In this document: in pieces, positions 1-64,000 of the stretch | Layout: the number at the start of each line of letters is the position of its first letter | Numbering within the stretch: the first letter of the stretch is position 1 | Source of the DNA: Rhodothermales bacterium | Lineage (GTDB): Bacteria > Bacteroidota > Rhodothermia > Rhodothermales > Bin80 | Reading direction: 5' to 3' | Assembly: GCA_951812585.1 (NCBI GenBank) | Contig: OX638318.1 | Span: forward strand, 2,478,380-2,542,379 | DNA: 64,000 bases | Translations under genes and position numbers: made by a program | The notes under the pieces: generated by a model | The model's database searches: none | The model's input: the letters and a program-made list of their open reading frames with translations, nothing else | What the model was told of the DNA's origin: nothing

Positions 1-156
1 GTGACCGCCAACCTGGCGGGCGTGCCGGGGCTGGTGATTCCAATAGGTGCGCACGCCTCGGGCTTACCTATCGGGCTTCAGCTCCTCGGACGACCCTTCG
101 ACGAGACACACCTGTTTCGGCTCGGAGAATTGATGATGCAGCTCGCAAAGGATTAG
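1..156 (+). CDS. gatA: GatA, aspartyl/glutamyl-tRNA amidotransferase subunit A (C-terminal end)
   Basis: The first 51 codons are the tail of an amidase-signature protein and stop at TAG 154-156. The sequence around VPGLVIPIG, then [12 protein letters not shown], then a short helix ending LAKD matches the extreme C-terminus of GatA, the glutaminase/amidase subunit that converts misacylated Glu-tRNA(Gln) or Asp-tRNA(Asn). The gene begins upstream of the window, so the leading GTG is only a chance codon. The catalytic Ser-Ser-Lys residues lie outside. Another amidase-signature enzyme with the same tail is possible but less likely. Confidence 0.8.
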
Positions 157-369
157 CGGCCCATCCGGTATATTGCCGCGCTCATGTACCGCACAAAGAA
201 AGGAATTACGCAGCCGAGTTGCCAGGATCACATGGCAAATACATGCTGGCTTTGGTTCAATCTGTTACCGTGGCTTACAATCGCCTGAAGCTGGTCTGTT
301 GTCTACCTTGCGACGCCATGGGCCTGACTTAGTGCACGAATCGATCACTGAACAAGTCTACGCTGTCTG

Positions 370-968
370 ATGCGTCTTTCGTGGAACGAGATTCGCAGCC
401 GTGCAGCCCGCTTCGCCAAGGAGTGGCAGAGCGCAGCCTACGAAAAGGGCGAAACGCAGAGCTTCTACAACGACTTCTTCGCGGTCTTCGGTGTCCAGAG
501 GCGAACCGTCGCGCGATACGAGCAACATGTTAAGAAGCTCGACAGCAGCTCTGGTTATATGGATCTGTTCTGGCCTGGCATGCTGATGATTGAGCAGAAA
601 AGCGCCGGGCGCAATCTCAGTCGCGCCCATGACCAGGCCGGAGAGTACTTCGACGCACTGAAGCCACACGAGCGTCCCCGCTACATCTTGTTGAGCGACT
701 TCCAGACGTTCGAGCTGCGCGATCTCGGCGAACGTGCAGCTCATCCAAGGCTACGCTGGCTGATCTCTACGATCCAGACCTCATGCCGCCCGGTCTGCGC
801 CAGGCACATCGAGCCCTCGACCGCGCCGTGGATCGACTGTATCGACGCAGGCGTTTTGACTCCGAGCGTGAGCGGTTGGAACACCTGTTCGACCGATACG
901 AGAAAATGCGCGAGCCCATGTTGGTAGAAGTGAGGCGTAAGCCGAGGCGAGGGCGGCAACGCAGATGA
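370..968 (+). pseudogene. Fossil of an MmeI-type (type IIL) restriction-methylation enzyme, both ends fused by an internal deletion
   Basis: From the ATG at 370 about 120 codons match the N-terminus of MmeI-like single-chain restriction-methyltransferases: MRLSWNEIRSRA, the YEKGETQSFYNDFF block, and an endonuclease motif of the D-x9-ExK kind (MDLF...IEQK, residues about 64-76). Just after FELRDLGER (about 740) homology in this frame ends. From 753 a different frame (+3) reads TLADLYDPDLMPPGLRQAHRA and continues to TGA 966-968, which is the usual C-terminus of the same family (ALDRAVDRLYR..., LEHLFDRYE). Intact members are about 900 residues, so roughly 700 residues, including the whole methyltransferase and target recognition domain, are gone and the ends are out of frame. 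The short N-terminal ORF stays open to 927 and could in principle still be made. Confidence 0.85.
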
Positions 969-1079
969 CTATGCTGGGATATACATGGCTTGGTATATGC
1001 GTCGGATGGCTCACCCATGAGTCGTAGGCGTGTCAACGCTGGTACGTAATCTCTCCAAATAACCTGAACAAACACTGCT

Positions 1080-1949
1080 ATGAGCATCCTGGTAGGCAAT
1101 GACACACGCCTGGTCGTGCAAGGCTTTACGGGCAAGGAAGGCACCTTCCACGCAGAGCAGATGATTGCCTTCGGTACGTGCGTGGTCGGCGGCGTGACGC
1201 CGGGAAAAGGGGAGCAAGCGCATCTGGAGCGCCCCGTGTTCAACACAGTCGAAGAGGCGGTTCAGAAGGAGGGCGCCAACACTTCCGTCGTATTCGTGCC
1301 ACCCGCCTTCGCGGCCGATGCAGTCATGGAAGCCGCCGCCGCCGGCATCGCGCTCGTTGTATGCATCACCGAGGGTATTCCTGTGCAGGATATGATTAAG
1401 GCCTATCGCTTTGTCAACCGTACGGGTACCAGACTGGTTGGCCCCAATTGTCCAGGCGTTCTGACACCCAATCAGGCGAAGGTAGGCATCATGCCGGCGA
1501 TGATCTTTGCCGAGGGGAGCATCGGCGTGATTTCGCGGTCGGGAACGCTGACCTATGAAGCGGTGGACCAGCTTACACGGCAGGGATACGGGCAAAGCAC
1601 GGCTATCGGGATTGGGGGTGACCCTATCATAGGAACCCGATTCGTTGATGCGCTGAAGCTCTTTGAAGCCGATGCAGGAACGGAGGCTGTCGTTCTTATC
1701 GGGGAGATCGGCGGCACGGACGAAGAAGATGCCGCCCAGTACATCAAAGCACACATGACGAAACCCGTTATAAGCTTTATTGCTGGGGCCACGGCACCGC
1801 CCGGACGGCGGATGGGCCATGCGGGGGCCATCATTGCGGGCGGCAAAGGAACAGCAGCCGACAAGTTTGCTGCGCTGGAGTCCGCGGGCGTCCATGTAGT
1901 GCGCAATCCGGCCTGGATTGGGCGCACCGTCAGGGAAGCGGGCTTGTAG
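1080..1949 (+). CDS. sucD: Succinyl-CoA synthetase (ADP-forming) alpha subunit
   Basis: 289 residues, the full family length. SucD binds CoA and carries the phosphohistidine in the TCA-cycle step succinyl-CoA + ADP + Pi = succinate + ATP + CoA. Visible motifs are the CoA-binding loop [10 protein letters not shown] (15-24), GPNCPG (121-126), SRSGTLTYE (152-160) and the active-site stretch RRMGHAGAI with His247. The beta subunit (sucC) is not in the window, so the two are unlinked here. The ATG at 1080 gives the canonical [10 protein letters not shown] start. engB follows after 19 nt on the same strand. Confidence 0.96.
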
Positions 1950-1968
1950 CGACTGAGACCCGCAAGGC

Positions 1969-2574
1969 GTGGAGATCAAAGAGATTCACTTCGTTAAGAG
2001 CGCTGCAAGTCTGCAGCAGCTGCCACAGGAGGGGCTGCCGGAGGTGGCCTTTGTGGGGCGCAGCAACGTAGGAAAGAGCTCTTTGCTGAACATGTTGGCC
2101 GGGCGGCGGCACCTCGCGCGGACCAGCGGTGTGCCAGGCAAGACGCGTACCTTCAACTCCTACCGGGTCAATGGTGTGATGGACTGGCAGGACCTGCCAG
2201 GACTCGGCTACGCCAAGGTCAGCAAAGCCCAGCGCAATCAGTGGCTGCGGATGATTGCTGAGTACCTCACTACACGGCACACGCTGAGGGCCGTCGTGCA
2301 TGTCATAGACTGTCGCCACCCATCCACAGCAGTGGACCGTGATCTCCTCCTGCTGATGCGCCCGTACGCGGTTGCCTACTTCGTGGCCTTGACCAAGGCC
2401 GACAAGCTTTCGCGCAACGGGCGCGCGGCGAGCAGGCGCCAGATGAAAGAAACTCTGTTTGAGTGCGGTGTCCACGCGCCTGTCACGATGTGCTCGTCCA
2501 AAACACGCCTTGGACGCGCGGAGCTGTTGGCTTGCTTCGACGCGCTGCTTGATGGTGCTACGGCACCAGGATAG
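1969..2574 (+). CDS. engB: Ribosome biogenesis GTP-binding protein YihA/YsxC (EngB)
   Basis: 201-residue TRAFAC GTPase needed for late 50S assembly. G1 is GRSNVGKSS (30-38), G3 is DLPG (75-78, in DLPGLGYA where DLPGYGYA is usual) and G4 is TKAD (142-145). The length is normal. The only start giving a full N-terminus is GTG 1969, 19 nt after sucD. The 3' end overlaps the convergent dehydrogenase gene by 17 nt. Confidence 0.94.
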   Translation: MEIKEIHFVKSAASLQQLPQEGLPEVAFVGRSNVGKSSLLNMLAGRRHLARTSGVPGKTRTFNSYRVNGVMDWQDLPGLGYAKVSKAQRNQWLRMIAEYLTTRHTLRAVVHVIDCRHPSTAVDRDLLLLMRPYAVAYFVALTKADKLSRNGRAASRRQMKETLFECGVHAPVTMCSSKTRLGRAELLACFDALLDGATAPG

Positions 2575-3580
2575 TCTTCAGCAGACGGTCATCCCCGCGG
2601 TACAGGCGCGCAAAGCATTCTGCACCCGCTTCCAGTGGATAGACACCGCTGATCAACGGGCTCGGATCAATGACGCCGTTCGACACCGCGTCCAGTGCAT
2701 CGGCGTATTCTCCAGCACTGGCATAGGATCCCACAAGCGTGAGCTCTTTCGCAACTACCTGCTGCACATCGACCTGCGGCATCTGCGTGCTGTTGCCGAG
2801 AAGCACGATGCGCCCGCCGGTCCGTATGTCGCGGATGGCAGCATGCAGCGCGTCCGGTATCCCGACCGCTTCAAAGCAGATGTCCGCACCGGCTGGTGCG
2901 ATCTGCTTAATCGCGGCGGACGCCTCCTGCGGCAGTACGGCCCGTGCTGCGCCCATGGATTTTGCCAGCGTCAAGCGCGCGGCGGACAAGTCTACTACAA
3001 CGATGGCATGAGGCTCACGGGCCCGAACAGCAAGAAGAGTGCACTGTCCGATGGTGCCGGCGCCGATGATGAGGATGGTCTTGCCCGAGACTGGACCGGC
3101 TCGCGCCGCGGCGTGCATGCCTATGGACAAGGGCTCCAGCAAGGCGGCCGCTTCAAAGGGCAACGACGCTGGTTTCTGGTGCAGTGTCCATGAGGGCAGT
3201 GCCACAAACTCCGCCATAGCGCCGTGTCGCTTTGCACCTTCGTAGCCGACGCCAAGCACCATGCGCTGTGCGCAACGGTTGTGCTGCCGGCTTGCACAGG
3301 CGCTGCATGCGTTGCAATACACCGTGGAATCAAAGCACACGGCATTGCCTACGCTGACGTTGCGCACTTCGGAACCGACCGAAGCGACCACGCCGGACGC
3401 TTCGTGTCCCATGACCAGCGGCGGTTCCCGGCGGCCCGAGCGTCCCGCGTAGCCTTGCACATCCGAGCCGCAGATGCCTACGGCCTTTATCTTGACGAGA
3501 ACATCGGCGGGCCCTATCACAGGTACTGGGACATCCTGGATGCCCAGCGTAAAGGGAGCGGTAAACACCAGTGCTTTCAT
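2558..3580 (-). CDS. Zinc-dependent medium-chain alcohol/polyol dehydrogenase
   Basis: 340 residues, MDR superfamily, sorbitol/threonine/galactitol-1-phosphate dehydrogenase type. Catalytic zinc ligands are C37 (CGSD) and the GHE at 58-60. The four structural-zinc cysteines are at about 89, 92, 95 and 103. The Rossmann NAD(P) loop GAGTIG is at 173-178. It sits downstream of ilvD and the GntP permease on the same strand, 43 nt after ilvD, which suggests oxidation of a polyol or sugar acid. The precise substrate cannot be read from sequence; by layout it resembles IdnD of the E. coli idonate genes. Confidence 0.85.
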   Translation of the reverse strand: MKALVFTAPFTLGIQDVPVPVIGPADVLVKIKAVGICGSDVQGYAGRSGRREPPLVMGHEASGVVASVGSEVRNVSVGNAVCFDSTVYCNACSACASRQHNRCAQRMVLGVGYEGAKRHGAMAEFVALPSWTLHQKPASLPFEAAALLEPLSIGMHAAARAGPVSGKTILIIGAGTIGQCTLLAVRAREPHAIVVVDLSAARLTLAKSMGAARAVLPQEASAAIKQIAPAGADICFEAVGIPDALHAAIRDIRTGGRIVLLGNSTQMPQVDVQQVVAKELTLVGSYASAGEYADALDAVSNGVIDPSPLISGVYPLEAGAECFARLYRGDDRLLKTILVP

Positions 3581-3623
3581 TCCTGACTAAAAGGCCGGTG
3601 CGCCGCGATGGCTCTGAGCATGA

Positions 3624-5333
3624 TTATGGGCGCGCGGAGTAAGGGTTACGCCGGTGTCCCATTGGAAAATCGTCGGTTACGCAGCCTTCGCTGGCAGACG
3701 ACACCGTATGCGCATAGCGCAGCAGTGCCCCGTGCGCAGCCTTCAGCGCAGGCGCTGTCCAGCGCTGACGCCGATTCGCAAGCACTTCGCTGCTCAAGTC
3801 GACATTGATCGTGTTCGCGTTGGCGTCAATAGTGACCACATCGCCATCCTGCACCAGCGCAATAGTACCGCCGACCTGAGCTTCCGGGGTGATGTGTCCA
3901 ACTACAAACCCGTGTGAACCTCCCGAAAACCGCCCGTCAGTGATAAGCGCTACCTTTTTGCCGAGGCCTGCGCCCATGATAGCGCCCGTAGGGCGTAGCA
4001 TCTCCGGCATGCCCGGGCCGCCCCGCGGGCCACAGTAACGCAGCACCAATACGTCTCCTGCCGCAATGCGTCCACCCAGAATGGCATCCATTGCCGCTTC
4101 CTCGGTGTCAAATACGCGAGCAGTGCCTGTAAAGCGTTCCCCTTCCTTGCCGGTGATCTTCGCCACCGCGCCCCCGGGGGCCAGGTTTCCATAGAGAATC
4201 TGCAGGTGCCCCGTTGCTTTAATAGGGGCTTCGAGAGCGCATACCACATCCTGTTGCTCCTGAAGCGGCGCGGCATCATTAAGGTTTTGCTTAATAGTCT
4301 GGCCTGTTACGGTGAGACAGTCGCCATGCAAAAGACCAGCGTCCAGCAGCATCTTCATTACGCCCGGCACGCCGCCCACATTGAACAGATCTTCCATGAC
4401 GTAGCGACCGCTCGGTTTGAGGTCCGCCAAGAGCGGAGTGGCTGCGCTCATAGCCTGGAAGTCATCTAGACCCAGTGGTACTGCTGCAGCCTTGGCCATT
4501 GCCAAAAGGTGCAGCACTGCATTGGTGGAGCCGCCCAGGACGATAATGACGCGCAGCGCGTTCTCGAAGGCGGCTTTATTCATGATGTCGCGCGGCTTGA
4601 TGTCCTGCTCCAGCAGATGATAGATCGTGGGGCCTATCTGTTGCATCTCGCGTTGTTTGTAGATGCTGACCGCAGGGTAGGACGAATCGTACGGTAGCGC
4701 CATGCCTAGAGCTTCAATAGCGGAAGCCATCGTGTTGGCTGTATACATGCCGCCGCAGGCGCCAGCACCCGGGCAGGCGCTCCGTGCAATGTCGTTGAAA
4801 TCCTCTTCGCTGATGGTGCCTGCCGCGCGCTGGCCTGCCGCCTCGAAAGCCGACACGATGTCGATATTCTTGCCCTTCCAGCACCCCGGCTTAATGGTGC
4901 CGCCGTAGACCATCAGACCGGGGCGATTCAGGCGTGCCAAGGCCATGATGGATCCGGGCATGTTCTTGTCGCATCCGGCAACGGCCACCACGCCGTCATA
5001 CCACTGCGCCGAGGCCACCGTTTCTATGGACTCCGCGATGATGTCGCGCGATGGCAGTGAGAACCGCATCCCGGAAGAGCCCATGGACATCCCGTCACTC
5101 ACGCCGATGGTGTGAAACACCAGGCCTACCAGGCCATGGGACTGCACGCTGGCTTTGATGCTCCGCGCCAGGTCATTGAGATGCATGTTGCACGGATTAC
5201 CTTCCCAGCCCATACTCGCAATGCCTACCTGCGGCTTGGCAAGGTCGCCATCGGTCAAGCCGATGGCGTGCAGCATGGCCCGGGCGCCGCCCTGATTGCG
5301 GTTCTGAGTGACGTGCCTGCTGTATCGGTTCAT
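3624..5333 (-). CDS. ilvD: Dihydroxy-acid dehydratase (IlvD/Edd family)
   Basis: 569 residues. IlvD dehydrates 2,3-dihydroxy-isovalerate or -methylvalerate in branched-chain amino acid synthesis using an Fe-S cluster. Cluster cysteines are visible: C48 (GNPCNMH), C121 (GCDKNMPG) and C193 in CPGAGACGG, the form found in plant and Bacteroidota-type enzymes. The start codon at 5333 directly abuts the TAG stop of the upstream GntP-type permease, so the two are translationally coupled. No other ilv/leu gene is present. The neighbours are sugar-acid genes, so a sugar-acid dehydratase role is an alternative, although the motifs look like a standard IlvD. Confidence 0.9.
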
Positions 5334-6692
5334 CTAGACCAAGGGGACAAAGAGTGCCATCAGCAGCGTGACAACGCCGCCCACTACGCCCATGATAGCC
5401 AGGAGCGGGGTCCACGACCGGAGCGTTTCCGATTCGGTGATGCCGCCCATTTTAGAGTAGATCCAGAAGCCGCTGTCGTTCATCCAAGATCCGACGAGTG
5501 CGCCGCTGCCGATGGCAGTGCCGAGGTAAACAACATGGAATCCCAGCGATTCGGGTGCCACCATCGTGGCGGCCATCGCGCTGGCAGTGATCATGGCCAC
5601 TGTCGACGAGCCCTGTGCGAACTTGAGCAGTGCGGCAATGCCAAAACCCAGTGCCAGCATGAGCAGGCCGGAAGCTTGCGCACCGGCGGGTAGCAGCGCC
5701 TGGATCGCAGGTCCGATCTGTGCCTCCTTGAGCATGGCACCGAAGGTACCGCCCGCGGATGTGATCAGGATGATGATGCCGCCGCTCAGCAAGGACTGCT
5801 CAATGAGTTTGCTCATGGTGTGCTTCGAAGGTCGGCGTACCTGGAAGTAGAGCGCGACGCTGACAAAAGCGGCCAGGAGGAGGGCCAGGTTGGGGTCGCC
5901 TAGTACGCTGAACCACTCGGCCATATTTTGCAGCACGGGGCTGTTGCTGTCGGCCAAAGGCGTCAGAATCGTCTTTCCCGAGATGAGCGTCACCGGCAGA
6001 ATGATTGGTGCGAGCGAAAGCGCAAGCGGCGGCGGCCTGTCTGCCGCATCTTGCTTTTCTTCGCCAGGCACAGTGCGCATCGGCACCGGCATGCGGCGGT
6101 CCATGTACCCTGCAAACAGAAACCCTGCGATGGCGGCGGGCAACGCGATCACTGCACCGACTAGCATCATTGTGCCGAGGTCGATGCCCAGATTGTCGGC
6201 GATGATCAGCGGTCCGGGGGTAGGGGGCACAAGGCTGTGGGTAGCCGCGGCCCCCGCGCTGATCGCCATCACAAAGCCAAGGTATCCGCCGCCCGTATGC
6301 CGGTACATCGACCGTGCCAAGGGGATCAGCAAATAGAAGACGGTATCAAAGAAAACGGGCACGGACAGTACGAAGCCGCTCGCGGTGAGCGCAGTCCCCC
6401 CACGCTCTTGCCCGAGGAGCTGAAGAAAGGCCTGCACAACGCGGTCTGCAGCGCCGCTGGCCATCATGGTGGCACCGATCACAGCCGCCATGGCGATGAC
6501 GATGCCAATGCTGCCTGCCGTAGCACCGAAGGCAGTGGCGACACGCGCGACCTTCAACGGCCAGGGACCGGGGGCTAGCAGGCTGACAATGATGGCTGCC
6601 GTGATCAGCGCAACAAAGGCGTTGATGCGGAGCCCGACGATCATCCCGACAACGATCAGGATGGCAAGCACAAGAATGAGTAGGGGCACCAT
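5334..6692 (-). CDS. GntP-family gluconate/sugar-acid:H+ symporter
   Basis: 452 residues of nearly continuous hydrophobic segments (about 11-13 helices), beginning VPLLILVLAILIVVGMIVG with the following LRINAFVALI that is typical of GntP, IdnT and YgbN permeases. VPPTPGP in the middle and SGLLMLALGFG and KFAQGSSTVAM near the C-terminus are family blocks. It leads a minus-strand unit permease-ilvD-dehydrogenase and is divergent from an SDR gene. It probably imports a gluconate-like acid across the inner membrane. Confidence 0.9.
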   Translation of the reverse strand: MVPLLILVLAILIVVGMIVGLRINAFVALITAAIIVSLLAPGPWPLKVARVATAFGATAGSIGIVIAMAAVIGATMMASGAADRVVQAFLQLLGQERGGTALTASGFVLSVPVFFDTVFYLLIPLARSMYRHTGGGYLGFVMAISAGAAATHSLVPPTPGPLIIADNLGIDLGTMMLVGAVIALPAAIAGFLFAGYMDRRMPVPMRTVPGEEKQDAADRPPPLALSLAPIILPVTLISGKTILTPLADSNSPVLQNMAEWFSVLGDPNLALLLAAFVSVALYFQVRRPSKHTMSKLIEQSLLSGGIIILITSAGGTFGAMLKEAQIGPAIQALLPAGAQASGLLMLALGFGIAALLKFAQGSSTVAMITASAMAATMVAPESLGFHVVYLGTAIGSGALVGSWMNDSGFWIYSKMGGITESETLRSWTPLLAIMGVVGGVVTLLMALFVPLV

Positions 6693-7042
6693 GGGGTTTG
6701 CTTCCGTCCTGGATGTGCGCCGTTGCAGCGCGCTCGTGTCGGGTCAAATATATGTTAAGCCGGCGCGCCTGCACGCAGCTTTTTTCAGGCCGCGGCGCAT
6801 TCCGACAGAATCCGCACGCAAAGCGGTCGTGCACTGACCATGCAAAAGGCAAGGCAAGCCAATAACTAGGCTGCGGACCTGCCGCCTTGCGGGTAGCTGT
6901 GTCCACTCGTCAAAGGAACCGCCGCGATGGCCGGTTCTCGCGACGGCCGAATGCGGCCTATCGGCGACTTATCATTAGCTTCTCTTAAGCACAGTAATCA
7001 CAGAGGCACAGCACTGCACGCTGCACCAAGAGTATTGCCATC
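6693..7042. promoter_or_regulatory. Divergent intergenic region between the permease operon and the SDR gene
   Basis: 350 nt without a convincing gene, separating the 5' ends of the GntP-type gene (minus) and the SDR gene (plus). It must hold promoters for both. It is locally AT-richer around 6745-6760 and 6965-6990. No local regulator gene is present and I could not pick a convincing operator palindrome. Confidence 0.5.
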
Positions 7043-7864
7043 ATGCCAAACAACGATTTTGACCTGTCCGGGCGCGTAGCGCTGGTCACGGGAGCGAGCC
7101 GCGGGCTTGGCCAGTATATGGCCAGGGCGCTGGCAAAGGCTGGCGCGGACCTTGTCATTACCAGTCGCGATGAACGGGGCCTTACGGCATTTCAATCGGA
7201 GATGGGGGCTATGGGCAGGCAAGCACTGCCAGCGAAACTGGATGTGCGCAGCCTGGGCAGCATCGAAGAAGCGGTCACCAGCGCCTGGGCGCATTACGGA
7301 CGCATAGATATCCTGGTCAACAATGCGGGTTGCAACAACCGCAAGCCAGCATTGGAAGTGACTTGGGAAATCTGGAACACCATCCTGGACACGAATCTGC
7401 GCGGCACCTTCTTCGTGGCGCAGGCAGTAGCGCGACACATGCTCGACCAGGGCTACGGACGCATTATTAATATTGGTTCGCTAACCTCTGTGGCCGGGTA
7501 CGCCGGCCTGGGCCCCTACTGCGCCAGCAAGGGCGGCGTAAAGCAGCTCACCATGTCTCTGGCCGACGAGTGGGGCCGCCACGGCATCACAGTCAATTGC
7601 ATAGCGCCAGGCTGGTTCAAGACATCGCTGAACGCCGCGCTGTACGACGATTCCAGCTGGGTTAAGGCGGTGACTCAGAGGATTCCTGTAGGACGTCCAG
7701 GCTGGCCGAATGACCTGGATGGCGCCGTAGTCTTCCTGGCGTCCGAAGCCAGCCGCTACATCACAGGGCAGACCATCCTGGTGGACGGGGGATTCTCCAC
7801 GCAGGCCATGCGGGCGCTGCCTGCAGCCCAATTGCGGCAGGAGCGTGGGGACGATTCGGATTAA
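7043..7864 (+). CDS. SDR-family oxidoreductase, gluconate 5-dehydrogenase-like
   Basis: 273-residue classical short-chain dehydrogenase. Cofactor loop TGASRGLG (16-23), NNAG (93-96) and catalytic S146, Y159 and K163 in SxnYCASK. The C-terminal stretch GWFKTSLNAALYDD and the later ITGQTILVDGGF match the gluconate 5-dehydrogenase/IdnO branch. It is divergent from the GntP-type permease, which fits an NAD(P)-dependent keto-sugar-acid reductase. The exact substrate is inferred from context. Confidence 0.85.
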   Translation: MPNNDFDLSGRVALVTGASRGLGQYMARALAKAGADLVITSRDERGLTAFQSEMGAMGRQALPAKLDVRSLGSIEEAVTSAWAHYGRIDILVNNAGCNNRKPALEVTWEIWNTILDTNLRGTFFVAQAVARHMLDQGYGRIINIGSLTSVAGYAGLGPYCASKGGVKQLTMSLADEWGRHGITVNCIAPGWFKTSLNAALYDDSSWVKAVTQRIPVGRPGWPNDLDGAVVFLASEASRYITGQTILVDGGFSTQAMRALPAAQLRQERGDDSD

Positions 7865-7937
7865 CGCAGATACTGGCCCGGTGCACCGGCTGATGCAATC
7901 ACCTGGATGAAGTGCCGACCTGTGCGCTTGGAAACGG

Positions 7938-8009
7938 CTCCCCGGGTAGGACTCGAACCTACAACCCTGCGGTTAACAGCCGCATGCTCTACCATTGAGC
8001 TACCGAGGA
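7938..8009 (-). tRNA. tRNA-Asn (GTT)
   Basis: 72 nt cloverleaf on the minus strand. The acceptor TCCTCGG pairs with CCGGGGA, the anticodon loop is CTGTTAA (anticodon GTT), and the T arm contains GGTTCGAGTCC. The discriminator is G and the CCA end is not encoded (CCG follows). Confidence 0.95.
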
Positions 8010-8115
8010 ATGGCAGGGTGCGTCAGTTGCAGCCAACGCTACGATACTGCAACACACGGTGATGTGAATGGTTTCTAGGAACTCGCTCGCGTGCCGCAAG
8101 TAGCAGTTGCAAACG

Positions 8116-8199
8116 GCCCTGGTGGCGGAACTGGTAGACGCGCAGCATTCAGGATGCTGTGCCCGTACGGGCGTGGAGGTTCGAGTCCTCTCCAGGGCA
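8116..8199 (+). tRNA. tRNA-Leu (CAG)
   Basis: 84 nt with a long class II variable arm (GCCCGTACGGGC). The acceptor GCCCTGG pairs with CCAGGGC (8192-8198), the anticodon loop is TTCAGGA (anticodon CAG) and the T arm is GGTTCGAGTCC. The discriminator is A and CCA is not encoded. Confidence 0.95.
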
Positions 8200-8311
8200 C
8201 TCGCAAGGGTGCGTTTCCCGCAGTGGCTTGGTGCGGCTCTGCTCGTGGGCATCAGCACAGGTCGCACGCATGTCGCTGTCGCGGCTCTATGCGGGAGAAA
8301 TCTGCATTCCA

Positions 8312-8587
8312 ATGCTGCTAGGCAGAGTAAGAGGGACCGTTTGGGCTACGCGCAAGGACGAGCAGCTCCGAGGCATGAAGCTACAGATCGTGCAGCGCGT
8401 GGGATTGGATGGCACATTGCAGAAGGGCTTTGTGGTAGCGGTGGACAGCGTGGGCGCGGGCATAGGTGAAACCGTGCTCGTGGCGCAGGGCTCGAGCGCC
8501 CGGCAAACCGCGCTCACCAGGAACAAGCCGGTCGATGCGGTCATATCTGCTATTGTGGATAAGCTGGACGTTCCAGCTCAAGAATGA
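8312..8587 (+). CDS. EutN/CcmL-family bacterial microcompartment vertex (BMC-P) protein, copy 1
   Basis: 91 residues. It begins MLLGRVRGTVWAT and carries the signature AVDSVGAGIGE (43-53) followed by GSSAR (60-64) and an IVDKLDV tail, the standard BMC-P fold whose pentamers cap icosahedral microcompartment vertices. I chose ATG 8312 because homology begins there; the frame stays open further upstream into the tRNA-Leu region. A weak GGGAGA lies about 13 nt before it. Its stop overlaps the start of copy 2 (ATGA). No BMC-H, BMC-T or cargo enzyme gene is visible anywhere in the window. Confidence 0.88.
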   Translation: MLLGRVRGTVWATRKDEQLRGMKLQIVQRVGLDGTLQKGFVVAVDSVGAGIGETVLVAQGSSARQTALTRNKPVDAVISAIVDKLDVPAQE

Positions 8588-8871
8588 AGCTGGGGCGCGT
8601 GATTGGTAGCATCTGGTCTACCTGCAAGAATCCGCGTCTGGTAGGGCGACGGATGCTCATAGTGACGCCGATATCCTCTACGGGTCAGCCGACCGGAGCC
8701 GAAGTAATAGCTCTGGACACCATGGACGCGGGCTCTGGGGATGTCGTCATGTATGCGACCGCAAGCGAAGCGGCCTTGCCATTCAAGCCGGGCCTCACGC
8801 CGACGGATGCCACGATCGTCGGGATTGTCGAACGGGTTGATCGTAGTGAGAGCACATGGCATACGGCGTAG
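8584..8871 (+). CDS. EutN/CcmL-family microcompartment vertex (BMC-P) protein, copy 2 (divergent)
   Basis: 95 residues, translationally coupled to copy 1 by a 4-nt overlap. The N-terminus MKLGRVIGSIWST and the alternating strand pattern follow the EutN/CcmL fold, but the hallmark loop is altered: ALDTMDAGSGD replaces the AVDxVGAGxGE form, and the GSSAR site reads TASEAAL. This suggests a specialised vertex paralogue, perhaps forming mixed pentamers. lepA begins about 75 nt downstream. Confidence 0.78.
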   Translation: MKLGRVIGSIWSTCKNPRLVGRRMLIVTPISSTGQPTGAEVIALDTMDAGSGDVVMYATASEAALPFKPGLTPTDATIVGIVERVDRSESTWHTA

Positions 8872-8946
8872 GCCGCATGCCGTGGACGGAACACGATGGA
8901 AGGACGCGCATATTACGCGCGATCCTGCGGCGCCGCAACCGAATCC

Positions 8947-10752
8947 ATGTCTTTGCATCAAAGCCGCATTCGCAATTTCTGCATCATTGCCCATATTGAT
9001 CACGGGAAGAGCACCCTGGCGGATCGACTGCTGGAGCTTACGGAAACCGTTGCGCAGCGGGACATGCAAGATCAGGTCCTGGATTCCATGGATCTGGAGC
9101 GTGAGCGGGGGATTACGATAAAGAGCCACGCCATCCAGATGCAGTATCCGGCATCGGATGGTATCTCGTACACGCTCAACCTTATCGATACGCCTGGCCA
9201 TGTAGACTTCAGCTACGAAGTGTCCCGGGCGCTGAAGGCCTGTGAAGGGGCCATCCTGGTTATTGATGCCGCACAGGGTATTGAGGCCCAAACGATCAGT
9301 AATCTGCTTCTTGCACTTGACCACGATCTGGAGATCATTCCAGTGCTCAACAAGGTGGATCTGCCGAGCGCGCGGCCTGACCTGGTGGCCATGTCTGTGG
9401 AAAACCTCATAGGAGAGCCCGCTGAAGATGTGCTCACGATCAGCGCAAAGACGGGCGAAGGCGTGCAAGACCTGGTGGAAGCTGTCATAGCACGCGTACC
9501 ACCGCCAAAGGGGAAGGTCAGCGCACCCTTGCGCGCGCTGATCTTCGATTCGATATTCAATCAGTATCGCGGAGCCGTTGCGTATGTGCGCGTGTTTGAA
9601 GGCGCGCTCAAGAGGCGGGACGACATCTACTTCATGGCGGCTGACCGCACCTATGCCGCTGAGGAGATCGGGGTCTTGCGCCTGGGTATGGAGCCTGCGG
9701 AGGAGCTGGTAGCGGGCGACGTAGGGTATGTGATCGGATCCATCAAGGATGTGCGGGATACGCGCGTCGGCGATACGATCACGCACGCGCGCAGGCGGGC
9801 GGCAGCGCCGATAGCCGGGTTTCGGGAGGTCAAGCCCATGGTGTTCTCGGGCGTGTACCCTGCCAATGCCGAGGACTTCGAGGATCTGCGGGCGTCACTG
9901 GCACGGTTGCAGCTTAACGACTCGGCCATTGTGTACGAGCCGGAAACGTCGGTGGCTTTAGGATTCGGGTTTCGCGTAGGCTTTCTGGGGCTGCTTCATA
10001 TGGAGATTGTGCAGGAGCGATTGGATCGGGAGTTCGGGCTGGACATCATCACAACCTTGCCGAACGTGAAGTACGAGATCGTGCTGACAAGTGGCACGGT
10101 GCAGATCATTGAGAACCCCAATAAGGTGCCCGCCGGCAATGTGCTGGATCATATTCGCGAGCCCTATGTGAAGGCCGAGATCATCACGCCGACAGACTAC
10201 ATCGGCAACCTCATGAAACTGTGCCAGGAGCGCCGCGGCGAGTATATGAACCAGACGTATCTGGATCAGGAGCGGGTGAGTTTGGAGTACCAGCTGCCGC
10301 TTGCCGAGATTGTCTTTGACTTCTACGACAGGCTCAAGAGCTTCAGCCGGGGCTATGCCTCGCTCGACTATGAACTGTCAGGATACCGCCGGAGCGATCT
10401 AATCAAGCTGGACATTCTGATCAACGGAGATCCGGTCGACGCGCTCTCGGCTATTGTACACCGCACAAAGGCATTTGAGATGGGACGCAAGCTGACCTCG
10501 CGACTGAAGGAGCTGATTCCGCGGCAGATGTTCGAAGTGGCCATCCAAGCGGCCATCGGCAGCCGTGTCATTGCGCGCACCACGGTGCGGGCTGTACGCA
10601 AGGATGTAACTGCCAAGTGTTATGGCGGGGACATCACCCGCAAGCGCAAGCTGCTGGAAAAGCAAAAGGAAGGCAAGAAGCGCATGAAGCATGTGGGCAG
10701 CGTGGAAGTGCCGCAGGAAGCCTTTCTTGCCGTGCTATCCATGGAGCGATAG
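8947..10752 (+). CDS. lepA: Elongation factor 4 (LepA), ribosome back-translocase GTPase
   Basis: 601 residues from ATG 8947, the usual length. The frame is also open from ATG 8896 (17 extra residues), but the conserved [16 protein letters not shown] block starts 8 residues after 8947. G1 is HIDHGKST (16-23), switch I carries RGITI, G3 is DTPGH (81-85) and G4 is NKVD. EF-G-like domains III and V and the LepA-specific C-terminal domain ([21 protein letters not shown]) follow. A conserved unknown protein and lepB lie downstream. Confidence 0.96.
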
Positions 10753-10753
10753 G

Positions 10754-11635
10754 GTGTCCACCACGCAGCATATGATCGGCCTTGCGCGCGGCTGGGCAGC
10801 CGCGGCGTCCTGCGCGGCAATGACGTTCTGCATGGCAACGGCGATGCTGGTGCAGCATGCGCAGTCGCAGCCCCGCCAGCGCATTGCCAAGGACGAGGTC
10901 GGTTGGGTGTATTCACGGGCACGCTTTGCACAGGAATTCCGGCGTTTTACAGCGAGCCAAGGCATGTACGTGCAGCCTGCAGGCGTGGACCTGCACCCGG
11001 TGGCATCCGATACGCTCGTGCCCTGGATCATGTCGCTGGCATCCACGACCACAGAGTCGCCTGCGTCCCCCTGGGCTGGTGAAGTCACTTCATGGCGCGT
11101 CATTGCTCCAAGCGAGCGGCTCAAGCATCAGGGGCTGTTCGGATCCACTAGGATGGCGTATGTCGGCAACGATACCTTTATGCAGGTCGACACCACAGCG
11201 ACCCCGCACATACGGGCCAAGATGCAGAGCACCTTCGGCGCGCCGACCGAAACCATCGTGGAAGTGCACAATACAGCGGACCCGGGCGAAAACATCCAGT
11301 TCGAGTACTGGTTTATTGTGAACGATTCCATTCCGGTGACGGTCATGGATTCCTATGGACCGTTTGACCATGGGATTGTCCTATCCGGGGACCACAGGTT
11401 TAGGGATCAGCTGTTCAACCTGCGCCAATCACTCTTGGGACGCATGATGCGGGAAGCACCATTCGGCGTGTATACGGACTACTTCTACGACAGGGTCGAT
11501 TCGCGGTGGTATCGGACGGGCTACGACGGGGCCATATTCTTCGTCAAGCCGATGAGTCCACCGGACCTGTCACATGGACGCCCTAAGGTCGCTGCGTCGC
11601 AGACCGGAGCACAACCCCAATCGGACGGTAACTGA
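10754..11635 (+). CDS. Conserved exported protein of unknown function between lepA and lepB
   Basis: 293 residues from GTG 10754, directly after the lepA stop; ATG 10772 is an alternative start. An N-terminal hydrophobic stretch (about residues 7-35, ending near QHAQSQ) looks like a signal peptide, so the protein is probably periplasmic or surface exposed. The rest is soluble, mixed strand and helix, rich in aromatic and acidic residues (FEYWFIVNDS, TDYFYDRVDSRWYRTGYDG). I recognise no domain. Its 3' end overlaps the long form of lepB by 62 nt, so it may be co-expressed with the secretion peptidase. Confidence 0.7.
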   Translation: MSTTQHMIGLARGWAAAASCAAMTFCMATAMLVQHAQSQPRQRIAKDEVGWVYSRARFAQEFRRFTASQGMYVQPAGVDLHPVASDTLVPWIMSLASTTTESPASPWAGEVTSWRVIAPSERLKHQGLFGSTRMAYVGNDTFMQVDTTATPHIRAKMQSTFGAPTETIVEVHNTADPGENIQFEYWFIVNDSIPVTVMDSYGPFDHGIVLSGDHRFRDQLFNLRQSLLGRMMREAPFGVYTDYFYDRVDSRWYRTGYDGAIFFVKPMSPPDLSHGRPKVAASQTGAQPQSDGN

Positions 11636-12764
11636 GTTGACTGAACCCCAATCCAGGGCAGCGCGGCGCGAACAGCGTGAGGCGCGTGCCACAAGGCGAG
11701 CCCGGAAACGCGGCGAGAAGCCATCCGGAAAGAAGAAGAGCACGCTGCGGGAATGGCTGGACGCCATGATTTTCGCGATCATTTTCATGGTCATCGTGCG
11801 GACCTTGCTCTTTGATCTGTTCCGCATTCCCACCCCGTCCATGGAGAAAAACTTGCTGGTGGGGGACTACCTTTTTGTGTCCAAGCTGCACTACGGGACG
11901 CGAACACCGATGTCGCTGGGCATTCCGTTTACGCAGATCCATGTGCGTGGCCTGCACTTGCCTTGGGCGAGGTTTCCGGGGTTCTCCAGCGTGAGGCGCG
12001 GCGATGCGGTTGTTTTCAACTGGCCCGGGGATCAAACCGATCACATTGATCGGAAGATGCACTACATCAAGCGGGTCGTCGGCATGCCGGGTGACACGCT
12101 CGCCGTCTCCGACAAGGTCGTGCATATCAACGGCGAGCCGCAGCCCATCAATGCGCGCATGCAGCAGCACTGGTATGTCTACACTTCGGATCCGCGTGTG
12201 CAACTGCCCATGGCGCGTCTGCGAGAGGTGGGCATCACCGAGATGATGCCCACGGCCAATCCGAGCGTGGTGCGCGTACTGGCCACCGAGACGTCGGCGC
12301 AGTCGCTAAAGGAATGGACGTATGTAGACCGGGTGATTCCGGCGATTGCCCGTGATGATGGAAGCTACCAGGCACATATGTACCCGGCAGGACAGGATTA
12401 TACGCCCGACAACTACGGTCCGGTTTATATCCCTGGGGAGGGCATGACCATCCCGCTGACCGCCGAAAACTGGCCCGTACTGGAGCCGGTGATTCGCAAG
12501 TATGAGGGGCGGTCCACCGGTGCCAGCGGCGAGACGTTCCTCATCAATGGTGAGCCGGCGATGTCCTACACCTTTACGCAGGACTACTACTTCATGATGG
12601 GCGACAATCGCGACAATTCCGAAGACAGCCGCTTCTGGGGTTTTGTCCCCTTTGATCACATTGTCGGGAAGGCCATCCTGGTGTACTTCTCCTGGGATGC
12701 CGATGGCAGTCCGGTGCTGGTCGGCCAGATACGCTTTGGGCGGCTCTTGAGCACGATCCGGTAG
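11574..12764 (+). CDS. lepB: Signal peptidase I
   Basis: 396 residues as drawn. The start is uncertain: ATG 11574 overlaps the previous gene by 62 nt, while TTG 11637 begins right after its stop and gives 375 residues. A basic N-terminus is followed by a transmembrane helix (about 61-82), then the catalytic serine in PTPSM (Ser89), the catalytic lysine in MHYIKRVVGMPGD (Lys166) and the box E motif GDNRDNSEDSRFWG near the C-terminus. The insertion of about 130 residues between lysine and box E is usual in Bacteroidota-type enzymes. It cleaves signal peptides on the outer face of the inner membrane. Confidence 0.95.
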   Translation: MDALRSLRRRPEHNPNRTVTELTEPQSRAARREQREARATRRARKRGEKPSGKKKSTLREWLDAMIFAIIFMVIVRTLLFDLFRIPTPSMEKNLLVGDYLFVSKLHYGTRTPMSLGIPFTQIHVRGLHLPWARFPGFSSVRRGDAVVFNWPGDQTDHIDRKMHYIKRVVGMPGDTLAVSDKVVHINGEPQPINARMQQHWYVYTSDPRVQLPMARLREVGITEMMPTANPSVVRVLATETSAQSLKEWTYVDRVIPAIARDDGSYQAHMYPAGQDYTPDNYGPVYIPGEGMTIPLTAENWPVLEPVIRKYEGRSTGASGETFLINGEPAMSYTFTQDYYFMMGDNRDNSEDSRFWGFVPFDHIVGKAILVYFSWDADGSPVLVGQIRFGRLLSTIR

Positions 12765-12789
12765 CTTCCCTGCTCAGCAGTCCGGTAGC

Positions 12790-13797
12790 TTAATCGTTTG
12801 CGGCCAGGCGAAGCTGGTCGAAATAGCGCTGCTGATCCGTGCCGGGCGGCACGTCATACGGGTGCGCCGGCAGCGCGACCGGCTTGAGCGAAGGGTATCG
12901 CTGGCCTAACTCGAATGGCTGCGGCTTTGTCTCGGGCTCGGTGCCGATGACCAGGACGGTTGTGCCTTGCTTGAGAATCTTGGCTCCCACGGATTCGATG
13001 TTCTTGGACGCGGCAGTCGTGGTCCATGTGTCGGCCCAGAAGTAGACCCATTTGGCGTCTGCATCTACGAGTCGCACGCAGCCGTGGCTCATGGGCCCGC
13101 CGGTAGGCATTTCGTACTGATGAACATGCATGCCGTTGTGATGGAAATTCATCACCCAGTACATTTCCCAGTCTTCATCCGGCGGGCTTTCTGAAGAAAT
13201 GCGAAATTCCTCCTGCCAATTGAAGTTGTAGCGCCCATTCGGGGTAGGGGATACTTTCGGGTCGCCCGTGTTAATGATGCCCCAGCGCATCAGCCGCCCG
13301 TACTCATAAGCGGCAAAGGCCTGGATCGTCTTGTCCATGATGAAGAGCTTATCGAAATCCCGTCCCCCGCTGTAGTAGCGCGGAAAGGGTGAGTACGCCC
13401 GGAAGTCAAGGTCGAACTGCGTGGGCATGATGAGCGTGTCCCCGATGACGAAAGTCTGCATCACGCTACGGTTGATCATCTGCACCAGCTCAGCCCGGTC
13501 ACGCCCCAGGTCCGCGTCGCCATCCCCAATCAGTCGATAGAACGCGTTGCGCGCCAGCGCGCTGTTGCCGCGCGCGTTCTCGAATACGTAGTACTCGTAG
13601 AACACCTCGGGAATATCCTCCAGGCTCTCTGCGCGCCGGTTGAGCACTTCGGCTACCGCATCCTGATCAATGTATCCGCCTTGAGCCATCGCGGAAATCG
13701 CCAGCAGGCAAAGCGCGCTGAGCAGAACAGCTGCTCTGAGCAAGTTGATTTTGGGCAAGACGACAGTGTTGGATTCGTTGTCAATCACTATACCCAT
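12790..13797 (-). CDS. L,D-transpeptidase (YkuD domain), exported
   Basis: 335 residues. I place the start at 13797 (MGIVIDNESN) because a signal peptide (LLRAAVLLSALCLLAISAMAQ region) follows; the frame is open 162 nt further upstream. The YkuD catalytic motif is HG.. then SHGCVRL, with nucleophile Cys240. The N-terminal half is an unassigned helical domain. Such enzymes make 3-3 cross-links in peptidoglycan or attach proteins to it. A second L,D-transpeptidase is at 53535-54332. The gene is convergent with lepB. Confidence 0.88.
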   Translation of the reverse strand: MGIVIDNESNTVVLPKINLLRAAVLLSALCLLAISAMAQGGYIDQDAVAEVLNRRAESLEDIPEVFYEYYVFENARGNSALARNAFYRLIGDGDADLGRDRAELVQMINRSVMQTFVIGDTLIMPTQFDLDFRAYSPFPRYYSGGRDFDKLFIMDKTIQAFAAYEYGRLMRWGIINTGDPKVSPTPNGRYNFNWQEEFRISSESPPDEDWEMYWVMNFHHNGMHVHQYEMPTGGPMSHGCVRLVDADAKWVYFWADTWTTTAASKNIESVGAKILKQGTTVLVIGTEPETKPQPFELGQRYPSLKPVALPAHPYDVPPGTDQQRYFDQLRLAAND

Positions 13798-13942
13798 TGT
13801 TGGCGCGAAATGCTTAACGAGGCCGCGTATTCGAGACGGTGCGTTGTGCTGCTGCAGGGTTGCAGCGCGGTCACTGGCGCAGCACCAATCAGGCGATGGC
13901 CGTGCAACGGGGTCTTTCATTGTAGCAGTAGGGGCCTGCCGG

Positions 13943-14998
13943 CTACGCTGCAGGTTCATTGCCAGGGGTGCATCCTGTGGACTTCAGACCATCAATCATT
14001 TCTTGACTTCCGAGGACTATCAGCATGTCGCCGGAATTGATTGGATCATGCGGCCCGGGATTGAATCGCTGCTCCTTTGAATCAGCACGAATCACGGACA
14101 GGACGATGGCCTCGAAGTGCTGCCGAAACCTGGCCGATGCAAGCGTCTTGCCTGCCAGGAACGAATCGGCCTCCACCACGACTTCGTCCATGATAAGCCC
14201 GTTCTCGTCTGTCTTGAGCACATGCGTCAAGAAGTCGTCTACGTTCGGCCGCAAGATGACCTGCGCCATTCGAATAGCACCGATGTTGGTGGGTGCGACC
14301 ACGCGTGAAGCACCGGCTTGGAGCAGTCGTCGGCGGTTACCATCGTTCGTGGTGCGCGCCATAATAAAGAGATCCGAATTCAGATCCCGGCCCAGAAGGG
14401 TGACAAACACGTTAAGAGAGTCCTCGGGCAGCAGCGTGATGAGCCCGCTTGCCCGTTCGATGCCCGCCGATTTCAGCGTTGCTTCGTCCGTAGCATCCCC
14501 CTGGATATGCGGAATATCCTCTTTGCGGAGCTCCTCAGCAATGGCATGCTTGCGATCCAATACCACCAGAGGCGTGTGCTTTGCGCGCAGGTCTTTTACC
14601 ACGCGCCGGCCAATGCGCCCATAGCCGCATATGATATAGTGCGATTCCATACGTCGAATACGTCGGGCCAGGCGTCGCTCGCGAATGATGCGTGCTGAGA
14701 CCACCATCTGGGCCACACGTGTGGCACCGAAGGCGGCGACGCCGATGCCGACAAAAGCGAATAAGATGGTGAAGATGCGACCGGCATTGGATAGGTCATG
14801 TGTTTCAGAAAAGCCTATCGTGGTCAACGTGATGAAGCTCATGTAGAGCCCGTCCAAGAGCGGCCACTGCTCGATAGCAGCATACGACAGGGTGCCGATG
14901 CCCAACCATGTCATCAGGAAGACACCGCAAATGATGACCTCGCGCTGTTCCGTACCGAGGTCCGAAAGGCGCTTGGAAACAGGAATTTGCGGGAGCAT
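13943..14998 (-). CDS. Two-TM potassium channel with RCK (TrkA-N/TrkA-C) regulatory domains
   Basis: 351 residues. Helix 1 (about 20-40), a pore loop with selectivity filter TLTTIGFSE (57-65), helix 2 (about 72-95), a basic linker, then a Rossmann RCK-N domain starting YIICGYGRIG (121-130) and a C-terminal TrkA-C-like domain. This is the MthK/Kch-type architecture of ligand-gated K+ channels. The filter has TIGF in place of TVGYG, a common variant in this family. Confidence 0.93.
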   Translation of the reverse strand: MLPQIPVSKRLSDLGTEQREVIICGVFLMTWLGIGTLSYAAIEQWPLLDGLYMSFITLTTIGFSETHDLSNAGRIFTILFAFVGIGVAAFGATRVAQMVVSARIIRERRLARRIRRMESHYIICGYGRIGRRVVKDLRAKHTPLVVLDRKHAIAEELRKEDIPHIQGDATDEATLKSAGIERASGLITLLPEDSLNVFVTLLGRDLNSDLFIMARTTNDGNRRRLLQAGASRVVAPTNIGAIRMAQVILRPNVDDFLTHVLKTDENGLIMDEVVVEADSFLAGKTLASARFRQHFEAIVLSVIRADSKEQRFNPGPHDPINSGDMLIVLGSQEMIDGLKSTGCTPGNEPAA

Positions 14999-15019
14999 GA
15001 CGGATTGCGATGCCGCTCG

Positions 15020-15541
15020 CTATGCTCCAACCGTCGACAGCCGCCTGAACACGCGTGCATGCCACGATGCGGCAAAGGGCCGCTCAAATTGACCGGATCG
15101 CAGCGCCTTCACTGTCGTGATGCTGAGGTCGAATACCGGCGTGCTTTCCCGCACCGTGTCTGCTTGTACCAAGCGACGAAACGCGCCGCGCGTTGCGGCT
15201 TGGATGCAGTCGTGGCCATCCCGATAAAACACATAGAGCGGCGATAGCAGCACGATGCCACAGGCCACCGCTGCCGCTTCCACCGCATGCGTAAGGCGGT
15301 CTATGCTGCACCCGGAGGGCATACTCCCGTCCGTTACGTTGCCGCCGACCACGATGAACCGGCCATCGATCAGCACGGCCTCGCCCGTGCATACGCGGCC
15401 GTGCGAGCGCCATGCATTCAGGAAGGTGCGCAGCTGCGACAGCAGGCGGTTCTGAACCTCCGGCTTCACCGATTCACGGGTGGCATACACCCACACGCGT
15501 CCTGTGTCCGGTACAGGCTGGAGCAGGTCCTGATAGTTCAT
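15020..15541 (-). CDS. Conserved Bacteroidota-type protein with GCSID motif, function unknown
   Basis: 173 residues. VWVYATRE near the N-terminus, the AWRSHGR segment and GCSID (77-81) match a short family found across Bacteroidota, often mislabelled in databases as ABC transporter ATPase although it has no Walker motifs. The region RDGHDCIQAA is also seen. It is soluble with no signal peptide. It lies 21 nt downstream of, and in the same direction as, the region ahead of the K+ channel gene, so the two may be co-transcribed. Function unknown. Confidence 0.8.
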   Translation of the reverse strand: MNYQDLLQPVPDTGRVWVYATRESVKPEVQNRLLSQLRTFLNAWRSHGRVCTGEAVLIDGRFIVVGGNVTDGSMPSGCSIDRLTHAVEAAAVACGIVLLSPLYVFYRDGHDCIQAATRGAFRRLVQADTVRESTPVFDLSITTVKALRSGQFERPFAASWHARVFRRLSTVGA

Positions 15542-15681
15542 GGCAGTTGAAATGAGGAAGCACTTGCATAAACAAAACTACAAACATTAGGGTTCAATGG
15601 GTCCGGCACAGTGTCACATGCAGCATCGCGGTGCACCCGCAGCGCAAGGAACTGCAGCATCGCGGCGAAGCAATCTGGATC

Positions 15682-16458
15682 ATGGATCTGAACTTGAAGG
15701 ACAAAGTAGTGGTCGTTACCGGCAGCAGTCGGGGCTTGGGTCGGTTCATCGCCGAAGGGCTTGCGGCGGAGGGATGCCGGTTGGCCATATGTGCGCGCAG
15801 CGCCGGGAAGCTTGAGGAAGCGGCGCGCGGCATGCGCGCGGCGGGAGCCGAGGTTCTGACGATGCCTACGGATCTAACGGTGCCCGGCTCACCGGAAGCG
15901 CTGATAGGCTTGACCATAGACCATTTTGGCCGCATCGATTGCCTTGTGAACAACGTCGGCGGCAACCGGCGGGGCAATTTCGTGGACACCACCGACAGCG
16001 ACTGGCAGGCGGTCCTTGAGCTGAACCTAAACGTCCACCTGCGCTGCGCGCGCAAAGCGGTCCCATCGATGATGCAGAACGGTGGCGGGGCGATCCTTTT
16101 CATTGCGTCCATCTTCGGACGCGAAGCAGGCGGGCCTGGACTGTCCATTTACAACGCCACCAAGTCGGCCCTCATCAGCGCAGCCAAGATCATGGCGCTG
16201 GAGTTAGCACCTCACCATATCCGCGTAAACTGTATAGCGCCCGGGTCCATCCGATTTCCTGGCGGTTCATGGGATCGCCGCGTGCAAAGCGATCCAGAAG
16301 GCATGAAGGCGTTTATCGCCCAGAACCTCCCTATTGGACGCTTTGGGCGTGCAGAGGAGATTGCCGATGTTGCTGCTTTTTTGCTTTCGGAACGCGCAAG
16401 CCTGGTCACGGGCGCGTGCCTGAATGTGGATGGCGGTCAGTCCCGGTCGCTGATATAG
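15682..16458 (+). CDS. SDR-family oxidoreductase (3-oxoacyl-ACP reductase-like)
   Basis: 258 residues from ATG 15682 (MDLNLKDKVVVVTG). The cofactor loop is TGSSRGLG (13-20) and the usual NNAG reads NNVGG (90-94). The catalytic triad is S143, Y157 and K161 (YNATK). The C-terminus LVTGACLNVDGGQSRS is standard. It belongs to a broad group containing FabG-like and glucose dehydrogenase-like enzymes, and the substrate is not predictable. It stands alone between the GCSID protein and the convergent YjbQ-like gene. Confidence 0.85.
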   Translation: MDLNLKDKVVVVTGSSRGLGRFIAEGLAAEGCRLAICARSAGKLEEAARGMRAAGAEVLTMPTDLTVPGSPEALIGLTIDHFGRIDCLVNNVGGNRRGNFVDTTDSDWQAVLELNLNVHLRCARKAVPSMMQNGGGAILFIASIFGREAGGPGLSIYNATKSALISAAKIMALELAPHHIRVNCIAPGSIRFPGGSWDRRVQSDPEGMKAFIAQNLPIGRFGRAEEIADVAAFLLSERASLVTGACLNVDGGQSRSLI

Positions 16459-16463
16459 TCGCC

Positions 16464-17600
16464 CTAGTCAAAGCGCATGAGACGCACGCGCAGTTTGCGC
16501 GCGGTGCCGCTGGACTTTCTCCATTGCACCAGGATGGGGCTCTGGTACGTACCCAGTACCAGGTTGCCCGCTGATTGCGGGTCATCCCCGTAGATCAGCA
16601 GCGACACGGAGCGGTTCAGCCCCATCCAGCGCGACGCAGAGGTTGTGGCTACGTACTCAATCACACGCTCCAGATACGGGACGCTGCGTTCCAACCTTTC
16701 GATCACGTGATTCAGGATGGAAGTGCGCCGCCCAACGGTGGCGATCACCTCGTTGATGATCTGAATCAAGTCCTGCATCAGGTATTTCTTCGCCCGTTTT
16801 GGCAAAGAACGCGGGTCGCGTACGATGCTCACGGCCTCCTTTTTCATGTAGTGGAGCGGATTATCCAGCACGCCAGCCAGGTCGTTTTCGATCAGCAGCG
16901 GTTCAAACTCGTTCACCGTGAGACCGGCATGCTCCTCGTCATCCTCCAGTGTAAGAACGACGGCACCGCGCCGAATGTTGTGCTGCGCGATCAAGGCCTT
17001 CAGGTTCAAGTCGGCGCCCAGACCAATATCCCCCACATTTACGGACACGACCGGTTTATCCGGCATCTCCACTACGACCACATGCTCGCTTACGCATTCC
17101 GTGGTGTTGTATCCGACCACCAAAGTGCGGCGCTGCCGCTTAAAGCCCGCATTGACACCATCCAGGTCAACGAAGTAGACTGGAAGGTCGGGGTTGTTTT
17201 CATACTCCACGGCGCTGCCCAGTCCCAGCGAGATGTACACCAGATGTGAATCCGCATTGTGGGGCTCGCGCAGCTTCTGTTCCAGACTCAGCTCTTTCCT
17301 GAGAGCCATGCGGTCGTGCCAGTACGGCGCGCCGCTCGGAAACAGTCGCTTGGCCGATTGGATGACCGCCTCCACAGACTCGCGGCGGTGCTCCATCCGG
17401 GTCGCCATGTCGGGATCCAGAAACCCGGCCGTCGTATGCAGGGAGCAGAACAGCAGCTTTTGATAGGACGCAAGGACCCCATTGCTGCGCCCGGCAAGTA
17501 GCGGCATCACATCGGTGATCTCAGTGCGGTGCGCAGGCACCAGCTCAAGCGAAACGACCGGAGCTTTCATCATGAAATAGGTTGCGCGGCCGCCTGACAT
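16464..17600 (-). CDS. Large protein with a YjbQ/UPF0047-like N-terminal domain
   Basis: 378 residues, no signal peptide. The N-terminal part has the spacing of the YjbQ family: HTTAGF (55-60), YWHD (93-96), NADSHL (115-120), a following LGLGSAVEY strand, and a closing RQRRTLVVGY. YjbQ proteins are about 140 residues and bind metal or phosphate; some show thiamin phosphate synthase activity in vitro. The remaining roughly 200 residues (about 180-378) resemble no family I recognise. They include an acidic LTLEDDEEHAG segment and a helix-rich part (YLMQDLIQIINEV). A start 10 codons inside (MMKAPVV) is possible. The assignment is tentative. Confidence 0.6.
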   Translation of the reverse strand: MSGGRATYFMMKAPVVSLELVPAHRTEITDVMPLLAGRSNGVLASYQKLLFCSLHTTAGFLDPDMATRMEHRRESVEAVIQSAKRLFPSGAPYWHDRMALRKELSLEQKLREPHNADSHLVYISLGLGSAVEYENNPDLPVYFVDLDGVNAGFKRQRRTLVVGYNTTECVSEHVVVVEMPDKPVVSVNVGDIGLGADLNLKALIAQHNIRRGAVVLTLEDDEEHAGLTVNEFEPLLIENDLAGVLDNPLHYMKKEAVSIVRDPRSLPKRAKKYLMQDLIQIINEVIATVGRRTSILNHVIERLERSVPYLERVIEYVATTSASRWMGLNRSVSLLIYGDDPQSAGNLVLGTYQSPILVQWRKSSGTARKLRVRLMRFD

Positions 17601-17639
17601 GCACCATGAGGCCAGGTTCGTCCATGATCAGCGGCTGCA

Positions 17640-18124
17640 AGCTAATGTGGTATTTCGGAATTACGTTGTTGTAATCTTCCAGTTTTGCCTCGATTGACTC
17701 GGCTGTGGCCACCCATACAAACGGCTTTGAGTGCACATTGAGGTGGCGGATGTACGCATGGATGCGACAGATCAGCTGCTGCACGCTCGTGACGTGCCGC
17801 ACTGGATGGCTTGTTGGATGATGAGGCTGAAGAAGCGTTCCACCTGATTGAGTCAAGACGCAGAGGTGGGTGTGCAATGCAGCGTGTAACGGGGCCGCCT
17901 GGCGAGCCATGCGCCAGACGGCGGCACCATTTGCTCACCGTAGGCAACGACACGCGCTCCCGTCCGGTTGCCGTGAGATTCGACAAGCCCTCGGCGCACG
18001 CCAGGACAATACGGGCGCGCTGCACAAGGCCGTGAGTTTGAACCATGGACTGCGCAAGATACTGCAATTGACCACGATCTGCCGCGGACAAGGCCAGCGG
18101 CGTGAGTGGACGATCTCGAGGCAT
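17640..18124 (-). pseudogene. Decayed IS630-family transposase
   Basis: Reading leftward from 18124, MPRDRPLTPLALSAADRGQL and then RARIVLACAEGLSN match the N-terminal helix-turn-helix of IS630 transposases, ending near TVSKWCRRLAHGSPGG. The central catalytic part is missing. The C-terminal motif appears in another frame as CTPTSAS-stop-LNQVERFF, where the family has SASWLNQVERFF: the Trp codon has become TGA. A further frameshift leads into SVQQLICRIHAYIRHLN and KPFVWVATAESI. Internal deletion, nonsense change and frameshift make this a dead element. I did not identify terminal inverted repeats. Confidence 0.85.
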
Positions 18125-18782
18125 CGCTTCCAATGCGAAGCCTGAAGCCATCCGATAGCGTAAACGGATTGGAGTCGCTTAATATTAAGGCAATAATATG
18201 GAAACAGGGCAGAAAACAGTGCGCAGCTGTGTGCCTTTGGACACGCTTCACATCGTCCAGCGCGGATGGCGCGGGGGGCACGCGCGCCAAACCGCTTACG
18301 CCCGACCGCACGAAGATCACGCGTTTCGGCAGAAGGCATTCGAAGTTGACTGACTTGATAGATCGCCGCGGCGCAGCTGGCTGCAAAGAGCTTATTGGGT
18401 GGGCCGCTGTATGCCGTAGCTGGCAACCCGCACCTGACCGTGCATCGGTGCTGCGCGTCTCAGAGAAGTGCTCGCTATTCGAGCCGACCCGGACTGAGGG
18501 ACCTGCACAGATCTGGGGGTTTGTCGCGGGCATAGGGGTAAGAAGCTTTACGCCGAACTCATGGGCGGCTCGGCATTTTCCCGTATGCAGCGCGGGTGAG
18601 GGGATCGCATCCCAGGTCCGGCACCGAACCGGGGATGCGCTGCGCACTTGCTGTTGTGCGTTCGGGCTCTGCACAGCAGTGTCCTTGCCTCGCCGATTCG
18701 ATGAATCGTCTTATCTTTCCTGGCAACGTACACGGCGGCGGTCGGTGCGGCGAGGAACCTTCAATAAGCGCGCGGTATCCCG
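18125..18782. other. Gene-free stretch beside the IS630 remnant
   Basis: About 660 nt between the transposase remnant and the phosphatase gene. Several ORFs of 60-270 codons cross it in different frames, but none has recognisable motifs or neighbour-like codon use. The right part (about 18690-18780) presumably carries the promoter of the downstream phosphatase. The rest may be flanking debris of the insertion. Confidence 0.45.
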
Positions 18783-19274
18783 TTGACACCCATACGGATC
18801 ATGTTTGTATGTCTCGGCAACATCTGCCGCAGTCCGCTGGCGCACGGAGTGCTCGAAGAACTAGCGCGCAAGGCAGACCTTGCCGACCGGTTGGAAGTCG
18901 CGTCTTCAGGCGTCGGGGCATGGCACATAGGTGAAAAGCCTGATATCCGCATGCGAAGGACAGCCCAGCGGTACGGCATAAGCTTGGATTCGCAGCGCGC
19001 ACAACAGATTTCAAGCAGCGATCTCGCCTACTACGATCACATCTACGTGATGGATCGGGGCGTTGAGCGCGAGGTGCTGCTCATGGACCCGCAAGGCGGG
19101 TTTGACGATAAGGTGCACCTGTTCAGCGACTCCGATCCCGACCTGCGGACTTTCGAGGTGCCCGATCCATACTTTGATGGCAGCTTTGAGCTGGTCTACA
19201 CAATCGTGGACCGGACATGCCGCGTCATCTTTGATTCATTGGTGAATCGTTACAATCTGGTACCGGCGGCATAG
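18783..19274 (+). CDS. Low-molecular-weight protein-tyrosine phosphatase
   Basis: 163 residues from TTG 18783 (ATG 18801 would remove six residues). The active-site P-loop CLGNICRS starts at Cys10 with Arg16, followed by the general-acid segment VPDPYFDG (about 127-134), both diagnostic. Bacterial LMW-PTPs dephosphorylate tyrosine kinases of capsule export or small substrates. It lies close to rfbB and other surface sugar genes, but no BY-kinase is visible. The 3' end overlaps the convergent HAD gene by 50 nt. Confidence 0.92.
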   Translation: MTPIRIMFVCLGNICRSPLAHGVLEELARKADLADRLEVASSGVGAWHIGEKPDIRMRRTAQRYGISLDSQRAQQISSSDLAYYDHIYVMDRGVEREVLLMDPQGGFDDKVHLFSDSDPDLRTFEVPDPYFDGSFELVYTIVDRTCRVIFDSLVNRYNLVPAA

Positions 19275-19983
19275 GCGGGGCGCTGCCCAGAACTGCGCTG
19301 CAAAAGTAATCTGCATCTGAAAGATCCGCCAGGAGCAGATCCGGTGCTTCGGCAGACAGGACAGTGGCGCTGGTATGGCCCGTAGCAACGGCTACGCAGA
19401 ATGCACCGGCAGCGCGCCCGCAGCGGACATCGTGCACCGAGTCCCCGATGATGACCGTGTCCTGGCCAGCATACCGGGTGCCATCGTGCTCATAGGCTTG
19501 TGCCCAGGCCAGTGCAGGCAATGCGTTGCGATCCGCATGGTTATTGCCGAATGCGCCAAAGGGGAACAGGGACGCAATGCCCGCCGCTTCCAGCTTGAAG
19601 TATGCTGTGGCCTTGAGGTTGCCAGTGAGAAGTCCGAGTTGAACGCCGCTGTGCAGATGCAGGCGCTGCAGGAGGCGGTCTACGCCCGGCAATAGCCGCA
19701 CATCCGATGGAAGGATGCGATCCTGCGCGCGCGCGCTGTAGTCGTCCAGGATCTGAAGTATGAGCTGCGTGTGTTCGCTGCTGCAGATACCGTGATTTCG
19801 CAGGGCGTCTCCTACAATTGCATAGTCGGTCCGTCCGGTAAAATTCACGCCGTCGCTCGTTACCTTGGGACCGAACCGTGCCGCCAGCGCTTCATCCAAG
19901 AGTCGCCTGCCGATGCCATCGGACAGCAGTATCGTGCCATCGATATCGAAGAGGAGCAGCTGCCGGGGCTTAGACGATCCCAT
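19225..19983 (-). CDS. HAD-superfamily phosphatase (phosphoglycolate phosphatase-like)
   Basis: 252 residues from ATG 19983, overlapping the rfbB stop by 14 nt; the frame is open to 20019. HAD motif I is FDIDGT (DIDGT 13-17), motif II is the LLTGN stretch, and motif III/IV is the conserved VIIGDSVHDVRCGRAAG. The helical cap between motifs I and II fits subclass I (Gph/PGMB). The substrate is unknown; coupling to rfbB hints at a sugar phosphate. Confidence 0.85.
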   Translation of the reverse strand: MGSSKPRQLLLFDIDGTILLSDGIGRRLLDEALAARFGPKVTSDGVNFTGRTDYAIVGDALRNHGICSSEHTQLILQILDDYSARAQDRILPSDVRLLPGVDRLLQRLHLHSGVQLGLLTGNLKATAYFKLEAAGIASLFPFGAFGNNHADRNALPALAWAQAYEHDGTRYAGQDTVIIGDSVHDVRCGRAAGAFCVAVATGHTSATVLSAEAPDLLLADLSDADYFCSAVLGSAPPMPPVPDCNDSPMNQR

Positions 19984-21055
19984 ACTGCGCCTGAAAGTAG
20001 TCCCGGTAGGAGCGGTCAATCACCTGCTGCAGCCAGTCTCTATGGTCCAAGTACCATGCAACGGTTTGACGCAGTCCCGATTCCAGTGAGTATCGGGGTT
20101 GCCATCCCAGAGTGCGCTGCAGGTGTGCTGCGCTGATGGCATAACGAAAGTCGTGCCCGGGTCGGTCCGCGACAAAGGTGATGAGTTGCTGCGAATGTCC
20201 CGCCGCATGGCCGAGTCGATCATCCACGAGCGTCAAAAGCAGCCGAACCAGATCCAGGTTGGTGCGCTCGTTGTTGCCGCCAACGAGGTACGTATCCCCG
20301 ACAATACCTCGATGCAGGATCAGGTCCAATGCGTCGCAGTGGTCCTCTACATGCAGCCAATCGCGCACATTGGCCCCCTTGCCGTAGATCGGTATAGCTT
20401 GGCCTTGTACGGCGCGACTGATGACCAGCGGGATGAGCTTTTCGGGGAATTGGTAGGGCCCGTAGTTGTTGGAACAGTTTGAAATAACGACGGGCAGCTC
20501 GTACGTGTGCGCATAGGCCCGCACGAAGTGGTCCGCCGCGGCCTTGGAGGCCGAATACGGCGAACGCGGGTCGTACGGTGTGTCTCTGGTGAAGTATGCA
20601 TCGAGGTCAAGCGATCCAAATACTTCATCCGTCGACACATGCAGAAACCGATATGCATTCGGATGCCGCTGCGGTGAGGTCCACGCCTGCCGTGCAGCTT
20701 CCAGAAGTGTTACGGTGCCCACCGTGTTGGAATGAACAAAAGTGACAGGTGCCATGATGGACCGGTCCACATGGCTTTCTGCTGCGAAGTGCACGATGCT
20801 GTCGAAGTGGTACTGCGCAAACAGCGACTGCATCAGCGCCATGTCGGCTACATCGCCGCGAACAAACGCGTAGTTATTGGCGTGCTCGATGCTGCGCAGG
20901 TTCATCAGGTTGCCCGCATAGGTCAGCTTGTCGAGGTTCAAGAAGGTGACCTCGGGATAGCGGGGCACCATGCGCAGGAGGAAGTTGGACCCAATAAAGC
21001 CTGCGCCGCCTGTAACGAGTACGCATCGCGGCTGGTGGCCACGCGACATGGGCAT
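19970..21055 (-). CDS. rfbB: dTDP-glucose 4,6-dehydratase
   Basis: 361-residue extended SDR. NAD loop TGGAGFIGS (15-23), catalytic TDE (142-144) and YSASK (Tyr167, Lys171), plus SNNYGPYQFPEKLIPL and the CDALDLIL segment that define RmlB. It makes dTDP-4-keto-6-deoxyglucose on the way to dTDP-rhamnose and related sugars. rmlA, rmlC and rmlD are not adjacent. The HAD gene downstream overlaps it. Confidence 0.95.
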   Translation of the reverse strand: MPMSRGHQPRCVLVTGGAGFIGSNFLLRMVPRYPEVTFLNLDKLTYAGNLMNLRSIEHANNYAFVRGDVADMALMQSLFAQYHFDSIVHFAAESHVDRSIMAPVTFVHSNTVGTVTLLEAARQAWTSPQRHPNAYRFLHVSTDEVFGSLDLDAYFTRDTPYDPRSPYSASKAAADHFVRAYAHTYELPVVISNCSNNYGPYQFPEKLIPLVISRAVQGQAIPIYGKGANVRDWLHVEDHCDALDLILHRGIVGDTYLVGGNNERTNLDLVRLLLTLVDDRLGHAAGHSQQLITFVADRPGHDFRYAISAAHLQRTLGWQPRYSLESGLRQTVAWYLDHRDWLQQVIDRSYRDYFQAQYGIV

Positions 21056-21294
21056 AAGGACTGCGTGAGTGTGGACGCTTTAACGCAAGTGGCGGCGATG
21101 CGCTTCGTGTCGTTCGCTTTAGCGAAGCGGGCTGCTGTTGCACAGCGGCGGGCTAATGCCGCGCCGCGGCCTGCTGCTTCGCAACGGGTGTGAAGGCAGG
21201 CCATCCAAGATACGCGCGGCCACGGAAGCGCAGCCACGGTCCGGCCCGGCCGGCGTCAATAGGGCGTTCGCCTGCACGTGCGAACCGAAAGCTC

Positions 21295-21474
21295 CTAAGC
21301 TTCGGGCATGACCAGTGCCATGACCAGATAGATAAGGATGGGAGATCCGATGCCGAGTAGTGTCAGCACGACGACCCCGATGCGGACCCAGGCGGGGTCT
21401 ACCCCAAAGTATTCGCCTAGGCCGCCGCAGACGCCAAAAACTTTACGGTTCGTGGATTTAGTGAGCCGCTGCAT
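21295..21474 (-). CDS. Small PspC-domain membrane protein
   Basis: 59 residues from ATG 21474 to TAG 21295-21297. MQRLTKSTNRKVFGVCGG begins a PspC domain, followed by GEYFGVDPAWVRIG and one hydrophobic helix ending YLVMALVMPEA. It is essentially just the domain. It closely resembles the C-terminal domain of the upstream gene (RLTKTADKKIFGVCGGLAEYLGLDP), so the two look like a tandem duplication. PspC proteins take part in envelope-stress responses. Confidence 0.85.
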   Translation of the reverse strand: MQRLTKSTNRKVFGVCGGLGEYFGVDPAWVRIGVVVLTLLGIGSPILIYLVMALVMPEA

Positions 21475-21546
21475 TGAATGTTGTACGTTGGTTTCTCGCC
21501 ATTACGACTCTGCCAGCAACCTTGTTGCAACGGCGGCCGCCTGAGG

Positions 21547-22218
21547 CTATTCTCCGAAGAAAGGTTTCGAAGGCTTCGACTTGTCCGCACCGACCTCTTT
21601 AGGCGGCGACTCCATCAGCCAGGCCATGACCAGATAGATCAAGATGACCGAGCCTGAGGTCGGAAGGGCCAGAATAGAAACAGCAATGCGCACCAGCGTT
21701 GGGTCAAGCCCTAAGTACTCCGCGAGGCCGCCGCAAACGCCAAAGATCTTCTTGTCAGCGGTCTTGGTCAGCCGCTTCTTTGAAAAAGCTTTCGCCGTCT
21801 TAGTCAGATTCAGCGCGCCCGTAGCGCTAGGCGGCGTTGTGGCCGACTGACCCTTGAGTCGTCCGCGCTTCTGTGCGCGCTGACGCGCGCGCCGTCGGCG
21901 CGCAGCAGAGCGCTTTGCAAACAAGTCAAACACCAGTAAGCCGATCAGGGCACCGCTTGCCCACGGCAATACCATCATCACGCCCTCCAAAGTCCATGGG
22001 ATCACATTGATGAGTGACAACAGATACAGAATGAGAAACGCAATGAGGCCGATGCCCGCAATAGTGGGGAAATTGATCGGGCCTGCTGTGGACTTCTCCG
22101 CCTCCTCAAACAGGACCGTCGTCAGCTCTTCTTCTGAAAGAAGGCTCAAGCCGCCTTCGCGGTGTTCACTGGTGAGCAGCTCGTCACGCGCGGAGGCCGC
22201 TTTCGATCGGATCTTCAT
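21547..22218 (-). CDS. PspC-domain protein with N-terminal transmembrane region
   Basis: 223 residues. An acidic N-terminus (about 1-45), two hydrophobic helices (about 48-70 and 78-100), a strongly basic linker (AARRRRARQRAQKRGRLKG), then a PspC domain (about 148-205) with KIFGVCGGLAEYLGLDPTLVR and a terminal helix. The small PspC gene follows 72 nt downstream on the same strand. No pspA, pspB or pspF is visible. Probably an inner-membrane stress protein. Confidence 0.85.
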   Translation of the reverse strand: MKIRSKAASARDELLTSEHREGGLSLLSEEELTTVLFEEAEKSTAGPINFPTIAGIGLIAFLILYLLSLINVIPWTLEGVMMVLPWASGALIGLLVFDLFAKRSAARRRRARQRAQKRGRLKGQSATTPPSATGALNLTKTAKAFSKKRLTKTADKKIFGVCGGLAEYLGLDPTLVRIAVSILALPTSGSVILIYLVMAWLMESPPKEVGADKSKPSKPFFGE

Positions 22219-22337
22219 GGCATATGGATAAATGATACCTCATGAGCGGTCCAACCGCCTGTGAGACGCGGCGGCTCTTGCTTCAGTACGCGAAAGTTGC
22301 GCCATTGTGTCAAAATACCCCGAATTGGCCCATCAGT

Positions 22338-22940
22338 TCAAGGCCCGGGGCCCCGCAGCCGAGCATCCTGCGGCAGGCAGGGTATCACGCGCGTTTCGGT
22401 AATCAGCGTCGAGACGGGCATATCGTGCGGCTCTGCCGGCAGCTGTGTATAGACACACGCATCGAATACAGGGCAGATCGTCGGCACCGTGATCTCTGCC
22501 AGGAATGCATCATAGTAGCCGCCCCCGTACCCGAGCCGCGTGCCGGCAAGATCGGCAGCCAGTGCGGGTACGATGACAACATCAATCGCGGCGCGGTTCC
22601 AGAATGCGCCATGCTGTGGCTCCAGGATCCCCCACCGGTTCGGTTTGAGCGCAGCCTCAGACACAAAAGTCACCGCGTGCAGCACTGGTGGGCGTGCGTC
22701 TGCATCCATCACCGGCAGCACGACCCTCTTGCCCAGCGCACGCAGGTACATGATCAGCGGCCGCAAATCGATTTCTCGGCGATCAAGCAGCGGCCAGTAG
22801 ACATGCACGACCGCCGCTTTCTTAAGTGCGCTGTGCCGTGCGGTACGCACACAGATCAGGCGACTTTGCATGCTGTGCTCGCTGCGGGTGAGCGCGGAGC
22901 GATACGCCGTGCAAGCCGAACGCAACTTGGACTTTGTCAA
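22338..22940 (-). CDS. 5-formyltetrahydrofolate cyclo-ligase
   Basis: 200 residues from TTG 22940 (TKSKLRSACTAYR). It converts 5-formyl-THF plus ATP to 5,10-methenyl-THF. The family signature RLGYGGGYYD is present in the C-terminal half, preceded by VPALAADLAGTRLGYG and an N-terminal VHVYWPLLDRREIDLRPL segment. The length is normal (YgfA/Fau family). It is divergent from ffh. Confidence 0.88.
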   Translation of the reverse strand: MTKSKLRSACTAYRSALTRSEHSMQSRLICVRTARHSALKKAAVVHVYWPLLDRREIDLRPLIMYLRALGKRVVLPVMDADARPPVLHAVTFVSEAALKPNRWGILEPQHGAFWNRAAIDVVIVPALAADLAGTRLGYGGGYYDAFLAEITVPTICPVFDACVYTQLPAEPHDMPVSTLITETRVIPCLPQDARLRGPGP

Positions 22941-23069
22941 GATTATGCAGGCAATCAGCCGTGAAAAAACTGCGCAGGTACCTTATGTGCTGATCAAATC
23001 GTCGCCTCAGGAGTTAAAATAGGCTGCACATAGTACATTGGGAGATATGCACGCTGGCACAACGGTCTG

Positions 23070-24440
23070 ATGTTTGACAACCTGACAGCAAAGCTGGAAG
23101 GCGCGTTCAAGCGCTTATCTGGCCAAGGGCGCATCAACGAGGTCAACATTGCCCAGACGATGGGCGAGGTTCGGCGAGCTTTGTTGGAGGCGGACGTCAA
23201 CTACCAGGTCGCGCGAAGTTTCACCAACCGCATCAAGGATAAGGCCCTGGGCACAGAGGTACTGCGTTCTGTCGTGCCGGGCCAGATGCTGGTGAAGATC
23301 GTCTATGACGAGCTTGTGATGCTCTTGGGCGGCGCATCCAAGGGCATAAAGCACAGCACGCGTCCGCCGACAGTGATACTGGTAGCAGGCCTGCAGGGTT
23401 CGGGCAAGACGACCTTTTGCGGCAAACTGGCCTTGCACCTCAAGCAGGAGGGTCGGGCTCCGCTCTTGGCAGCGGCGGATGTTTACCGTCCTGCCGCGGT
23501 GGATCAGCTGCGCACGTTGGCTGCCGAAGTTGATGTGCCTGTATACGCGCTGGCCGATGACACGGGTGCCGTGATCCAGGATGCGCCTCGGGTGGCAACT
23601 GAGGCCGTGGCCGCGGCCCGTAAGAACGCCCGGGATGTTGTGATCATAGACACGGCGGGCCGCCTTCATGTTGATGCCACCATGATGGCGGAGGTGGCAG
23701 ACATCAAGCAGCGGGCCAAGCCGTCGGAGATTCTGTTCGTGGTGGACAGCATGACCGGGCAGGATGCGGTCAATACGGCCCGGGAATTCAATAACAAGCT
23801 CAACTTCGATGGCGTTGTTCTGACCAAGCTGGACGGCGACGCGCGGGGAGGAGCAGCGCTTTCGATTCGATCTGTTGTAAAGAAGCCAATCAAGTTTGCA
23901 TCCACCGGTGAAAAGCTGAGCCAGCTGATGCCCTTCCATCCGGACCGGATGGCGCGGCGAATCCTGGGCATGGGCGATGTCGTGTCGCTCGTGGAGAAGG
24001 CGCAGCAGCAGGTGGGCAAGGATCAGGCTGCCGCGCTGCGCAAAAAGATTCGCAAAGAGCAGTTCAATCTGCAGGACATGCTGGATCAGCTTAGGCAGGT
24101 GGAGCGCATGGGAGGCGTCGCCGAGATGGCCAAGATGTTACCTCAGGCCGGTCAGCTCTTGGGTGATGCTGTGCAAGGCGAGAAGGAGAAGGGATTCGGG
24201 CGCACGGAGGCGATCATCCTATCGATGACGCATGAAGAACGCGCGCGCCCTCAGATCATCAACGGAAGCCGTCGGCGTCGCATTGCGCGCGGGGCGGGAC
24301 TCCAGGTGCGTGATGTCAACGAGGTGCTGCGGAGCTTTCGAAGCATCCGCCTTGTCATGAAGCGCGCGATGAAGATGAAGGGCAGGGGGCGGCAGATGGG
24401 CATGGCTCAGATGATGCAGCTGATGCAGCGCCAGCACTAA
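23070..24440 (+). CDS. ffh: Signal recognition particle protein (Ffh)
   Basis: 456 residues with N, G and M domains. G1 GLQGSGKTT (107-115), DTAGRL (194-199) and TKLDGDARGG in the G domain. The M domain holds GSRRRRIARGAGLQVRDVN for 4.5S RNA binding and a methionine-rich end (GRQMGMAQMMQLMQRQH). It co-translationally targets membrane proteins. It starts a plus-strand run of translation genes; rpsP is 24 nt downstream. Confidence 0.97.
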   Translation: MFDNLTAKLEGAFKRLSGQGRINEVNIAQTMGEVRRALLEADVNYQVARSFTNRIKDKALGTEVLRSVVPGQMLVKIVYDELVMLLGGASKGIKHSTRPPTVILVAGLQGSGKTTFCGKLALHLKQEGRAPLLAAADVYRPAAVDQLRTLAAEVDVPVYALADDTGAVIQDAPRVATEAVAAARKNARDVVIIDTAGRLHVDATMMAEVADIKQRAKPSEILFVVDSMTGQDAVNTAREFNNKLNFDGVVLTKLDGDARGGAALSIRSVVKKPIKFASTGEKLSQLMPFHPDRMARRILGMGDVVSLVEKAQQQVGKDQAAALRKKIRKEQFNLQDMLDQLRQVERMGGVAEMAKMLPQAGQLLGDAVQGEKEKGFGRTEAIILSMTHEERARPQIINGSRRRRIARGAGLQVRDVNEVLRSFRSIRLVMKRAMKMKGRGRQMGMAQMMQLMQRQH

Positions 24441-24464
24441 TACTAAACTCAACGGAAGACCAGA

Positions 24465-25100
24465 GTGGCAGTAAAACTCAGATTGCGGCGCATGGGCCGC
24501 AAAAAATTGCCGATCCACGCCGTGGTGGCCGCTGATGTGCGCAGTCCACGCGATGGACGCTTCATCGAAGATGTTGGTCGCTACTACCCGCTGGAGGAGC
24601 CGGCGCGCGTTGTTCTCAAGGATGATCGCGTATTGTATTGGCTTAACGTAGGTGCGCAGCCGACGCCGACGGTGCGCAGTCTGTTAAGCAAGGAGGGGAT
24701 ACTCCTCCGGCTGCACATGCAGCGCAAGGGCAAGTCGGAGCATGAGATCGAGGATGCGGTAGCGGCCCACCGTGCGCGGCACCAGGCAAAGTCGGCGGCC
24801 AATGCCAAAGTCACCTCCGCAGACCGGCGGCAGGAAGCGTTGCGCGTTGAAACGGCCGCTGCTGAAGCACGGGAGGCGGCCTTGGCGGAAGCGCGCCAGA
24901 AGGCGATCGCTGAAAAGAAAGCCCAGGCAGCGGCAGCGGCAGCGGCAGCGGCAAAGGCCGAGGCCGAGGTGGAGGCCGAGGTGGAGGTGGAGGCCGAGGC
25001 GGAGGTGGAGGCCGAGGTGGAGGCCGAGGTGGAGGCGGAGGCCGAGGTGGAGGCGGAGGCATCAGCCTCAGCGGAGGCCCAGGCCGCCGAGCCTTCGTAA
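24465..25100 (+). CDS. rpsP: 30S ribosomal protein S16 with long low-complexity C-terminal tail
   Basis: 211 residues from GTG 24465. Residues 1 to about 85 are a standard S16 ([23 protein letters not shown], then [14 protein letters not shown]). The tail of about 125 residues is unlike ordinary S16: a charged helical part ([15 protein letters not shown]), an alanine run, then Glu-Ala-Glu-Val units to the end. The DNA of this tail is built from GGCAGC and GAGGCC/GAGGTG units. The tail is probably surface exposed on the 30S subunit. Classical rpsP-rimM-trmD-rplS order follows. Confidence 0.93.
24935..25075 (+). repeat. Short tandem repeats encoding the S16 tail
   Basis: An array of GGCAGC hexamers (about 24935-24960) encoding alanines is followed by alternating GAGGCC and GAGGTG/GCGGAG hexamers (to about 25070) encoding Glu-Ala and Glu-Val pairs. 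All units are multiples of three, so slippage would change the tail length without shifting frame. Confidence 0.9.
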
Positions 25101-25129
25101 GGTGCCCAGGATCCAAGCAGACCATTGGC

Positions 25130-25666
25130 ATGTCGTCACAATCTTCGGATCTGTTGCTGGTCGGCCGCATTGCACGCGCGCATGGCCTGAAGGGAGAGTG
25201 CAAGCTGATCCCTGAATCTGACGACCCGACGCGATTATTGGATCTGACACGGGTCTGGATCGGGCCAGCGCCGGCGCTGGCGAAAAGAACAGCGGTGGAC
25301 AGCGTACGTGTCCAGCAGACGAAGCGGGGCATGATCCTGCTGGTGCGGCTGGCCGGTGCGCAGACCCGGGCGGCGGCGGAGGCCTACACAGGCCTTGATG
25401 TCTATGCGCGGGTGCAGGACCTGCCCGCGCTGCGTCCAGGAGAGTTCTACCTGCATGATTTGGTCGGAATGACGGTAAGCACCCCGGAGGGTGACACAAT
25501 TGGTGCCGTAAAGGACGTGTGGGAGATGCCGACGAGCAACATCTATGTGGTGGAGCGTCCGGGCAAAAAAGAAGCGTTGGTGCCTGCGGTGCCTGCGTTT
25601 GTGCGGAGGGTGGATATAGAGCGTGGCAGCGTCGTGGTATCACCTATCGAAGGGATGCTCGACTAA
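25130..25666 (+). CDS. rimM: Ribosome maturation factor RimM
   Basis: 178 residues with the RimM N-terminal barrel (LLLVGRIARAHGLKGECK) and the C-terminal PRC-barrel (GEFYLHDLVGMTV, later NIYVVERPGKKEALVPAVPAFV). It assists 16S rRNA head assembly and binds S19. Start at ATG 25130, 30 nt after rpsP. trmD follows in 16 nt. Confidence 0.94.
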   Translation: MSSQSSDLLLVGRIARAHGLKGECKLIPESDDPTRLLDLTRVWIGPAPALAKRTAVDSVRVQQTKRGMILLVRLAGAQTRAAAEAYTGLDVYARVQDLPALRPGEFYLHDLVGMTVSTPEGDTIGAVKDVWEMPTSNIYVVERPGKKEALVPAVPAFVRRVDIERGSVVVSPIEGMLD

Positions 25667-25681
25667 GCAAGGTGCACTGGT

Positions 25682-26374
25682 ATGCGCGTTGATATTCTGA
25701 CAGCAGTGCCCGTCCAGGTAACGGGCGCCTTGGAACTGAGCGTGATTCGCCGTGCCAGGGGGCTGCTGGATATCCGCGTGCACGACCTGCGGGACTATGC
25801 AGTGGGCCGGCACAGGCAGATAGACGACTATCCCTACGGCGGTGGTGCCGGCATGGTGCTGAAGCCGGAACCGATCTTCGCGTGCCTGGAGGCGCTGGGA
25901 AGCGCGCCGGATGAGGTGGTCTTCCTCAGCCCCGATGGCGAGGTGCTGACGCAGCACTTGGCGAATACGCTGTCGTTGAAGCAGCATCTGGTTCTGATCG
26001 CCGGCCACTACAAGGGCGTGGACCAGCGTGTTCGGGATGCCTTGGTGACACGCGAAATCTCCATCGGCGACTATGTGCTGAGCGGAGGCGAGTTGCCCGC
26101 CCTGGTGCTCCTGGATGCAATCGCGCGCCTGGTGCCGGGCATGCTGGGGGATGCAGCCTCGGCGCTGTCAGATTCGTTTCAGGACGGATTGCTGGGGGCA
26201 CCGACCTATACGCGTCCTGCTGTGTTTCGCGGGATGGAAGTACCCGCCGTGCTGTGTTCTGGAGATCATGACCGTATCGCGATTTGGCGCGAGGCAAAGC
26301 GGGTCGGGAAAACGCTTGTGCGGCGGCCTGACCTGCTGGAAGCCCTGGAGCCGCCGCCCGCAACAGAAGGGTAA
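25682..26374 (+). CDS. trmD: tRNA (guanine-37-N1)-methyltransferase
   Basis: 230-residue SPOUT enzyme that methylates G37 to prevent frameshifting. [10 protein letters not shown] at the start, [17 protein letters not shown] in the cofactor region and the knot segment [21 protein letters not shown] are diagnostic. The length is family normal. rplS begins 3 nt after its stop. Confidence 0.96.
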
Positions 26375-26377
26375 ACT

Positions 26378-26740
26378 ATGTCCAAGGACTTAATGAATAT
26401 CGTAGAAGCCACGCAGTTCAGGTCGACGGATCTGCCTGCGTTTGTGCCCGGTGATACTGTAGCCGTGCATGTGCGCGTGGTTGAAGGCCAGAAGCAGCGC
26501 ATCCAGATCTTTCAAGGCGTCGTGATCAGCATCCGCGGCGGCGGCGCGAGAAAGACGTTCATGGTGCGCAAGATCTCCGGCGGCGTGGGTGTGGAGCGTG
26601 TGTTCCCGTATCACTCGCCGAGCATTGCAAGGGTCGAGGTGAAGCGCCGCGGACGGGTCCGGCGCGCCAAGCTCTACTACCTTCGCAAGCTGCGAGGCAA
26701 GGCGTCGCGCATCAAGGAGCGTCAGCGCGAGGCAAAATAG
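26378..26740 (+). CDS. rplS: 50S ribosomal protein L19
   Basis: 120 residues. The domain [16 protein letters not shown], then [16 protein letters not shown] and [17 protein letters not shown] near the end are typical of L19. ATG 26378. mqnA starts 5 nt downstream, so this is probably one transcript. Confidence 0.97.
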
Positions 26741-26745
26741 CGACC

Positions 26746-27516
26746 ATGCACCTGGCCCTTTGGGACCGGCCGCCTGCAGACTGCCTGCGGCGAGCGGCTG
26801 AACGCCTAGGCTTTTTGGCGGAATGCCGCGATGCGAAGGCATGTGCGCGCCTGCTGCAGGATCAGCAGGTCGATGTGGCACTCATTCCTACGACCCTCGC
26901 ACTGATGAGCGGAGAAAAGCTGAAGGTACTGCCCGATGTCGCGGTATCCTCCTGGTCCTATCCATTTGTCCGCATCGTATTGCCGCACGGTGTGCGCAAC
27001 GTACAGTCCATTGCCTATCCAGCATCGTGCGCACAAGCCACCCTTCTGGCGCGCATCATTCTGCAGGAGCACTACGGCATACGCCCCTTTTGGGAAGCGC
27101 GGAGCCCCGAAGAGATTCGCGGCTCGGAGGATGGCTACCTGCTTGTAACGGCAGGCGAGGCCGAGGAAGATCTGTGTGGCACGGTTCTTGACGTTGGACA
27201 GGAATGGTTTGAGCTGGCGCAATACCCGATGGTATGGGGGCTGTTTGTCACGCTGGCCGAAGGCGCGACTCCGCAGCTGGCTGCACAGGTCAAAGCGCTT
27301 GTCCGGGAGGCGGAGGCACTGGCGGGCACATGGCCGGTGGCTCCGTCGTTTTACGCGGACAGTCTCCGGTTTCGTCTTGACGATGTAGCCATGGCCAGTC
27401 TGACCAGGATCCGCGAATACCTTTATTTCTACAAGGTTACCGCTGACCTCAGCGCGCTTGCTTTGTACGAAGTCGGGATGCTGGACGACCACACGCCTCC
27501 GTGGGCGGCACCCTAG
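26746..27516 (+). CDS. mqnA: MqnA, chorismate dehydratase of the futalosine menaquinone pathway
   Basis: 256 residues with a periplasmic-binding-protein-like fold. The segment VDVALIPTTLALM, the conserved DVGQEWFELAQYPMVWGLFV block and the last part IREYLYFYKV fit MqnA/MqnD proteins. MqnA turns chorismate into 3-enolpyruvyl-benzoate, the first futalosine step. It is embedded between rplS and smpB; no other mqn gene is in the window. Confusion with MqnD is possible, since the two share a fold. Confidence 0.82.
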   Translation: MHLALWDRPPADCLRRAAERLGFLAECRDAKACARLLQDQQVDVALIPTTLALMSGEKLKVLPDVAVSSWSYPFVRIVLPHGVRNVQSIAYPASCAQATLLARIILQEHYGIRPFWEARSPEEIRGSEDGYLLVTAGEAEEDLCGTVLDVGQEWFELAQYPMVWGLFVTLAEGATPQLAAQVKALVREAEALAGTWPVAPSFYADSLRFRLDDVAMASLTRIREYLYFYKVTADLSALALYEVGMLDDHTPPWAAP

Positions 27517-27554
27517 CCGGACGCCGGACGCAGCATGCTATCTATCTATGCCCT

Positions 27555-28013
27555 ATGCCGCAGCGCAACACCACACTGATTTCGAATCGCCGGGCGCGCC
27601 GTGAATACTTGATCACGAAGACGCTGGAGGCAGGACTTGTGCTCTTGGGTACCGAGGTGAAGTCCGTACGCAGCGGTCAGGCGAGCCTCGCGGATGCATA
27701 TGGGCGGGTCCGCGGCTCGGAGGTGTTTCTGGTGGGGGCACACATAGCGCCGTATTCGCATGGAAACCAGAACAATCATGCGCCCTTGCGTGATCGCAAG
27801 CTCCTCTTGCATCAGGCGCAAATACGGGCGCTAAAAAAAGAAACCGAACAGAAAGGTTTCACCATCATACCGTTGAGGATGTATCTGAGCGATGGCAGGA
27901 TCAAGGTGGAGATCGGCTTGGCCCGCGGCAAGAAGCTGTACGACAAGCGAGCCGACATTGCCAGCCGCGAGGCCAAGCGACAGCTTGAACGAACACGGAA
28001 ACAGTTCAATTAG
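27555..28013 (+). CDS. smpB: SsrA-binding protein SmpB
   Basis: 152 residues from ATG 27555 (MPQRNTTLISNRRARREY); the open frame extends upstream to 27501. It is the tmRNA partner in trans-translation. LLGTEVKSVRSGQASLADAY (about 31-50) and the tail KLYDKRADIASREAKRQLER are signature stretches. tyrS starts 3 nt after its stop. Confidence 0.96.
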   Translation: MPQRNTTLISNRRARREYLITKTLEAGLVLLGTEVKSVRSGQASLADAYGRVRGSEVFLVGAHIAPYSHGNQNNHAPLRDRKLLLHQAQIRALKKETEQKGFTIIPLRMYLSDGRIKVEIGLARGKKLYDKRADIASREAKRQLERTRKQFN

Positions 28014-28016
28014 CGC

Positions 28017-29234
28017 GTGATGTTTGCCCCTGCACAGGAACAGCTGCTGCACATCCGACGCGGCACTGCAGAGATCATTCCCGAAGAAGAGCTGGAGGTC
28101 AAGCTTGAGGCCTCCCGGCAGGCGAACCGGCCGCTGGTGGTCAAGCTGGGGTGCGATCCCAGCAGGCCGGACCTCCATCTGGGGCATGCGGTCGTACTGC
28201 GAAAGCTGCGGCAGTTTCAGGACCTGGGGCACCAGGCGGTGCTGATCGTCGGCGACTTCACGGGCATGATCGGTGATGCGAGCGGACAATCAAAGACGCG
28301 GCCCGCACTGACACTGGAGGAAACACGGCAGCACGGGGCATCCTACTTTGCGCAAGCCTCCAGAATCCTGGATCCGTCTCGCACCCGGATTGTGTACAAT
28401 TCCGAGTGGCTGGGGCCCATGCAGTTTGGGGATGTGGTGCGCTTGGCGATGAAGACGACCGTCGCCCGGATACTCAACCGGGATGATTTCGCCTCGCGGT
28501 ATGCGCAGGACGAGCCCATCGGCCTGCATGAGCTGCTCTACCCGCTGGCGCAAGCCCAGGACTCTGTGGCGATCAAGGCCGACATTGAGCTGGGGGGCAC
28601 CGACCAGAAGTTCAATCTACTGATGGGTCGCACCATCCAGAAAGCCTGTGGGCAGCCGCAGCAGATCTGCATTACGCTGCCCATCCTGGAAGGCCTTGAT
28701 GGCCGCGAGAAGATGTCCAAGTCGCTGGACAACTACATTGGGCTTACCGAGGCACCAGAAGAGATGTATGGAAAGCTGCTTTCCATACCCGATACGCTGA
28801 TCTACCGGTATTTTGAGCTGGCAACCGATGCGGATACACGTGATTTGCCCAGGCTCAAAGGGGAAGCTGCCGTACAGCCGCGCGATACCAAGCACCGGCT
28901 GGCAGCCATGATCACGCGCATGTACCATGGCGAGGCCGCAGCCCGCAGTGCCCGGACGCATTTTGAGCGTACCGTAATACGCAAGGAGGTGCCGGATGAC
29001 ATCCCGTCCTATCGGCCTGCGCCGACGGGTAACGGGACCATCGGACTGCTGACGCTCTTGACGCAGGCGGGCCTGACCTCATCCAATGGGGCCGCCCGTC
29101 GCTTGGTGCAGCAGGGTGCCGTCAGGCTTGATGGCGAACGCGTGCATGACAGCCGCCTGGAGATTGACCTGGCCGCCCGGACGCCTTTCGTTGTACGCGT
29201 GGGCAAGCGCCGCTTTGCGCGCATCATACGGTAG
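28017..29234 (+). CDS. tyrS: Tyrosyl-tRNA synthetase
   Basis: 405 residues. Class I motifs are HLGHAV (HIGH equivalent, in PDLHLGHAV) and KMSKSLDN. A C-terminal S4 RNA-binding domain (about 335-405) contains NGAARRLVQQGAVRLDGE. GTG 28017 is directly followed by ATG 28020, so either may be the start. It ends the translation run. This is the longer TyrZ-like form common outside the Proteobacteria. Confidence 0.95.
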   Translation: MMFAPAQEQLLHIRRGTAEIIPEEELEVKLEASRQANRPLVVKLGCDPSRPDLHLGHAVVLRKLRQFQDLGHQAVLIVGDFTGMIGDASGQSKTRPALTLEETRQHGASYFAQASRILDPSRTRIVYNSEWLGPMQFGDVVRLAMKTTVARILNRDDFASRYAQDEPIGLHELLYPLAQAQDSVAIKADIELGGTDQKFNLLMGRTIQKACGQPQQICITLPILEGLDGREKMSKSLDNYIGLTEAPEEMYGKLLSIPDTLIYRYFELATDADTRDLPRLKGEAAVQPRDTKHRLAAMITRMYHGEAAARSARTHFERTVIRKEVPDDIPSYRPAPTGNGTIGLLTLLTQAGLTSSNGAARRLVQQGAVRLDGERVHDSRLEIDLAARTPFVVRVGKRRFARIIR

Positions 29235-29308
29235 GGTTCACTGGCTAAACCCTCATCGATAGTGTATAGACTGGCCGTTACCTGTAACATTTTAAACAGT
29301 TAGGATCG

Positions 29309-31759
29309 ATGTCACGGTGGTTACTTGTTTTGCTGCTGCTGCTAATGCCTGCGGTGCTGTGGGCGCAGCCCAGTCCTTCGGATCCGCTGGATCCAGGCAA
29401 GGAGGCCTTTCGGGAGGAACGATTCGCGGATGCAGCGCGCCTGTTTGAGCGCGTGGCTGCAGCCGACCCTGAGAATGCGGAGGCGCAGTTTCTGCTGGCG
29501 CGCCTCTATTTTGAGACGCCGCTCCAGGATGAGCGCAAAGCCCGCAGGGCCATCGAACGGGCGCTGGAGCTCGAGCCTGAAAACGTGGAGTTCCTGGTGG
29601 CGCGGCTATTGCAATACCGCCGAGACTCGTGGAGCTTTATCGGGAATCGGATCAGGGAAGCGCGGCGCTTGGAGACGTCACGCGCTATCCTGAAGCTCGA
29701 TCCGGACAATCCGTATGCGCATGAAGAGCTGGGTCTTGTCAACATCGCCGAGTTCTGGAAGTACCGCAATGCGATCATGATGCCAGGTCTCAACTACGGA
29801 TACGCAGGCGAGCAGCGCCAGACCCCGACGGAGACCGGTGAGCTTTTCAACCCCGATGATCAGACGCTGGACGAGCTGCTGGAACAGCAGCTGCTTGGGG
29901 CACCAGAGGCGGGGCTTGTGGACAACACCTTCATGGATGTGAATCAGGTGTTTCTGGGAGACAAGTTCGACATTGAATCGCTCAAGCGGCAGGGCGTGAA
30001 TGTGCAGGACCTTAGCATGCGGGCAGAAAAAGCCTATCGGCGCGCCATTGCCCACCTGAGCAAGGCCCTGGAAGTGGACCCGCGGCGTAGAGAGGTCTAC
30101 AACAAGATGATGGAGGTTTACGCGCTCAAGGGTGAGTACGAGGATGCGCTGGCCATGCTGGAAACGATGTACGCCTTCTTTCCTGTGGATGCGAACCTGT
30201 GGCGATACTTTGGTCTCACGTACTACAAGCTCGGCAACATGATCGAGGCGGACCGCGCGTTCGCGACCGCTTTTGAGTTCATGAAGGACGAGGAAAAGCG
30301 GGCTTACGAGGAATTGGGCCTGTTTTTGACGCGAGATGAGATAAAGCTCCGGGACGAGGACCCCGTAGCGTACAATGCGCGCTACTGGACAAGCCAGGAC
30401 CCGCGCTACCTGACTACCTACAACGAGCGCAAGCTGGAGCACTACTACCGGCTGACCTATGCCGACCTTCTCTACAGCGCACCGCCGCTGGGCTTGCGCG
30501 GCTGGGAGACGCAACGGGGGCAGATCATGATTCGTTACGGAACGCCTACCAGCGATGTAGTGCTCCGCCCTAGCGTGGACGGGATCTTCAATGCCCGCAA
30601 ACTGCTGGTCGGTGCCATAGCGGAAACGCTTTCGGGTCAGGATGAGCAGGGTCTGGAAACCTCGGGACGCACACTCGGCGGAACGAGTTCATTTGGCGTC
30701 TTGCAGTCCACGGCCGCAGCGGCCTTCGAAGAGAACAACTCCTACAACATATGGGACTACGGCAGCTTCCGATTTGTGTTTGAGGATCCGTTCAAGAACG
30801 GGGAGTACCGGATGTACAGCCCGCCTGCAGACGAGTTATTCACAGAGATCAGCTCCTGGTACAACGATTACGAACAGCTGTCCAAGGAGATTATCGCGCG
30901 CACTCCAGAGCTTTACGAGTATGAAGCACCCGGCCGTCAGATAGAGATTCCCTTTCTGGTTACCGCCTTCAAGGGGGAAGAAACGCGAACGGATCTATTC
31001 GTGCATTATGGCATTCCGCTCAACGAGTACGACCGTGACAAGGAATATGTTGAGATTACTGCCAATGCCGGCATGTTCCTGATCAGTGAGCAGCGCGACA
31101 TTCTGGCGGAGCGTCGCCGCACCATCTACGGGCTTCCGTTGAATCAGGTGGTGCAGTTTGAGGAGCAGGAGCTGTGGGTTGATTCGCAGGTCATGCAGTC
31201 GCCGCCGGGCTCGCACGAGATTTCGGTTGAGTTTGCGACTGCGAGCGGGCTCACAGTGGCGGTGCAGCGTCGCGGCGTAGAAGTGCCGGACTTTCGCGAT
31301 GGATCGTTCGCGATTAGCGACATCATGCTGGCCTATAGCGTCGAAGAGACTTCCAACAATGAGCCGCTTGGTCCCAACGAGGTCGTGCGCAACAACCTTT
31401 CCATCAAGCCTGCACCCTGGAGCGTCTATGGTTCAAATTGGCCAATCTACCTTTATTTCGAGCTGTACAATCTTGGCCAGGGCACCGGCGGCGTGACGGA
31501 TTACGATGTGGAGATTACACTCACACCCAAGGATACCCGTCGCGGCGTAAGCCGCGCCATCGGCAATCTCCTGGGGCTGGGCCGGCAGGGCGTGTCCGTA
31601 TCGTACCATGGGTCAGGGATTAGCTCCGAAGAGGGTCTGTATCAGATTCTGGATGCGTCGCAGCAGGGGATGGGGCTATACACGCTTACCGTAGCGGTTC
31701 AAGACAACGTCACGGGCCGACGCGCACAGCGTGAGCAGGACCTGTTCCTGGAAAACTAA
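29309..31759 (+). CDS. Exported GWxTD-domain protein with TPR-like N-terminus
   Basis: 816 residues with a signal peptide (WLLVLLLLLMPAVLWAQ). Residues about 25-320 are helical TPR-like repeats (for example DAARLFERVAAADPENAEAQFLLARLYFE and AYRRAIAHLSKALEVDPRR). The GWxTD domain follows: GWETQRGQIMIRYGTP (GWETQRG 398-404; the consensus TD is TQ here). The C-terminal part (about 600-816) is beta rich. This family is confined mainly to Bacteroidota and relatives and its role is unknown. The gene stands alone after tyrS. It is probably periplasmic or outer-membrane associated. Confidence 0.88.
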   Translation: MSRWLLVLLLLLMPAVLWAQPSPSDPLDPGKEAFREERFADAARLFERVAAADPENAEAQFLLARLYFETPLQDERKARRAIERALELEPENVEFLVARLLQYRRDSWSFIGNRIREARRLETSRAILKLDPDNPYAHEELGLVNIAEFWKYRNAIMMPGLNYGYAGEQRQTPTETGELFNPDDQTLDELLEQQLLGAPEAGLVDNTFMDVNQVFLGDKFDIESLKRQGVNVQDLSMRAEKAYRRAIAHLSKALEVDPRRREVYNKMMEVYALKGEYEDALAMLETMYAFFPVDANLWRYFGLTYYKLGNMIEADRAFATAFEFMKDEEKRAYEELGLFLTRDEIKLRDEDPVAYNARYWTSQDPRYLTTYNERKLEHYYRLTYADLLYSAPPLGLRGWETQRGQIMIRYGTPTSDVVLRPSVDGIFNARKLLVGAIAETLSGQDEQGLETSGRTLGGTSSFGVLQSTAAAAFEENNSYNIWDYGSFRFVFEDPFKNGEYRMYSPPADELFTEISSWYNDYEQLSKEIIARTPELYEYEAPGRQIEIPFLVTAFKGEETRTDLFVHYGIPLNEYDRDKEYVEITANAGMFLISEQRDILAERRRTIYGLPLNQVVQFEEQELWVDSQVMQSPPGSHEISVEFATASGLTVAVQRRGVEVPDFRDGSFAISDIMLAYSVEETSNNEPLGPNEVVRNNLSIKPAPWSVYGSNWPIYLYFELYNLGQGTGGVTDYDVEITLTPKDTRRGVSRAIGNLLGLGRQGVSVSYHGSGISSEEGLYQILDASQQGMGLYTLTVAVQDNVTGRRAQREQDLFLEN

Positions 31760-31990
31760 TCGCAAGGCACCACGCGCTGCGCTGCAGTAAGCTGTGCTGC
31801 GTCGCGGCCTGCGCTGCATCGCCCGTTACGAGCGTGTTGGTGGCATCCGCCAGTTGCTCATCTACGCGGCTGAACATCAGGCTGCGTTGCGCACCAGATG
31901 CTGGTACCTGCACGTTTACTATGAATCAGGCACTTTCCCCGGCCAACGCTGCCCGACCAGTGGATAGTCGCCGCTGGCCCGCCTCATGCT

Positions 31991-33121
31991 CTACGGACCG
32001 CCCAGCCCGCGCGTTGCAAAGATGATGATCAGCGGGATTATGAAGAATACGAATCCGACGTAGACGAAGGCGTAGGCGCGGTTTTTGACCACAAGCTTGC
32101 CGAGCGAATTCGCCAACCACACCGGCACGCGGCGAAGCTGCCGCAGGGGCAAGACCAGCAGTACCCCGCAGGCATTGAAGATCAGATGCGCAAAGGCGAC
32201 CTGCAGCGCCGCGTAGCCTGCGGATTCGCCATCGCCGGCAAGAACAAGCGCCGCCAACAAGGCCGTTACCGTAGTGCCGATGTTCGCACCGAGAACGAAC
32301 GGGAAAATTTGCGCAACCGTGACGATACCCGCGCCGACGAGCGGCACGGTTATGGAGGTGGTAATGGACGAGCTCTGTACCATGATGGTCACCAGTGTGC
32401 CAAATAGCAGTGCAATCGGCGCGGGCCCGAACAGGAACCGATTGATCAGACGCTCTGAGCGCCCAAGCAGCAGGGATTTGAGCAGGTACACCAGGTAACG
32501 CAAAGACACAAATAGCAGGGCTATGCCCAAGATCAGCACGACGATGCCATTGCTTCGGCTCAGATGGATGATTCCTTCCACCACGGGATCTGTCAGCACC
32601 GAAACGGGATTGAGCAGATCCGTTCCGCCGGCGTTGGCGAGTACGTCGGTCAGCTGCTCGGCGGTCCGCGACAGAAAGCCTGTCATCAGCTCCAGCGGGA
32701 AGAATACCGTTACAGCCAACAGATTGAAGAAGTCGTGGACCGTGGCAGCACCCATAGCGCGCTCAAACTCATCCTTGCGCGCAATATGCCCCAGAGATAC
32801 GATCGTGTTGGTGATGCTGGTGCCTACGTTTGCACCGAGCACGATAGGGATGGCACCGGCAACGGTGAGTCCGCCTCCTGCAACGATCCCTACGGTGAGC
32901 GAGGTCACCGTTGAGGAGCTCTGCACCAGGGATGTGGCCAGGATACCGACGAAGAGCCCCACGAATGGGTTGGAGGTCGTGCGCAGAAGCCTCTCCGCGA
33001 AGCCCCGGCCCATGAGCTTGACGGAATCGCCCATGAGCTCGAGGCTCACGAAAAACAGGAACAAGATGCCGACAAGCCCAGCTACGCGCCACAGGACCTC
33101 ATATCGTCTCATCATGATCAA
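31991..33121 (-). CDS. Na+/phosphate cotransporter (NptA/PNaS family)
   Basis: 376 residues with about 8-9 transmembrane helices. The two inverted QSSS repeats that define the substrate path are present: LVQSSSTVTSLTVGIV and VQSSSITTSITVPLVG, as are the paired GANVGTSITN and GANIGTTVTA motifs. There is no C-terminal PhoU domain, as in the shorter family members. It takes up phosphate with sodium at the inner membrane. It lies 43 nt downstream of the beta-helix protein gene on the same strand and near two polyphosphate kinase genes. Confidence 0.93.
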   Translation of the reverse strand: MIMMRRYEVLWRVAGLVGILFLFFVSLELMGDSVKLMGRGFAERLLRTTSNPFVGLFVGILATSLVQSSSTVTSLTVGIVAGGGLTVAGAIPIVLGANVGTSITNTIVSLGHIARKDEFERAMGAATVHDFFNLLAVTVFFPLELMTGFLSRTAEQLTDVLANAGGTDLLNPVSVLTDPVVEGIIHLSRSNGIVVLILGIALLFVSLRYLVYLLKSLLLGRSERLINRFLFGPAPIALLFGTLVTIMVQSSSITTSITVPLVGAGIVTVAQIFPFVLGANIGTTVTALLAALVLAGDGESAGYAALQVAFAHLIFNACGVLLVLPLRQLRRVPVWLANSLGKLVVKNRAYAFVYVGFVFFIIPLIIIFATRGLGGP

Positions 33122-33164
33122 GGCTTAGGTACAGCGCGTCGGCCAGGCCCTCGGCGTCAGATAC

Positions 33165-36100
33165 TTATTTGATTAGGGACATCTTGCGTGTAATACTGCC
33201 GGTGCTGGTTTCCAGACGGTACAAGTAGATCCCGGAGGCTAACGCTCCTGCGGCGAAGGCAACCTGATACTTGCCGGCTGCTGCAACGCCGTCGCGCAGC
33301 ACGCGCACGGGGCGGCCGAGTACATCGTACACCACCAGTCGAATGTGCTGCGTGTGCGCGAGGTCGAATTCAATCGTGGTGGTCGGATTGAAGGGGTTCG
33401 GATAGTTGGCATGCAGCGTGAAACCATCGGGAAGCTGCGCTACGGCATCCTCTATGGCTACGGCAATGTCGCCATTGTAGCCGAGCTGATCCAAGGCTGT
33501 CCACCCACGCGTCCAGTTGGCGCGGCCAAACGCGCCAATATAGCTTACGGGCGTAAAGAAGGCATGGTCTGGATAGGTCGCCTTGGGTAGGCTGAAGGCC
33601 ATGCTGTTACCGGCTGGACGCGGATCCAGTTCACCGCTGCCTGTGGTCCCGCGATCAAGGCCTCGCAGCCCAGGGTCGACAAACTGATTGCCGTTGCGGG
33701 TAAGATAGGCCAGGATCGTGTCAGCAAAGGCCGCATCGCTGCCTGCGTTGATCCACGACAAAGGCATGTCGCCTGCGCCGAACGCCCAGAATATGTTGTT
33801 GGTCAGCTGCAGGTCGCCTGCCTCAAATCGCTGCCGGCTGTCTTCAGTCTTGGAACCGCTGTTATCTACATCTTCAATCTTGATCGCGTAGCCCCCCTCG
33901 CTGCTTTGGAAGTCGGTGAAGATGGAGTTGTGGTAGAATCCGCCGGTGTTGTCGCGAAAGATGAGCATCTGAGCCTGGTCGGATTCCGGTTGGCTACCCA
34001 CGCCCGCGCCTGCGTACGTAGCATTGTAGATGGTCGGCATAGCGTAGGGTGTAAAGTGCTCGTCGCCGCCGGCGCCGTCCATCTCGGCCGCCGCTCCGGC
34101 CTTGTCCGTACCCTGCAACACGAACCAGAACTGCCCGTTGCCGCGCCAGCCCTGGTCCCAATCTACAGCGTCGTCCGAGTTGAAGGCCGACACGAAGTAC
34201 TTCAGGTTGACTGTGCCCCCAAAAAACTCCACCCCGTCGTCGCCCGATGCGAAGGCTTCGATGTACTCAAGCGTGGTGCCGCTGCCTACGCCGCCGAGCG
34301 TCAACCCTTGGATCTCGTTGCCATCGGATTCGCCGATGTTGATTCCCGTATGCCGAATGGAGACGTAGCGCATCACGCCGGAGTTGTCTGCGTCGTTGCT
34401 GCCGCCGTACTCGGCGCGCGTATCGCCTTCCAGCAAGATCTCATTGACGCCCTCAATCTCCTTGTAATCGCCCGCATCATCGCCGGGATTGTTGGTGCCC
34501 GCATGACCCAAAATGACGATGCCGCCCCAGTATCCGCGATCCTCGTATGTAAGCAGATCTGCGGTCGTCAGGTTGTCTTGTATGGAGGTGAAGATGATAG
34601 GATGTGTCGCCGTTCCCTCGGCGAAGATTTTGCCGCCGCGGGCGATGACCAGGGCGGCCGCATCGGTTCCACTCGCATCATCGGCCTTGATCACCGTGCC
34701 CGCCTCGATATGAAGCTCCGCACCGTCCTCAACGATCACCAGTCCACTTAGGTAGTACGTGGTGTCCGCGCTCCAGAGAACGCGATCATTTTCGTTGATG
34801 CTGGCATCCGTGACGATTGCAAGAGGCCGGGCGTCCAGATCGGCGCTGGGCTGCACAAAGTAGCCAAGGTGATCCAGTGCTGACCAGCCATTTGCCCAAT
34901 TGGAACGGCCAAAGGCACCGATGAAGTCGGTGGCCAAGAAGAAGTCATCGTCTTCGGGATAGGTGGCCCTGGGAAGCATAAAGGCTGGGCTTTGCGGGGC
35001 AGGACGCGGGTCCAGTTCTCCCGAGGGTGCCGTGTCGCGCTCAATGCTGCGGAGCATGGGGTCCACCATGCCTTGGTTGCCGTTGGCCGTGAAGTATGCG
35101 AGCACTTGTGCCGCGAATGCTGCATCAGATGTGTTGATCCATGTAGCCGGATCGCTGCCCTGGCCGAATGCCCAAAAGATGTTATGCGTGAAGCCCAGGT
35201 CTCCTGCTTCAAAGCGTTTGCGGCTATCCTCGGTCTTGGTACCGGTATTGTCCAAATCCTCAATCCTGAGTGCGTAGCCACCTTCGCTGGTATGAAAGTC
35301 GGTGAAAATGGAGTTGTGATAGAAGCCGCCAGAATTGTCACGGAATATCAGCATCTGGCCCTGGTCCGATTCAGGCTGCGCGCCAACGCCCGCACCAACA
35401 TAGGTGACATTGTAGATGGTCGGAATAGCAAAGGGCATAAAGTGCTCGTCGCCTCCGGCGCCGTCCATCTCGGCCGCCGCTCCGGCCTTGTCCGTGCCCT
35501 GCATTACGAACCAGAATTGCCCTTTGCCACGCCAGCCCTGATCCCAGTCTACCGCATCATCGGAGTTGAAAGCGGATATGAAGTACTTGAGATTCACGGT
35601 GCCCCCAAAGAATTCCACCCCGTCGTCGCCCGATGCGAAGGCTTCGATGTACTCAAGCGTGGTGCCGCTGCCTACGCCGCCGAGCGTCAACCCTTGGATC
35701 TCGTTGCCATCGGATTCGCCGACGTTGATTCCCGTATGCCGAATGGAGACATAACGCATCACGCCGGAGTCGTCTGCGTCGTTGCTGCCGCCATATTCCG
35801 CGCGCGTATCGCCTTCCGGCAGGATCTCATTGACGCCCTCAATCTCCTTGTAGTCACCCGCATCATCGCCGGGATTGTTGGTGCCCGCATGACCCAAAAT
35901 GACGACGCCGCCCCAAAGGCCGCGATCCTCGTACGTCAAGAGGTCCACGGTTGAGATGTTGTCTTGAATGGAGGTGAAAATGATGGGCCGCGTGGGCGCA
36001 CCCTCGGCATAGATCTTGCCCCCGCGGGCGATGACCAGTGCCGAGGCGTTCACCCCGATGCCGTCTTGCGCCTTGATGACTGTGCCCGCATCGATATGCA

Positions 36101-36308
36101 GTTCAGCACCGTCCTCAACGATCACCAGGCCGTCAAGAACGTAGACATTGCTGGCCGACCAGCGGACCATATCGCCGGCATTGATGCTGGCGTCGGTGAT
36201 GGCCACCATCGGTCTGGACTCCACAGGATCTTGGCCAAGCGTATCCTGCACCCCAAGGCAGGCCATGCCCAGCAGCAAAAGCGCGTAAGTGGTATAAGGC
36301 TGTTTCAT
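33165..36308 (-). CDS. Secreted, internally duplicated beta-helix protein with T9SS type A sorting domain
   Basis: 1047 residues from ATG 36308 (a signal peptide beginning KQPYTTYALLLLGMACLG follows); the frame is open to 36440. Two copies of a domain of about 420 residues, 462 codons apart, each run from VLDGLVIVEDGAELHIDAG through GGKIxAEG, IIFTSIQDN, YEDRGxWGG and ILGHAGTNNPGDD to GNEIQGLTLGGVGSGTTLEYIE, FASGDDGVEFFGGTVNLKYF and IFRDNxGGFYHNSIFTDF. This pattern suggests a right-handed parallel beta-helix. The last 85 residues contain NYPNPFNPTTTIEFDL and LVVYDVLGRPV and end in KMSLIK, a T9SS type A sorting signal, so the protein is probably exported to the surface. It sits immediately downstream of the TonB receptor. 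Confidence 0.9.
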   Translation of the reverse strand: MKQPYTTYALLLLGMACLGVQDTLGQDPVESRPMVAITDASINAGDMVRWSASNVYVLDGLVIVEDGAELHIDAGTVIKAQDGIGVNASALVIARGGKIYAEGAPTRPIIFTSIQDNISTVDLLTYEDRGLWGGVVILGHAGTNNPGDDAGDYKEIEGVNEILPEGDTRAEYGGSNDADDSGVMRYVSIRHTGINVGESDGNEIQGLTLGGVGSGTTLEYIEAFASGDDGVEFFGGTVNLKYFISAFNSDDAVDWDQGWRGKGQFWFVMQGTDKAGAAAEMDGAGGDEHFMPFAIPTIYNVTYVGAGVGAQPESDQGQMLIFRDNSGGFYHNSIFTDFHTSEGGYALRIEDLDNTGTKTEDSRKRFEAGDLGFTHNIFWAFGQGSDPATWINTSDAAFAAQVLAYFTANGNQGMVDPMLRSIERDTAPSGELDPRPAPQSPAFMLPRATYPEDDDFFLATDFIGAFGRSNWANGWSALDHLGYFVQPSADLDARPLAIVTDASINENDRVLWSADTTYYLSGLVIVEDGAELHIEAGTVIKADDASGTDAAALVIARGGKIFAEGTATHPIIFTSIQDNLTTADLLTYEDRGYWGGIVILGHAGTNNPGDDAGDYKEIEGVNEILLEGDTRAEYGGSNDADNSGVMRYVSIRHTGINIGESDGNEIQGLTLGGVGSGTTLEYIEAFASGDDGVEFFGGTVNLKYFVSAFNSDDAVDWDQGWRGNGQFWFVLQGTDKAGAAAEMDGAGGDEHFTPYAMPTIYNATYAGAGVGSQPESDQAQMLIFRDNTGGFYHNSIFTDFQSSEGGYAIKIEDVDNSGSKTEDSRQRFEAGDLQLTNNIFWAFGAGDMPLSWINAGSDAAFADTILAYLTRNGNQFVDPGLRGLDRGTTGSGELDPRPAGNSMAFSLPKATYPDHAFFTPVSYIGAFGRANWTRGWTALDQLGYNGDIAVAIEDAVAQLPDGFTLHANYPNPFNPTTTIEFDLAHTQHIRLVVYDVLGRPVRVLRDGVAAAGKYQVAFAAGALASGIYLYRLETSTGSITRKMSLIK
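34228..34339. repeat. Near-identical internal DNA repeat, copy in domain 2
   Basis: About 110 nt beginning TCCACCCCGTCGTCGCCC match the segment at about 35614-35725 base for base by eye, in register with the 462-codon protein repeat. The flanking domain sequence differs more. This argues for recent duplication or gene conversion. Confidence 0.8.
35614..35725. repeat. Near-identical internal DNA repeat, copy in domain 1
   Basis: Partner of the segment at 34228-34339, offset 1386 nt (462 codons). It encodes the strongly conserved GNEIQGLTLGG to DDGVEFFGG portion of the beta-helix domain. Confidence 0.8.
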
Positions 36309-36381
36309 TACGGTAGTGTGAGGTTTGTAAAGCAAGGTTAAGCGCGGGTTAATGATTTGGTAACAAGGCTCCAAAACAGTA

Positions 36382-36403
36382 AAAGGCAGCTTTCGCTGCC
36401 TTT
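36382..36403 (-). terminator. Hairpin terminator downstream of the TonB receptor gene
   Basis: On the minus strand a perfect 9-bp stem AAAGGCAGC/GCTGCCTTT closes a GAAA tetraloop and is followed by a T-rich stretch (TTTTACTGTTTT). It lies 70 nt after the TonB receptor stop and before the beta-helix gene, so it may terminate or attenuate readthrough between the two. Confidence 0.7.
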
Positions 36404-36472
36404 CTGTCGCCCGATAAGCGGGCCGAAACGGATGTTGCACCGGGCGGTTGGCCTGGCCAAGGTTGCATGCGC

Positions 36473-39400
36473 TCAGTCAAGCAGATAGTTGATGCCGATA
36501 GAGAAGATGCGAGCCCGCGAGTAGTAGATGTAGTTGTACTCCTGGCCTTTGTAAGTCTGAATCTGGCGAGTGTCAGAGCCCAGCAGATTGGTTGCAGTGA
36601 GTTTGAGTCGAAGATTGCCTGAAAGGTTTTGCGACAGTGTTGCGGTGAGGTCGCCGCGCGCCTTTTCAAATACATCCGGCGTTGCGCCCTGCGTCACCGC
36701 AAGGAGGCGGTCCCCAAAGACGGTGTAGAAGATGCTGACGGTCGTGCCCGTGTCGTAGTTCTCGTATCCGGCGCTCAGGTTGAGCAGAAAGGGCGACTGC
36801 CCTTCCAGTGAACGCGTAGTCGAAGCCTCCGCGTCGGAGGCACGGATGATGACCAGCTCGTCTTCGGGAATATCCACCGTAGACTGCACCAGCGAAAAGT
36901 TGCCGCCTACCGAGATGTGCTTCAAAACGGGAGTCTGCAGCCAGCTGTCGAGTCGCTTGCGCGCCTCAAACTCTGCGCCGTACACGCGGGCATGATCCAC
37001 ATTCTGGAAGGACACGAAGCGCCCTTCGCCCACATTCCGCAGCACACGTTCGATAGGTTGGTCGAAAGCCTTGTAGAATGCGCTGGCCGCGACGATTTCG
37101 CCGGGCCGTACAAACCACTCCCAGCGCAGATCAAGGTTGGTGATGAGCGTCCTGTTGAGCTGTGGATTGCCTTCTTGGATATCGCCGCCGACGAAGTTGA
37201 AGCTCTGGAACGGTGCCAACTCACGGTATGTTGGCCGGGCCAGCGTACGGGTGGCCGCCGCGCGCAGATTCATGTTGTCCGACAAGGAAACGATAAGGTT
37301 GAGCGACGGCAAAAGATCGGTCTGATCCAGTGTGCCGAGCCGCTGGTCGTCCGGCAGGCTTTCGTCAAAGCTCTCAGTGATGATTTCTGTGTCCTCCACG
37401 CGCACGCCGCCCACTACCTTGAAGGTTGTGTTCAAGGGAAGCTCCAGCATCAGATAGCCGGCCCTGACGCTGCGCGTAGCGTCGTAATTGGCCCGTGCAG
37501 GAGAATTTTCGGCGATGTACAGCCCGGCATTGAAGGCTGTGATTGCGCCTACTTCGATGGTGTCCTGGACGCCTAGGTTGTCAGGGTCGAAGTAGCCGTC
37601 TACGTCGCCTTCAAAGTCTCTGAAGTCGATCTCGCGGCCTTCCACATATTCGAAGCGGCGCTGGCGGAAGTCTCGCTTGGAGTTGTCCAGTGCGCCGCCC
37701 AGCTTGAGTTTGGCGCGCAATCCGTTCCACTGGCGGAAGGGAATGGAAAAGTCCAGGATGGCCCCGCGGGTGTGCTCGTTCAGGTCGCGGAAATACCGCT
37801 GCGGCGGCGGCGCATTGCCTCCCCCCAGCGTATAGGTGGTATCCAGCGTGCCGCCGGTAGTCTGAATGTTCTGCACGGACGAGAAAAAGCGCAAATCCGG
37901 CTCCGACTGCCCGTTGCGCGCAGCAGAGAGCTTCCACTCGATCTGGAACGGCTTAAGCCAGTGATCTCCGCGCAGCTGCAAGCTACCCAGGGCCCGCTCT
38001 TCGTAATCAAGCGAGCGCGTAATGAAAGTGGCCGCGCTGTTTTGATCGCGGAAGCCGCCAAGGAAGACCGCCTCGCTGGTGCCGCTCTGCGTGCGAAGGA
38101 ACGACAGGGCGATCTCGTGATTGCTGCCGGGCTGATAGGCCAGCGAGCCCAAAGCGCCCCAGTTGACCTGGTCCGTGCCGCGCGTGTTGGCAAAGGACGG
38201 GGCTTCCAGCGAGTCAGCCCGAGTGATCTGTCCGAGGTCTGGATCCGGGCCGAAGTATGTGTTGGATGTCAGGTTGTCCACGCCGGATACATCACCGCCT
38301 GTAAGCTGCCACTGGCTATAGATACCGTCGTCATAGTAGCTGTAGCTGCGTCCGTACGTAAGGCTTCCCGTGACGCCTAATGGGTTGCCGAAGAGTTGTG
38401 CTCGCGTGCCGATGGCGCTGGAAAAACTGTAATTCAGTGGCACGGTTGTGTGGCTGGGCGTCATCACGCTGTTGAACGCCCCTGCAAACACATTCAGCGA
38501 GTCCGCACGGGCGGTCCGGTCTTCGTTCGTTACGCCGGGCCGCAGGTCCCGCAAGTCGCGCTCCGTAGGCAGGTCGTCTTCAGGGTCCTTGTCCGCCAGG
38601 ATATCCGGCAGATCGCGCATGCCATCATCGCGTCCAAGCCAATCGGTGCTGCTGCCCTGGTAGGACAAAAAAGCGTCGTTGCCGCTGGCCAGATCGTCAT
38701 AGCCCATCGTTGCCGACAGCTGCAACGTAAAGCGGTCAGGGAAAGTCTTGGTGCTTATATCCACCAGGCCGCCGCTGAAGTCGCCGGGCTTGTCGGGCGT
38801 GAAGGTCTTCAGGGTGACGATGTTGTCCAAAAGCGCCGCAGGGAAGAGATCCAGCTGAACGGCTTTCTTGTCGGGATCAGCGCTCGGCAAGGTGGAGCCG
38901 TTTAGCGTGGTGTTGGCATAGCGATCTCCTAGCCCGCGTATGTACACGTAGCGCCCGCCGACCACGGATGCCCCGGTAACCTTGGTCATGGCAGCGGCTG
39001 CATCGCCTGAACCGGAGCGGCCGATTGCCTCGGCGCTGATCGCGTCACTTACGGCGACTGCCTTGGTACGTTCGCGCAAGAGGCTGGCTTCGGTGTTGCG
39101 CAGCGCCGCGGCCTCCACCACCACTTCTTCCACAGCAACGGCTTCAGGGTAAAGTGTGATGTCTATTTGCGTGGTGGCACCAGGCTCCACTTGTGCATTC
39201 TGCACGACAACGGTGTTGTAGCCGATGTAGCTGTATTCCAGCTGGTATGTGCCGGCTGCAACGCGAATCTTGTAGCGTCCGTTGAGGTTTGTGGCGCTGC
39301 CGATCAGCGTGCCTTCAATGCGGACCGCGGCCCCGATCAGCGTTTCCCCGCTTTCGCCATCAACCAGCACGCCCGCAATTGTGCCGACTTCGGTGGATGA

Positions 39401-39496
39401 CACGGTATCTTGTCCAAGTGCTGCGTAGTGCAGCAATAGCGTGCTCAAGGTCACGCAGACCAGCCCGGAAAGGCGCAGCCTAAAAGATATTGGCAT
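36473..39496 (-). CDS. TonB-dependent outer-membrane receptor with carboxypeptidase-regulatory-like domain
   Basis: 1007 residues. A signal peptide (LVCVTLSTLLLHYAALGQ) is followed by a CarboxypepD_reg-like domain (about 37-120, GTIAGVLVDGESGETLIGAAV), a plug domain (about 145-245, with VYIRGLGDRYANTTLNGSTLPSAD by parts) and a beta-barrel ending in RIFSIGINYLLD with a terminal hydrophobic girdle. There is no SusD partner, so it is not a glycan SusCD pair. It is divergent from ppk1 and followed by the beta-helix cargo protein and the Na/Pi symporter. The ligand is unknown; a phosphorus compound is suggested only by context. Confidence 0.92.
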   Translation of the reverse strand: MPISFRLRLSGLVCVTLSTLLLHYAALGQDTVSSTEVGTIAGVLVDGESGETLIGAAVRIEGTLIGSATNLNGRYKIRVAAGTYQLEYSYIGYNTVVVQNAQVEPGATTQIDITLYPEAVAVEEVVVEAAALRNTEASLLRERTKAVAVSDAISAEAIGRSGSGDAAAAMTKVTGASVVGGRYVYIRGLGDRYANTTLNGSTLPSADPDKKAVQLDLFPAALLDNIVTLKTFTPDKPGDFSGGLVDISTKTFPDRFTLQLSATMGYDDLASGNDAFLSYQGSSTDWLGRDDGMRDLPDILADKDPEDDLPTERDLRDLRPGVTNEDRTARADSLNVFAGAFNSVMTPSHTTVPLNYSFSSAIGTRAQLFGNPLGVTGSLTYGRSYSYYDDGIYSQWQLTGGDVSGVDNLTSNTYFGPDPDLGQITRADSLEAPSFANTRGTDQVNWGALGSLAYQPGSNHEIALSFLRTQSGTSEAVFLGGFRDQNSAATFITRSLDYEERALGSLQLRGDHWLKPFQIEWKLSAARNGQSEPDLRFFSSVQNIQTTGGTLDTTYTLGGGNAPPPQRYFRDLNEHTRGAILDFSIPFRQWNGLRAKLKLGGALDNSKRDFRQRRFEYVEGREIDFRDFEGDVDGYFDPDNLGVQDTIEVGAITAFNAGLYIAENSPARANYDATRSVRAGYLMLELPLNTTFKVVGGVRVEDTEIITESFDESLPDDQRLGTLDQTDLLPSLNLIVSLSDNMNLRAAATRTLARPTYRELAPFQSFNFVGGDIQEGNPQLNRTLITNLDLRWEWFVRPGEIVAASAFYKAFDQPIERVLRNVGEGRFVSFQNVDHARVYGAEFEARKRLDSWLQTPVLKHISVGGNFSLVQSTVDIPEDELVIIRASDAEASTTRSLEGQSPFLLNLSAGYENYDTGTTVSIFYTVFGDRLLAVTQGATPDVFEKARGDLTATLSQNLSGNLRLKLTATNLLGSDTRQIQTYKGQEYNYIYYSRARIFSIGINYLLD

Positions 39497-39762
39497 TGGT
39501 TAGGATTAGCGTTGCACTCGCCACAAAATTACGGCTACATCGCACGCGACTGGCTGAGCGCATGTTACTGAACGGTTATTAATTTGATGAAGGATTCAAA
39601 TAGTGTTAAGATTGCTTTACATTCGATGGGTGCGTGGGTGCACTCGGGCCTTCGTGCTGAGTCTTTCGTACGAGTTGCCAAATCCGGGCCGAGTTGCCCA
39701 CGCTGGGGTATGTGACTGTGCGTGGAACCTAATCCGTGGCATTTCGTTAACAGACGCACAGG
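39497..39762. promoter_or_regulatory. Divergent regulatory region between TonB receptor and ppk1
   Basis: 266 nt separating the TonB receptor and ppk1, with an AT-rich core at about 39560-39625. Two heptamers, TGTTACT (39563-39569) and GGTTATT (39574-39580), are phased 11 nt apart, the spacing of PhoB half-sites, although they do not match the enterobacterial consensus closely. The assignment as a Pho-type operator is speculative. Confidence 0.35.
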
Positions 39763-41997
39763 ATGGCCTCCCAGGGTTTCGTTCAGCCGATGTCCAGCGT
39801 GCAAGTCCCAGCCATTGATGTTCAGCCTGTGGTATCCGCCAACGGAGCGGTTGCCGCACAGGATTCGGTGCAGAACCTGGACGATACCAGTCTTTATTTC
39901 AACCGGGAGCTCAGCTTGCTGGATTTTCAGTACCGCGTGCTGGAAGAAGCCCAGGACAAGCGCAATCCACTACTGGAGCGGCTCAAGTTTCTATCTATTG
40001 TTGCTTCCAACCTGGACGAGTTCTGCATGGTGCGGGTGGGCGGTCTGAAGAAGCAGATTGCTGGGGGCGTGACCGATCCCGCGCCGGACGGGATGACACC
40101 CTCAGAGCAACTGGTTGCCGTACGGGACGGTGTCCACCGCCTGATGGAGCGGGCCCATGCATATCTGCAAGAAACGCTGGTGCCGGACTTGGCGCGCGAG
40201 GGTGTATTCATCGTCAATTATGAGGAGCTCTCTGCGTCAGCGAAGGCGAAGGCGGCGCGGGTGTTCGAGTTGTCCATCTTTCCGGTGCTGACGCCGCTGG
40301 CATTTGATTCTGCGCACCCATTTCCGCATATCTCCAACCTTAGTCTGAACTTGGCCGTCCTTATTGAGGATGATCACGGCAACGAGCGGTTTGCGCGCGT
40401 CAAGGTGCCGGGAACGATCAGCCGGCTGCTGCCGGTTTCGCGGCGCACCGGGGTCACCTCAGGGAATGGAAAGCGGCGCACCGAGGAAACCTATGTATGG
40501 GTCGAGCAGGTTATTGCAGCCAACCTGCAGGCGCTCTTCCCAGGGATGCGCGTAGTGGAGGCCCATCCATTCAGGCTTACGCGCAACGCCGACATGGTCA
40601 TTCAGGAGTTGGAAGCGGACGACCTGTTGGAGACGATGGAAGAAGGCGTTCGGCAGCGGCGCATGGGATCTGTGCTGCGCCTGACGGTCAACAGTGACAT
40701 GCCCAGGCGTATTCGGAGCATTCTGTTGGACAACCTGGAAGCGGATCAGAGCGACTGTTACGTTGTGAACGGTTCACTCGGGTTAAGCAGCCTGATGGGT
40801 GTGCACGAATCCTCCGAACGATTCGACCTGAAGGATACGCCCTTTGTGCCTTTTACCGGGCACCGGCTAAAGGCGGAAACCCGGGATGGCGATGTCTTTT
40901 CCGCCATTCGGATGCAGAACCACATGGTGCATCATCCCTACGACAGCTTTTCTCCGGTCGTAGACTTCTTGCAGTCGGCCGCGGAAGATCCCGCCGTCTT
41001 GGCCATCAAGATGACGTTGTACCGCGTCGGCTCGAACTCGCCGGTGGTGAAGGCGCTGTTGAGGGCGCGCGAGAATGGCAAACAAGTCGCGGTTTTGGTG
41101 GAGCTGAAGGCCCGCTTTGACGAGGAGAGCAACATCAGCTGGGCGAAAGTTCTAGAGCGCGAGGGTGTGCATGTCATCTACGGCCTTATTGGACTGAAGA
41201 CGCACTCCAAGATCGCTCTGGTGATACGCAAGGAGCGGGACCAAATTCAGCGGTACCTGCACCTGTCCACGGGCAATTACAATGCTGTCACAGCCCACAT
41301 CTACGAGGATATCGGCTTCTTCACCTGCGATGAGGTGATCGGCGTGGATGCCACGGACCTCTTCAATTTTCTCACGGGGTATTCCGAGAAGCGGGACTAT
41401 AGCAAGCTCCTGGTAGCGCCGATAAACCTGCGCGCTCGGTTTGAGGAGCTAATTACGCGCGAGATCCAGCACCAGCGCGAGGGCCGCAAGGGGCATATGA
41501 TCCTGAAGACCAATGCCTTGGTCGACAAGCCGATGATCAAGCGGCTGTACGAAGCCTCTCAGGCAGGCGTCCGTATCGATCTTATTGTGCGCGGCATTTG
41601 CTGTTTGCGGCCGGGCATTCCCGGCATTAGCGACAACATTACGGTCACCAGCATCGTCGGGCGATTCCTGGAGCACAGCAGGATCTACTATTTCAACAAT
41701 GGCGGCAGCGAGGAGATTTACCTGGGCAGTGCGGATCTTATGCCGCGCAACCTCAATCGCCGCATTGAACTTCTCTTTCCTATCGCCGACAAGGATATCA
41801 TCCGCTACTTGCGCGACCAGGTTTTACGAACGTACCTGATTGACAACGTCAAGGCGCGCAGGATGCAGTCCGATGGTTCCTACCGTCGCATCAAGGCCGC
41901 GGCCGGAGAGGAACAGGTATGTGCGCAAGAGCATCTTTTGGAGCTGCGGGCGGCGTGGACCGAGGCCGAAAAGGAGCACCCATGGGAGCTGTTCTAG
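39763..41997 (+). CDS. ppk1: Polyphosphate kinase 1
   Basis: 744 residues, four-domain PPK1. YFNRELSLLDFQYRVLEEA begins the N-domain, and the catalytic histidine lies in GLKTHSKIALV (His481). The C2 domain carries NNGGSEEIYLGSADLMPRNLNRRIELLFP. The enzyme autophosphorylates and extends polyphosphate from ATP. The start may be ATG 39763 or ATG 39790. It is divergent from the TonB receptor; ppk2 lies about 1 kb further on. Confidence 0.96.
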   Translation: MASQGFVQPMSSVQVPAIDVQPVVSANGAVAAQDSVQNLDDTSLYFNRELSLLDFQYRVLEEAQDKRNPLLERLKFLSIVASNLDEFCMVRVGGLKKQIAGGVTDPAPDGMTPSEQLVAVRDGVHRLMERAHAYLQETLVPDLAREGVFIVNYEELSASAKAKAARVFELSIFPVLTPLAFDSAHPFPHISNLSLNLAVLIEDDHGNERFARVKVPGTISRLLPVSRRTGVTSGNGKRRTEETYVWVEQVIAANLQALFPGMRVVEAHPFRLTRNADMVIQELEADDLLETMEEGVRQRRMGSVLRLTVNSDMPRRIRSILLDNLEADQSDCYVVNGSLGLSSLMGVHESSERFDLKDTPFVPFTGHRLKAETRDGDVFSAIRMQNHMVHHPYDSFSPVVDFLQSAAEDPAVLAIKMTLYRVGSNSPVVKALLRARENGKQVAVLVELKARFDEESNISWAKVLEREGVHVIYGLIGLKTHSKIALVIRKERDQIQRYLHLSTGNYNAVTAHIYEDIGFFTCDEVIGVDATDLFNFLTGYSEKRDYSKLLVAPINLRARFEELITREIQHQREGRKGHMILKTNALVDKPMIKRLYEASQAGVRIDLIVRGICCLRPGIPGISDNITVTSIVGRFLEHSRIYYFNNGGSEEIYLGSADLMPRNLNRRIELLFPIADKDIIRYLRDQVLRTYLIDNVKARRMQSDGSYRRIKAAAGEEQVCAQEHLLELRAAWTEAEKEHPWELF

Positions 41998-42131
41998 AGT
42001 GTCCGCTCTAGAGTGGCCGCCGCTGCGCTTTCATGCTGATGCTGAGCGCAGCCCTGTCCAAGTTTCTTGAGGAGTATCGCAGAATGTACGGTCACAGCTG
42101 CGACCAGCGTGTTCCCGTCATGTGGGCGGTT

Positions 42132-42221
42132 GGGTTCGCACCCGGACGCACGGGCACGCCTGAGCCGCCCCGCCGCGTCGTAGTAGCAGCGAGGGTTCGT
42201 ACCCGGACGCATGGGTGCGCC
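42132..42221. repeat. Two imperfect 29-nt direct repeats in a convergent spacer
   Basis: Copies at 42132-42160 and 42193-42221 both begin GGGTTCG(C/T)ACCCGGACGCA and differ at about four positions. Each can fold a small GGGT/ACCC hairpin. They lie between the 3' ends of ppk1 and pdxH, so they could act as terminators or be a remnant element. Confidence 0.5.
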
Positions 42222-42248
42222 CACAACCCGCAGTGGCGTGGGGGCCGC

Positions 42249-42902
42249 CTACGGATATAAGCGATGCGTCTGCCAGGAATCGGCAGTGCGCTCAAAAACC
42301 AGGCGGTCGTGCAGGCGGTTGGCTTGGCCCTGCCAGAACTCAATGCGCGCAGGCGCGACGCGCCAGCCGCCCCAAAACGGGGGAACCGGCACCAGCTGCC
42401 CCGCAAAGCGCTGCGAAATCCGCCGAACGCGCGCTTCCAGGGCCGGTTTGTCCGCCAGCACGGTGCTCTGCCTGCTCGCCCAGGCCCCGATCTGGCTGTT
42501 GCGGGGCCGCGTAGCAAAGTACACTGCAGATTCTTCGGCGCTCAGCCTGCGGGCCGACCCTTCGATGCGCACCTGCCGCTCCAGCGGCATCCAGTGCAGC
42601 ACAAGCGCGGCGCGCGGGTTGTCTTCCAGCTCTTTTGACTTGCGGCTGCCAAAGTTGGTGAAAAACACAAAGCCGCGCGGATCAAACTGCTTCAGCAGCA
42701 CCATCCGAGCCGAGGGGTGTCCCCTTGATGTACTGGTGGCCAGCATCATCGCTTCAGGCATGTCGATGCCTGCCTCTTCAGCTTGGCGAAACCATGCCCC
42801 AAAAAGCGCGATAGGATCGCACTGCGCTGTGCCCGGAGGCAAGCTCTTCGCAGCTTTACCTGCGTCTACGCGTAGCGTACGATCAGAATTGATCAGGGTC
42901 AT
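42249..42902 (-). CDS. pdxH: Pyridoxamine 5'-phosphate oxidase
   Basis: 217 residues from ATG 42902 (MTLINSDRT); the frame is open to 42962. FMN-dependent oxidase yielding pyridoxal 5'-phosphate. Family blocks seen are MMLATSTSRGHPSARMVLLK, FFTNFGSRKSKEL, FWGGWRVAPARIEFWQGQ and the last residues HRLYP. It interrupts the polyphosphate gene pair. Confidence 0.95.
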   Translation of the reverse strand: MTLINSDRTLRVDAGKAAKSLPPGTAQCDPIALFGAWFRQAEEAGIDMPEAMMLATSTSRGHPSARMVLLKQFDPRGFVFFTNFGSRKSKELEDNPRAALVLHWMPLERQVRIEGSARRLSAEESAVYFATRPRNSQIGAWASRQSTVLADKPALEARVRRISQRFAGQLVPVPPFWGGWRVAPARIEFWQGQANRLHDRLVFERTADSWQTHRLYP

Positions 42903-43007
42903 CAGAGCTTTGCGGCGCTGAACACACAATCTGGGCCAAATGGTATCGCAGTCCAACCACATCCGTGCGGATGTGGTTCATACCGTGCCTGGCGGATCCC
43001 AGGATTG

Positions 43008-43835
43008 CTAGAAGTACTCAGGGACAAAATGCTGCGTATCCATGGGCGGTCGCACATAGCCTGCGTCCTCCTGCAATGGCGGCAGGCTGATCGGGGGCGG
43101 CTTGACCTCTTCAATCGGTATCTGACTCAGGAGGTGGTATATGCAATTGAGGCGCGCCCGCTTCTTGTTGTCGGCATTGACAATAAACCAGGGTGATTCC
43201 GGCGTGTCCGTGTAGAGCATCATCTGGTCCTTGGCCTGAGAGTAGTCGCGCCACCGGCCCCGCGCGTGCAGATCCATCGGGCTGATCTTCCAGCGGCGAG
43301 TGGGGTCGTCAATGCGCCGCTGTAACCGACGCTCCTGCTCTTCTGCACTCACCGAGAACCAGTACTTGATCAGCTTGATTCCAGAGCCGATCAGCATGCG
43401 CTCGAAAGAAGGACATGTCCGCAAGAATTCCATGTACTCGAACGGCGTACAGAAGCCCATGACTCGCTCAACGCCCGCACGGTTGTACCAGCTGCGATCA
43501 AACAGCACCATTTCACCGGCTGCGGGCAAATGTTGCACATAGCGCTGGAAGTACCACTGCGTCCTCTGCCGATCATCGGGCTTGTCCAAAGCCACCACCC
43601 GGCAAACCCGTGGATTCAGCGGCTGCGTGATACGCTTGATTGTACCGCCCTTGCCAGCTGCATCGCGGCCCTCAAAAAGCACGCACACCTTGAGTCCCTC
43701 GGTGCGGACATAGCGCTGGAGCATAACCAGTCGAAGGGAAAGCAGCGACAACTCTCGCCTGTAGCGCTTCTTCGAGAGCCTGGGAGCCGCGGACCCGGTA
43801 TCTTCCGGGGGCGGGACGGTCGTGTGATCATCCAT
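43008..43835 (-). CDS. ppk2: Polyphosphate kinase 2 family protein
   Basis: 275 residues, single PPK2 domain (class I-like length). Walker A FEGRDAAGKGGT (54-65), Walker B/lid FDRSWYNRAGVE (112-123) and the later RWKISPMDLHARGRWRDYSQAKD are typical. PPK2 enzymes phosphorylate nucleoside diphosphates or monophosphates with polyphosphate. It lies 105 nt upstream of the pdxH start on the same strand and close to ppk1, so the cell can both make and spend polyphosphate. Confidence 0.94.
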   Translation of the reverse strand: MDDHTTVPPPEDTGSAAPRLSKKRYRRELSLLSLRLVMLQRYVRTEGLKVCVLFEGRDAAGKGGTIKRITQPLNPRVCRVVALDKPDDRQRTQWYFQRYVQHLPAAGEMVLFDRSWYNRAGVERVMGFCTPFEYMEFLRTCPSFERMLIGSGIKLIKYWFSVSAEEQERRLQRRIDDPTRRWKISPMDLHARGRWRDYSQAKDQMMLYTDTPESPWFIVNADNKKRARLNCIYHLLSQIPIEEVKPPPISLPPLQEDAGYVRPPMDTQHFVPEYF

Positions 43836-43942
43836 GTTGTCTAAGGGTTTGTGAACTTCCCCTTGGCTGCGCGCACGGGTGGAACACGAGCCTTGCTATC
43901 TTGTGAGACTGCAACTTATTGCGCAGCACCGAACAAGGTCCC

Positions 43943-45250
43943 ATGAGCCAAAAGGAAAATAAGAACCGCGGTCGAACTTTCGGCTTTGACACCCGCATGC
44001 TGCATGCGGGTCATATACCGGACGCCACCACAGGTGCGCGGGCCGTACCGATCTATCAGACGACATCGTACGTCTTCGACAGCGCCGATTATGCCGCGCA
44101 GCTCTTTGATCTGAAGCAGTACGGCAACATATACACGCGCATAAACAATCCAACGACAGCGGTTTTTGAAGAGCGGATGGCGTCGCTGGAAGAGGGCGCA
44201 GGCGGCGTCGCGACCGCGAGCGGCATGGCGGCGCAGCTCACCACCATGATGACGCTCTTGGAGCCGGGCGACGAAGTGGTGGCTTCGCAGCACCTTTACG
44301 GAGGCACGATGACGCAGTTTGTGCATACGTTTCGCAAACTGGGGGTCACCGCCCGATTCGTGGATCCGAACGACTTCGACGCCTGGGAAGCAGCGATCAC
44401 GCCGCAAACGAAAGCCCTTTACGGCGAAACCATCGGAAACCCGCAAGGCAGCGTGCTCGACATCGCGCGGCTGGCGGCACTCGGCAGTGCCCATTACCTG
44501 CCGGTCATCATCGACAACACGTTTGCAACCCCGTATCTGTGCCGGCCCCTGACCCATGGAGCCAACATCGTGGTGCATTCCGCCACGAAGTTCATTGGGG
44601 GACACGGCAATTCCATCGGCGGGGTCATCGTTGAATCTGGTGAATTTGACTACGCCCACTACGGCAGCATAGCCGATCCCTCGCCTTCCTATCACAACCT
44701 GCGGTTCTACGACACTTTTGGACACCATGCCTTCCTGATGAAGGCGCGCGTGGAGACGGTGCGCGACACGGGAGCCTGCCTCTCGCCCTTCAATGCGTTC
44801 CTGATGATCCAGGGCCTCGAAACGCTCTCGATGCGGATGGATCGTCATGTGGAGAATGCCCAGGATGTGGCCTCCTACCTGGAACAGCACCCCAAGGTGG
44901 ACTGGGTCGCCTATCCAGGCCTTGAGAGCAGCCCCTACCATGCACTTGCTGCCAAATACTTGCCCAAAGGCGCAGGCAGCGTATTTTCGTTCGGCCTGCG
45001 CGGCGAAGGCGGCGCAGTGCGTGCCAAGGGGAAGACTTTTATCGAGTCATTGAATCTGTTTTCACATCTTGCCAACGTAGGCGATGCGCGCAGTCTGGTT
45101 ATTCATCCGGCATCGACCACACACCAGCAGCTCTCAGACGCGGAGCTTGTGGCCAGCGGCATTGGTCCGGGCATGATCCGACTGTCTGTTGGACTGGAAA
45201 CGAAAGAGGATTTACTATGGGACCTGGATCAGGCCTTGCATGTGATCTGA
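43943..45250 (+). CDS. metY: O-acetylhomoserine sulfhydrylase (MetY-type PLP enzyme)
   Basis: 435 residues from ATG 43943, with AAGG just upstream. Cys/Met metabolism PLP family: FDTRMLHAG near the start, YTRINNPT, SGMAAQ, DNTFATPYLCRP and the PLP lysine in HSATKFIGGHGNSIGG. The C-terminal HPASTTHQQL and IRLSVGLE blocks are typical of the O-acetylhomoserine branch. It makes homocysteine directly from sulfide. The next gene overlaps its end by 34 nt. Confidence 0.93.
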   Translation: MSQKENKNRGRTFGFDTRMLHAGHIPDATTGARAVPIYQTTSYVFDSADYAAQLFDLKQYGNIYTRINNPTTAVFEERMASLEEGAGGVATASGMAAQLTTMMTLLEPGDEVVASQHLYGGTMTQFVHTFRKLGVTARFVDPNDFDAWEAAITPQTKALYGETIGNPQGSVLDIARLAALGSAHYLPVIIDNTFATPYLCRPLTHGANIVVHSATKFIGGHGNSIGGVIVESGEFDYAHYGSIADPSPSYHNLRFYDTFGHHAFLMKARVETVRDTGACLSPFNAFLMIQGLETLSMRMDRHVENAQDVASYLEQHPKVDWVAYPGLESSPYHALAAKYLPKGAGSVFSFGLRGEGGAVRAKGKTFIESLNLFSHLANVGDARSLVIHPASTTHQQLSDAELVASGIGPGMIRLSVGLETKEDLLWDLDQALHVI

Positions 45251-45762
45251 CCCTGAACTCGGTGCTGACGCCTGAGCTCAAGGCAAAGTACCAGGATCAG
45301 GACACCGTGCGCCGCGTGCTTGGAAGGACGCGCACCATCGCGATGGTGGGGCTGTCTACGCACCGCCAGAAGGCTAGCTTTTTTGTTGCAACGTACTTGG
45401 GCTCGCACGGCTTTCGCGTCATACCCGTGCATCCCAAGGCGAAAGAGATCCTGGGCGAGAAGGCCTATCCCACGCTCCTGGACATCAAGGACCCGGTCGA
45501 TCTGGTCGTGATCTTCCGTCCGGCCCACGAAGCGCCGCGCTACGCACGGCAGGCCGTGGTAATCGGTGCCAAAGCATTCTGGCTGCAGCTACGCATCGTC
45601 AGCGAAGAAGCCGCCCAGATCGCGGAAGCAGGCGGCCTTACGGTTGTGATGGATCGATGCGTTAAGATGGAGCACGGCCGCTATGACGGCACGATGCATT
45701 TCGTTGGGATGAACACCGGGATTCTCACGGCGCGCCGGGCCCGACGCTGGCTCCCTTCCTAG
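45217..45762 (+). CDS. CoA-binding domain protein (YccU-like)
   Basis: 181 residues. A single Rossmann CoA-binding domain with RTIAMVGLSTHRQKASFFVA, GFRVIPVHP, DLVVIFRP and VMDRCVKMEHGR. It overlaps metY by 34 nt in another frame, so the pair is translationally linked. CoA-binding proteins next to O-acetylhomoserine sulfhydrylase recur in several phyla, pointing to a link with sulfur amino acid metabolism or CoA-ester sensing. The biochemical role is unknown. Confidence 0.88.
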   Translation: MGPGSGLACDLTLNSVLTPELKAKYQDQDTVRRVLGRTRTIAMVGLSTHRQKASFFVATYLGSHGFRVIPVHPKAKEILGEKAYPTLLDIKDPVDLVVIFRPAHEAPRYARQAVVIGAKAFWLQLRIVSEEAAQIAEAGGLTVVMDRCVKMEHGRYDGTMHFVGMNTGILTARRARRWLPS

Positions 45763-46745
45763 TCAGGCGTGACGGGGATCACGTACCGCGGTGAAACGAG
45801 CGCCGTATCCTTTACATACTCCACGACTTGGGCCAAGCGGTTGACTTCGGGGTGAAACACGGTCACTGCTTTGCAGGCCCGAGCACCTTCGGACTCCCAC
45901 GCATGCTCTACGGTCTTGACCTTTCCAGCCGCAAGGGGACCGACTGCATCCATCCTGGGCAGCATGGCCGGCGCGTCCATTACGTTGCTGTGCGTTACGG
46001 CGCCGCTGTGTGATGCTACGTAGATCTCTGCGATCGGACTGTGCTCGGCGATGCGCCTGAGACGCGCATTGATGTCGTCTTCGGTCCAGCCAGCATTTCC
46101 TGCACTGGCGATAAACGCTGCTGCCAGCATGCAGTGCACGGCCATCTGCTGCGACAGGATGGCTTCAAAGATGACGTGCACCTCGGGAAGTCGGGTCGTG
46201 AAGGAGGACTCGAGCAGCTCCGGCTCACCGAATACACCCAAAACAGCTGTCATCACAGGGGAGGCGTACGTATCGGTAAGCAGTCCCTGCTCTTCAAACG
46301 CCAGCGCATTTCCGACCTGAACGATGCGCGGTTTGTCAACCCCATTGACGCCGACATACTTGAAGATCTGCCAGTCAATCTCACGAACCTGGGCTTCCTG
46401 CGCCACGACGGCGTTTGCCCCTATTGGCTCTTGGAGCAGCGAATAGAAGGCAGACGCCTGCTTCTGCACCTTAGGGTCTGGGCTGAAGGCAAACGGCACC
46501 AGCTCACCATCATCATCGCGCACATTGGTCAGATACACATGCCCCGTCTCATCGGTGATCCATAGCTCGTCCAAGACCGTGGATGCCGCGACAGATTCCA
46601 GGATCGTAATCACCTGGCTCGGGCTGCACCCTGCGGCCTCAGCAGCTACGACCAAATGGGCCGCGATGCGGGCCTGGCCGGTCATCTGACGATCCAGCAT
46701 CTCATCGAGGGACTTAGCGATAGTGGCTAGTGACAACTTGCCCAT
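45759..46745 (-). CDS. Soluble protein with two gap-free homologous halves, sensor-like, unknown
   Basis: 328 residues, no signal peptide or membrane helix. Residues 19-74 and 199-254 align without gaps at an offset of 180: RQM..AAHLVVAAEAAGC.. against QQM..AAAFIASAGNAGW.., then VLDELWITDETGHVYLTN against PIAEIYVASHSGAVTHSN. Each half is a helical hairpin followed by strands that resemble a PAS/Cache-type sensor (an IxxIWI-type strand, G-turn, then strand). No kinase, cyclase or MCP domain is attached. It is convergent with the CoA-binding gene. It may be a stand-alone ligand-binding protein. The fold assignment is inference. Confidence 0.65.
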   Translation of the reverse strand: MGKLSLATIAKSLDEMLDRQMTGQARIAAHLVVAAEAAGCSPSQVITILESVAASTVLDELWITDETGHVYLTNVRDDDGELVPFAFSPDPKVQKQASAFYSLLQEPIGANAVVAQEAQVREIDWQIFKYVGVNGVDKPRIVQVGNALAFEEQGLLTDTYASPVMTAVLGVFGEPELLESSFTTRLPEVHVIFEAILSQQMAVHCMLAAAFIASAGNAGWTEDDINARLRRIAEHSPIAEIYVASHSGAVTHSNVMDAPAMLPRMDAVGPLAAGKVKTVEHAWESEGARACKAVTVFHPEVNRLAQVVEYVKDTALVSPRYVIPVTPD

Positions 46746-46849
46746 AGTCTCATAGTCTACTGGGTAGCGTGGCAGGAAGGTGCGCAGGGTACGGACTGGA
46801 CTGCATCCGCCGTACGTACTAATGCACTCAACCTGCTAAATTACGAATA

Positions 46850-49102
46850 ATGACGAGACAGGTTCAAACCATGCTCATGCGCACTTCGCTCTATTGGGGA
46901 CTCATTCTTCTTCTCGCGCCCGGCACTGCTAAAGCGCAGCCGATGCTCGGCTTCACAGATCAAGGTGCAGCGGCGCAGCGCGCGCTGGAACAGCAGTTTG
47001 ACGCGCTGCTGAGCACCGACAATCTCCGCACTTGGATGCGGCAGATGACCACCAAGCCGCAGCATGTCGGATCGCCGCACGCCAAAGCCAATGCGGAATT
47101 CATGGTATCGCTGTTCACCGCGTGGGGCTACAAAGCCGAACTCGCGGAATACCATGTCCTGTTGCCCACGCCCTTGGAGCGACATGTGGAGATGCTGGAG
47201 CCCGAACCCTTTGTGGCGAAGCTCATAGAGCCAGACCTCGAAGAGGATGCCACCTCAGCGATCCGCGAAGACCGGCTGCCCCCGTACAATGCGTACGCCG
47301 CCGATGGAGATGTGACCGCGCCGCTTGTATATGTCAACCAGGGACTGCCCCGGGACTACGAAGTCCTGAGGCAACATGGCATCGATGTGGTCGGCAAGAT
47401 CGTCATCGCCCGGTACGGGGGCTCGTGGCGCGGCCTGAAGCCGAAGCTCGCGGCCGCGCGTGGCGCTGTAGGATGCATCCTGTACTCCGACCCGCGGGAT
47501 GATGGGTACTTTCAAGGCGATGTCTACCCCAAAGGTCCTTATCGCATGGGGTACGGCACGCAGCGAGGGTCCGTGTTGGATATGCCGCAGTTCCCGGGTG
47601 ATCCGCTCACGCCCGGCTACGGTGCGACGCCCGATGCCGAGCGGCTGCCGCTCGAGGAAGCGCAAGGCCTGATGCCTATCCCGGTGTTGCCAATCGGGTA
47701 CGCGGATGCGGAGCCGCTGCTAAGGGCATTGGAGGGGCCCGTGGCACCCGCCGCATGGCGCGGCGCGCTGCCGCTGACGTACCACATCGGGCCGGGCCCC
47801 GCACGCGTGCACCTGAAGCTCAGGTTTTCGTGGGATATCGTGCCTGCGTACAATGTTATCGCGGTGATGGAAGGCAGCACGTACCCGGACGAATGGGTGA
47901 TCCGGGGCAATCACCGCGACGGATGGGTTTTCGGAGCCGCAGACCCGATTAGTGGCATGGTAGCCGTGATGGAGGAAGCACGCGCTGTGGGCGTGCTCGC
48001 TCAGGAAGGCCAGCGACCAAAACGCACGATCGTTTATGCAGGCTGGGACGCGGAAGAACCAGGCCTGCTGGGCTCTACCGAATGGGCCGAGCATAACGCG
48101 TCAACGCTGCGTGAAAAGGCCGTCATTTATATCAACTCGGACGGCAACGGGCGCGGCTTTCTGAGCGCCGGGGGATCGCATACGCTTGAGCGCCTTGTCA
48201 ATGAGGTGGCGTCCACGGTTACCGACCCGCAAACGGGCGTGATGGTCAAAGACCGCCTGCGCGCCAGGCGCAGGGTGGCAGGCGACGCCGAAGTCGGCGC
48301 TCAGGGCGATTTGCGTATTGCTCCGCTGGGCTCAGGATCGGACTACTCCCCGTTTTTACAGCACCTTGCGATTGCATCGCTCAACATCGGCTTCGGCGGC
48401 GAGAATGGCGGCGGCTCATACCATTCGGCTTATGACTCCTACGATCACTACACACGTTTTCAGGATCCGGGATTCGCCTATGGCAGGGCACTGGCGCAGG
48501 TGGCTGGACGCCTTACGCTGCGCATGGCCAACGCGGAAATACTGCCGCTGCGAATGGACAACTGGGTTTTTCAGGTGCAGAAGTATGTGACGGAGCTGTC
48601 GGAGCTGATCACCACGATGCGTGAAGAGACCCAGCGCCACAACAGTCTCCTGGACGCGGGTGCCTTCACGCTGGCCAGCGACCCGCGCAAGTCGTTTGTG
48701 GCACCGCTTGCCAAAGACCCTGTACCGCACTTGAATCTTGCACCCCTCCACAACAGCCTCGCTGCGGTAACCGAAAGTGCCCAAGCATTCGACGCTGCCA
48801 TGGAGACCTACGGCAACCGTTTGAGTCAGGAACGAAAACAGGCACTCAATGGCTTGCTCATGCAGCTGGAACGCGCCATGTCACGCGACGAAGGGTTGCC
48901 CGGCCGTCCATGGTACCGGCATCACATCTATGCCCCGGGCCTGCTCACCGGATACGGCGTAAAGACGCTACCGGGGGTCCGGGAAGCCATCGAATCGCGC
49001 GATTGGGTTGAGGCGGAGCAGCAGGCGGTGATTGCTGCCGGCGTTCTGGATCGTGTCTCCGACCTGCTGACGCGCGCACGGGCGATCTTGGAAGGGGCAT
49101 GA
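46850..49102 (+). CDS. Exported M28-family metallopeptidase, glutamate carboxypeptidase II-like
   Basis: 750 residues with a signal peptide (WGLILLLAPGTAKAQ). Order: M28 N-terminal part, PA domain (about 130-300, VVGKIVIARYGGSWRGLKPKLAAARGA), the zinc-peptidase core and a C-terminal TfR-like dimerisation domain. Metal and catalytic motifs are GNHRDGWVFGAADPISG, DAEEPGLLGSTEW, the YINSDGN aspartate and the C-terminal YHSAYDSYDHY. It would trim C-terminal acidic residues from peptides in the periplasm or outside. YbaK-type gene overlap: ATGA. Confidence 0.92.
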   Translation: MTRQVQTMLMRTSLYWGLILLLAPGTAKAQPMLGFTDQGAAAQRALEQQFDALLSTDNLRTWMRQMTTKPQHVGSPHAKANAEFMVSLFTAWGYKAELAEYHVLLPTPLERHVEMLEPEPFVAKLIEPDLEEDATSAIREDRLPPYNAYAADGDVTAPLVYVNQGLPRDYEVLRQHGIDVVGKIVIARYGGSWRGLKPKLAAARGAVGCILYSDPRDDGYFQGDVYPKGPYRMGYGTQRGSVLDMPQFPGDPLTPGYGATPDAERLPLEEAQGLMPIPVLPIGYADAEPLLRALEGPVAPAAWRGALPLTYHIGPGPARVHLKLRFSWDIVPAYNVIAVMEGSTYPDEWVIRGNHRDGWVFGAADPISGMVAVMEEARAVGVLAQEGQRPKRTIVYAGWDAEEPGLLGSTEWAEHNASTLREKAVIYINSDGNGRGFLSAGGSHTLERLVNEVASTVTDPQTGVMVKDRLRARRRVAGDAEVGAQGDLRIAPLGSGSDYSPFLQHLAIASLNIGFGGENGGGSYHSAYDSYDHYTRFQDPGFAYGRALAQVAGRLTLRMANAEILPLRMDNWVFQVQKYVTELSELITTMREETQRHNSLLDAGAFTLASDPRKSFVAPLAKDPVPHLNLAPLHNSLAAVTESAQAFDAAMETYGNRLSQERKQALNGLLMQLERAMSRDEGLPGRPWYRHHIYAPGLLTGYGVKTLPGVREAIESRDWVEAEQQAVIAAGVLDRVSDLLTRARAILEGA

Positions 49103-49587
49103 GCGCGCGCCTGAGTGCCAAGGCGGCGCACGTTCAGCGCGTCTTGCGGGACTACGGCTTTGAGGTTCGCGTGCGCGAACTCAATGTTTCCACACGCACA
49201 GCAAAAGAAGCGGCTGCTGCAATAGGGTGCGCCGAGGGTCAGATCGTCAAGTCGCTGCTCTTCAAAACACGCAGCGGAGGGATGCCCGTCCTTGTGTTGG
49301 CCAGCGGCACCACACGCGTGGATACCAGAAAGCTGCGGGCGCTAATAGGTTCGAAGATTGGCAAGGCGAATGCGGACTTCGTGCGCAGGCATACGGGGTA
49401 CGCCATCGGCAGCGTGGCACCGGTAGGACATCCTGCGCCGCTGAGGACCTTTGTGGACCGTACGCTGCTCCGCCACGACTGCGTGTGGGCCGCGGCGGGA
49501 ACGCCGCACGCCGTGTTTGCCTGTTCGCCAGCATTCCTTGAGAGGCTCGGCACGGTGGCGGACCTCAAGCAGGATTCAGCGCCATAA
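49099..49587 (+). CDS. YbaK/ProX-type aminoacyl-tRNA deacylase
   Basis: 162 residues, YbaK/EbsC fold: AAAIGCAEGQIVKSLLFK, VLASGTTRVDTRKL, ADFVRRHTGYAIGSVAPVGH and a final WAAAGTPHAVFACSP. Such proteins hydrolyse mischarged Cys- or Ala-tRNA(Pro). It starts within the M28 stop (ATGA) and overlaps the convergent coaX end by 23 nt. Confidence 0.9.
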   Translation: MSARLSAKAAHVQRVLRDYGFEVRVRELNVSTRTAKEAAAAIGCAEGQIVKSLLFKTRSGGMPVLVLASGTTRVDTRKLRALIGSKIGKANADFVRRHTGYAIGSVAPVGHPAPLRTFVDRTLLRHDCVWAAAGTPHAVFACSPAFLERLGTVADLKQDSAP

Positions 49588-50293
49588 GCAGCTGCACGCC
49601 ACGCAGAACCAGGTGCGGATCAATGTGGTCAATGGTGTCCACATGTTGCGCCAAGAACGCATGCCAGCCCCCGGTAGCGACCACGATGCGCTGCGCTCCG
49701 AGCAATGGGGTGAGGCGGTCTATGCTTCTCTGGACACGGTCAGTGAGGCCATGCAGCAGACCAGATTGCAGCGCCTCCGTCGTGGAAGCCCCGACCGCAG
49801 AAGGCGCAGTCATCTCCGTGATGGGTGGCAGCGCTGCCGTGCCTTGGGTCAGTGCACGGCCTTCCAGGTCGGGTCCCGCGCTGATCGTCCCGCCCAGATA
49901 GGCGCCGTCCTGCACGACATCAATCGTGAGCGCGGTGCCTGCATCAATCACGATCATGGGCTGTCCCTTCCCGTAATGGTGCCAAGCCGCGGCGGCCGCG
50001 GCGAGGCGGTCTGCGCCCAGCGTCTCCGGAGTCTGGTATGCCAGCGCAAAAGGAAGCATCAAGGACGGGCCGACATCCAGCACCGGGGCCGGCGTGATCT
50101 CGCGCAGCCGTGCGTGCAGGCGTCGGTGGATTACGGGTACTACGCTGGCGATGCCGATACGCGCCGCGTGTTGCGCCTTGAGGTCCGTTTCCAGCATTGT
50201 TTCCCATCCATCAGCCCAGGCGTGCTGCAGCTGTGCCCCGGTGAAGTGTGCAGCCTTGATCCTGCTATTGCCTATATCGACGGTGAGCCACAT
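49565..50293 (-). CDS. coaX: Type III pantothenate kinase
   Basis: 242-residue ASKHA-fold enzyme for the first step of CoA synthesis. Motifs are the N-terminal VDIGNSRIK, GADRLAAA, VIDAGTALTIDVV, GGTISAGPDLEGRAL and VVATGGWHAFLA. Its start lies one nucleotide after the birA stop, so the two form an operon. Confidence 0.94.
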   Translation of the reverse strand: MWLTVDIGNSRIKAAHFTGAQLQHAWADGWETMLETDLKAQHAARIGIASVVPVIHRRLHARLREITPAPVLDVGPSLMLPFALAYQTPETLGADRLAAAAAAWHHYGKGQPMIVIDAGTALTIDVVQDGAYLGGTISAGPDLEGRALTQGTAALPPITEMTAPSAVGASTTEALQSGLLHGLTDRVQRSIDRLTPLLGAQRIVVATGGWHAFLAQHVDTIDHIDPHLVLRGVQLLMALNPA

Positions 50294-50294
50294 G

Positions 50295-51080
50295 CTAAGC
50301 GGGCGCTATTGCAAGCTCTAAGTCGCCGGCGTGAATGAGGCGTTCGCCGGCCGGGGTCCGTAGCCGCAGGGCTCCTGTAGTGGCAACGCCCAGTGCGGTG
50401 CCGGTGACAGGGGGTGGGCCCTTCACATGCACCGTGAGTCCCAAGCTCTGCATGTGCCGCATGTAGTCCGAACAGATGCCGGCGGGTCGCTGATGCATCG
50501 TTGCCAAACGACGTTCGAGGCTGGCCAGCATGCGGGCCATCAGGGGCGCGCGCGGGACCGGGCGGCCCATCTCCAGCAGCATAGACGTTGCGTGCGGCTC
50601 CAGCGCGGGCGGGAATATGCGCTGGTTGACGTTCAGGCCAATCCCTAGCACGACCACGGTTGCGTCTCCTGTCCCAAGGGAGGATTCAAGTAGCATTCCG
50701 CAGCACTTGCGTCCAGCGAGCATAATGTCATTGGGCCATTTGACGGCAACCGGCAGTGCTGCATCCGTTTGTTGCAGCGCGTCGACGACCGCTACGCTGG
50801 CGCTCAAGGTGATCAGGCCCAGATGGGACAGTTCAAGGCGCGGACGCAGCACGATAGAAAACAGGAGATTCAAGCCGGGGGCCGCCTCCCAGCGCCGCCC
50901 CAGGCGACCGCGCCCCCTGTGCTGGTACTCCGCCAAAACGACGCTGCCCTGGGCCGCGCCCGCTTCCGCCCACGCCAGGGCCTGTGCATTGGTTGAATCC
51001 ACTTCAGTGTAGGTACGCAGCGCACGTCCGAACTGCTGTGTGGTGAGCAGGGCCTGAATCTCTGCTGCCAGCGTGCTCAT
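50295..51080 (-). CDS. birA: Biotin--[acetyl-CoA-carboxylase] ligase
   Basis: 261 residues from ATG 51080; the frame is open to 51125. Catalytic domain only, without the DNA-binding domain of E. coli BirA. Motifs are EVDSTNAQAL, AEYQHRGRGRLGRRW (GRGRxGRxW biotinyl-AMP loop), VKWPNDIML, KCCGMLLE and VLGIGLNVN. It biotinylates the carboxyl carrier protein; accA lies elsewhere in the window. Confidence 0.95.
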   Translation of the reverse strand: MSTLAAEIQALLTTQQFGRALRTYTEVDSTNAQALAWAEAGAAQGSVVLAEYQHRGRGRLGRRWEAAPGLNLLFSIVLRPRLELSHLGLITLSASVAVVDALQQTDAALPVAVKWPNDIMLAGRKCCGMLLESSLGTGDATVVVLGIGLNVNQRIFPPALEPHATSMLLEMGRPVPRAPLMARMLASLERRLATMHQRPAGICSDYMRHMQSLGLTVHVKGPPPVTGTALGVATTGALRLRTPAGERLIHAGDLELAIAPA

Positions 51081-51121
51081 CCGACCACTGCGTCCGAGGG
51101 GGTCTGCGTAGCGCGGTGCAA

Positions 51122-51853
51122 TCACGAAGATTCGCTGTTCTCGTACGCGTAAAAGGTCATCATGCGCTCCAGGCTGCGGACCGGGCGCAGGGGCAAGGCC
51201 ACATCTGTGGCAATATGCAGCTGATGCGGCACCCAGGCACCGTAGCCATCCGGGCGCACCTCCAGGTAATACCGTGTATCTTCCGAGAAGAACAGCGTTC
51301 GGCGCTGCCGCCGAATGTACAGGCCGACCACGACGCCCTGATCAACATAGTATCGGGCCTCTCGCACGGGCTGTGGCGCATTGGGTCGCGCGGAGATGGC
51401 AATGACCTGCACAGGTCGGTTCCAGCGCATCGTATCGGGAAGAGTTTCGTACAGGAAGTCTTCGGCGAAGCGCGTGCTCAGGTGTGCCGGTTCGGTTTCA
51501 ATGATTTGTTCCGCCACAGCGTCGACCCGCAGGGTGTTGGCTGGCACGCCGCGGAATCCCGAGGCGACCACGCCGGACTCGTAGTGCGCGACAACCACGG
51601 CATCCGACTCCGGGCCCTGGCGTACAATGCGCGCCACCGTGGCCGGCATTTTGCTGCCGATCTGCTGCACAAGGCGGGAATAACGGGTATGCCTTCGTGC
51701 ATTAACTTCCGCAAAGGCTTGCGGCAGCAGCTCAATGTCTGCGGCGCTGAGCACAGCCAAGGCGCGCGCGGCGTCGGCCTGCTGCGCCGCGGTAGGGGGC
51801 TCGGGTCGGGCCGAACAGCAGGGCAGCACCAAAAGGAACACCAGCGTGACCAT
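51122..51853 (-). CDS. Putative lipoprotein of unknown function
   Basis: 243 residues if it starts at ATG 51853, where a short hydrophobic stretch leads to a lipobox-like LVLPCCS with Cys near residue 12-13. That signal lacks a positive N-region, so a start further upstream (open to 51964) is possible. The body (HTRYSRLVQQIGSKMPATVARI, VVVAHYESGVVASGFRGVP, FFSEDTRYYLEVRPDGYGAW) matches no family I know. The proposed start codon overlaps that of the divergent suhB-like gene. It ends 41 nt before the birA start region on the same strand. Confidence 0.7.
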   Translation of the reverse strand: MVTLVFLLVLPCCSARPEPPTAAQQADAARALAVLSAADIELLPQAFAEVNARRHTRYSRLVQQIGSKMPATVARIVRQGPESDAVVVAHYESGVVASGFRGVPANTLRVDAVAEQIIETEPAHLSTRFAEDFLYETLPDTMRWNRPVQVIAISARPNAPQPVREARYYVDQGVVVGLYIRRQRRTLFFSEDTRYYLEVRPDGYGAWVPHQLHIATDVALPLRPVRSLERMMTFYAYENSESS

Positions 51854-52646
51854 GTACACCAGGGAGCTTCGCGTAGCGACGCTGGCGGCACAGGCAGCCG
51901 CCCGCCTGATTCGAAAGAATGCAGGGCGCGTATCGGGCAATGATGTGCGCGAGAAGGGGTACAATGATCTAGTGACGACTACAGATGAAGCCGCTCAGGC
52001 GGCTATCATACGCATATTGATTGAAGCGTTTCCCCAGTACGGGATTCTGGCTGAGGAAGCCACTGGCGGTGCGCCGAGCGGCGTGCCGCGCTGGATCATC
52101 GATCCGATCGACGGTACGATAAACTTTACCCATGGTCTGCCTCCCTTTACTGTCAGCATTGCGTTGGAGGTGTTCCGGCAGGTGCAGGTCGGGGTGGTGT
52201 TGGAGATTGCCTCTGGGGAGCTTTTCACGGCCATCCGCGGCCAGGGCGCCATGCGCAATGGCGAGCCAATCCAGGTAAGCAATCGGCCGCGACTGGCGCA
52301 GTCCCTGATTGCGACGGGGTTTCCGTACAAGGACTTTGGGACTGTTGACCAGTACTTTAAGGTTTTGCAGCACTTTCTGATGGAGTCGCGCGGCGTTCGG
52401 CGCTTTGGTGCGGCATCCATGGACTTGGCTTATGTGGCGTGCGGGCTATTCGAAGGGTTTTTTGAGACAGGCCTGCGTGCCTGGGATGTAGCGGCCGGCA
52501 CGCTCATCGTAACAGAGGCCGGCGGACGCGTCTCCGACCTTAGCGGCAACACCGACATGCTGGAGAGCAGGCAGATCGTGGCATCCAACACATGGGTTCA
52601 TGAGGAGATGCTGCTGCTGCTCACGCCGCTTCGGCGCGCCTTGTGA
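51852..52646 (+). CDS. suhB: Inositol monophosphatase family protein (SuhB-like)
   Basis: 264 residues from ATG 51852. Metal-binding motifs are the LAEEATGG glutamate, WIIDPIDGTINFTHGLP and, C-terminal, RAWDVAAGTLIVTEAGG. It dephosphorylates inositol 1-phosphate or related sugar phosphates; SuhB also has an antitermination role in E. coli. Start codon ATG 51852-51854 shares bases with the lipoprotein start on the opposite strand (CATG). Confidence 0.93.
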   Translation: MYTRELRVATLAAQAAARLIRKNAGRVSGNDVREKGYNDLVTTTDEAAQAAIIRILIEAFPQYGILAEEATGGAPSGVPRWIIDPIDGTINFTHGLPPFTVSIALEVFRQVQVGVVLEIASGELFTAIRGQGAMRNGEPIQVSNRPRLAQSLIATGFPYKDFGTVDQYFKVLQHFLMESRGVRRFGAASMDLAYVACGLFEGFFETGLRAWDVAAGTLIVTEAGGRVSDLSGNTDMLESRQIVASNTWVHEEMLLLLTPLRRAL

Positions 52647-52719
52647 ACGATTTGCCCTTTCAGTGCGTTTACCGGAACCGACCACTTGACGGACACAAAA
52701 GGGAGACTGTTCCGACATC

Positions 52720-53538
52720 ATGAACACAGCAGGGCACGGCTTGCTGGCGGGCAAGAAGGGGGTCATCTTTGGTGCGCTCAACGACAAAAGCATCGCGTGG
52801 GCTATTGCTGAGGCAGTTTATCGCGAGGGGGGACGGTTTGCGCTTTCCAATGCGCCGATGGCCCAGCGCCTGGGCACGCTGCAGGAACTCGCACAAAAGA
52901 CCGACAGTCCGCTCTTGTGGGCGGATGCCACCAGCGACAAAGACCTGCAGGCTGCCTTCGAGGATGCCAAGGCGGCGCTCGGGCCGTTGGACTTTATCGT
53001 CCATGCCATCGGCATGGGCGTCAATGTGCGGAAGCGGCGCTCGTACGAACAGCTGAGGTACAACTGGTACATCAAGACACTTGACATTTCGGCGGTGAGC
53101 CTGCACCGCATCGTGCATCATGCGCTCGAATGCGGTGCTCTGGCGGATGGCGCGTCCATTGTGGCCTTATCCTACATCGGCGCGCAGCGATCATTCTCCA
53201 AGTACCAGGAGATGGGCGATGCCAAGGCGCTTCTGGAGAGCATCGTGCGCACCTGGGGTGCCCGCTTGGGTGCGCGCAAGATACGCATCAACGCGATCTC
53301 GCAAAGTCCTACGCGCACCACGGCGGGGCAGGGCATTGCGGGCTTTGATGCAATGTACGAGTATGGCAATCGGCTTTCGCCGCTGGGCAATGCGGATGCG
53401 GCCAGCTGCGCTGATTACACGGTGACGCTACTCAGCGACCTGGCGCGCATGGTCACCATGCAGACGCTCTACCATGATGGCGGCTTCAGCAGCATGGGCA
53501 TTACTGACGAGATCGTTGAAGCACTGAACGCATCGTGA
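52720..53538 (+). CDS. fabI: Enoyl-[acyl-carrier-protein] reductase (NADH)
   Basis: 272 residues. FabI-type SDR: KKGVIFGALNDKSIAWAIA, the characteristic SYIGAQRSFSKYQEMGDAKALLE holding the catalytic Tyr-x6-Lys, and the RINAISQSPTRTTAG segment. It carries out the last reduction of type II fatty acid elongation and is the target of triclosan-type inhibitors. GGGAGA upstream may be the ribosome site. The next gene starts within its stop (GTGA). Confidence 0.93.
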   Translation: MNTAGHGLLAGKKGVIFGALNDKSIAWAIAEAVYREGGRFALSNAPMAQRLGTLQELAQKTDSPLLWADATSDKDLQAAFEDAKAALGPLDFIVHAIGMGVNVRKRRSYEQLRYNWYIKTLDISAVSLHRIVHHALECGALADGASIVALSYIGAQRSFSKYQEMGDAKALLESIVRTWGARLGARKIRINAISQSPTRTTAGQGIAGFDAMYEYGNRLSPLGNADAASCADYTVTLLSDLARMVTMQTLYHDGGFSSMGITDEIVEALNAS

Positions 53539-54332
53539 GCCTCGCTCAACGCCCGCGAACCCGGGCTCGCAGGATGGCCGCGGGATTGCCCGTGGCACTG
53601 TTGATTCTGGTGCTGGGCATCATTCCCGCGCGTGCGCAGTCCGCGCCTTCGGATCCTGTCGATATGGGGGCGGCGGTTTACTATGTGACAGCCAAGCGGG
53701 CGACGGTGTATGCGGAGCCCAACACGCTGCGTCCGTACGTGCAGCTGAGCTTCCGGGAGCCTGTCTTTGTGCTTTCAAGCAGTGACGGCTGGAGCCGGGT
53801 GCATACGCAGGATGGAGCATACGGATACGTGCCTGATGCGTCGATCAGCAATGTGTGGATCCGTGTGTCCAAGGTTCGCAAGCGCCTGTTCTTGTACCGC
53901 GGCACCCAGTTGATGATGGACTTGGCGGCGGACTTTGGCTTCAACCCGTTTTCGGACAAGGAGAAGCGGGGAAGCGAGGGTGAGCGCAATCACTGGCGCA
54001 CGCCGGAGGGTGCATTCTACGTAGTCAGTAAGAATCCGCGAAGCCAGTTCTACAAAGCCTTTCTGCTGAATTATCCTAACACAGAAGACGCCGAGCGCGG
54101 CCTGGTATCCGGGCTGATTTCGCAGCGCGAGCATGACGCGATCATGGCGGCGGAAAAGGCCTCTAGGGCCCCGCCGATGGGCACGCGCCTGGGCGGGATG
54201 ATTGAGATTCACGGCGATGGCACGGGGCTTTCCACCAACTGGACGCAGGGTTGCGTCGCAGTCACGAATTCGGACATGGACAAGCTTTGGGGCTGGGTCC
54301 AGGAAGGCACGCCGGTGATCATCCACAAATAG
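53535..54332 (+). CDS. L,D-transpeptidase with SH3-like domain, exported
   Basis: 265 residues from GTG 53535. A basic N-region and hydrophobic helix (LPVALLILVLGIIPARAQ) form a signal peptide. An SH3b-like domain (about 48-105, VTAKRATVYAEPNTLRPYVQ, YGYVPDASISN) is followed by a YkuD domain with IEIHGDG and TQGCVAVTN, nucleophile Cys240. It cross-links or anchors to peptidoglycan. The 4-nt overlap with fabI and 3-nt gap to the methyltransferase indicate one operon. Confidence 0.9.
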   Translation: MSLAQRPRTRARRMAAGLPVALLILVLGIIPARAQSAPSDPVDMGAAVYYVTAKRATVYAEPNTLRPYVQLSFREPVFVLSSSDGWSRVHTQDGAYGYVPDASISNVWIRVSKVRKRLFLYRGTQLMMDLAADFGFNPFSDKEKRGSEGERNHWRTPEGAFYVVSKNPRSQFYKAFLLNYPNTEDAERGLVSGLISQREHDAIMAAEKASRAPPMGTRLGGMIEIHGDGTGLSTNWTQGCVAVTNSDMDKLWGWVQEGTPVIIHK

Positions 54333-54335
54333 CCT

Positions 54336-54947
54336 GTGTCGGAAGCAAACGCGGTCGTGGCGTACAACACCGCCAACAGGGATCGGCATACGTGCGGCGG
54401 TCGCTTGGCAAGGTGGCATCTGAAGAGCTTCAACGAGGCTATTTATCAGCTGGCCGTCCAGTCGGGGGCACGTACGGTGTTGGATGCCGGATGTGGCGAG
54501 GGATTCGTTGCGGCCTATTTTGCTCAGCGTAACCCTGTCCTGCAGCTTACCGGCATCGACTGCAGTCCCGAAGCGATTGTCTATGCGCGGCAGCACTTTG
54601 GCCAGTTTGCATCCTTTCTTGTGGGTAACGTGCTGCACCTGCCGTATGCGGATGATGCATTCGACGTGGTGGTCTGCAGCGAAGTCCTGGAGCACATTGC
54701 GGACTGGGACCGTGCGCTTGCGGAGCTTGTGCGCGTTGCGCGCATGCATGTCGTTGTCACCGTGCCGCACGAGCCCTACTTCAAGATCCTGAATGACGCC
54801 GCCCGCGCGGTTGGGTTTTGTCAGGATCCGGGCCATGTGAACTTCTGGAGCGGGACGGCCTTCAGAAAGATGATCAGCGCGCGGTTTTCCAGTGTAGTTT
54901 TCCAGCGCAAGCACCTCATCTATCAACTCGCGCTCGGCCGCCTGTAA
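54336..54947 (+). CDS. Class I SAM-dependent methyltransferase (type 11)
   Basis: 203 residues from GTG 54336. SAM-binding motif VLDAGCGEGFVAAYFA, followed by LTGIDCSPEAIVYAR and the post-II motif VVVCSEVLEHIADWDRAL. The substrate is not readable; such enzymes near envelope genes often methylate sugars or lipids. It ends the suhB-fabI-LDT unit. Confidence 0.87.
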   Translation: MSEANAVVAYNTANRDRHTCGGRLARWHLKSFNEAIYQLAVQSGARTVLDAGCGEGFVAAYFAQRNPVLQLTGIDCSPEAIVYARQHFGQFASFLVGNVLHLPYADDAFDVVVCSEVLEHIADWDRALAELVRVARMHVVVTVPHEPYFKILNDAARAVGFCQDPGHVNFWSGTAFRKMISARFSSVVFQRKHLIYQLALGRL

Positions 54948-55146
54948 TCTCTGACGCAGCGTTGCCATACGCGCGCGGAATGCTGAAACCTTGTTGATCT
55001 GAGTGTGATCTGATCATGGACAGGGGCGTCGCCATACGCGTGCGGGCAGAATGCGCCTGGACGCAGCAGATCAGCAGGCCGCGCGTCATCGCCCAGATGT
55101 GCGATCCTTGCGTCACCGCAATCTGCATGGAACCTTGCAGGACGGG

Positions 55147-56544
55147 TCAGTAAGCATGGCGATGCACGAAGCCCTTCCAGAGGGTCAGCACCATGATCTT
55201 GAAGTCGAGTGCGATGCTCCAGTTCTGGATGTAGTACAGGTCGTACTGGATACGCTTGTCCAGGGAGGTGTTGCCGCGCCAACCATTGACCTGGGCCCAT
55301 CCTGTGATGCCGGCCTTCATCTTGTGGCGCAGCATGTAGCGCGGAATGCGCGTCTTGAACTGATCAATGAAGACCGGTCGTTCAGGGCGCGGCCCCACCA
55401 CCGACATATCGCCCTTTAGCACGTTGATGAACTGAGGAAGCTCATCCAGGGAGGTGCGCCGAAGGAAACGTCCGAAGGGCGTGGCTCGATCTTCATCAGC
55501 CTTGGCCCAGACGGCCCCGGTCTTGGCCTCGGCGTCCACGGGCATTGACCGAAACTTGAGCATGCGGAAGCGCTGTCCGTTCAGGCTCATACGCTCCTGG
55601 CGAAACAGCACCGGGCCGGGTGAAGAGAGGCGAACGGCCAAGGCTATGATCATCAGTAGCGGTGCAGTCACCGCAAGAAACACCGCAGAAAACACCACAT
55701 CGATCACGCGCTTGGCCGTCCGCCGAAAGTCCAATGGCGCTTCGTCCATGATGTGGAGGATGGGCAGGCCATCCACTTCGCTGATGCGGCTGTTGATGAT
55801 GTCGTACTGCAGGAGGTCCGGCACCAGGCACACATGGACGAGGCGCGTGGCCAGGTCGCTCATGAGGAGTTCGATCCGATTTGCCGCGGCCAGCGGCAGG
55901 GCGATGTACACATAGTCAATGGGATCTATGGCCTCGTCCACCAGGCGCAGGATGTCCGCCGTGGTCCCCAGCACATCCGGCTCCGCCTGCTTATGGTCGT
56001 CCACAAAGCCGACCACCGAAAAGCCCATCCACGGGTACGCTTTGAACGACCGTGCCAGGCGGCGTCCTGTGACGCCGGCACCCACGATCAGAACCCTGCG
56101 CATCGAACGTCCTTGCTGCCGCGCGCGGCGTGCCGTCAGGTACAACAGCAGCCGCAGTACCACCATCGCCAGCGGCGTCAGTGCGGCGAAGATGATGATC
56201 GTCAGGCGCGAAACGTAGAAGTCGCGGTACAGTGAGAAGAACGCCATCAGGACAACCAGCGCAATGCTGACCGCCCGGCCTACGCTCAGCACCAGACGCG
56301 TCAGGCGCTGGGCACGGTTGGGTACGTACAAGCCGCTGGCCCAGAACACGATCGCAGCAACGATAATGATCCAGGGCAGGAAGGCCAGGTAGCGACTGAG
56401 CGGCAGCCACTCCGGCAGCGGCACGGGCCACTCGGCGAAAACTTCGAAGCGCAAGAAATACGCAGCCACCCAGCAGGCGCCGGTCAGCGCCATGTCGGCA
56501 GCAAACAGCAGCTGCTGAAAAAACTTGCTCTGCTCCTGCAGCAT
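55147..56544 (-). CDS. Polyprenyl-phosphate sugar phosphotransferase (WbaP/WcaJ type)
   Basis: 465 residues. Four to five N-terminal helices (to about 130), a CoA-binding-like Rossmann domain (RRVLIVGAGVTGRRLARS), then the monotopic phosphoglycosyltransferase domain beginning KRVIDVVFSAVFLAV. The catalytic block is complete: PVLFRQERMSLNGQRFRMLKFRSM, SLDELPQFINVLKGDMSVVGPRPERP and the late GITGWAQVNGWRG. It transfers a hexose-1-phosphate to undecaprenyl phosphate to start exopolysaccharide or glycan synthesis. It ends a minus-strand group with accA, nadC and the GT2 fusion. Confidence 0.94.
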   Translation of the reverse strand: MLQEQSKFFQQLLFAADMALTGACWVAAYFLRFEVFAEWPVPLPEWLPLSRYLAFLPWIIIVAAIVFWASGLYVPNRAQRLTRLVLSVGRAVSIALVVLMAFFSLYRDFYVSRLTIIIFAALTPLAMVVLRLLLYLTARRARQQGRSMRRVLIVGAGVTGRRLARSFKAYPWMGFSVVGFVDDHKQAEPDVLGTTADILRLVDEAIDPIDYVYIALPLAAANRIELLMSDLATRLVHVCLVPDLLQYDIINSRISEVDGLPILHIMDEAPLDFRRTAKRVIDVVFSAVFLAVTAPLLMIIALAVRLSSPGPVLFRQERMSLNGQRFRMLKFRSMPVDAEAKTGAVWAKADEDRATPFGRFLRRTSLDELPQFINVLKGDMSVVGPRPERPVFIDQFKTRIPRYMLRHKMKAGITGWAQVNGWRGNTSLDKRIQYDLYYIQNWSIALDFKIMVLTLWKGFVHRHAY

Positions 56545-56608
56545 AACAGGCAGTATTTAGGGTGCAAGACGCTCTAGTGTTCCTGTGAGCGCAAGCTGCC
56601 CGATAGAC

Positions 56609-57877
56609 TTAAACGGCCTGGCGCGCGCCCGCGATTGGGGCGGCATCTGGGGGATCCGACAGGAGGCGGCGCGCCGCCTCGAACAGCGTACTGCAGCCGC
56701 GAATGCAGTCCTCCCAGCGTGTGTGCTCCCGAGCGGAATGGCTGAAGCCGCCGACCGATGGCACAAAGATAAGACCCGCCGGGCCGAGCAGGGCCATGCT
56801 CTGCGCATCATGACCGGCAAGAGATGGCAGGCCTGTGGTGGTCAGTCCCAGGTGCGCTGCGGCGGCGTGGAATGTGCGCTGCACATGGCCATCCATCGTG
56901 CGCGGCTGCACCGTTTCCAGGTGCTCAAAATCCACTTCCAGGTTAAACCGTTCTGCTTCCCGGAAGGCCATCGTGCGCAGTGCGCGCTGCAGCGCGTGCG
57001 CCCGTGCGATGTCGCTGCTTCTAAACTCCATGAAACAGGCCACCGACCGTGCCACAATGTTGAACGCACCCGGCTCAAAGGTCATGTTGCCTACCGTGGC
57101 TACGCAGTCTGGGAAGCGATCCATGATGATCGTTCGTACCTGCAGTGCAAACGCACTGGCTCCCTGCGCAGCATCACGGCGCCGATCCATCGGCGTTGTT
57201 CCCGCATGATTTGCCGTGCCGCGGAAGGTGACCAGGTACATGAAGATTCCCACCATGCCGGTGACCACGCCGATATTGGTACCGGACGACTCCAGGCGCG
57301 TGCCTTGCTCAATGTGAAGCTCCAGGTAGGCCTTGAACTCCTCTTCTGCGCGGGAAGCTGCGAGGATGCCACTCCTGGTGAGTCCAGCCCGCGCCAGCCG
57401 CTTCTCAAAAACTGCCGGATTGCCCCTGGGGTTTGCAAGGTCTCGCGCGGTTAGCTGCCCGCTGATCGCGCGGCTGCCCATCAGGGACACCCATGTGCCT
57501 TCTTCATCGGTAAAGTCGATGACTTCCAAGTTCGCATTAAATGCTTCGCCGCATTCGTGCAGCGCAAGCAGCACCTCATAAGCTGCCGCAACGCCGAGCG
57601 CACCGTCGAACCGTCCGCCTTCGGGCACCGAGTCCAGGTGTGAGCCGATCATCAGCGTCGGCGCCGCGGGACCGGCGGCCTGCCAGCGCGCCGATACGTT
57701 GCCAGCACCATCGGTGTGGACGGCAAATCCACCGGCGGTAATCATCTCGGCAAACCGCTGCCGTGCGGCCAGGTGGGCGGTGCTTAGCGCCGGGCGGTTC
57801 AGCCCGCCTTCGGGCGTGCGCCCATCGGTCGTGAGCGCATCAAATGTCGCGCGCAAGCGCTGCTCATCAATGCTCAT
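56609..57877 (-). CDS. M20-family Zn-dependent amidohydrolase (hydantoinase/carbamoylase type)
   Basis: 422 residues. LMIGSHLDSVPEGGRFDGALGV holds the metal His-Asp pair, followed by FTDEEGTW, the ELHIEQG stretch, the dimerisation lid, and the conserved TANHAGTTPMDRRRDA. SLAGHDAQSMA is near the C-terminus. Likely N-carbamoyl-L-amino acid hydrolase or allantoate amidohydrolase; the substrate is not resolvable. Overlaps the nadC end by 11 nt. Confidence 0.92.
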   Translation of the reverse strand: MSIDEQRLRATFDALTTDGRTPEGGLNRPALSTAHLAARQRFAEMITAGGFAVHTDGAGNVSARWQAAGPAAPTLMIGSHLDSVPEGGRFDGALGVAAAYEVLLALHECGEAFNANLEVIDFTDEEGTWVSLMGSRAISGQLTARDLANPRGNPAVFEKRLARAGLTRSGILAASRAEEEFKAYLELHIEQGTRLESSGTNIGVVTGMVGIFMYLVTFRGTANHAGTTPMDRRRDAAQGASAFALQVRTIIMDRFPDCVATVGNMTFEPGAFNIVARSVACFMEFRSSDIARAHALQRALRTMAFREAERFNLEVDFEHLETVQPRTMDGHVQRTFHAAAAHLGLTTTGLPSLAGHDAQSMALLGPAGLIFVPSVGGFSHSAREHTRWEDCIRGCSTLFEAARRLLSDPPDAAPIAGARQAV

Positions 57878-58796
57878 AGGCGCTAGCCGGTGCGAGCTCT
57901 AGTGCGATATCAAGCGCCTGGACGGAATGTGTCAGCGCGCCGCACGAAATGTAATCCACCCCCGTTGCTGCAATGAAAGGGGCCGACTGAAGCGTAATGT
58001 TCCCCGAGGCTTCGGTAACATACCGATGTCCAACACGGGCCAACGCGGCCTCCAGGAGCGTGGTATCCACCACACCGTCCGCGGACTGGTACACCATGTT
58101 ATCGAGCAGGAGCTCATCGAAGCCGCCGGCAGCGAGCGCTTCCTCCAGTTCCTCCAGCGTATGCACTTCTACTTCGATGCGCATACCCGGCTTGTGCCGG
58201 TCCCGGTAGGCACCGGCGCGCCGAATGGCTGCTGCCACGCCGCTTGCGGCAGCAATATGGTTGTCCTTGATCAGAAAGCGGTCGTAGAGGCCAAGACGGT
58301 GGTTTTCTCCGCCTCCGAGCTTCACGGCCCACTTGTCCAAAAAGCTTAGGCCGGGCGCCGTCTTGCGTGTGTCGCGCACCCGGACCGGGTGCGCAGCTTG
58401 TACCAGCGCGCGGGTCGCGGTGGCAATGCCGCTCATGCGCTGCAGCAGGTTAAGTGCCAGGCGCTCGCATTGTAGGATGGCCCGTGTGCAGCCGCGTACC
58501 ATGCCCAGGGGATCGCCCGCTGCTATGCCTTCGCCGTCGCGGACTCGCCAGTCGATGCAGGAGCCGGCGTCCATCAGGGTGAAGACGCGTTCTGCCACAT
58601 GCAGTCCCGCGATGGTGCCCGCCGCGCGCGCAATAAATTGCCCGGTCGCCTCCGACTCTGCGTCCACCGTAGCCAGCGATGTTACGTCTCCCACACCTAT
58701 GTCGGCCTCCAGTGCGCGGCGAAGGAAGGTGTCTAGCAGGGTGCGATCCAAGTATGCGGGCAGCTGGCTTCGCGCCCTGCGCCCGTGTCTAGGCAT
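57867..58796 (-). CDS. nadC: Nicotinate-nucleotide pyrophosphorylase (quinolinate phosphoribosyltransferase)
   Basis: 309 residues. It makes nicotinate mononucleotide from quinolinate and PRPP. Blocks seen are [62 protein letters not shown] and the final [23 protein letters not shown]. It overlaps accA by 8 nt and the M20 gene by 11 nt. No nadA or nadB is present. Confidence 0.96.
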
Positions 58797-59784
58797 TTCC
58801 CTCGCTGAACTTGCCGATCTGGTCCAGCCGTTCGTGTCGAACTGCGATCAGTGTTTCTGGACTCAGGGTGCACAGCTCTTGCATCGCGGCAGCCGCAGCA
58901 CGGCCAACGGCATTGAAGGCGGCATCGGGATCACGATGCGCGCCTCCCAGCGGTTCCGGGACGATGGTGTCAATGACACCGAACTTCTTGAGGTCTTTCG
59001 CTGTCAGCCTTAAGGCACGGGCCGCTTCCTCCCGATAGTCCCAGGATCGCCACAGGATGGAGGAGCAGCTTTCCGGTGCGATCACCGAGTACCAGGCATT
59101 CTCCAGCATCAGCATGCGGTCGCCCACGCCGATGCCCAGCGCGCCGCCGCTGGCACCCTCGCCGATGATCACCACGATGATGGGCACGGGCAGGCATGCC
59201 ATGTCAAAGAGGTTGCGGGCGATCGCTTCGGCCTGCCCACGTTCTTCGGCTTCCATGCCAGGATAGGCACCCGGCGTATCCAAAAGGCACAGGATGGGCT
59301 TGCCGAACTTGGCGGCTATGCGCATGAGCCGTCCCGCCTTGCGGTATCCCTCCGGGTTTGGCATGCCGAATCGGCGATACTTGCGCTGCCGAGTGTCGCG
59401 GCCTTTCTGGTGTCCCACGACCAGGACGGTGCGATCGATATAGTCGTAGTTGGAGCCGCGAAACGTTGCAAAGCCACTTACGATGGCCGGGTCGTCGGCA
59501 TAGTAGCGGTCGCCCCGAAGCTCTACAAAGCCCGTGGTCAAGGCTTCGACGTAGTTCAACGTGTACGGTCGAAGCGGATGCCGCGCGAGCTGCACCCGCT
59601 GCCAGCGTGTCAGGTTCTGGTAAATGGAGCTGCGCAGTTCATCCACGCGCTTGTCCAGCTCCGCTATTTCCTGCGTCAAGTCGACTCCATTGGTGTCCAG
59701 CGCGCGCATCTCGTTCAGCTTCATTTCAAGCTCAACAAGCGGCTTTTCGAAGTCTAACAGATATGCAGCCTGGTTCTTCGCCAT
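58789..59784 (-). CDS. accA: Acetyl-CoA carboxylase carboxyltransferase subunit alpha
   Basis: 331 residues from ATG 59784; the frame is open to 59838. [16 protein letters not shown] at the start, [68 protein letters not shown] and the oxyanion [21 protein letters not shown] are AccA landmarks. It works with AccD, AccB and AccC, none of which is in the window. Head of the accA-nadC-M20 overlapping set. Confidence 0.96.
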
Positions 59785-59844
59785 GGGCGCAAATCTACAT
59801 ACATGCGCCCCGGAGGTTTCCTGGGCGCGCTTCCGCACGCGAAC

Positions 59845-59954
59845 CGTTGCATCGCGGGCGCTCCGTTATGCTCAGAGCGACCACTGCCTGCGTCATCCCC
59901 GTGCAGGCTATGCCACGTTGCATCGCGAGCGCCCCGTGACGCTCAGAGCGACCC
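59845..59954. repeat. Paired 39-nt dyad repeat upstream of accA
   Basis: Two similar units at 59845-59883 and 59916-59954 (offset 71 nt) share CGTTGCATCGCG(G/A)GCG and CTCAGAGCGACC and differ in the middle. Each can form a stem from CGCTC with GAGCG. A further short inverted repeat (CCTGC/GCAGG) lies between them. They sit between the GT2 fusion stop and the accA start. Confidence 0.65.
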
Positions 59955-60009
59955 ATTGCGCTGTGGTGGACCATGCCCGCATCCTGTGTGGTGCCCATGC
60001 ACCGGATGA

Positions 60010-62097
60010 TTATGCCAAGCGCATCAGGCGAATGGCACGAAGGACTATGAGCCAGTCCACCAGTGCGGACTGGCGTTGCACGTAGGACCAGTACACCTGT
60101 TCTGCGTCGGCGTGTGCGTCCACGCTGTGCGGTCCCAGCGACTCCGTCACGGCAAAGACACCAGGACGCAGCGCCCACTCTTCTGGAGGCTCAAACCCTT
60201 CTCCCGCGCGATATCCTACGACAGAAACGCGTCCGCGAAGTACCGAAGGCCATTGCCGGGTGCGGGCCGCCAGGGCTTTCCAGAATGGCCTTGACCGCAG
60301 AAGACGCGCCGCCAATAGCACCCAAGGGTGTGCCGCAGCCGTAAGGAGCGCCAGGGTACCATCAAAAATCCGGTGGGCCGCGGCGCTGCGGATGTAGCCG
60401 AGCGCCTCCTGGGCTTCCATCACCGCCGCGCCCTGAAGGAGTGCCACCGACGCCTTGCCGATGACATGCGCATGATTCTGTGCCAGGATACTGGTCTCCA
60501 GCGGCAGTCCGCTGAGTCGTCGCGTCAGTGTGAAGATCGTCCTATTGGATAGACTGGCCGCTGCAAAGACGACGGCTTGCGCCTCATGGGCCTGCACCAG
60601 GTCACGAAGCGTTTCGATCGTGCCCAGGCTGGGCATACCGATAATGGACTCATCACATGGAGCGGAAGGCACATAGCCGATTATGGCGAACGGGGGCGCG
60701 TCCATAACGCGCTGGGCCTCCTGCAGGCGCTGTGCTTCCCGGGCATCGCCTACAAAGAGCGTGCGTAGTGGCAACTGTGTGCGCGCTTTGCGCAGCAGTC
60801 GGTATGCGGTCAGCGCGAGGATGCTCCCGGGCAGGCTGGCCAGCACCACGGCCCGCGAAAACGCAATGGACTTCACAAAAAACGAAGTGCTGGACAAGAG
60901 CAGCACGGCCAGAGAGACCCCGGCGACGACGGCACCCAGGTGCCGTCCCTGGCCCTGGTAGCCACCCAGGATGCCGATAGTGCTGACCGCGATGAGCGCA
61001 AAAGAAGGTGCTATGAGCCAGTAGAACAGCGATGGAAACGCCAGGCCGAGCTGCATGGATCGCACTAGGCCCATGGCGGCCATGACGCCGAAGACCAGCA
61101 CGGCATCGCGCACCGCGCGATGCCGGCAAACTCTGCGCAGCGCGGAAAGGCATCCGCGCCCAACCACGGCAGCCCTGAGCAGCCACAACAAGAGCGGCGG
61201 GTACCGCCGGCGCAGGTGCTTTTCCGCAAAGCGGATCATGGCCCCGTAGAAGAGGCGCACGTAGCGCAGCTGGTTCTTCTTGGTGCTTTCGCCCTTGTAG
61301 TGAATGATGCGGGTGTCGGGCGTATAGTAGATCTTCCAGCCGGCCTCTTGGAAGCGGAAGCACCAGTCGAGGTCTTCGCCGTACATGAAGAAGTCCTCAT
61401 CAAAGACTCCTGGGCCCCCTTGGCCTGTGATGTCGCCAAGGCGTGCGTCCAGTGCAGCGCGGCGGGACGCTTCGTCCAGGGCGCTGTACGCGGCGGCGGA
61501 ATAGGAGATGGCGGCCCGCCGTACCATCATGCAGCTGCCGCTGAGTGCGTCCACCTCGGTAATCTGGTCGGTGGGCACATGGCCCAAGTTGTATCGCCCG
61601 AAGAGGCGGCTCCTTGGAAAGAGGCGGCTCAGCCCGGTCATCCGAAAGAACGCTACCAGCGGCGTCGGAAACGCCCGCCGGCTTTCCGGGGCAAAAGACC
61701 CATCGGGGTTAAGGATCTGGCATCCTGCCGCCGCTGTATCCGGGTGGGCGTCCAGGAATGCGATCAGCGTGCCGACGGTGGATTCTTCAACGAGCGTGTC
61801 CGGGTTGAGGATGAAGAGGTACCGCCCGCGCGCCTGTTTGATCGCCTGGTTGTTGGCTCTGGCGAAGCCTACGTTGTCTTCATTTGCAATCAGCGTAACC
61901 TCTGGAAACTCTCGCCGCACCATTTCGCAGGAGCCGTCCACGCTGTGGTTGTCTACGACCAGTATTTCTGCGCGGAGGGTGCCAAGGCTTTGCTTCACGC
62001 TCCGCAGCGATTCCTCCAGGAACGCACGCACGTTGAAGTTGACGATAATGACAGACACGTCCAGATGGCCAGGACGTGTGGAAGCCGGCGCACTCAT
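60010..62097 (-). CDS. GT2 glycosyltransferase fused to a catalytically truncated phosphoglycosyltransferase-like module
   Basis: 695 residues. Residues 1 to about 300 are a GT2 domain of the rhamnosyltransferase kind: VSVIIVNFNVR (14-24), FILNPD (95-100), DEDFFMYGEDLDWCFR (223-238). About 321-440 are membrane helices. Then comes a CoA-binding-like Rossmann segment (LRTLFVGDAREAQRL, from 464) and a C-terminal region that follows the PGT outline: HRIFDGTLALL (585-595), VLRGRVSVVGYRA (629-641), LRPGVFAV (653-660), SALVDWLIVLRAI (687 on). About 60 residues carrying the RQER, KFRSM and Asp-Glu catalytic elements, present in the intact neighbour at 55147-56544, are missing, and GPRP reads GYRA. 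The glycosyltransferase is probably active and the PGT part is probably structural. Confidence 0.88.
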   Translation of the reverse strand: MSAPASTRPGHLDVSVIIVNFNVRAFLEESLRSVKQSLGTLRAEILVVDNHSVDGSCEMVRREFPEVTLIANEDNVGFARANNQAIKQARGRYLFILNPDTLVEESTVGTLIAFLDAHPDTAAAGCQILNPDGSFAPESRRAFPTPLVAFFRMTGLSRLFPRSRLFGRYNLGHVPTDQITEVDALSGSCMMVRRAAISYSAAAYSALDEASRRAALDARLGDITGQGGPGVFDEDFFMYGEDLDWCFRFQEAGWKIYYTPDTRIIHYKGESTKKNQLRYVRLFYGAMIRFAEKHLRRRYPPLLLWLLRAAVVGRGCLSALRRVCRHRAVRDAVLVFGVMAAMGLVRSMQLGLAFPSLFYWLIAPSFALIAVSTIGILGGYQGQGRHLGAVVAGVSLAVLLLSSTSFFVKSIAFSRAVVLASLPGSILALTAYRLLRKARTQLPLRTLFVGDAREAQRLQEAQRVMDAPPFAIIGYVPSAPCDESIIGMPSLGTIETLRDLVQAHEAQAVVFAAASLSNRTIFTLTRRLSGLPLETSILAQNHAHVIGKASVALLQGAAVMEAQEALGYIRSAAAHRIFDGTLALLTAAAHPWVLLAARLLRSRPFWKALAARTRQWPSVLRGRVSVVGYRAGEGFEPPEEWALRPGVFAVTESLGPHSVDAHADAEQVYWSYVQRQSALVDWLIVLRAIRLMRLA

Positions 62098-62278
62098 CTA
62101 GCGTAATATACCTGCATCAACACGATAGGAGGCATGCAAGCAAGCAAGGAGGCATGTACGGCGCAACGACCACGGGATGCTGCTCTGCCGCAAGAAGACG
62201 ATGTAACCAGTCGGTCCGCCGGCTGCATGCGTTTAACGACTTGGACGCGCCCGGCGCTGGGGTATCCGTTCCCAGAAC

Positions 62279-62659
62279 TTGGTCCATCATGAATCTGCTG
62301 AGCCGCTGCAGGGCGAGGCACGCAGCGACACGTTGTCGGCGCGTGCGTTCTTTCCTTCCAGTGAGCAGGCCGCAATCCACTGGGACCTCCTGGTATACAA
62401 TGGGAATTATGTACCCGCAGTAAACGTCCGCGTACGAGTATTTGATCGCCGCGCAGGAGCGCTGATTGATGTGATGGCACACCGCATCGTGGAGCCGGAG
62501 TATGCCAGGTTTCCTGACGCACAACGGATCTTGCACTATGATGATGCGGATTTTGAGGCATGCACGACGATGGGCACGCTGATGGCGCGCTTATCAACCA
62601 CTGAAGCGCCGTGGGGCGTGCTCATGCGCAGCAGTGCACTGGACTGGATGCATTTGTGA
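62279..62659 (+). CDS. Possible small protein or gene remnant, unknown
   Basis: 126 codons from TTG 62279 to TGA. The middle (AIHWDLLVYNGNYVPAVNVR then VRVFDRRAGALIDVMAHR) has protein-like composition with regular strand periodicity, unlike the shadow frames. No upstream ATG in frame, no ribosome site and no family I recognise. It could be the tail of a decayed gene. Confidence 0.35.
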   Translation: MVHHESAEPLQGEARSDTLSARAFFPSSEQAAIHWDLLVYNGNYVPAVNVRVRVFDRRAGALIDVMAHRIVEPEYARFPDAQRILHYDDADFEACTTMGTLMARLSTTEAPWGVLMRSSALDWMHL

Positions 62660-62662
62660 GTA

Positions 62663-62684
62663 GGCCCCTCCGTATGGAGGGCCC
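62663..62684 (+). terminator. Possible hairpin after the small ORF
   Basis: GGCCCCTCC and GGAGGGCCC can pair around a GTAT loop with one imperfection, 4 nt after the stop at 62659. No T tract follows, so a terminator role is uncertain. Confidence 0.3.
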
Positions 62685-62881
62685 AAACTCGCAGAGCGGC
62701 AGTAAGCACGTTCTGTGCGAGTTCTTAACGCACTTGTATCTTTCAGGGCAATTGTCTCCGCAAATGCCAGGCCGCACGCGGTGCAGGCGCGGATCGCAGG
62801 TGCGTCGCCAGGCGCACTGCGCCGCCAAGCAGTACGACGGAAGCAAGAGGAGCCAGTGAATGACATAGGATCCGTACACCG

Positions 62882-64000
62882 ATGAAGATCACCTTATTGC
62901 TTACGGCGCTGGGCTGCATGCTTGCGCCCGTTCAGGCCCAGGACCTCGACGTGATTCTTCACGAGCGCCGAGCGGCACGGCATGCTCTGCACAAGGCCAT
63001 GCCGCCATCCCATCAAGCGATGGCCAGCGCCGCGGATTCGATGGTACTGGTTGACCTCTATCATGACACGCAGGGTGTCAACTGGGTTGTGCGTACGGGT
63101 TGGCTGAGCGGCCCTGTCAGCACTTGGCACGGCGTAGCCCTTACCCCTTCGGGGCGTGTCACCGGCCTGGATCTGCAATCCAACGGCCTGTCTGGTGCGT
63201 TGCCCAACGCGCTCGGCAACTTGGACTCGCTCCGCACGCTGTACCTCGCCAACAACTTCATCACGGGGGCCATTCCGGACTCGGTCGGCGCGCTTCCCAA
63301 GCTGGAGGTGCTCAGTCTCTGGAGCAATCGCCTCAGTGGCGCGATCCCCGTTTCGCTGGGTCGGCTGCTGTCGCTGCGAGACCTGCTGCTCTTTGACAAT
63401 GATCTGAGTGGGTCCATACCGGATTCGCTGGGTAACCTGCAGCGGCTGGATCGACTGTGGCTGGACTTCAACGAGCTGGAGGGGCCACTGCCTGCGGCGC
63501 TGTTCAGGCTGTCGATGCTCCGGGAGTTCTTCCTCGATGCGAACAAGCTTACGGGCCCGCTGCCATCCGGACTTTCCGGGCTGACCAGTGTGATTTCGCT
63601 CTACGCAGGGCACAACCAGCTCACGGGACCGCTGCCTCCCGAGCTGAAGTCCCTGCCCGCACTGCAGAACCTGTCGCTGGCGCACAACAGCCACGACGGC
63701 ACGTTTCCCGTAGAAATCGCGGAGACTCCCAACCTTGTCAAGCTGCTGCTCAGCGGCAATCAGCTTACGGGCAGCATCCCGCCGGCGCTGGCGGATCGCT
63801 CCAAGCTCACGACACTGGAGCTCGCTGGTAACAGCCTTACGGGTCCGATCCCGGCAGCGGTCGGCCTGATCCGCGAGCTTAGGATACTGGACCTTGGCGG
63901 GAATCAGCTTACGGGTTCCATGCCCAACACACTGGGATGGGCCACGGCGCTGCGAATGCTGGACCTGTCGAACAATCAGCTCAGCGGCTCGTTGCCGCAG
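62882..64000 (+). CDS. Secreted plant-type leucine-rich-repeat protein (runs off the window)
   Basis: 373 codons, open to the last base. A signal peptide (MKITLLLTALGCMLAPVQAQ) is followed by an LRRNT_2-like cap (LVDLYHDTQGVNWVVR... STWHGVALTPSGRVTGLDL, about 60-102) and at least ten 24-residue plant-type repeats with the consensus L..L.L..N.L.G.IP..LG.L (for example LDLGGNQLTGSMPNTLG). Such proteins are surface or secreted binding proteins; many in this phylum end in a T9SS signal, which lies beyond the window. No partner gene is visible. Confidence 0.9.
   Translation, partial: MKITLLLTALGCMLAPVQAQDLDVILHERRAARHALHKAMPPSHQAMASAADSMVLVDLYHDTQGVNWVVRTGWLSGPVSTWHGVALTPSGRVTGLDLQSNGLSGALPNALGNLDSLRTLYLANNFITGAIPDSVGALPKLEVLSLWSNRLSGAIPVSLGRLLSLRDLLLFDNDLSGSIPDSLGNLQRLDRLWLDFNELEGPLPAALFRLSMLREFFLDANKLTGPLPSGLSGLTSVISLYAGHNQLTGPLPPELKSLPALQNLSLAHNSHDGTFPVEIAETPNLVKLLLSGNQLTGSIPPALADRSKLTTLELAGNSLTGPIPAAVGLIRELRILDLGGNQLTGSMPNTLGWATALRMLDLSNNQLSGSLPQ

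What the first reader, a model, noticed from the sequence alone, without database searches (positions are those of the whole stretch)
8312..8871. Orphan pair of BMC vertex proteins without shell hexamers or cargo
Two coupled EutN/CcmL genes lie between tRNA genes and lepA. The first is canonical; the second has a changed hallmark loop (DAGSGD instead of GAGxGE). No BMC-H, BMC-T, aldehyde dehydrogenase or other cargo gene occurs in 64 kb. Pentamers alone cannot build a shell, so they either serve a distant locus as a satellite or have another role.
Basis: partly seen in the sequence, partly recalled or inferred. Interest (0 to 1): 0.68.

Follow-up and report, generated by a model that had tools for sequence, protein, structure and literature searches.

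The report
Scattered-gene bacterial organelle, probably for deoxyribose
Two "corner-piece" genes that seemed to have no organelle to belong to are in fact part of a complete protein organelle whose genes are scattered one or two at a time over the chromosome, and two enzymes carrying matching packaging tags suggest that the organelle breaks down the sugar of DNA.

Summary
Window 8312-8587 and 8584-8871 are two intact, coupled EutN/CcmL (BMC-P) genes between tRNA-Leu and lepA, with no other shell gene in the 64 kb. They are not orphans. The same 3.2 Mb chromosome has two BMC-H genes (C1:573-1310), a third BMC-P (C1:344914), an acetylating acetaldehyde dehydrogenase with a conserved two-helix C-terminal tail (C1:388701) and a deoxyribose-phosphate aldolase, DeoC, with a conserved two-helix N-terminal extension (C1:1138071).

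Across 114 genomes of the order, BMC-P, BMC-H and this dehydrogenase occur together or not at all (49/52 and 48/52 against 0/62). The DeoC extension is present in 22/22 shell-bearing genomes read and intact in none of 12 shell-less ones. In the window's family, shell-less relatives keep decaying relics of the BMC-P pair (same tRNA-Leu/lepA site), the third BMC-P and the DeoC extension. In other families the pair follows phosphopentomutase (deoB).

Best reading: a dispersed ("FRAG"-type) metabolosome that cleaves deoxyribose-5-phosphate and turns the acetaldehyde into acetyl-CoA. FRAG and SPU microcompartments are known; I found no description of this function for a fragmented one, nor of microcompartments in Rhodothermales. 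The function is inferred.

The parts
8312..8587 (+). BMC-P (EutN/CcmL) gene 1: vertex pentamer paralogue 1, GAGIGE loop
   Evidence: PF03319 102.8 bits; closest solved chain is the Haliangium ochraceum BMC-P 5v74; orthologues in relatives keep SVGAGxGE
8584..8871 (+). BMC-P (EutN/CcmL) gene 2: vertex pentamer paralogue 2, DAGSGD loop, coupled to gene 1 by a 4-nt overlap
   Evidence: PF03319 86.8 bits; the DAGxGD loop is conserved in orthologues; overlap
8116..8200 (+). tRNA-Leu (CAG), upstream flank; not part of the organelle, but the same flank is seen beside the decayed pair in relative G002
   Evidence: ARAGORN; L031
8896..10752 (+). lepA (elongation factor 4), downstream housekeeping flank; not part of the organelle. 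The start may be the internal ATG at 8947
   Evidence: Pfam LepA_C and GTP_EFTU

Best explanation
The pair encodes two of the three vertex pentamers of a bacterial microcompartment whose genes are dispersed over at least five places of one chromosome: two BMC-H, three BMC-P, no BMC-T. Its probable cargo is DeoC, recruited by an N-terminal two-helix tag, and an acetylating acetaldehyde dehydrogenase, recruited by a C-terminal two-helix tag. Proposed working: phosphopentomutase DeoB makes deoxyribose-5-phosphate; [quoted passage not shown] the shell holds the acetaldehyde back while the dehydrogenase makes acetyl-CoA. Shown here: the genes, their families, their co-occurrence, the conserved tails and the joint decay. 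Inferred: assembly into one shell, encapsulation, substrate and flux. Unknown: how CoA and NAD are recycled (no PduL).
For: Genome-wide: three PF03319 and two PF00936 genes at three places. Order-wide co-occurrence over 114 genomes: BMC-P with BMC-H 49/52 against 0/62; BMC-P with this dehydrogenase 48/52 against 0/62. Dehydrogenase best matches TIGR02518 and has a tail with two conserved blocks between variable linkers in all orthologues, modelled as two short helices at low confidence. DeoC is TIGR00126, 262 bits, matched only from residue 61; the N-terminal extension is in 22/22 shell-bearing genomes and intact in 0/12 shell-less ones, modelled as two helices. Relics of the extension, of the pair and of the third BMC-P in shell-less members of the same family. 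deoB upstream of the pair on the same strand in relatives, overlapping it by 4 nt in G019.
Against: No experiment. The dehydrogenase is below the TIGR02518 equivalog cut-off (544.8 against 620.1 bits). PduL is absent, so CoA recycling is unexplained. Single tag helices are not more amphipathic than shuffles. In the window's own genome the pair is not beside deoB. G037 (96% complete) and two less complete genomes (G020, G095) have shell genes but no dehydrogenase hit. RpiB, Pta and alcohol dehydrogenase were not searched.
Confidence: 0.75

Rival explanations
1. The scattered genes do build one shell, but its substrate is not deoxyribose-5-phosphate. The dehydrogenase handles an aldehyde from another source and the DeoC extension has some other purpose (e.g. 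oligomerisation).
For: The dehydrogenase substrate is only inferred from its family. DeoC is present in shell-less genomes too, so it is not specific to the organelle by presence. No signature enzyme is encoded beside the dehydrogenase; its neighbours are housekeeping genes.
Against: The DeoC extension tracks the shell and decays when the shell is lost, which a general role would not predict. DeoC yields exactly the aldehyde expected for this dehydrogenase family, and deoB abuts the pair in relatives.
Confidence: 0.15
2. The pair is a satellite of a conventional main BMC locus that lies elsewhere in the genome.
For: Satellite loci with pentamers are common (PMC8217296, PMC4207490).
Against: The one-contig genome holds no place with both BMC-H and BMC-P, nor is one seen at the three loci read in 20 relatives.
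Confidence: 0.03
3. Free pentamers have taken on a role of their own, independent of a shell.
For: The catalogue notes that more BMC-P paralogues exist than vertices seem to need (PMC8217296).
Against: BMC-P and BMC-H occur together in 49 genomes; the only BMC-P without BMC-H are pseudogenes (G002) or in drafts of 72% and 89% completeness (G059, G111).
Confidence: 0.03
4. In the window's own genome the organelle is a decaying relic, as in its nearest relatives, and no longer works.
For: Shell-less members of the same genus and family (G001, G002, G005) carry relics. The own dehydrogenase tail has lost the otherwise usual tryptophan (SRMEEIEARL for WMDEIEARL).
Against: All seven components here are intact open frames with normal family scores.
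Confidence: 0.05

Closest known systems
FRAG bacterial microcompartments (Sutter et al. 2021, PMC8217296)
   Same: Shell genes in several separate genomic places, three BMC-P genes, most shell genes far from enzyme genes, an aldehyde dehydrogenase elsewhere.
   Different: FRAG types were listed without signature enzyme or function; here a tagged DeoC and a tagged acetaldehyde dehydrogenase are identified. Membership in a numbered FRAG type could not be tested, because it rests on shell-clade HMMs not available here.
SPU (sugar phosphate utilising) metabolosomes (PMC4207490, PMC8217296)
   Same: DeoC-type aldolase feeding acetaldehyde to an aldehyde dehydrogenase; proposed role in DNA-sugar catabolism.
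   Different: SPU is one gene cluster with DeoC, RpiB and usually PduL; here nothing is clustered, PduL is absent and RpiB was not tested.
HO microcompartment of Haliangium ochraceum (PMC8217296)
   Same: Three BMC-P; some HO genomes have a PF01791 aldolase with an N-terminal tag-like extension at another place; its BMC-P (5v74) is the closest solved relative of both window proteins.
   Different: HO has a main locus and BMC-T shell proteins; here there is neither.
Satellite loci of beta-carboxysomes and other BMCs
   Same: Shell genes placed far from other shell genes.
   Different: A satellite presupposes a main locus holding both BMC-H and BMC-P; none exists in this genome.

Membership tests
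BMC-P (EutN/CcmL, PF03319) | Profile match over the whole domain | tested here: met
   102.8 and 86.8 bits over the full domain, cut-off 25; third copy 69.1 bits
BMC-P (EutN/CcmL, PF03319) | Forms pentamers at shell vertices | not testable with these tools
   No multimer modelling or experiment available
Bacterial microcompartment (complete shell) | BMC-H and BMC-P in one genome | tested here: met
   Two BMC-H, three BMC-P
FRAG BMC (Sutter 2021) | Shell genes at several separate genomic places | tested here: met
   Three shell loci at C1 about 1 kb, 345 kb and 2487 kb; the same split in 20 relatives
FRAG BMC (Sutter 2021) | BMC-P triplet drawn from the gray and orange clades plus a third clade | tested here: inconclusive
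   Exactly three BMC-P, mutually about 34-40% identical; clade assignment not possible without the catalogue's HMMs
FRAG BMC (Sutter 2021) | Most shell genes remote from enzyme genes of the organelle | tested here: met
   In the own genome none of the shell loci adjoins the dehydrogenase or deoC; no shell gene in the flanks of 41 dehydrogenase loci
SPU metabolosome | DeoC-type PF01791 aldolase as part of the system | tested here: met
   TIGR00126, 262 bits, with an extension that tracks the shell; encapsulation itself not shown
SPU metabolosome | RpiB-type isomerase (PF02502) | not tested
SPU metabolosome | Genes in one locus | tested here: not met
   Components at five places
Metabolosome core | CoA-acylating aldehyde dehydrogenase with encapsulation peptide | tested here: inconclusive
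   Best family TIGR02518, 544.8 bits but below its 620.1 cut-off; two conserved tail blocks; targeting not tested
Metabolosome core | PduL phosphotransacylase (PF06130) | tested here: not met
   No match in the genome

The most novel reading that the evidence does not exclude
Fragmented (FRAG) microcompartments, listed in 2021 without signature enzyme or function, are at least in Rhodothermales deoxyribose metabolosomes. Cargo is addressed only by protein tags (N-terminal on DeoC, C-terminal on acetaldehyde dehydrogenase), with no clustering of organelle genes in this genome, and the organelle is kept and lost as a unit although coded at five or more unlinked places beside housekeeping genes.
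Probability: 0.6. Interest if true: 0.7.

Novelty: new variant of a known kind. Interest (0 to 1): 0.58.

Why it matters
Microcompartments are usually found, and given a function, by reading one operon. This case shows a complete set of organelle genes that escapes that method and was recovered by co-occurrence, conserved tags and relics of joint loss. It offers a testable function for a class listed as functionally unknown, and names cargo and tag sequences for a small shell (two BMC-H, three BMC-P, no BMC-T). It also bears on why microcompartment genes cluster at all: here they have stayed together through evolution without being neighbours.

Tried and rejected
(1) The AAA ATPase directly before the third BMC-P in 20 of 22 loci looked like an organelle component; it is in 57 of 59 genomes, shell-bearing or not, so it is a conserved neighbour, not a part. 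(2) The class I fructose-bisphosphate aldolase next to it looked like cargo; it too is in shell-less genomes. (3) DAGSGD as degeneration of the second gene: rejected, conserved in orthologues. (4) A main BMC locus just outside the window: none. (5) PduL: absent. (6) The other four aldehyde dehydrogenases of the genome look like ordinary oxidative ones (judged by eye from the translations). (7) Amphipathicity of single tag helices against shuffles was not significant, so the tag argument rests on conservation and co-loss. (9) Literature searches for a microcompartment in Rhodothermales or a FRAG function found nothing relevant.

Full report
What was checked. The window holds two EutN/CcmL genes at 8312-8587 and 8584-8871 on the + strand, overlapping by 4 nt. 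Both exceed the PF03319 cut-off by a wide margin (102.8 and 86.8 bits against 25). They stand between tRNA-Leu (8116-8200) and lepA (8896-10752). The window is G000:C1:2478380-2542379 of a single 3,198,349-base contig. The contig is probably circular, because a CdaR/YbbR-like gene runs off one end and its other part is found at the other end (L006, L007; inference). No further PF03319 or PF00936 domain lies in the window.

The rest of the shell. The genome has exactly two PF00936 genes, at C1:1026-1310 (94 aa) and C1:573-1025 (150 aa), both single-domain BMC-H, adjacent and on the - strand. It has one further PF03319 gene at C1:344914 (93 aa). The shell set is therefore two BMC-H and three BMC-P in three places, with no BMC-T. 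Both pentamers of the window have the Haliangium ochraceum BMC-P (5v74) as closest solved relative. BMC-H 1 is close to EutM/PduA-type hexamers.

The same dispersed set in relatives. Relatives found by name through the dehydrogenase are Rhodothermales, Rhodothermia or unplaced Bacteroidetes metagenome assemblies, so the order is taken to be Rhodothermales. Neighbourhoods of all three shell loci in relatives show the same three-way split. The BMC-H pair is accompanied by a CdaR/YbbR-like gene in 19 of 20 loci. The third BMC-P is preceded by an AAA ATPase in 20 of 22. The BMC-P pair lies near pcm-cdaA-folP and near deoB in most other families. The lepA site belongs to the window's own family: G002 has the remains of both BMC-P genes between a tRNA-Leu-like sequence and lepA (L031).

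Co-occurrence. In 114 genomes of the order, 52 have PF03319, mostly three copies, and 49 have PF00936, mostly two copies. All 49 are among the 52; the other three are G002 (pseudogenes) and two incomplete drafts. None of the 62 genomes without BMC-P has BMC-H. Genomes are related, so the Fisher value (4e-29) overstates independence; but two families (f1, f7) are mixed, and there too the genes are present or absent together.

Candidate cargo 1: acetaldehyde dehydrogenase. Of five aldehyde dehydrogenases in the genome, one at C1:388701-390233 best matches acetylating acetaldehyde dehydrogenase TIGR02518 (544.8 bits, below that model's cut-off of 620.1, so the substrate is a family inference; closest structures 5j78 and 3k9d). 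It is present in 48 of 52 BMC-P genomes and in none of the 62 others; the one extra hit, G034, is a distant protein at 38% identity. Its catalytic part ends near residue 446. The 14 aligned orthologues continue with a variable linker, a conserved block like WMDEIEARLRARAGNP, a second variable linker and a terminal block like LPLPDxxIxxLIRRFKK (further loci). The model shows two short helices, 463-474 and 499-510, in an otherwise disordered tail, at low confidence. A short helix on a flexible linker is the usual form of an encapsulation peptide (PMC8217296). No shell gene lies in the flanks held for 41 related loci, up to 6 kb a side and shorter where contigs end. In many genomes the neighbours are efp-, accB-, accC-, gcvH- and guaA-like genes (names by sequence recognition).

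Candidate cargo 2: DeoC. All genomes have PF01791 aldolases, so presence alone says nothing. DeoC proper (TIGR00126, 262 bits, cut-off 117) is matched from residue 61 on. In all 22 shell-bearing genomes read, DeoC carries an N-terminal extension of roughly 50-95 residues before the IDHT motif, with a first block like MxxxEKxxIxxRL and a second like ALxRMVxAGACRFGxRAD (in G055 the first block is not recognisable). The model gives two helices, 3-16 and 21-34, at low to moderate confidence. Of 12 shell-less genomes with a readable DeoC of this type, none has an intact extension. Eight begin at or close to the core, G053 has an unrelated leader, and three from the window's own family (G001, G002, G005) have degenerate forms. 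In G001 a short direct duplication shifts the frame of deoC a little further on, which could also be an assembly error. Five other shell-less genomes gave only a different DeoC-like protein and one gave none.

Relics. Besides the DeoC relics, G002 keeps broken copies of both BMC-P genes at the same site as in the window, and G001, of the same genus, keeps a broken third BMC-P directly behind the AAA ATPase. Neither has BMC-H or the dehydrogenase. Joint decay of unlinked genes is the strongest evidence that shell, dehydrogenase and DeoC extension serve one function.

Link to deoxyribose. In relatives, phosphopentomutase deoB (462.7 bits) lies upstream of the pair on the same strand: overlapping it by 4 nt in G019, 27 nt away in G057, 55 nt in G033, and 0.8 to 4.4 kb away in others. 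[quoted passage not shown] This is the pathway proposed for SPU metabolosomes (PMC4207490; PMC8217296).

Comparison with what is known. In layout this fits the FRAG class of Sutter et al. 2021: shell genes in up to six places, a BMC-P triplet, few enzymes nearby, function unknown. In chemistry it works like SPU. It is not an SPU locus, because SPU is defined by one locus with DeoC and RpiB. The same paper notes PF01791 enzymes with N-terminal tag-like extensions away from the HO locus, so a tagged aldolase at a distance has precedent. Searches of the held literature found no microcompartment described in Rhodothermales and no function for FRAG. Subscription papers and supplements were not available, so this is not proof of absence. 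I rate it a new variant of a known kind.

Limits. Shell assembly, encapsulation and flux are inferred. Cofactor recycling is open: PduL is absent and other candidates were not searched. G037, listed as 96% complete, has shell genes and a tagged DeoC but no dehydrogenase hit; this may be assembly loss or a real exception.

Noticed in passing
L006:573-1025 (-), G000:C1; orthologues in L107-L124: The second BMC-H has a conserved C-terminal module after a variable linker, like MTVRELRALAR..FPIQGREIARANKAELL, with no Pfam match even at E = 10. It resembles SAP or Rho-N helix-loop-helix folds by eye; a docking or nucleic-acid-binding role is possible.
   Followed up: partly
L008:7096-8994 (+), G000:C1 about 343.0-344.9 kb: A 632-aa AAA ATPase with a long N-terminal part unknown to Pfam is found in 57 of 59 genomes of the order and usually stands right before the third BMC-P. 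Its function is unknown.
   Followed up: partly
L087-L106 and L107-L125: In relatives the BMC-P pair is near a cdaA-like gene (diadenylate cyclase) and the BMC-H pair beside a cdaR/YbbR-like gene. Both shell loci thus adjoin c-di-AMP genes; this may be chance. Names by sequence recognition.
   Followed up: no
L031:1340-1960 (relative G002) and L157:3255-3452 (relative G001): Decaying BMC-P pseudogenes at the same sites as the intact genes of this genome, showing recent loss of the organelle within one family.
   Followed up: yes
window 3624-7864: A sugar-acid gene group next to the tRNAs: dihydroxy-acid dehydratase-like, GntP permease and a gluconate 5-dehydrogenase-like SDR. No link to the shell genes seen.
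   Followed up: no
L062-type loci: G062:C33 and G062:C213: One relative (G062) shows four BMC domains in two places, against two elsewhere; a duplicated pair or an assembly mixture.
   Followed up: no

Follow-up and report, generated by a model that had tools for sequence, protein, structure and literature searches.

A GT2 glycosyltransferase fused to a predicted pseudo-phosphoglycosyltransferase is widespread in the FCB group and often encoded near an intact phosphoglycosyltransferase

Results

The fusion gene and its surroundings

We analysed a window of 64,000 nucleotides (the whole stretch of DNA under study, from contig OX638318.1 of a Rhodothermales bacterium), in which an open reading frame with an ATG start at 60010..62097(-) encodes a protein of 695 aa, laid out from its N terminus as a GT2 domain, a four-helix bundle, a DUF and a phosphoglycosyltransferase (PGT) remnant. 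This fusion gene is present in a single copy in its genome, and the match of its product to the family profile spans the whole length. The genes next in order, all on the same strand, are accA, its usual downstream neighbour (acetyl-CoA carboxylase carboxyltransferase alpha, 58789..59838(-)), nadC (quinolinate phosphoribosyltransferase, 57867..58796(-)) and an M20-type peptidase/amidase-like gene (56609..57877(-)), each assigned with Pfam, followed by a large monotopic PGT (Lg-PGT) of the WcaJ type (55147..56544(-)). The latter, the nearby initiator and proposed partner of the fusion, is one of two PF02397 proteins in the genome, and its score of 481 bits against TIGR03023 (cut-off 411) bears out the initial annotation, which had called it intact. 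On the opposite strand, an open reading frame leaving the window end (62882-64000(+)) has a translation that by eye resembles a leucine-rich-repeat protein.

The GT2 (GT-A) domain occupies approximately residues 12-300 (61198..62064(-)), as delimited by Pfam, alignments and a structure match. PF00535 recognised it with 79 bits (E 5e-22, cut-off 23.3) and matched 74 of 74 family members at E<=0.01, and the best structure match of this part was 6p61 (Z 23.5, 1.9 Å over 186 residues). Residues D49, D54, N98-P-D100 and E241-D242-x-D244, which we take to be the GT-A Asp motifs and the catalytic-base region, were invariant in alignments of 42 and of 74 family members, in agreement with the earlier view of an apparently good GT2 domain. 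From its intact catalytic motifs and fold, the GT2 half is predicted to be an active glycosyltransferase.

The remainder of the protein, from approximately residue 325 to 694, tracks the order of an Lg-PGT with the middle of the PGT domain absent. Membrane helices at about residues 301-440 (60778..61197(-)), placed with models and an alignment to the intact PGT, comprise a lead-in helix and an Lg-PGT-type four-helix bundle; a DUF/CoA_binding_3 domain follows at about residues 441-556 (60430..60777(-); PF13727, 28.8 bits vs a cut-off of 25; structure match 3nkl, Z 11.4). The PGT remnant without catalytic core, delimited by alignments and a match to PglC, covers about residues 568-694 (60016..60396(-)) and contains the D579-x11-P591 re-entrant helix, VLRGxxSVVG, LRPG, Y672, D681 and the closing helix. 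The WbaP/WcaJ-like motif order that had been read in the C-terminal half was recovered (RIFD at 576, VLRG at 619, SVVGYR at 625, LRPG at 643 and VDWL at 680). By contrast with the intact enzyme, the profiles of the complete domain scored below their cut-offs, with 13.5 bits for Bac_transf PF02397 (cut-off 27; profile positions 95-175 of 179, which is its last part) and 65.7 bits for TIGR03025 (cut-off 295.55).

Loss of the catalytic core and retention of the membrane anchor

Alignment to the intact PGT of the window placed QER, KFRSM and the Asp-Glu dyad inside the stretch absent from the fusion, as the initial annotation had proposed, although its estimate of about 17 vs 75 residues between the PGT blocks proved too low: the gap between block 1 and block 2 measures 33 residues in the fusion vs 86 in the intact enzyme, so that about 53 residues are missing, and the distance from the block-1 Asp to VLRG/VLKG is 39 vs 92 residues. 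In the fusion itself, the position of PglC K59 lies in a gap, R88 is aligned to W, and the Arg of PRP is aligned to the R of GYRA, the altered form of GPRP noticed earlier (SVVGYR vs VVGPRP in the intact enzyme).

The homologues were compared with 53 distinct Lg-PGTs drawn from the same loci, from which a fusion picked up as a PGT (L036) had been removed; the family set of 138 rows excludes three members cut by contig ends (L073, L088 and L127) and includes shortened forms (rows L063 and L067 of the f17 form described below, and frames of 553-564 aa at L133, L165 and L171). The block was 5-64 residues long in 135 distinct homologues vs 88-91 in the 53 intact PGTs; it was short in 135 of 135, well beyond Rhodothermota, and an intact catalytic block occurred in none of the 135 measured. 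The Asp-Glu dyad was found in 0/135 distinct members vs 53/53 intact enzymes, and the individual residues were nearly as rare: Lys (PglC K59) in 1/135, Arg (R88) in 7/135, Asp (D93) in 5/135, Glu (E94) in 1/135 and the Arg of PRP, presumably the equivalent of PglC R111, in 11/135, each vs 53/53. At most one of these five catalytic or substrate residues was present per row among the 138 family rows, in 5 of which the dyad columns were gapped.

The anchor residues showed the opposite pattern, with the re-entrant helix Asp kept in 114/135 members, its Pro in 125/135 and the C-terminal Asp, which is thought to stabilise the re-entrant helix (PMC12802240), in 130/135; the roles of K59, R88, D93, E94 and these three residues follow section 8 of that source. 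Together with the missing dyad, these counts uphold the earlier reading that PGT catalysis was lost and the rest retained. The Asp-Pro spacing was 12 in 41 of the 138 rows, 11 in 63, and other in 5, the remaining 29 lacking at least one of the two residues, vs 12 in 54/54 intact enzymes and 11 in the fusion. Across the bundle and DUF, 16 positions were common to >=85% of intact enzymes, of which seven (D17, G71, Y73, R131, G155, G179 and G193 in intact numbering) were kept by 89-99% of members and nine were not. In alignments of family members, the shortened block has not gained a conserved polar cluster. Judged by these alignments, the C-terminal half is a PGT from which the active site has been excised and in which much of the membrane platform is retained. 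Even with E<=0.01 as threshold, PF02397 found 30 of 74 members (best member E 5.3e-21), and annotation with this profile overlooks many such pseudo-PGT proteins.

Predicted structure and selection

The model of the full-length fusion had a pLDDT of 90.4 and a pTM of 0.85, and its fold searches returned GT2-type matches only among the 50 matches listed, so the C-terminal half was folded and searched separately (pLDDT 88.8, pTM 0.69). Its sole Foldseek match in the PDB under E 0.001 was WbaP (8T53, E 1.4e-8, overall rmsd 15.8), and VIA-align 2 applied to Foldseek's 1000 best chains gave Z 12.8 for WbaP (321 residues, rmsd 14.5) and Z 10.0 for PglC (8e37; 120 residues, rmsd 4.0), the latter over model residues 268-396, which correspond to the remnant. 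The large rmsd with WbaP would be as expected if the domains differ in mutual placement. The predicted C-terminal half is thus PGT-like, and the opposite proposal is ruled out by these two matches and by the PF02397 matches in family members. Two other origins were considered and are not favoured: derivation from a PglF-like dehydratase, given PF02397 in 30/74 members and the alignment of the remnant with PglC, and recent copying of the linked PGT, given a tree in which 8 fusion C-halves grouped apart from 31 PGTs (with a warning for long branches).

Selection on the remnant, which the initial annotation had named as a check, was estimated by NG86. Twelve pairs were tried, two of which (L128/L132 and L114/L126) were saturated and gave no remnant value; the other ten partly share members (L006, L007, L008 and L017 appear repeatedly), and some approach saturation. 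In these ten pairs, dN/dS was 0.06-0.31 for the remnant and 0.057-0.087 for the GT2 part, with the remnant exceeding the GT2 part in nine. Purifying selection acts on the remnant, in most pairs less strongly than on the GT2 part.

Distribution and reduced forms

Relatives of the fusion protein were detected in 218 of 296 phylum genomes at E<=1e-20, many of them by the GT2 part only among the matches listed, and a profile built from 74 members matched 177/296 at E<=1e-90, at least 131 of these matches being full length. Carriers named among the best 80 of 587 relatives are Rhodothermales, Ignavibacteria, Kryptonium, Bacteroidales, Cytophagales, Flavobacteriales, Chitinophagaceae, Saprospiraceae, Neomarinimicrobiota, KSB1 and TA06, as well as Roseithermus sacchariphilus. 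Frames of 564 aa in Calditrichaeota have a shortened C-terminal half. Within the sampled genomes, the fusion is an FCB-group protein.

Partial forms were examined in 20 genomes, with 15 of the 20 proteins read after a motif filter. In the f17 form (4/4 genomes), the bundle is kept (43-50 bits) and the remnant, at <=3 bits, is no longer recognisable by profile; in the GT2-only form (16 genomes), both bundle and remnant are gone. A DUF fragment of 14-27 bits persisted in 9 of 11 GT2-only proteins read; it corresponds largely to the final 50 positions of the 122-position profile. An intact PGT lay within 10 kb in 4/4 f17 genomes and in 5/16 GT2-only genomes (G100, G054, G159, G163 and G021), which indicates that the gene can survive the loss of bundle and remnant, and that PGT linkage is independent of them. 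As a separate observation, GT2-only relatives of ~390-430 aa from several families (L178-L193) end in a short DUF-like tail, most of them shortly after an I-x-G-[KSP] motif.

Linkage to an intact PGT

Gene neighbourhoods were compared at 92 loci (the window included), retained from 141 after motif filtering and removal of duplicates. An intact PGT was near the fusion in 36/92 loci, on the same strand in 35 and on the opposite strand in one (L166). Other recurrent neighbours were a thioesterase-like gene (28/92), nadC (25/92), a flippase (16/92) and a polyprenyl-phosphate-sugar-synthase-like (DPM-like) GT2 (26/92, in 20 of which it lay directly upstream at a distance of 1-91 bp). In the source genome, the best DPM-like gene is unlinked to the fusion; elsewhere, this DPM/PpgS-like GT2 of ~240 aa often sits between fusion and intact PGT (L036, L038, L047, L049, L050, L054 and others). 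The essential gene accA followed downstream on the same strand in 42/92 loci and is a standing neighbour across distant lineages, for which the reason is not obvious. When the 62 loci with >=5 kb on both sides were considered, accA was near in 27, of which 20 also had a PGT, and recR or an E2 acyltransferase was near in 18, of which 0 had a PGT; the named examples of this recR/E2 context are Bacteroidia (L117, L128, L139, L157 and L170).

At the level of genomes, an intact PF02397 protein occurred in 131/131 full-fusion genomes vs 265/296 in the whole sample (uncorrected for kinship), and a PGT lay within 10 kb on the same strand in at least 89/131, a count made up of 77 computed cases and 12 matched by eye (G086, G139, G191, G175, G136, G208, G259, G101, G039, G196, G247 and G043). 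The chance expectation for a PGT within 10 kb is ~1%, by arithmetic for the source genome (2 PGTs in 3.2 Mb). In some genomes (for example G065, G069 and G089), the single PF02397 protein among the matches listed was the linked one. The placement of the linked PGT varied, from ~0.75 kb upstream to ~2.1 kb or 3-7 kb downstream, among others.

A PGT tree of 69 sequences was built from the intact PGT of the window and 68 PGTs passing the motif filter (49 linked, and 19 of 20 fetched unlinked ones, which had been hand-picked from listed places), with L166 left out by hand. One clade of 13 rows (support 1.0) contained the linked PGTs of the bacterial order of the window and consisted of linked sequences only, and the other 37 linked PGTs fell into another clade (45 rows, support 0.96), which they shared with 8 unlinked sequences, each a second PGT from the window's order; a smaller tree repeated this two-clade split. 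For the PGT that is linked in other lineages, the orthologue in the window's order is the unlinked copy. Two clades of linked PGTs imply that different PGTs became linked on at least two occasions, or that the partner was swapped, and favour a functional tie over inherited gene order alone.

At some loci (L041:11623-14106(-), also L039, L048 and L073), the linked PGT forms the C-terminal half of a protein of 828-834 aa, whose N-terminal half is WecA/MraY-like and polytopic, which would place both PGT superfamilies in one polypeptide. The L041 protein scored 150.9 bits against TIGR02380 (below the cut-off of 326) and 419 bits against TIGR03025 (above the cut-off), and L073 was placed with this type from length and alignment only.

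Discussion

We propose, with about even confidence, that the GT2 domain is held by a pseudo-PGT platform that most likely associates with the nearby intact Lg-PGT. With the catalytic core gone, the four-helix bundle, DUF, re-entrant helix and closing interfacial helices would form a membrane platform. This would position the active site of the GT2 on the cytoplasmic side of the inner membrane, next to a lipid-linked acceptor to which the GT2 would add a sugar. WbaP pairs through its bundle and DUF (PMC10942596), and the fusion, which keeps a bundle and DUF of this type, may pair with the linked Lg-PGT through surfaces of the WbaP-dimer kind, so that Und-PP-sugar from the intact PGT could be handed to the GT2 for the next sugar; the DUF may additionally respond to uridine nucleotides in the way reported for WbaP. 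The hetero-association, the hand-over, the donor and the acceptor are what we infer. This docking is favoured by the retained anchor, selection on the remnant, the matches to WbaP and PglC, the conserved PGT linkage and the invariant GT2 motifs. It is weakened by the f17 and GT2-only lineages, which dispense with most or all of the remnant (the GT2-only ones also with the bundle) and some of which are still PGT-linked, by the recR/E2 context, in which a close PGT occurs at 0/18 loci, by the opposite strand of the PGT at L166, and by the nine of 16 conserved bundle/DUF positions that members did not keep. The scaffold suggested in the initial annotation, which would hold the glycosyltransferase next to the acceptor or the active PGT, hence stands in part: the conserved PGT linkage fits it, but a strict scaffold does not agree with the lineages that dropped bundle and remnant. 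That a working PGT is usually encoded nearby points to a coupling between the first and second steps of glycan assembly. More tentatively, the fusion might be an FCB-wide docking subunit, in which a de-catalysed PGT-GT forms a hetero-oligomer with the initiating Lg-PGT for a two-sugar hand-over, with the partner switched in the window's order.

Several other explanations need to be weighed against docking. The PGT-derived half could be a plain membrane anchor that only fixes the GT2 at the interface and makes no PGT contact, the linkage reflecting a shared pathway. We think this rather unlikely, even though the retained parts are precisely the anchor, the linkage persists without the remnant in 4/4 f17 and 5/16 GT2-only genomes, and 42 of the 131 fusion genomes have no PGT within 10 kb among the matches listed, because bundle, DUF and remnant together far exceed what anchoring needs and a DUF fragment outlasts the loss of the bundle, which is unexpected for an anchor. 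That same persistence, in 9 of the 11 GT2-only proteins read and with neither bundle nor remnant, would suit a regulator in which selection acts on the DUF, through which uridine nucleotides tune the GT2, with bundle and remnant as a dispensable mount; in WbaP, UMP, UDP and UTP stabilise the DUF, and UMP acts as an inhibitor of the enzyme (PMC10942596). Such a role seems improbable to us, as the persisting fragment is mostly the last 50 of 122 positions, which makes a full nucleotide site doubtful, and the remnant is itself under selection.

Selection also bears on whether the C-terminal half is a decaying relic of an ancestral bifunctional PGT-GT in the process of loss. A stepwise reduction, from a full remnant through a mostly lost one (f17) to a GT2 with a DUF fragment, and the higher dN/dS of the remnant than of the GT2 in 9/10 pairs would be in keeping with decay, but every one of the ten pairs has a remnant dN/dS well under 1, 84-96% of distinct members keep the anchor residues, and a living bifunctional ancestor with its core intact did not turn up among the homologues measured, so we regard decay as very unlikely. 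It is scarcely credible that the C-terminal half acquired another catalytic activity, for which no support was seen: a new conserved polar cluster did not appear, and the residues retained are those of the anchor. A local artefact or recent deletion in the source assembly, likewise without support, is ruled out for practical purposes by the same loss, a short block and no dyad, in 135/135 distinct homologues.

The monotopic PGT fold can, on our reading, survive as a membrane platform after excision of its core. To our knowledge, it is not settled for bacterial glycan assembly whether PGTs and downstream glycosyltransferases form physical complexes; a conserved pseudo-PGT-GT near an active PGT would be a natural test of such complexes, in which the genome itself names the likely partner. 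Pseudo-PGTs fused to a glycosyltransferase are widespread in the FCB group, and our searches of the open-licence PMC literature yielded no account of a GT2 with a dead PGT fused to it. FpgA of F. psychrophilum is ruled out as a characterised member by its length of 319 aa (PMC4293000), and the P. gingivalis WbaP and Gtf genes are treated in PMC8003790, in the relevant part of which lengths and domains are not given.

Among known systems, the Lg-PGTs WbaP, WcaJ and EpsZ share with the fusion the four-helix bundle, the PF13727 DUF and the closing helix with its Asp, and resemble it in the D-x(11/12)-P re-entrant helix, whose spacing of 12 in the intact enzymes is often 11 in the fusion family, whereas the fusion family lacks the equivalents of K59, R88, D93, E94 and the PRP Arg in nearly all members and carries these parts behind a GT2. 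The Bi-PGTs, as described in PMC10942596, resemble it in joining a PGT-derived domain to a second functional domain and differ in their active PGT core, the PGT part of the fusion being inactive as judged by its sequence. PglF-like dehydratases, according to the same source, reuse the Lg-PGT bundle and DUF module with another enzyme domain; the fusion, in which Pfam matched no dehydratase domain, instead has an N-terminal GT2 and a PGT remnant after the DUF. EpsW-EpsZ of Myxococcus xanthus offers a precedent for a partner protein that acts on an Lg-PGT, as proposed via its dimer, although EpsW is a response regulator and neither a glycosyltransferase nor a pseudo-PGT (PMC12802240). Finally, the GT2 enzymes of polysaccharide assembly are like the fusion in fold and catalytic motifs, to which the fusion adds a C-terminal pseudo-PGT half.
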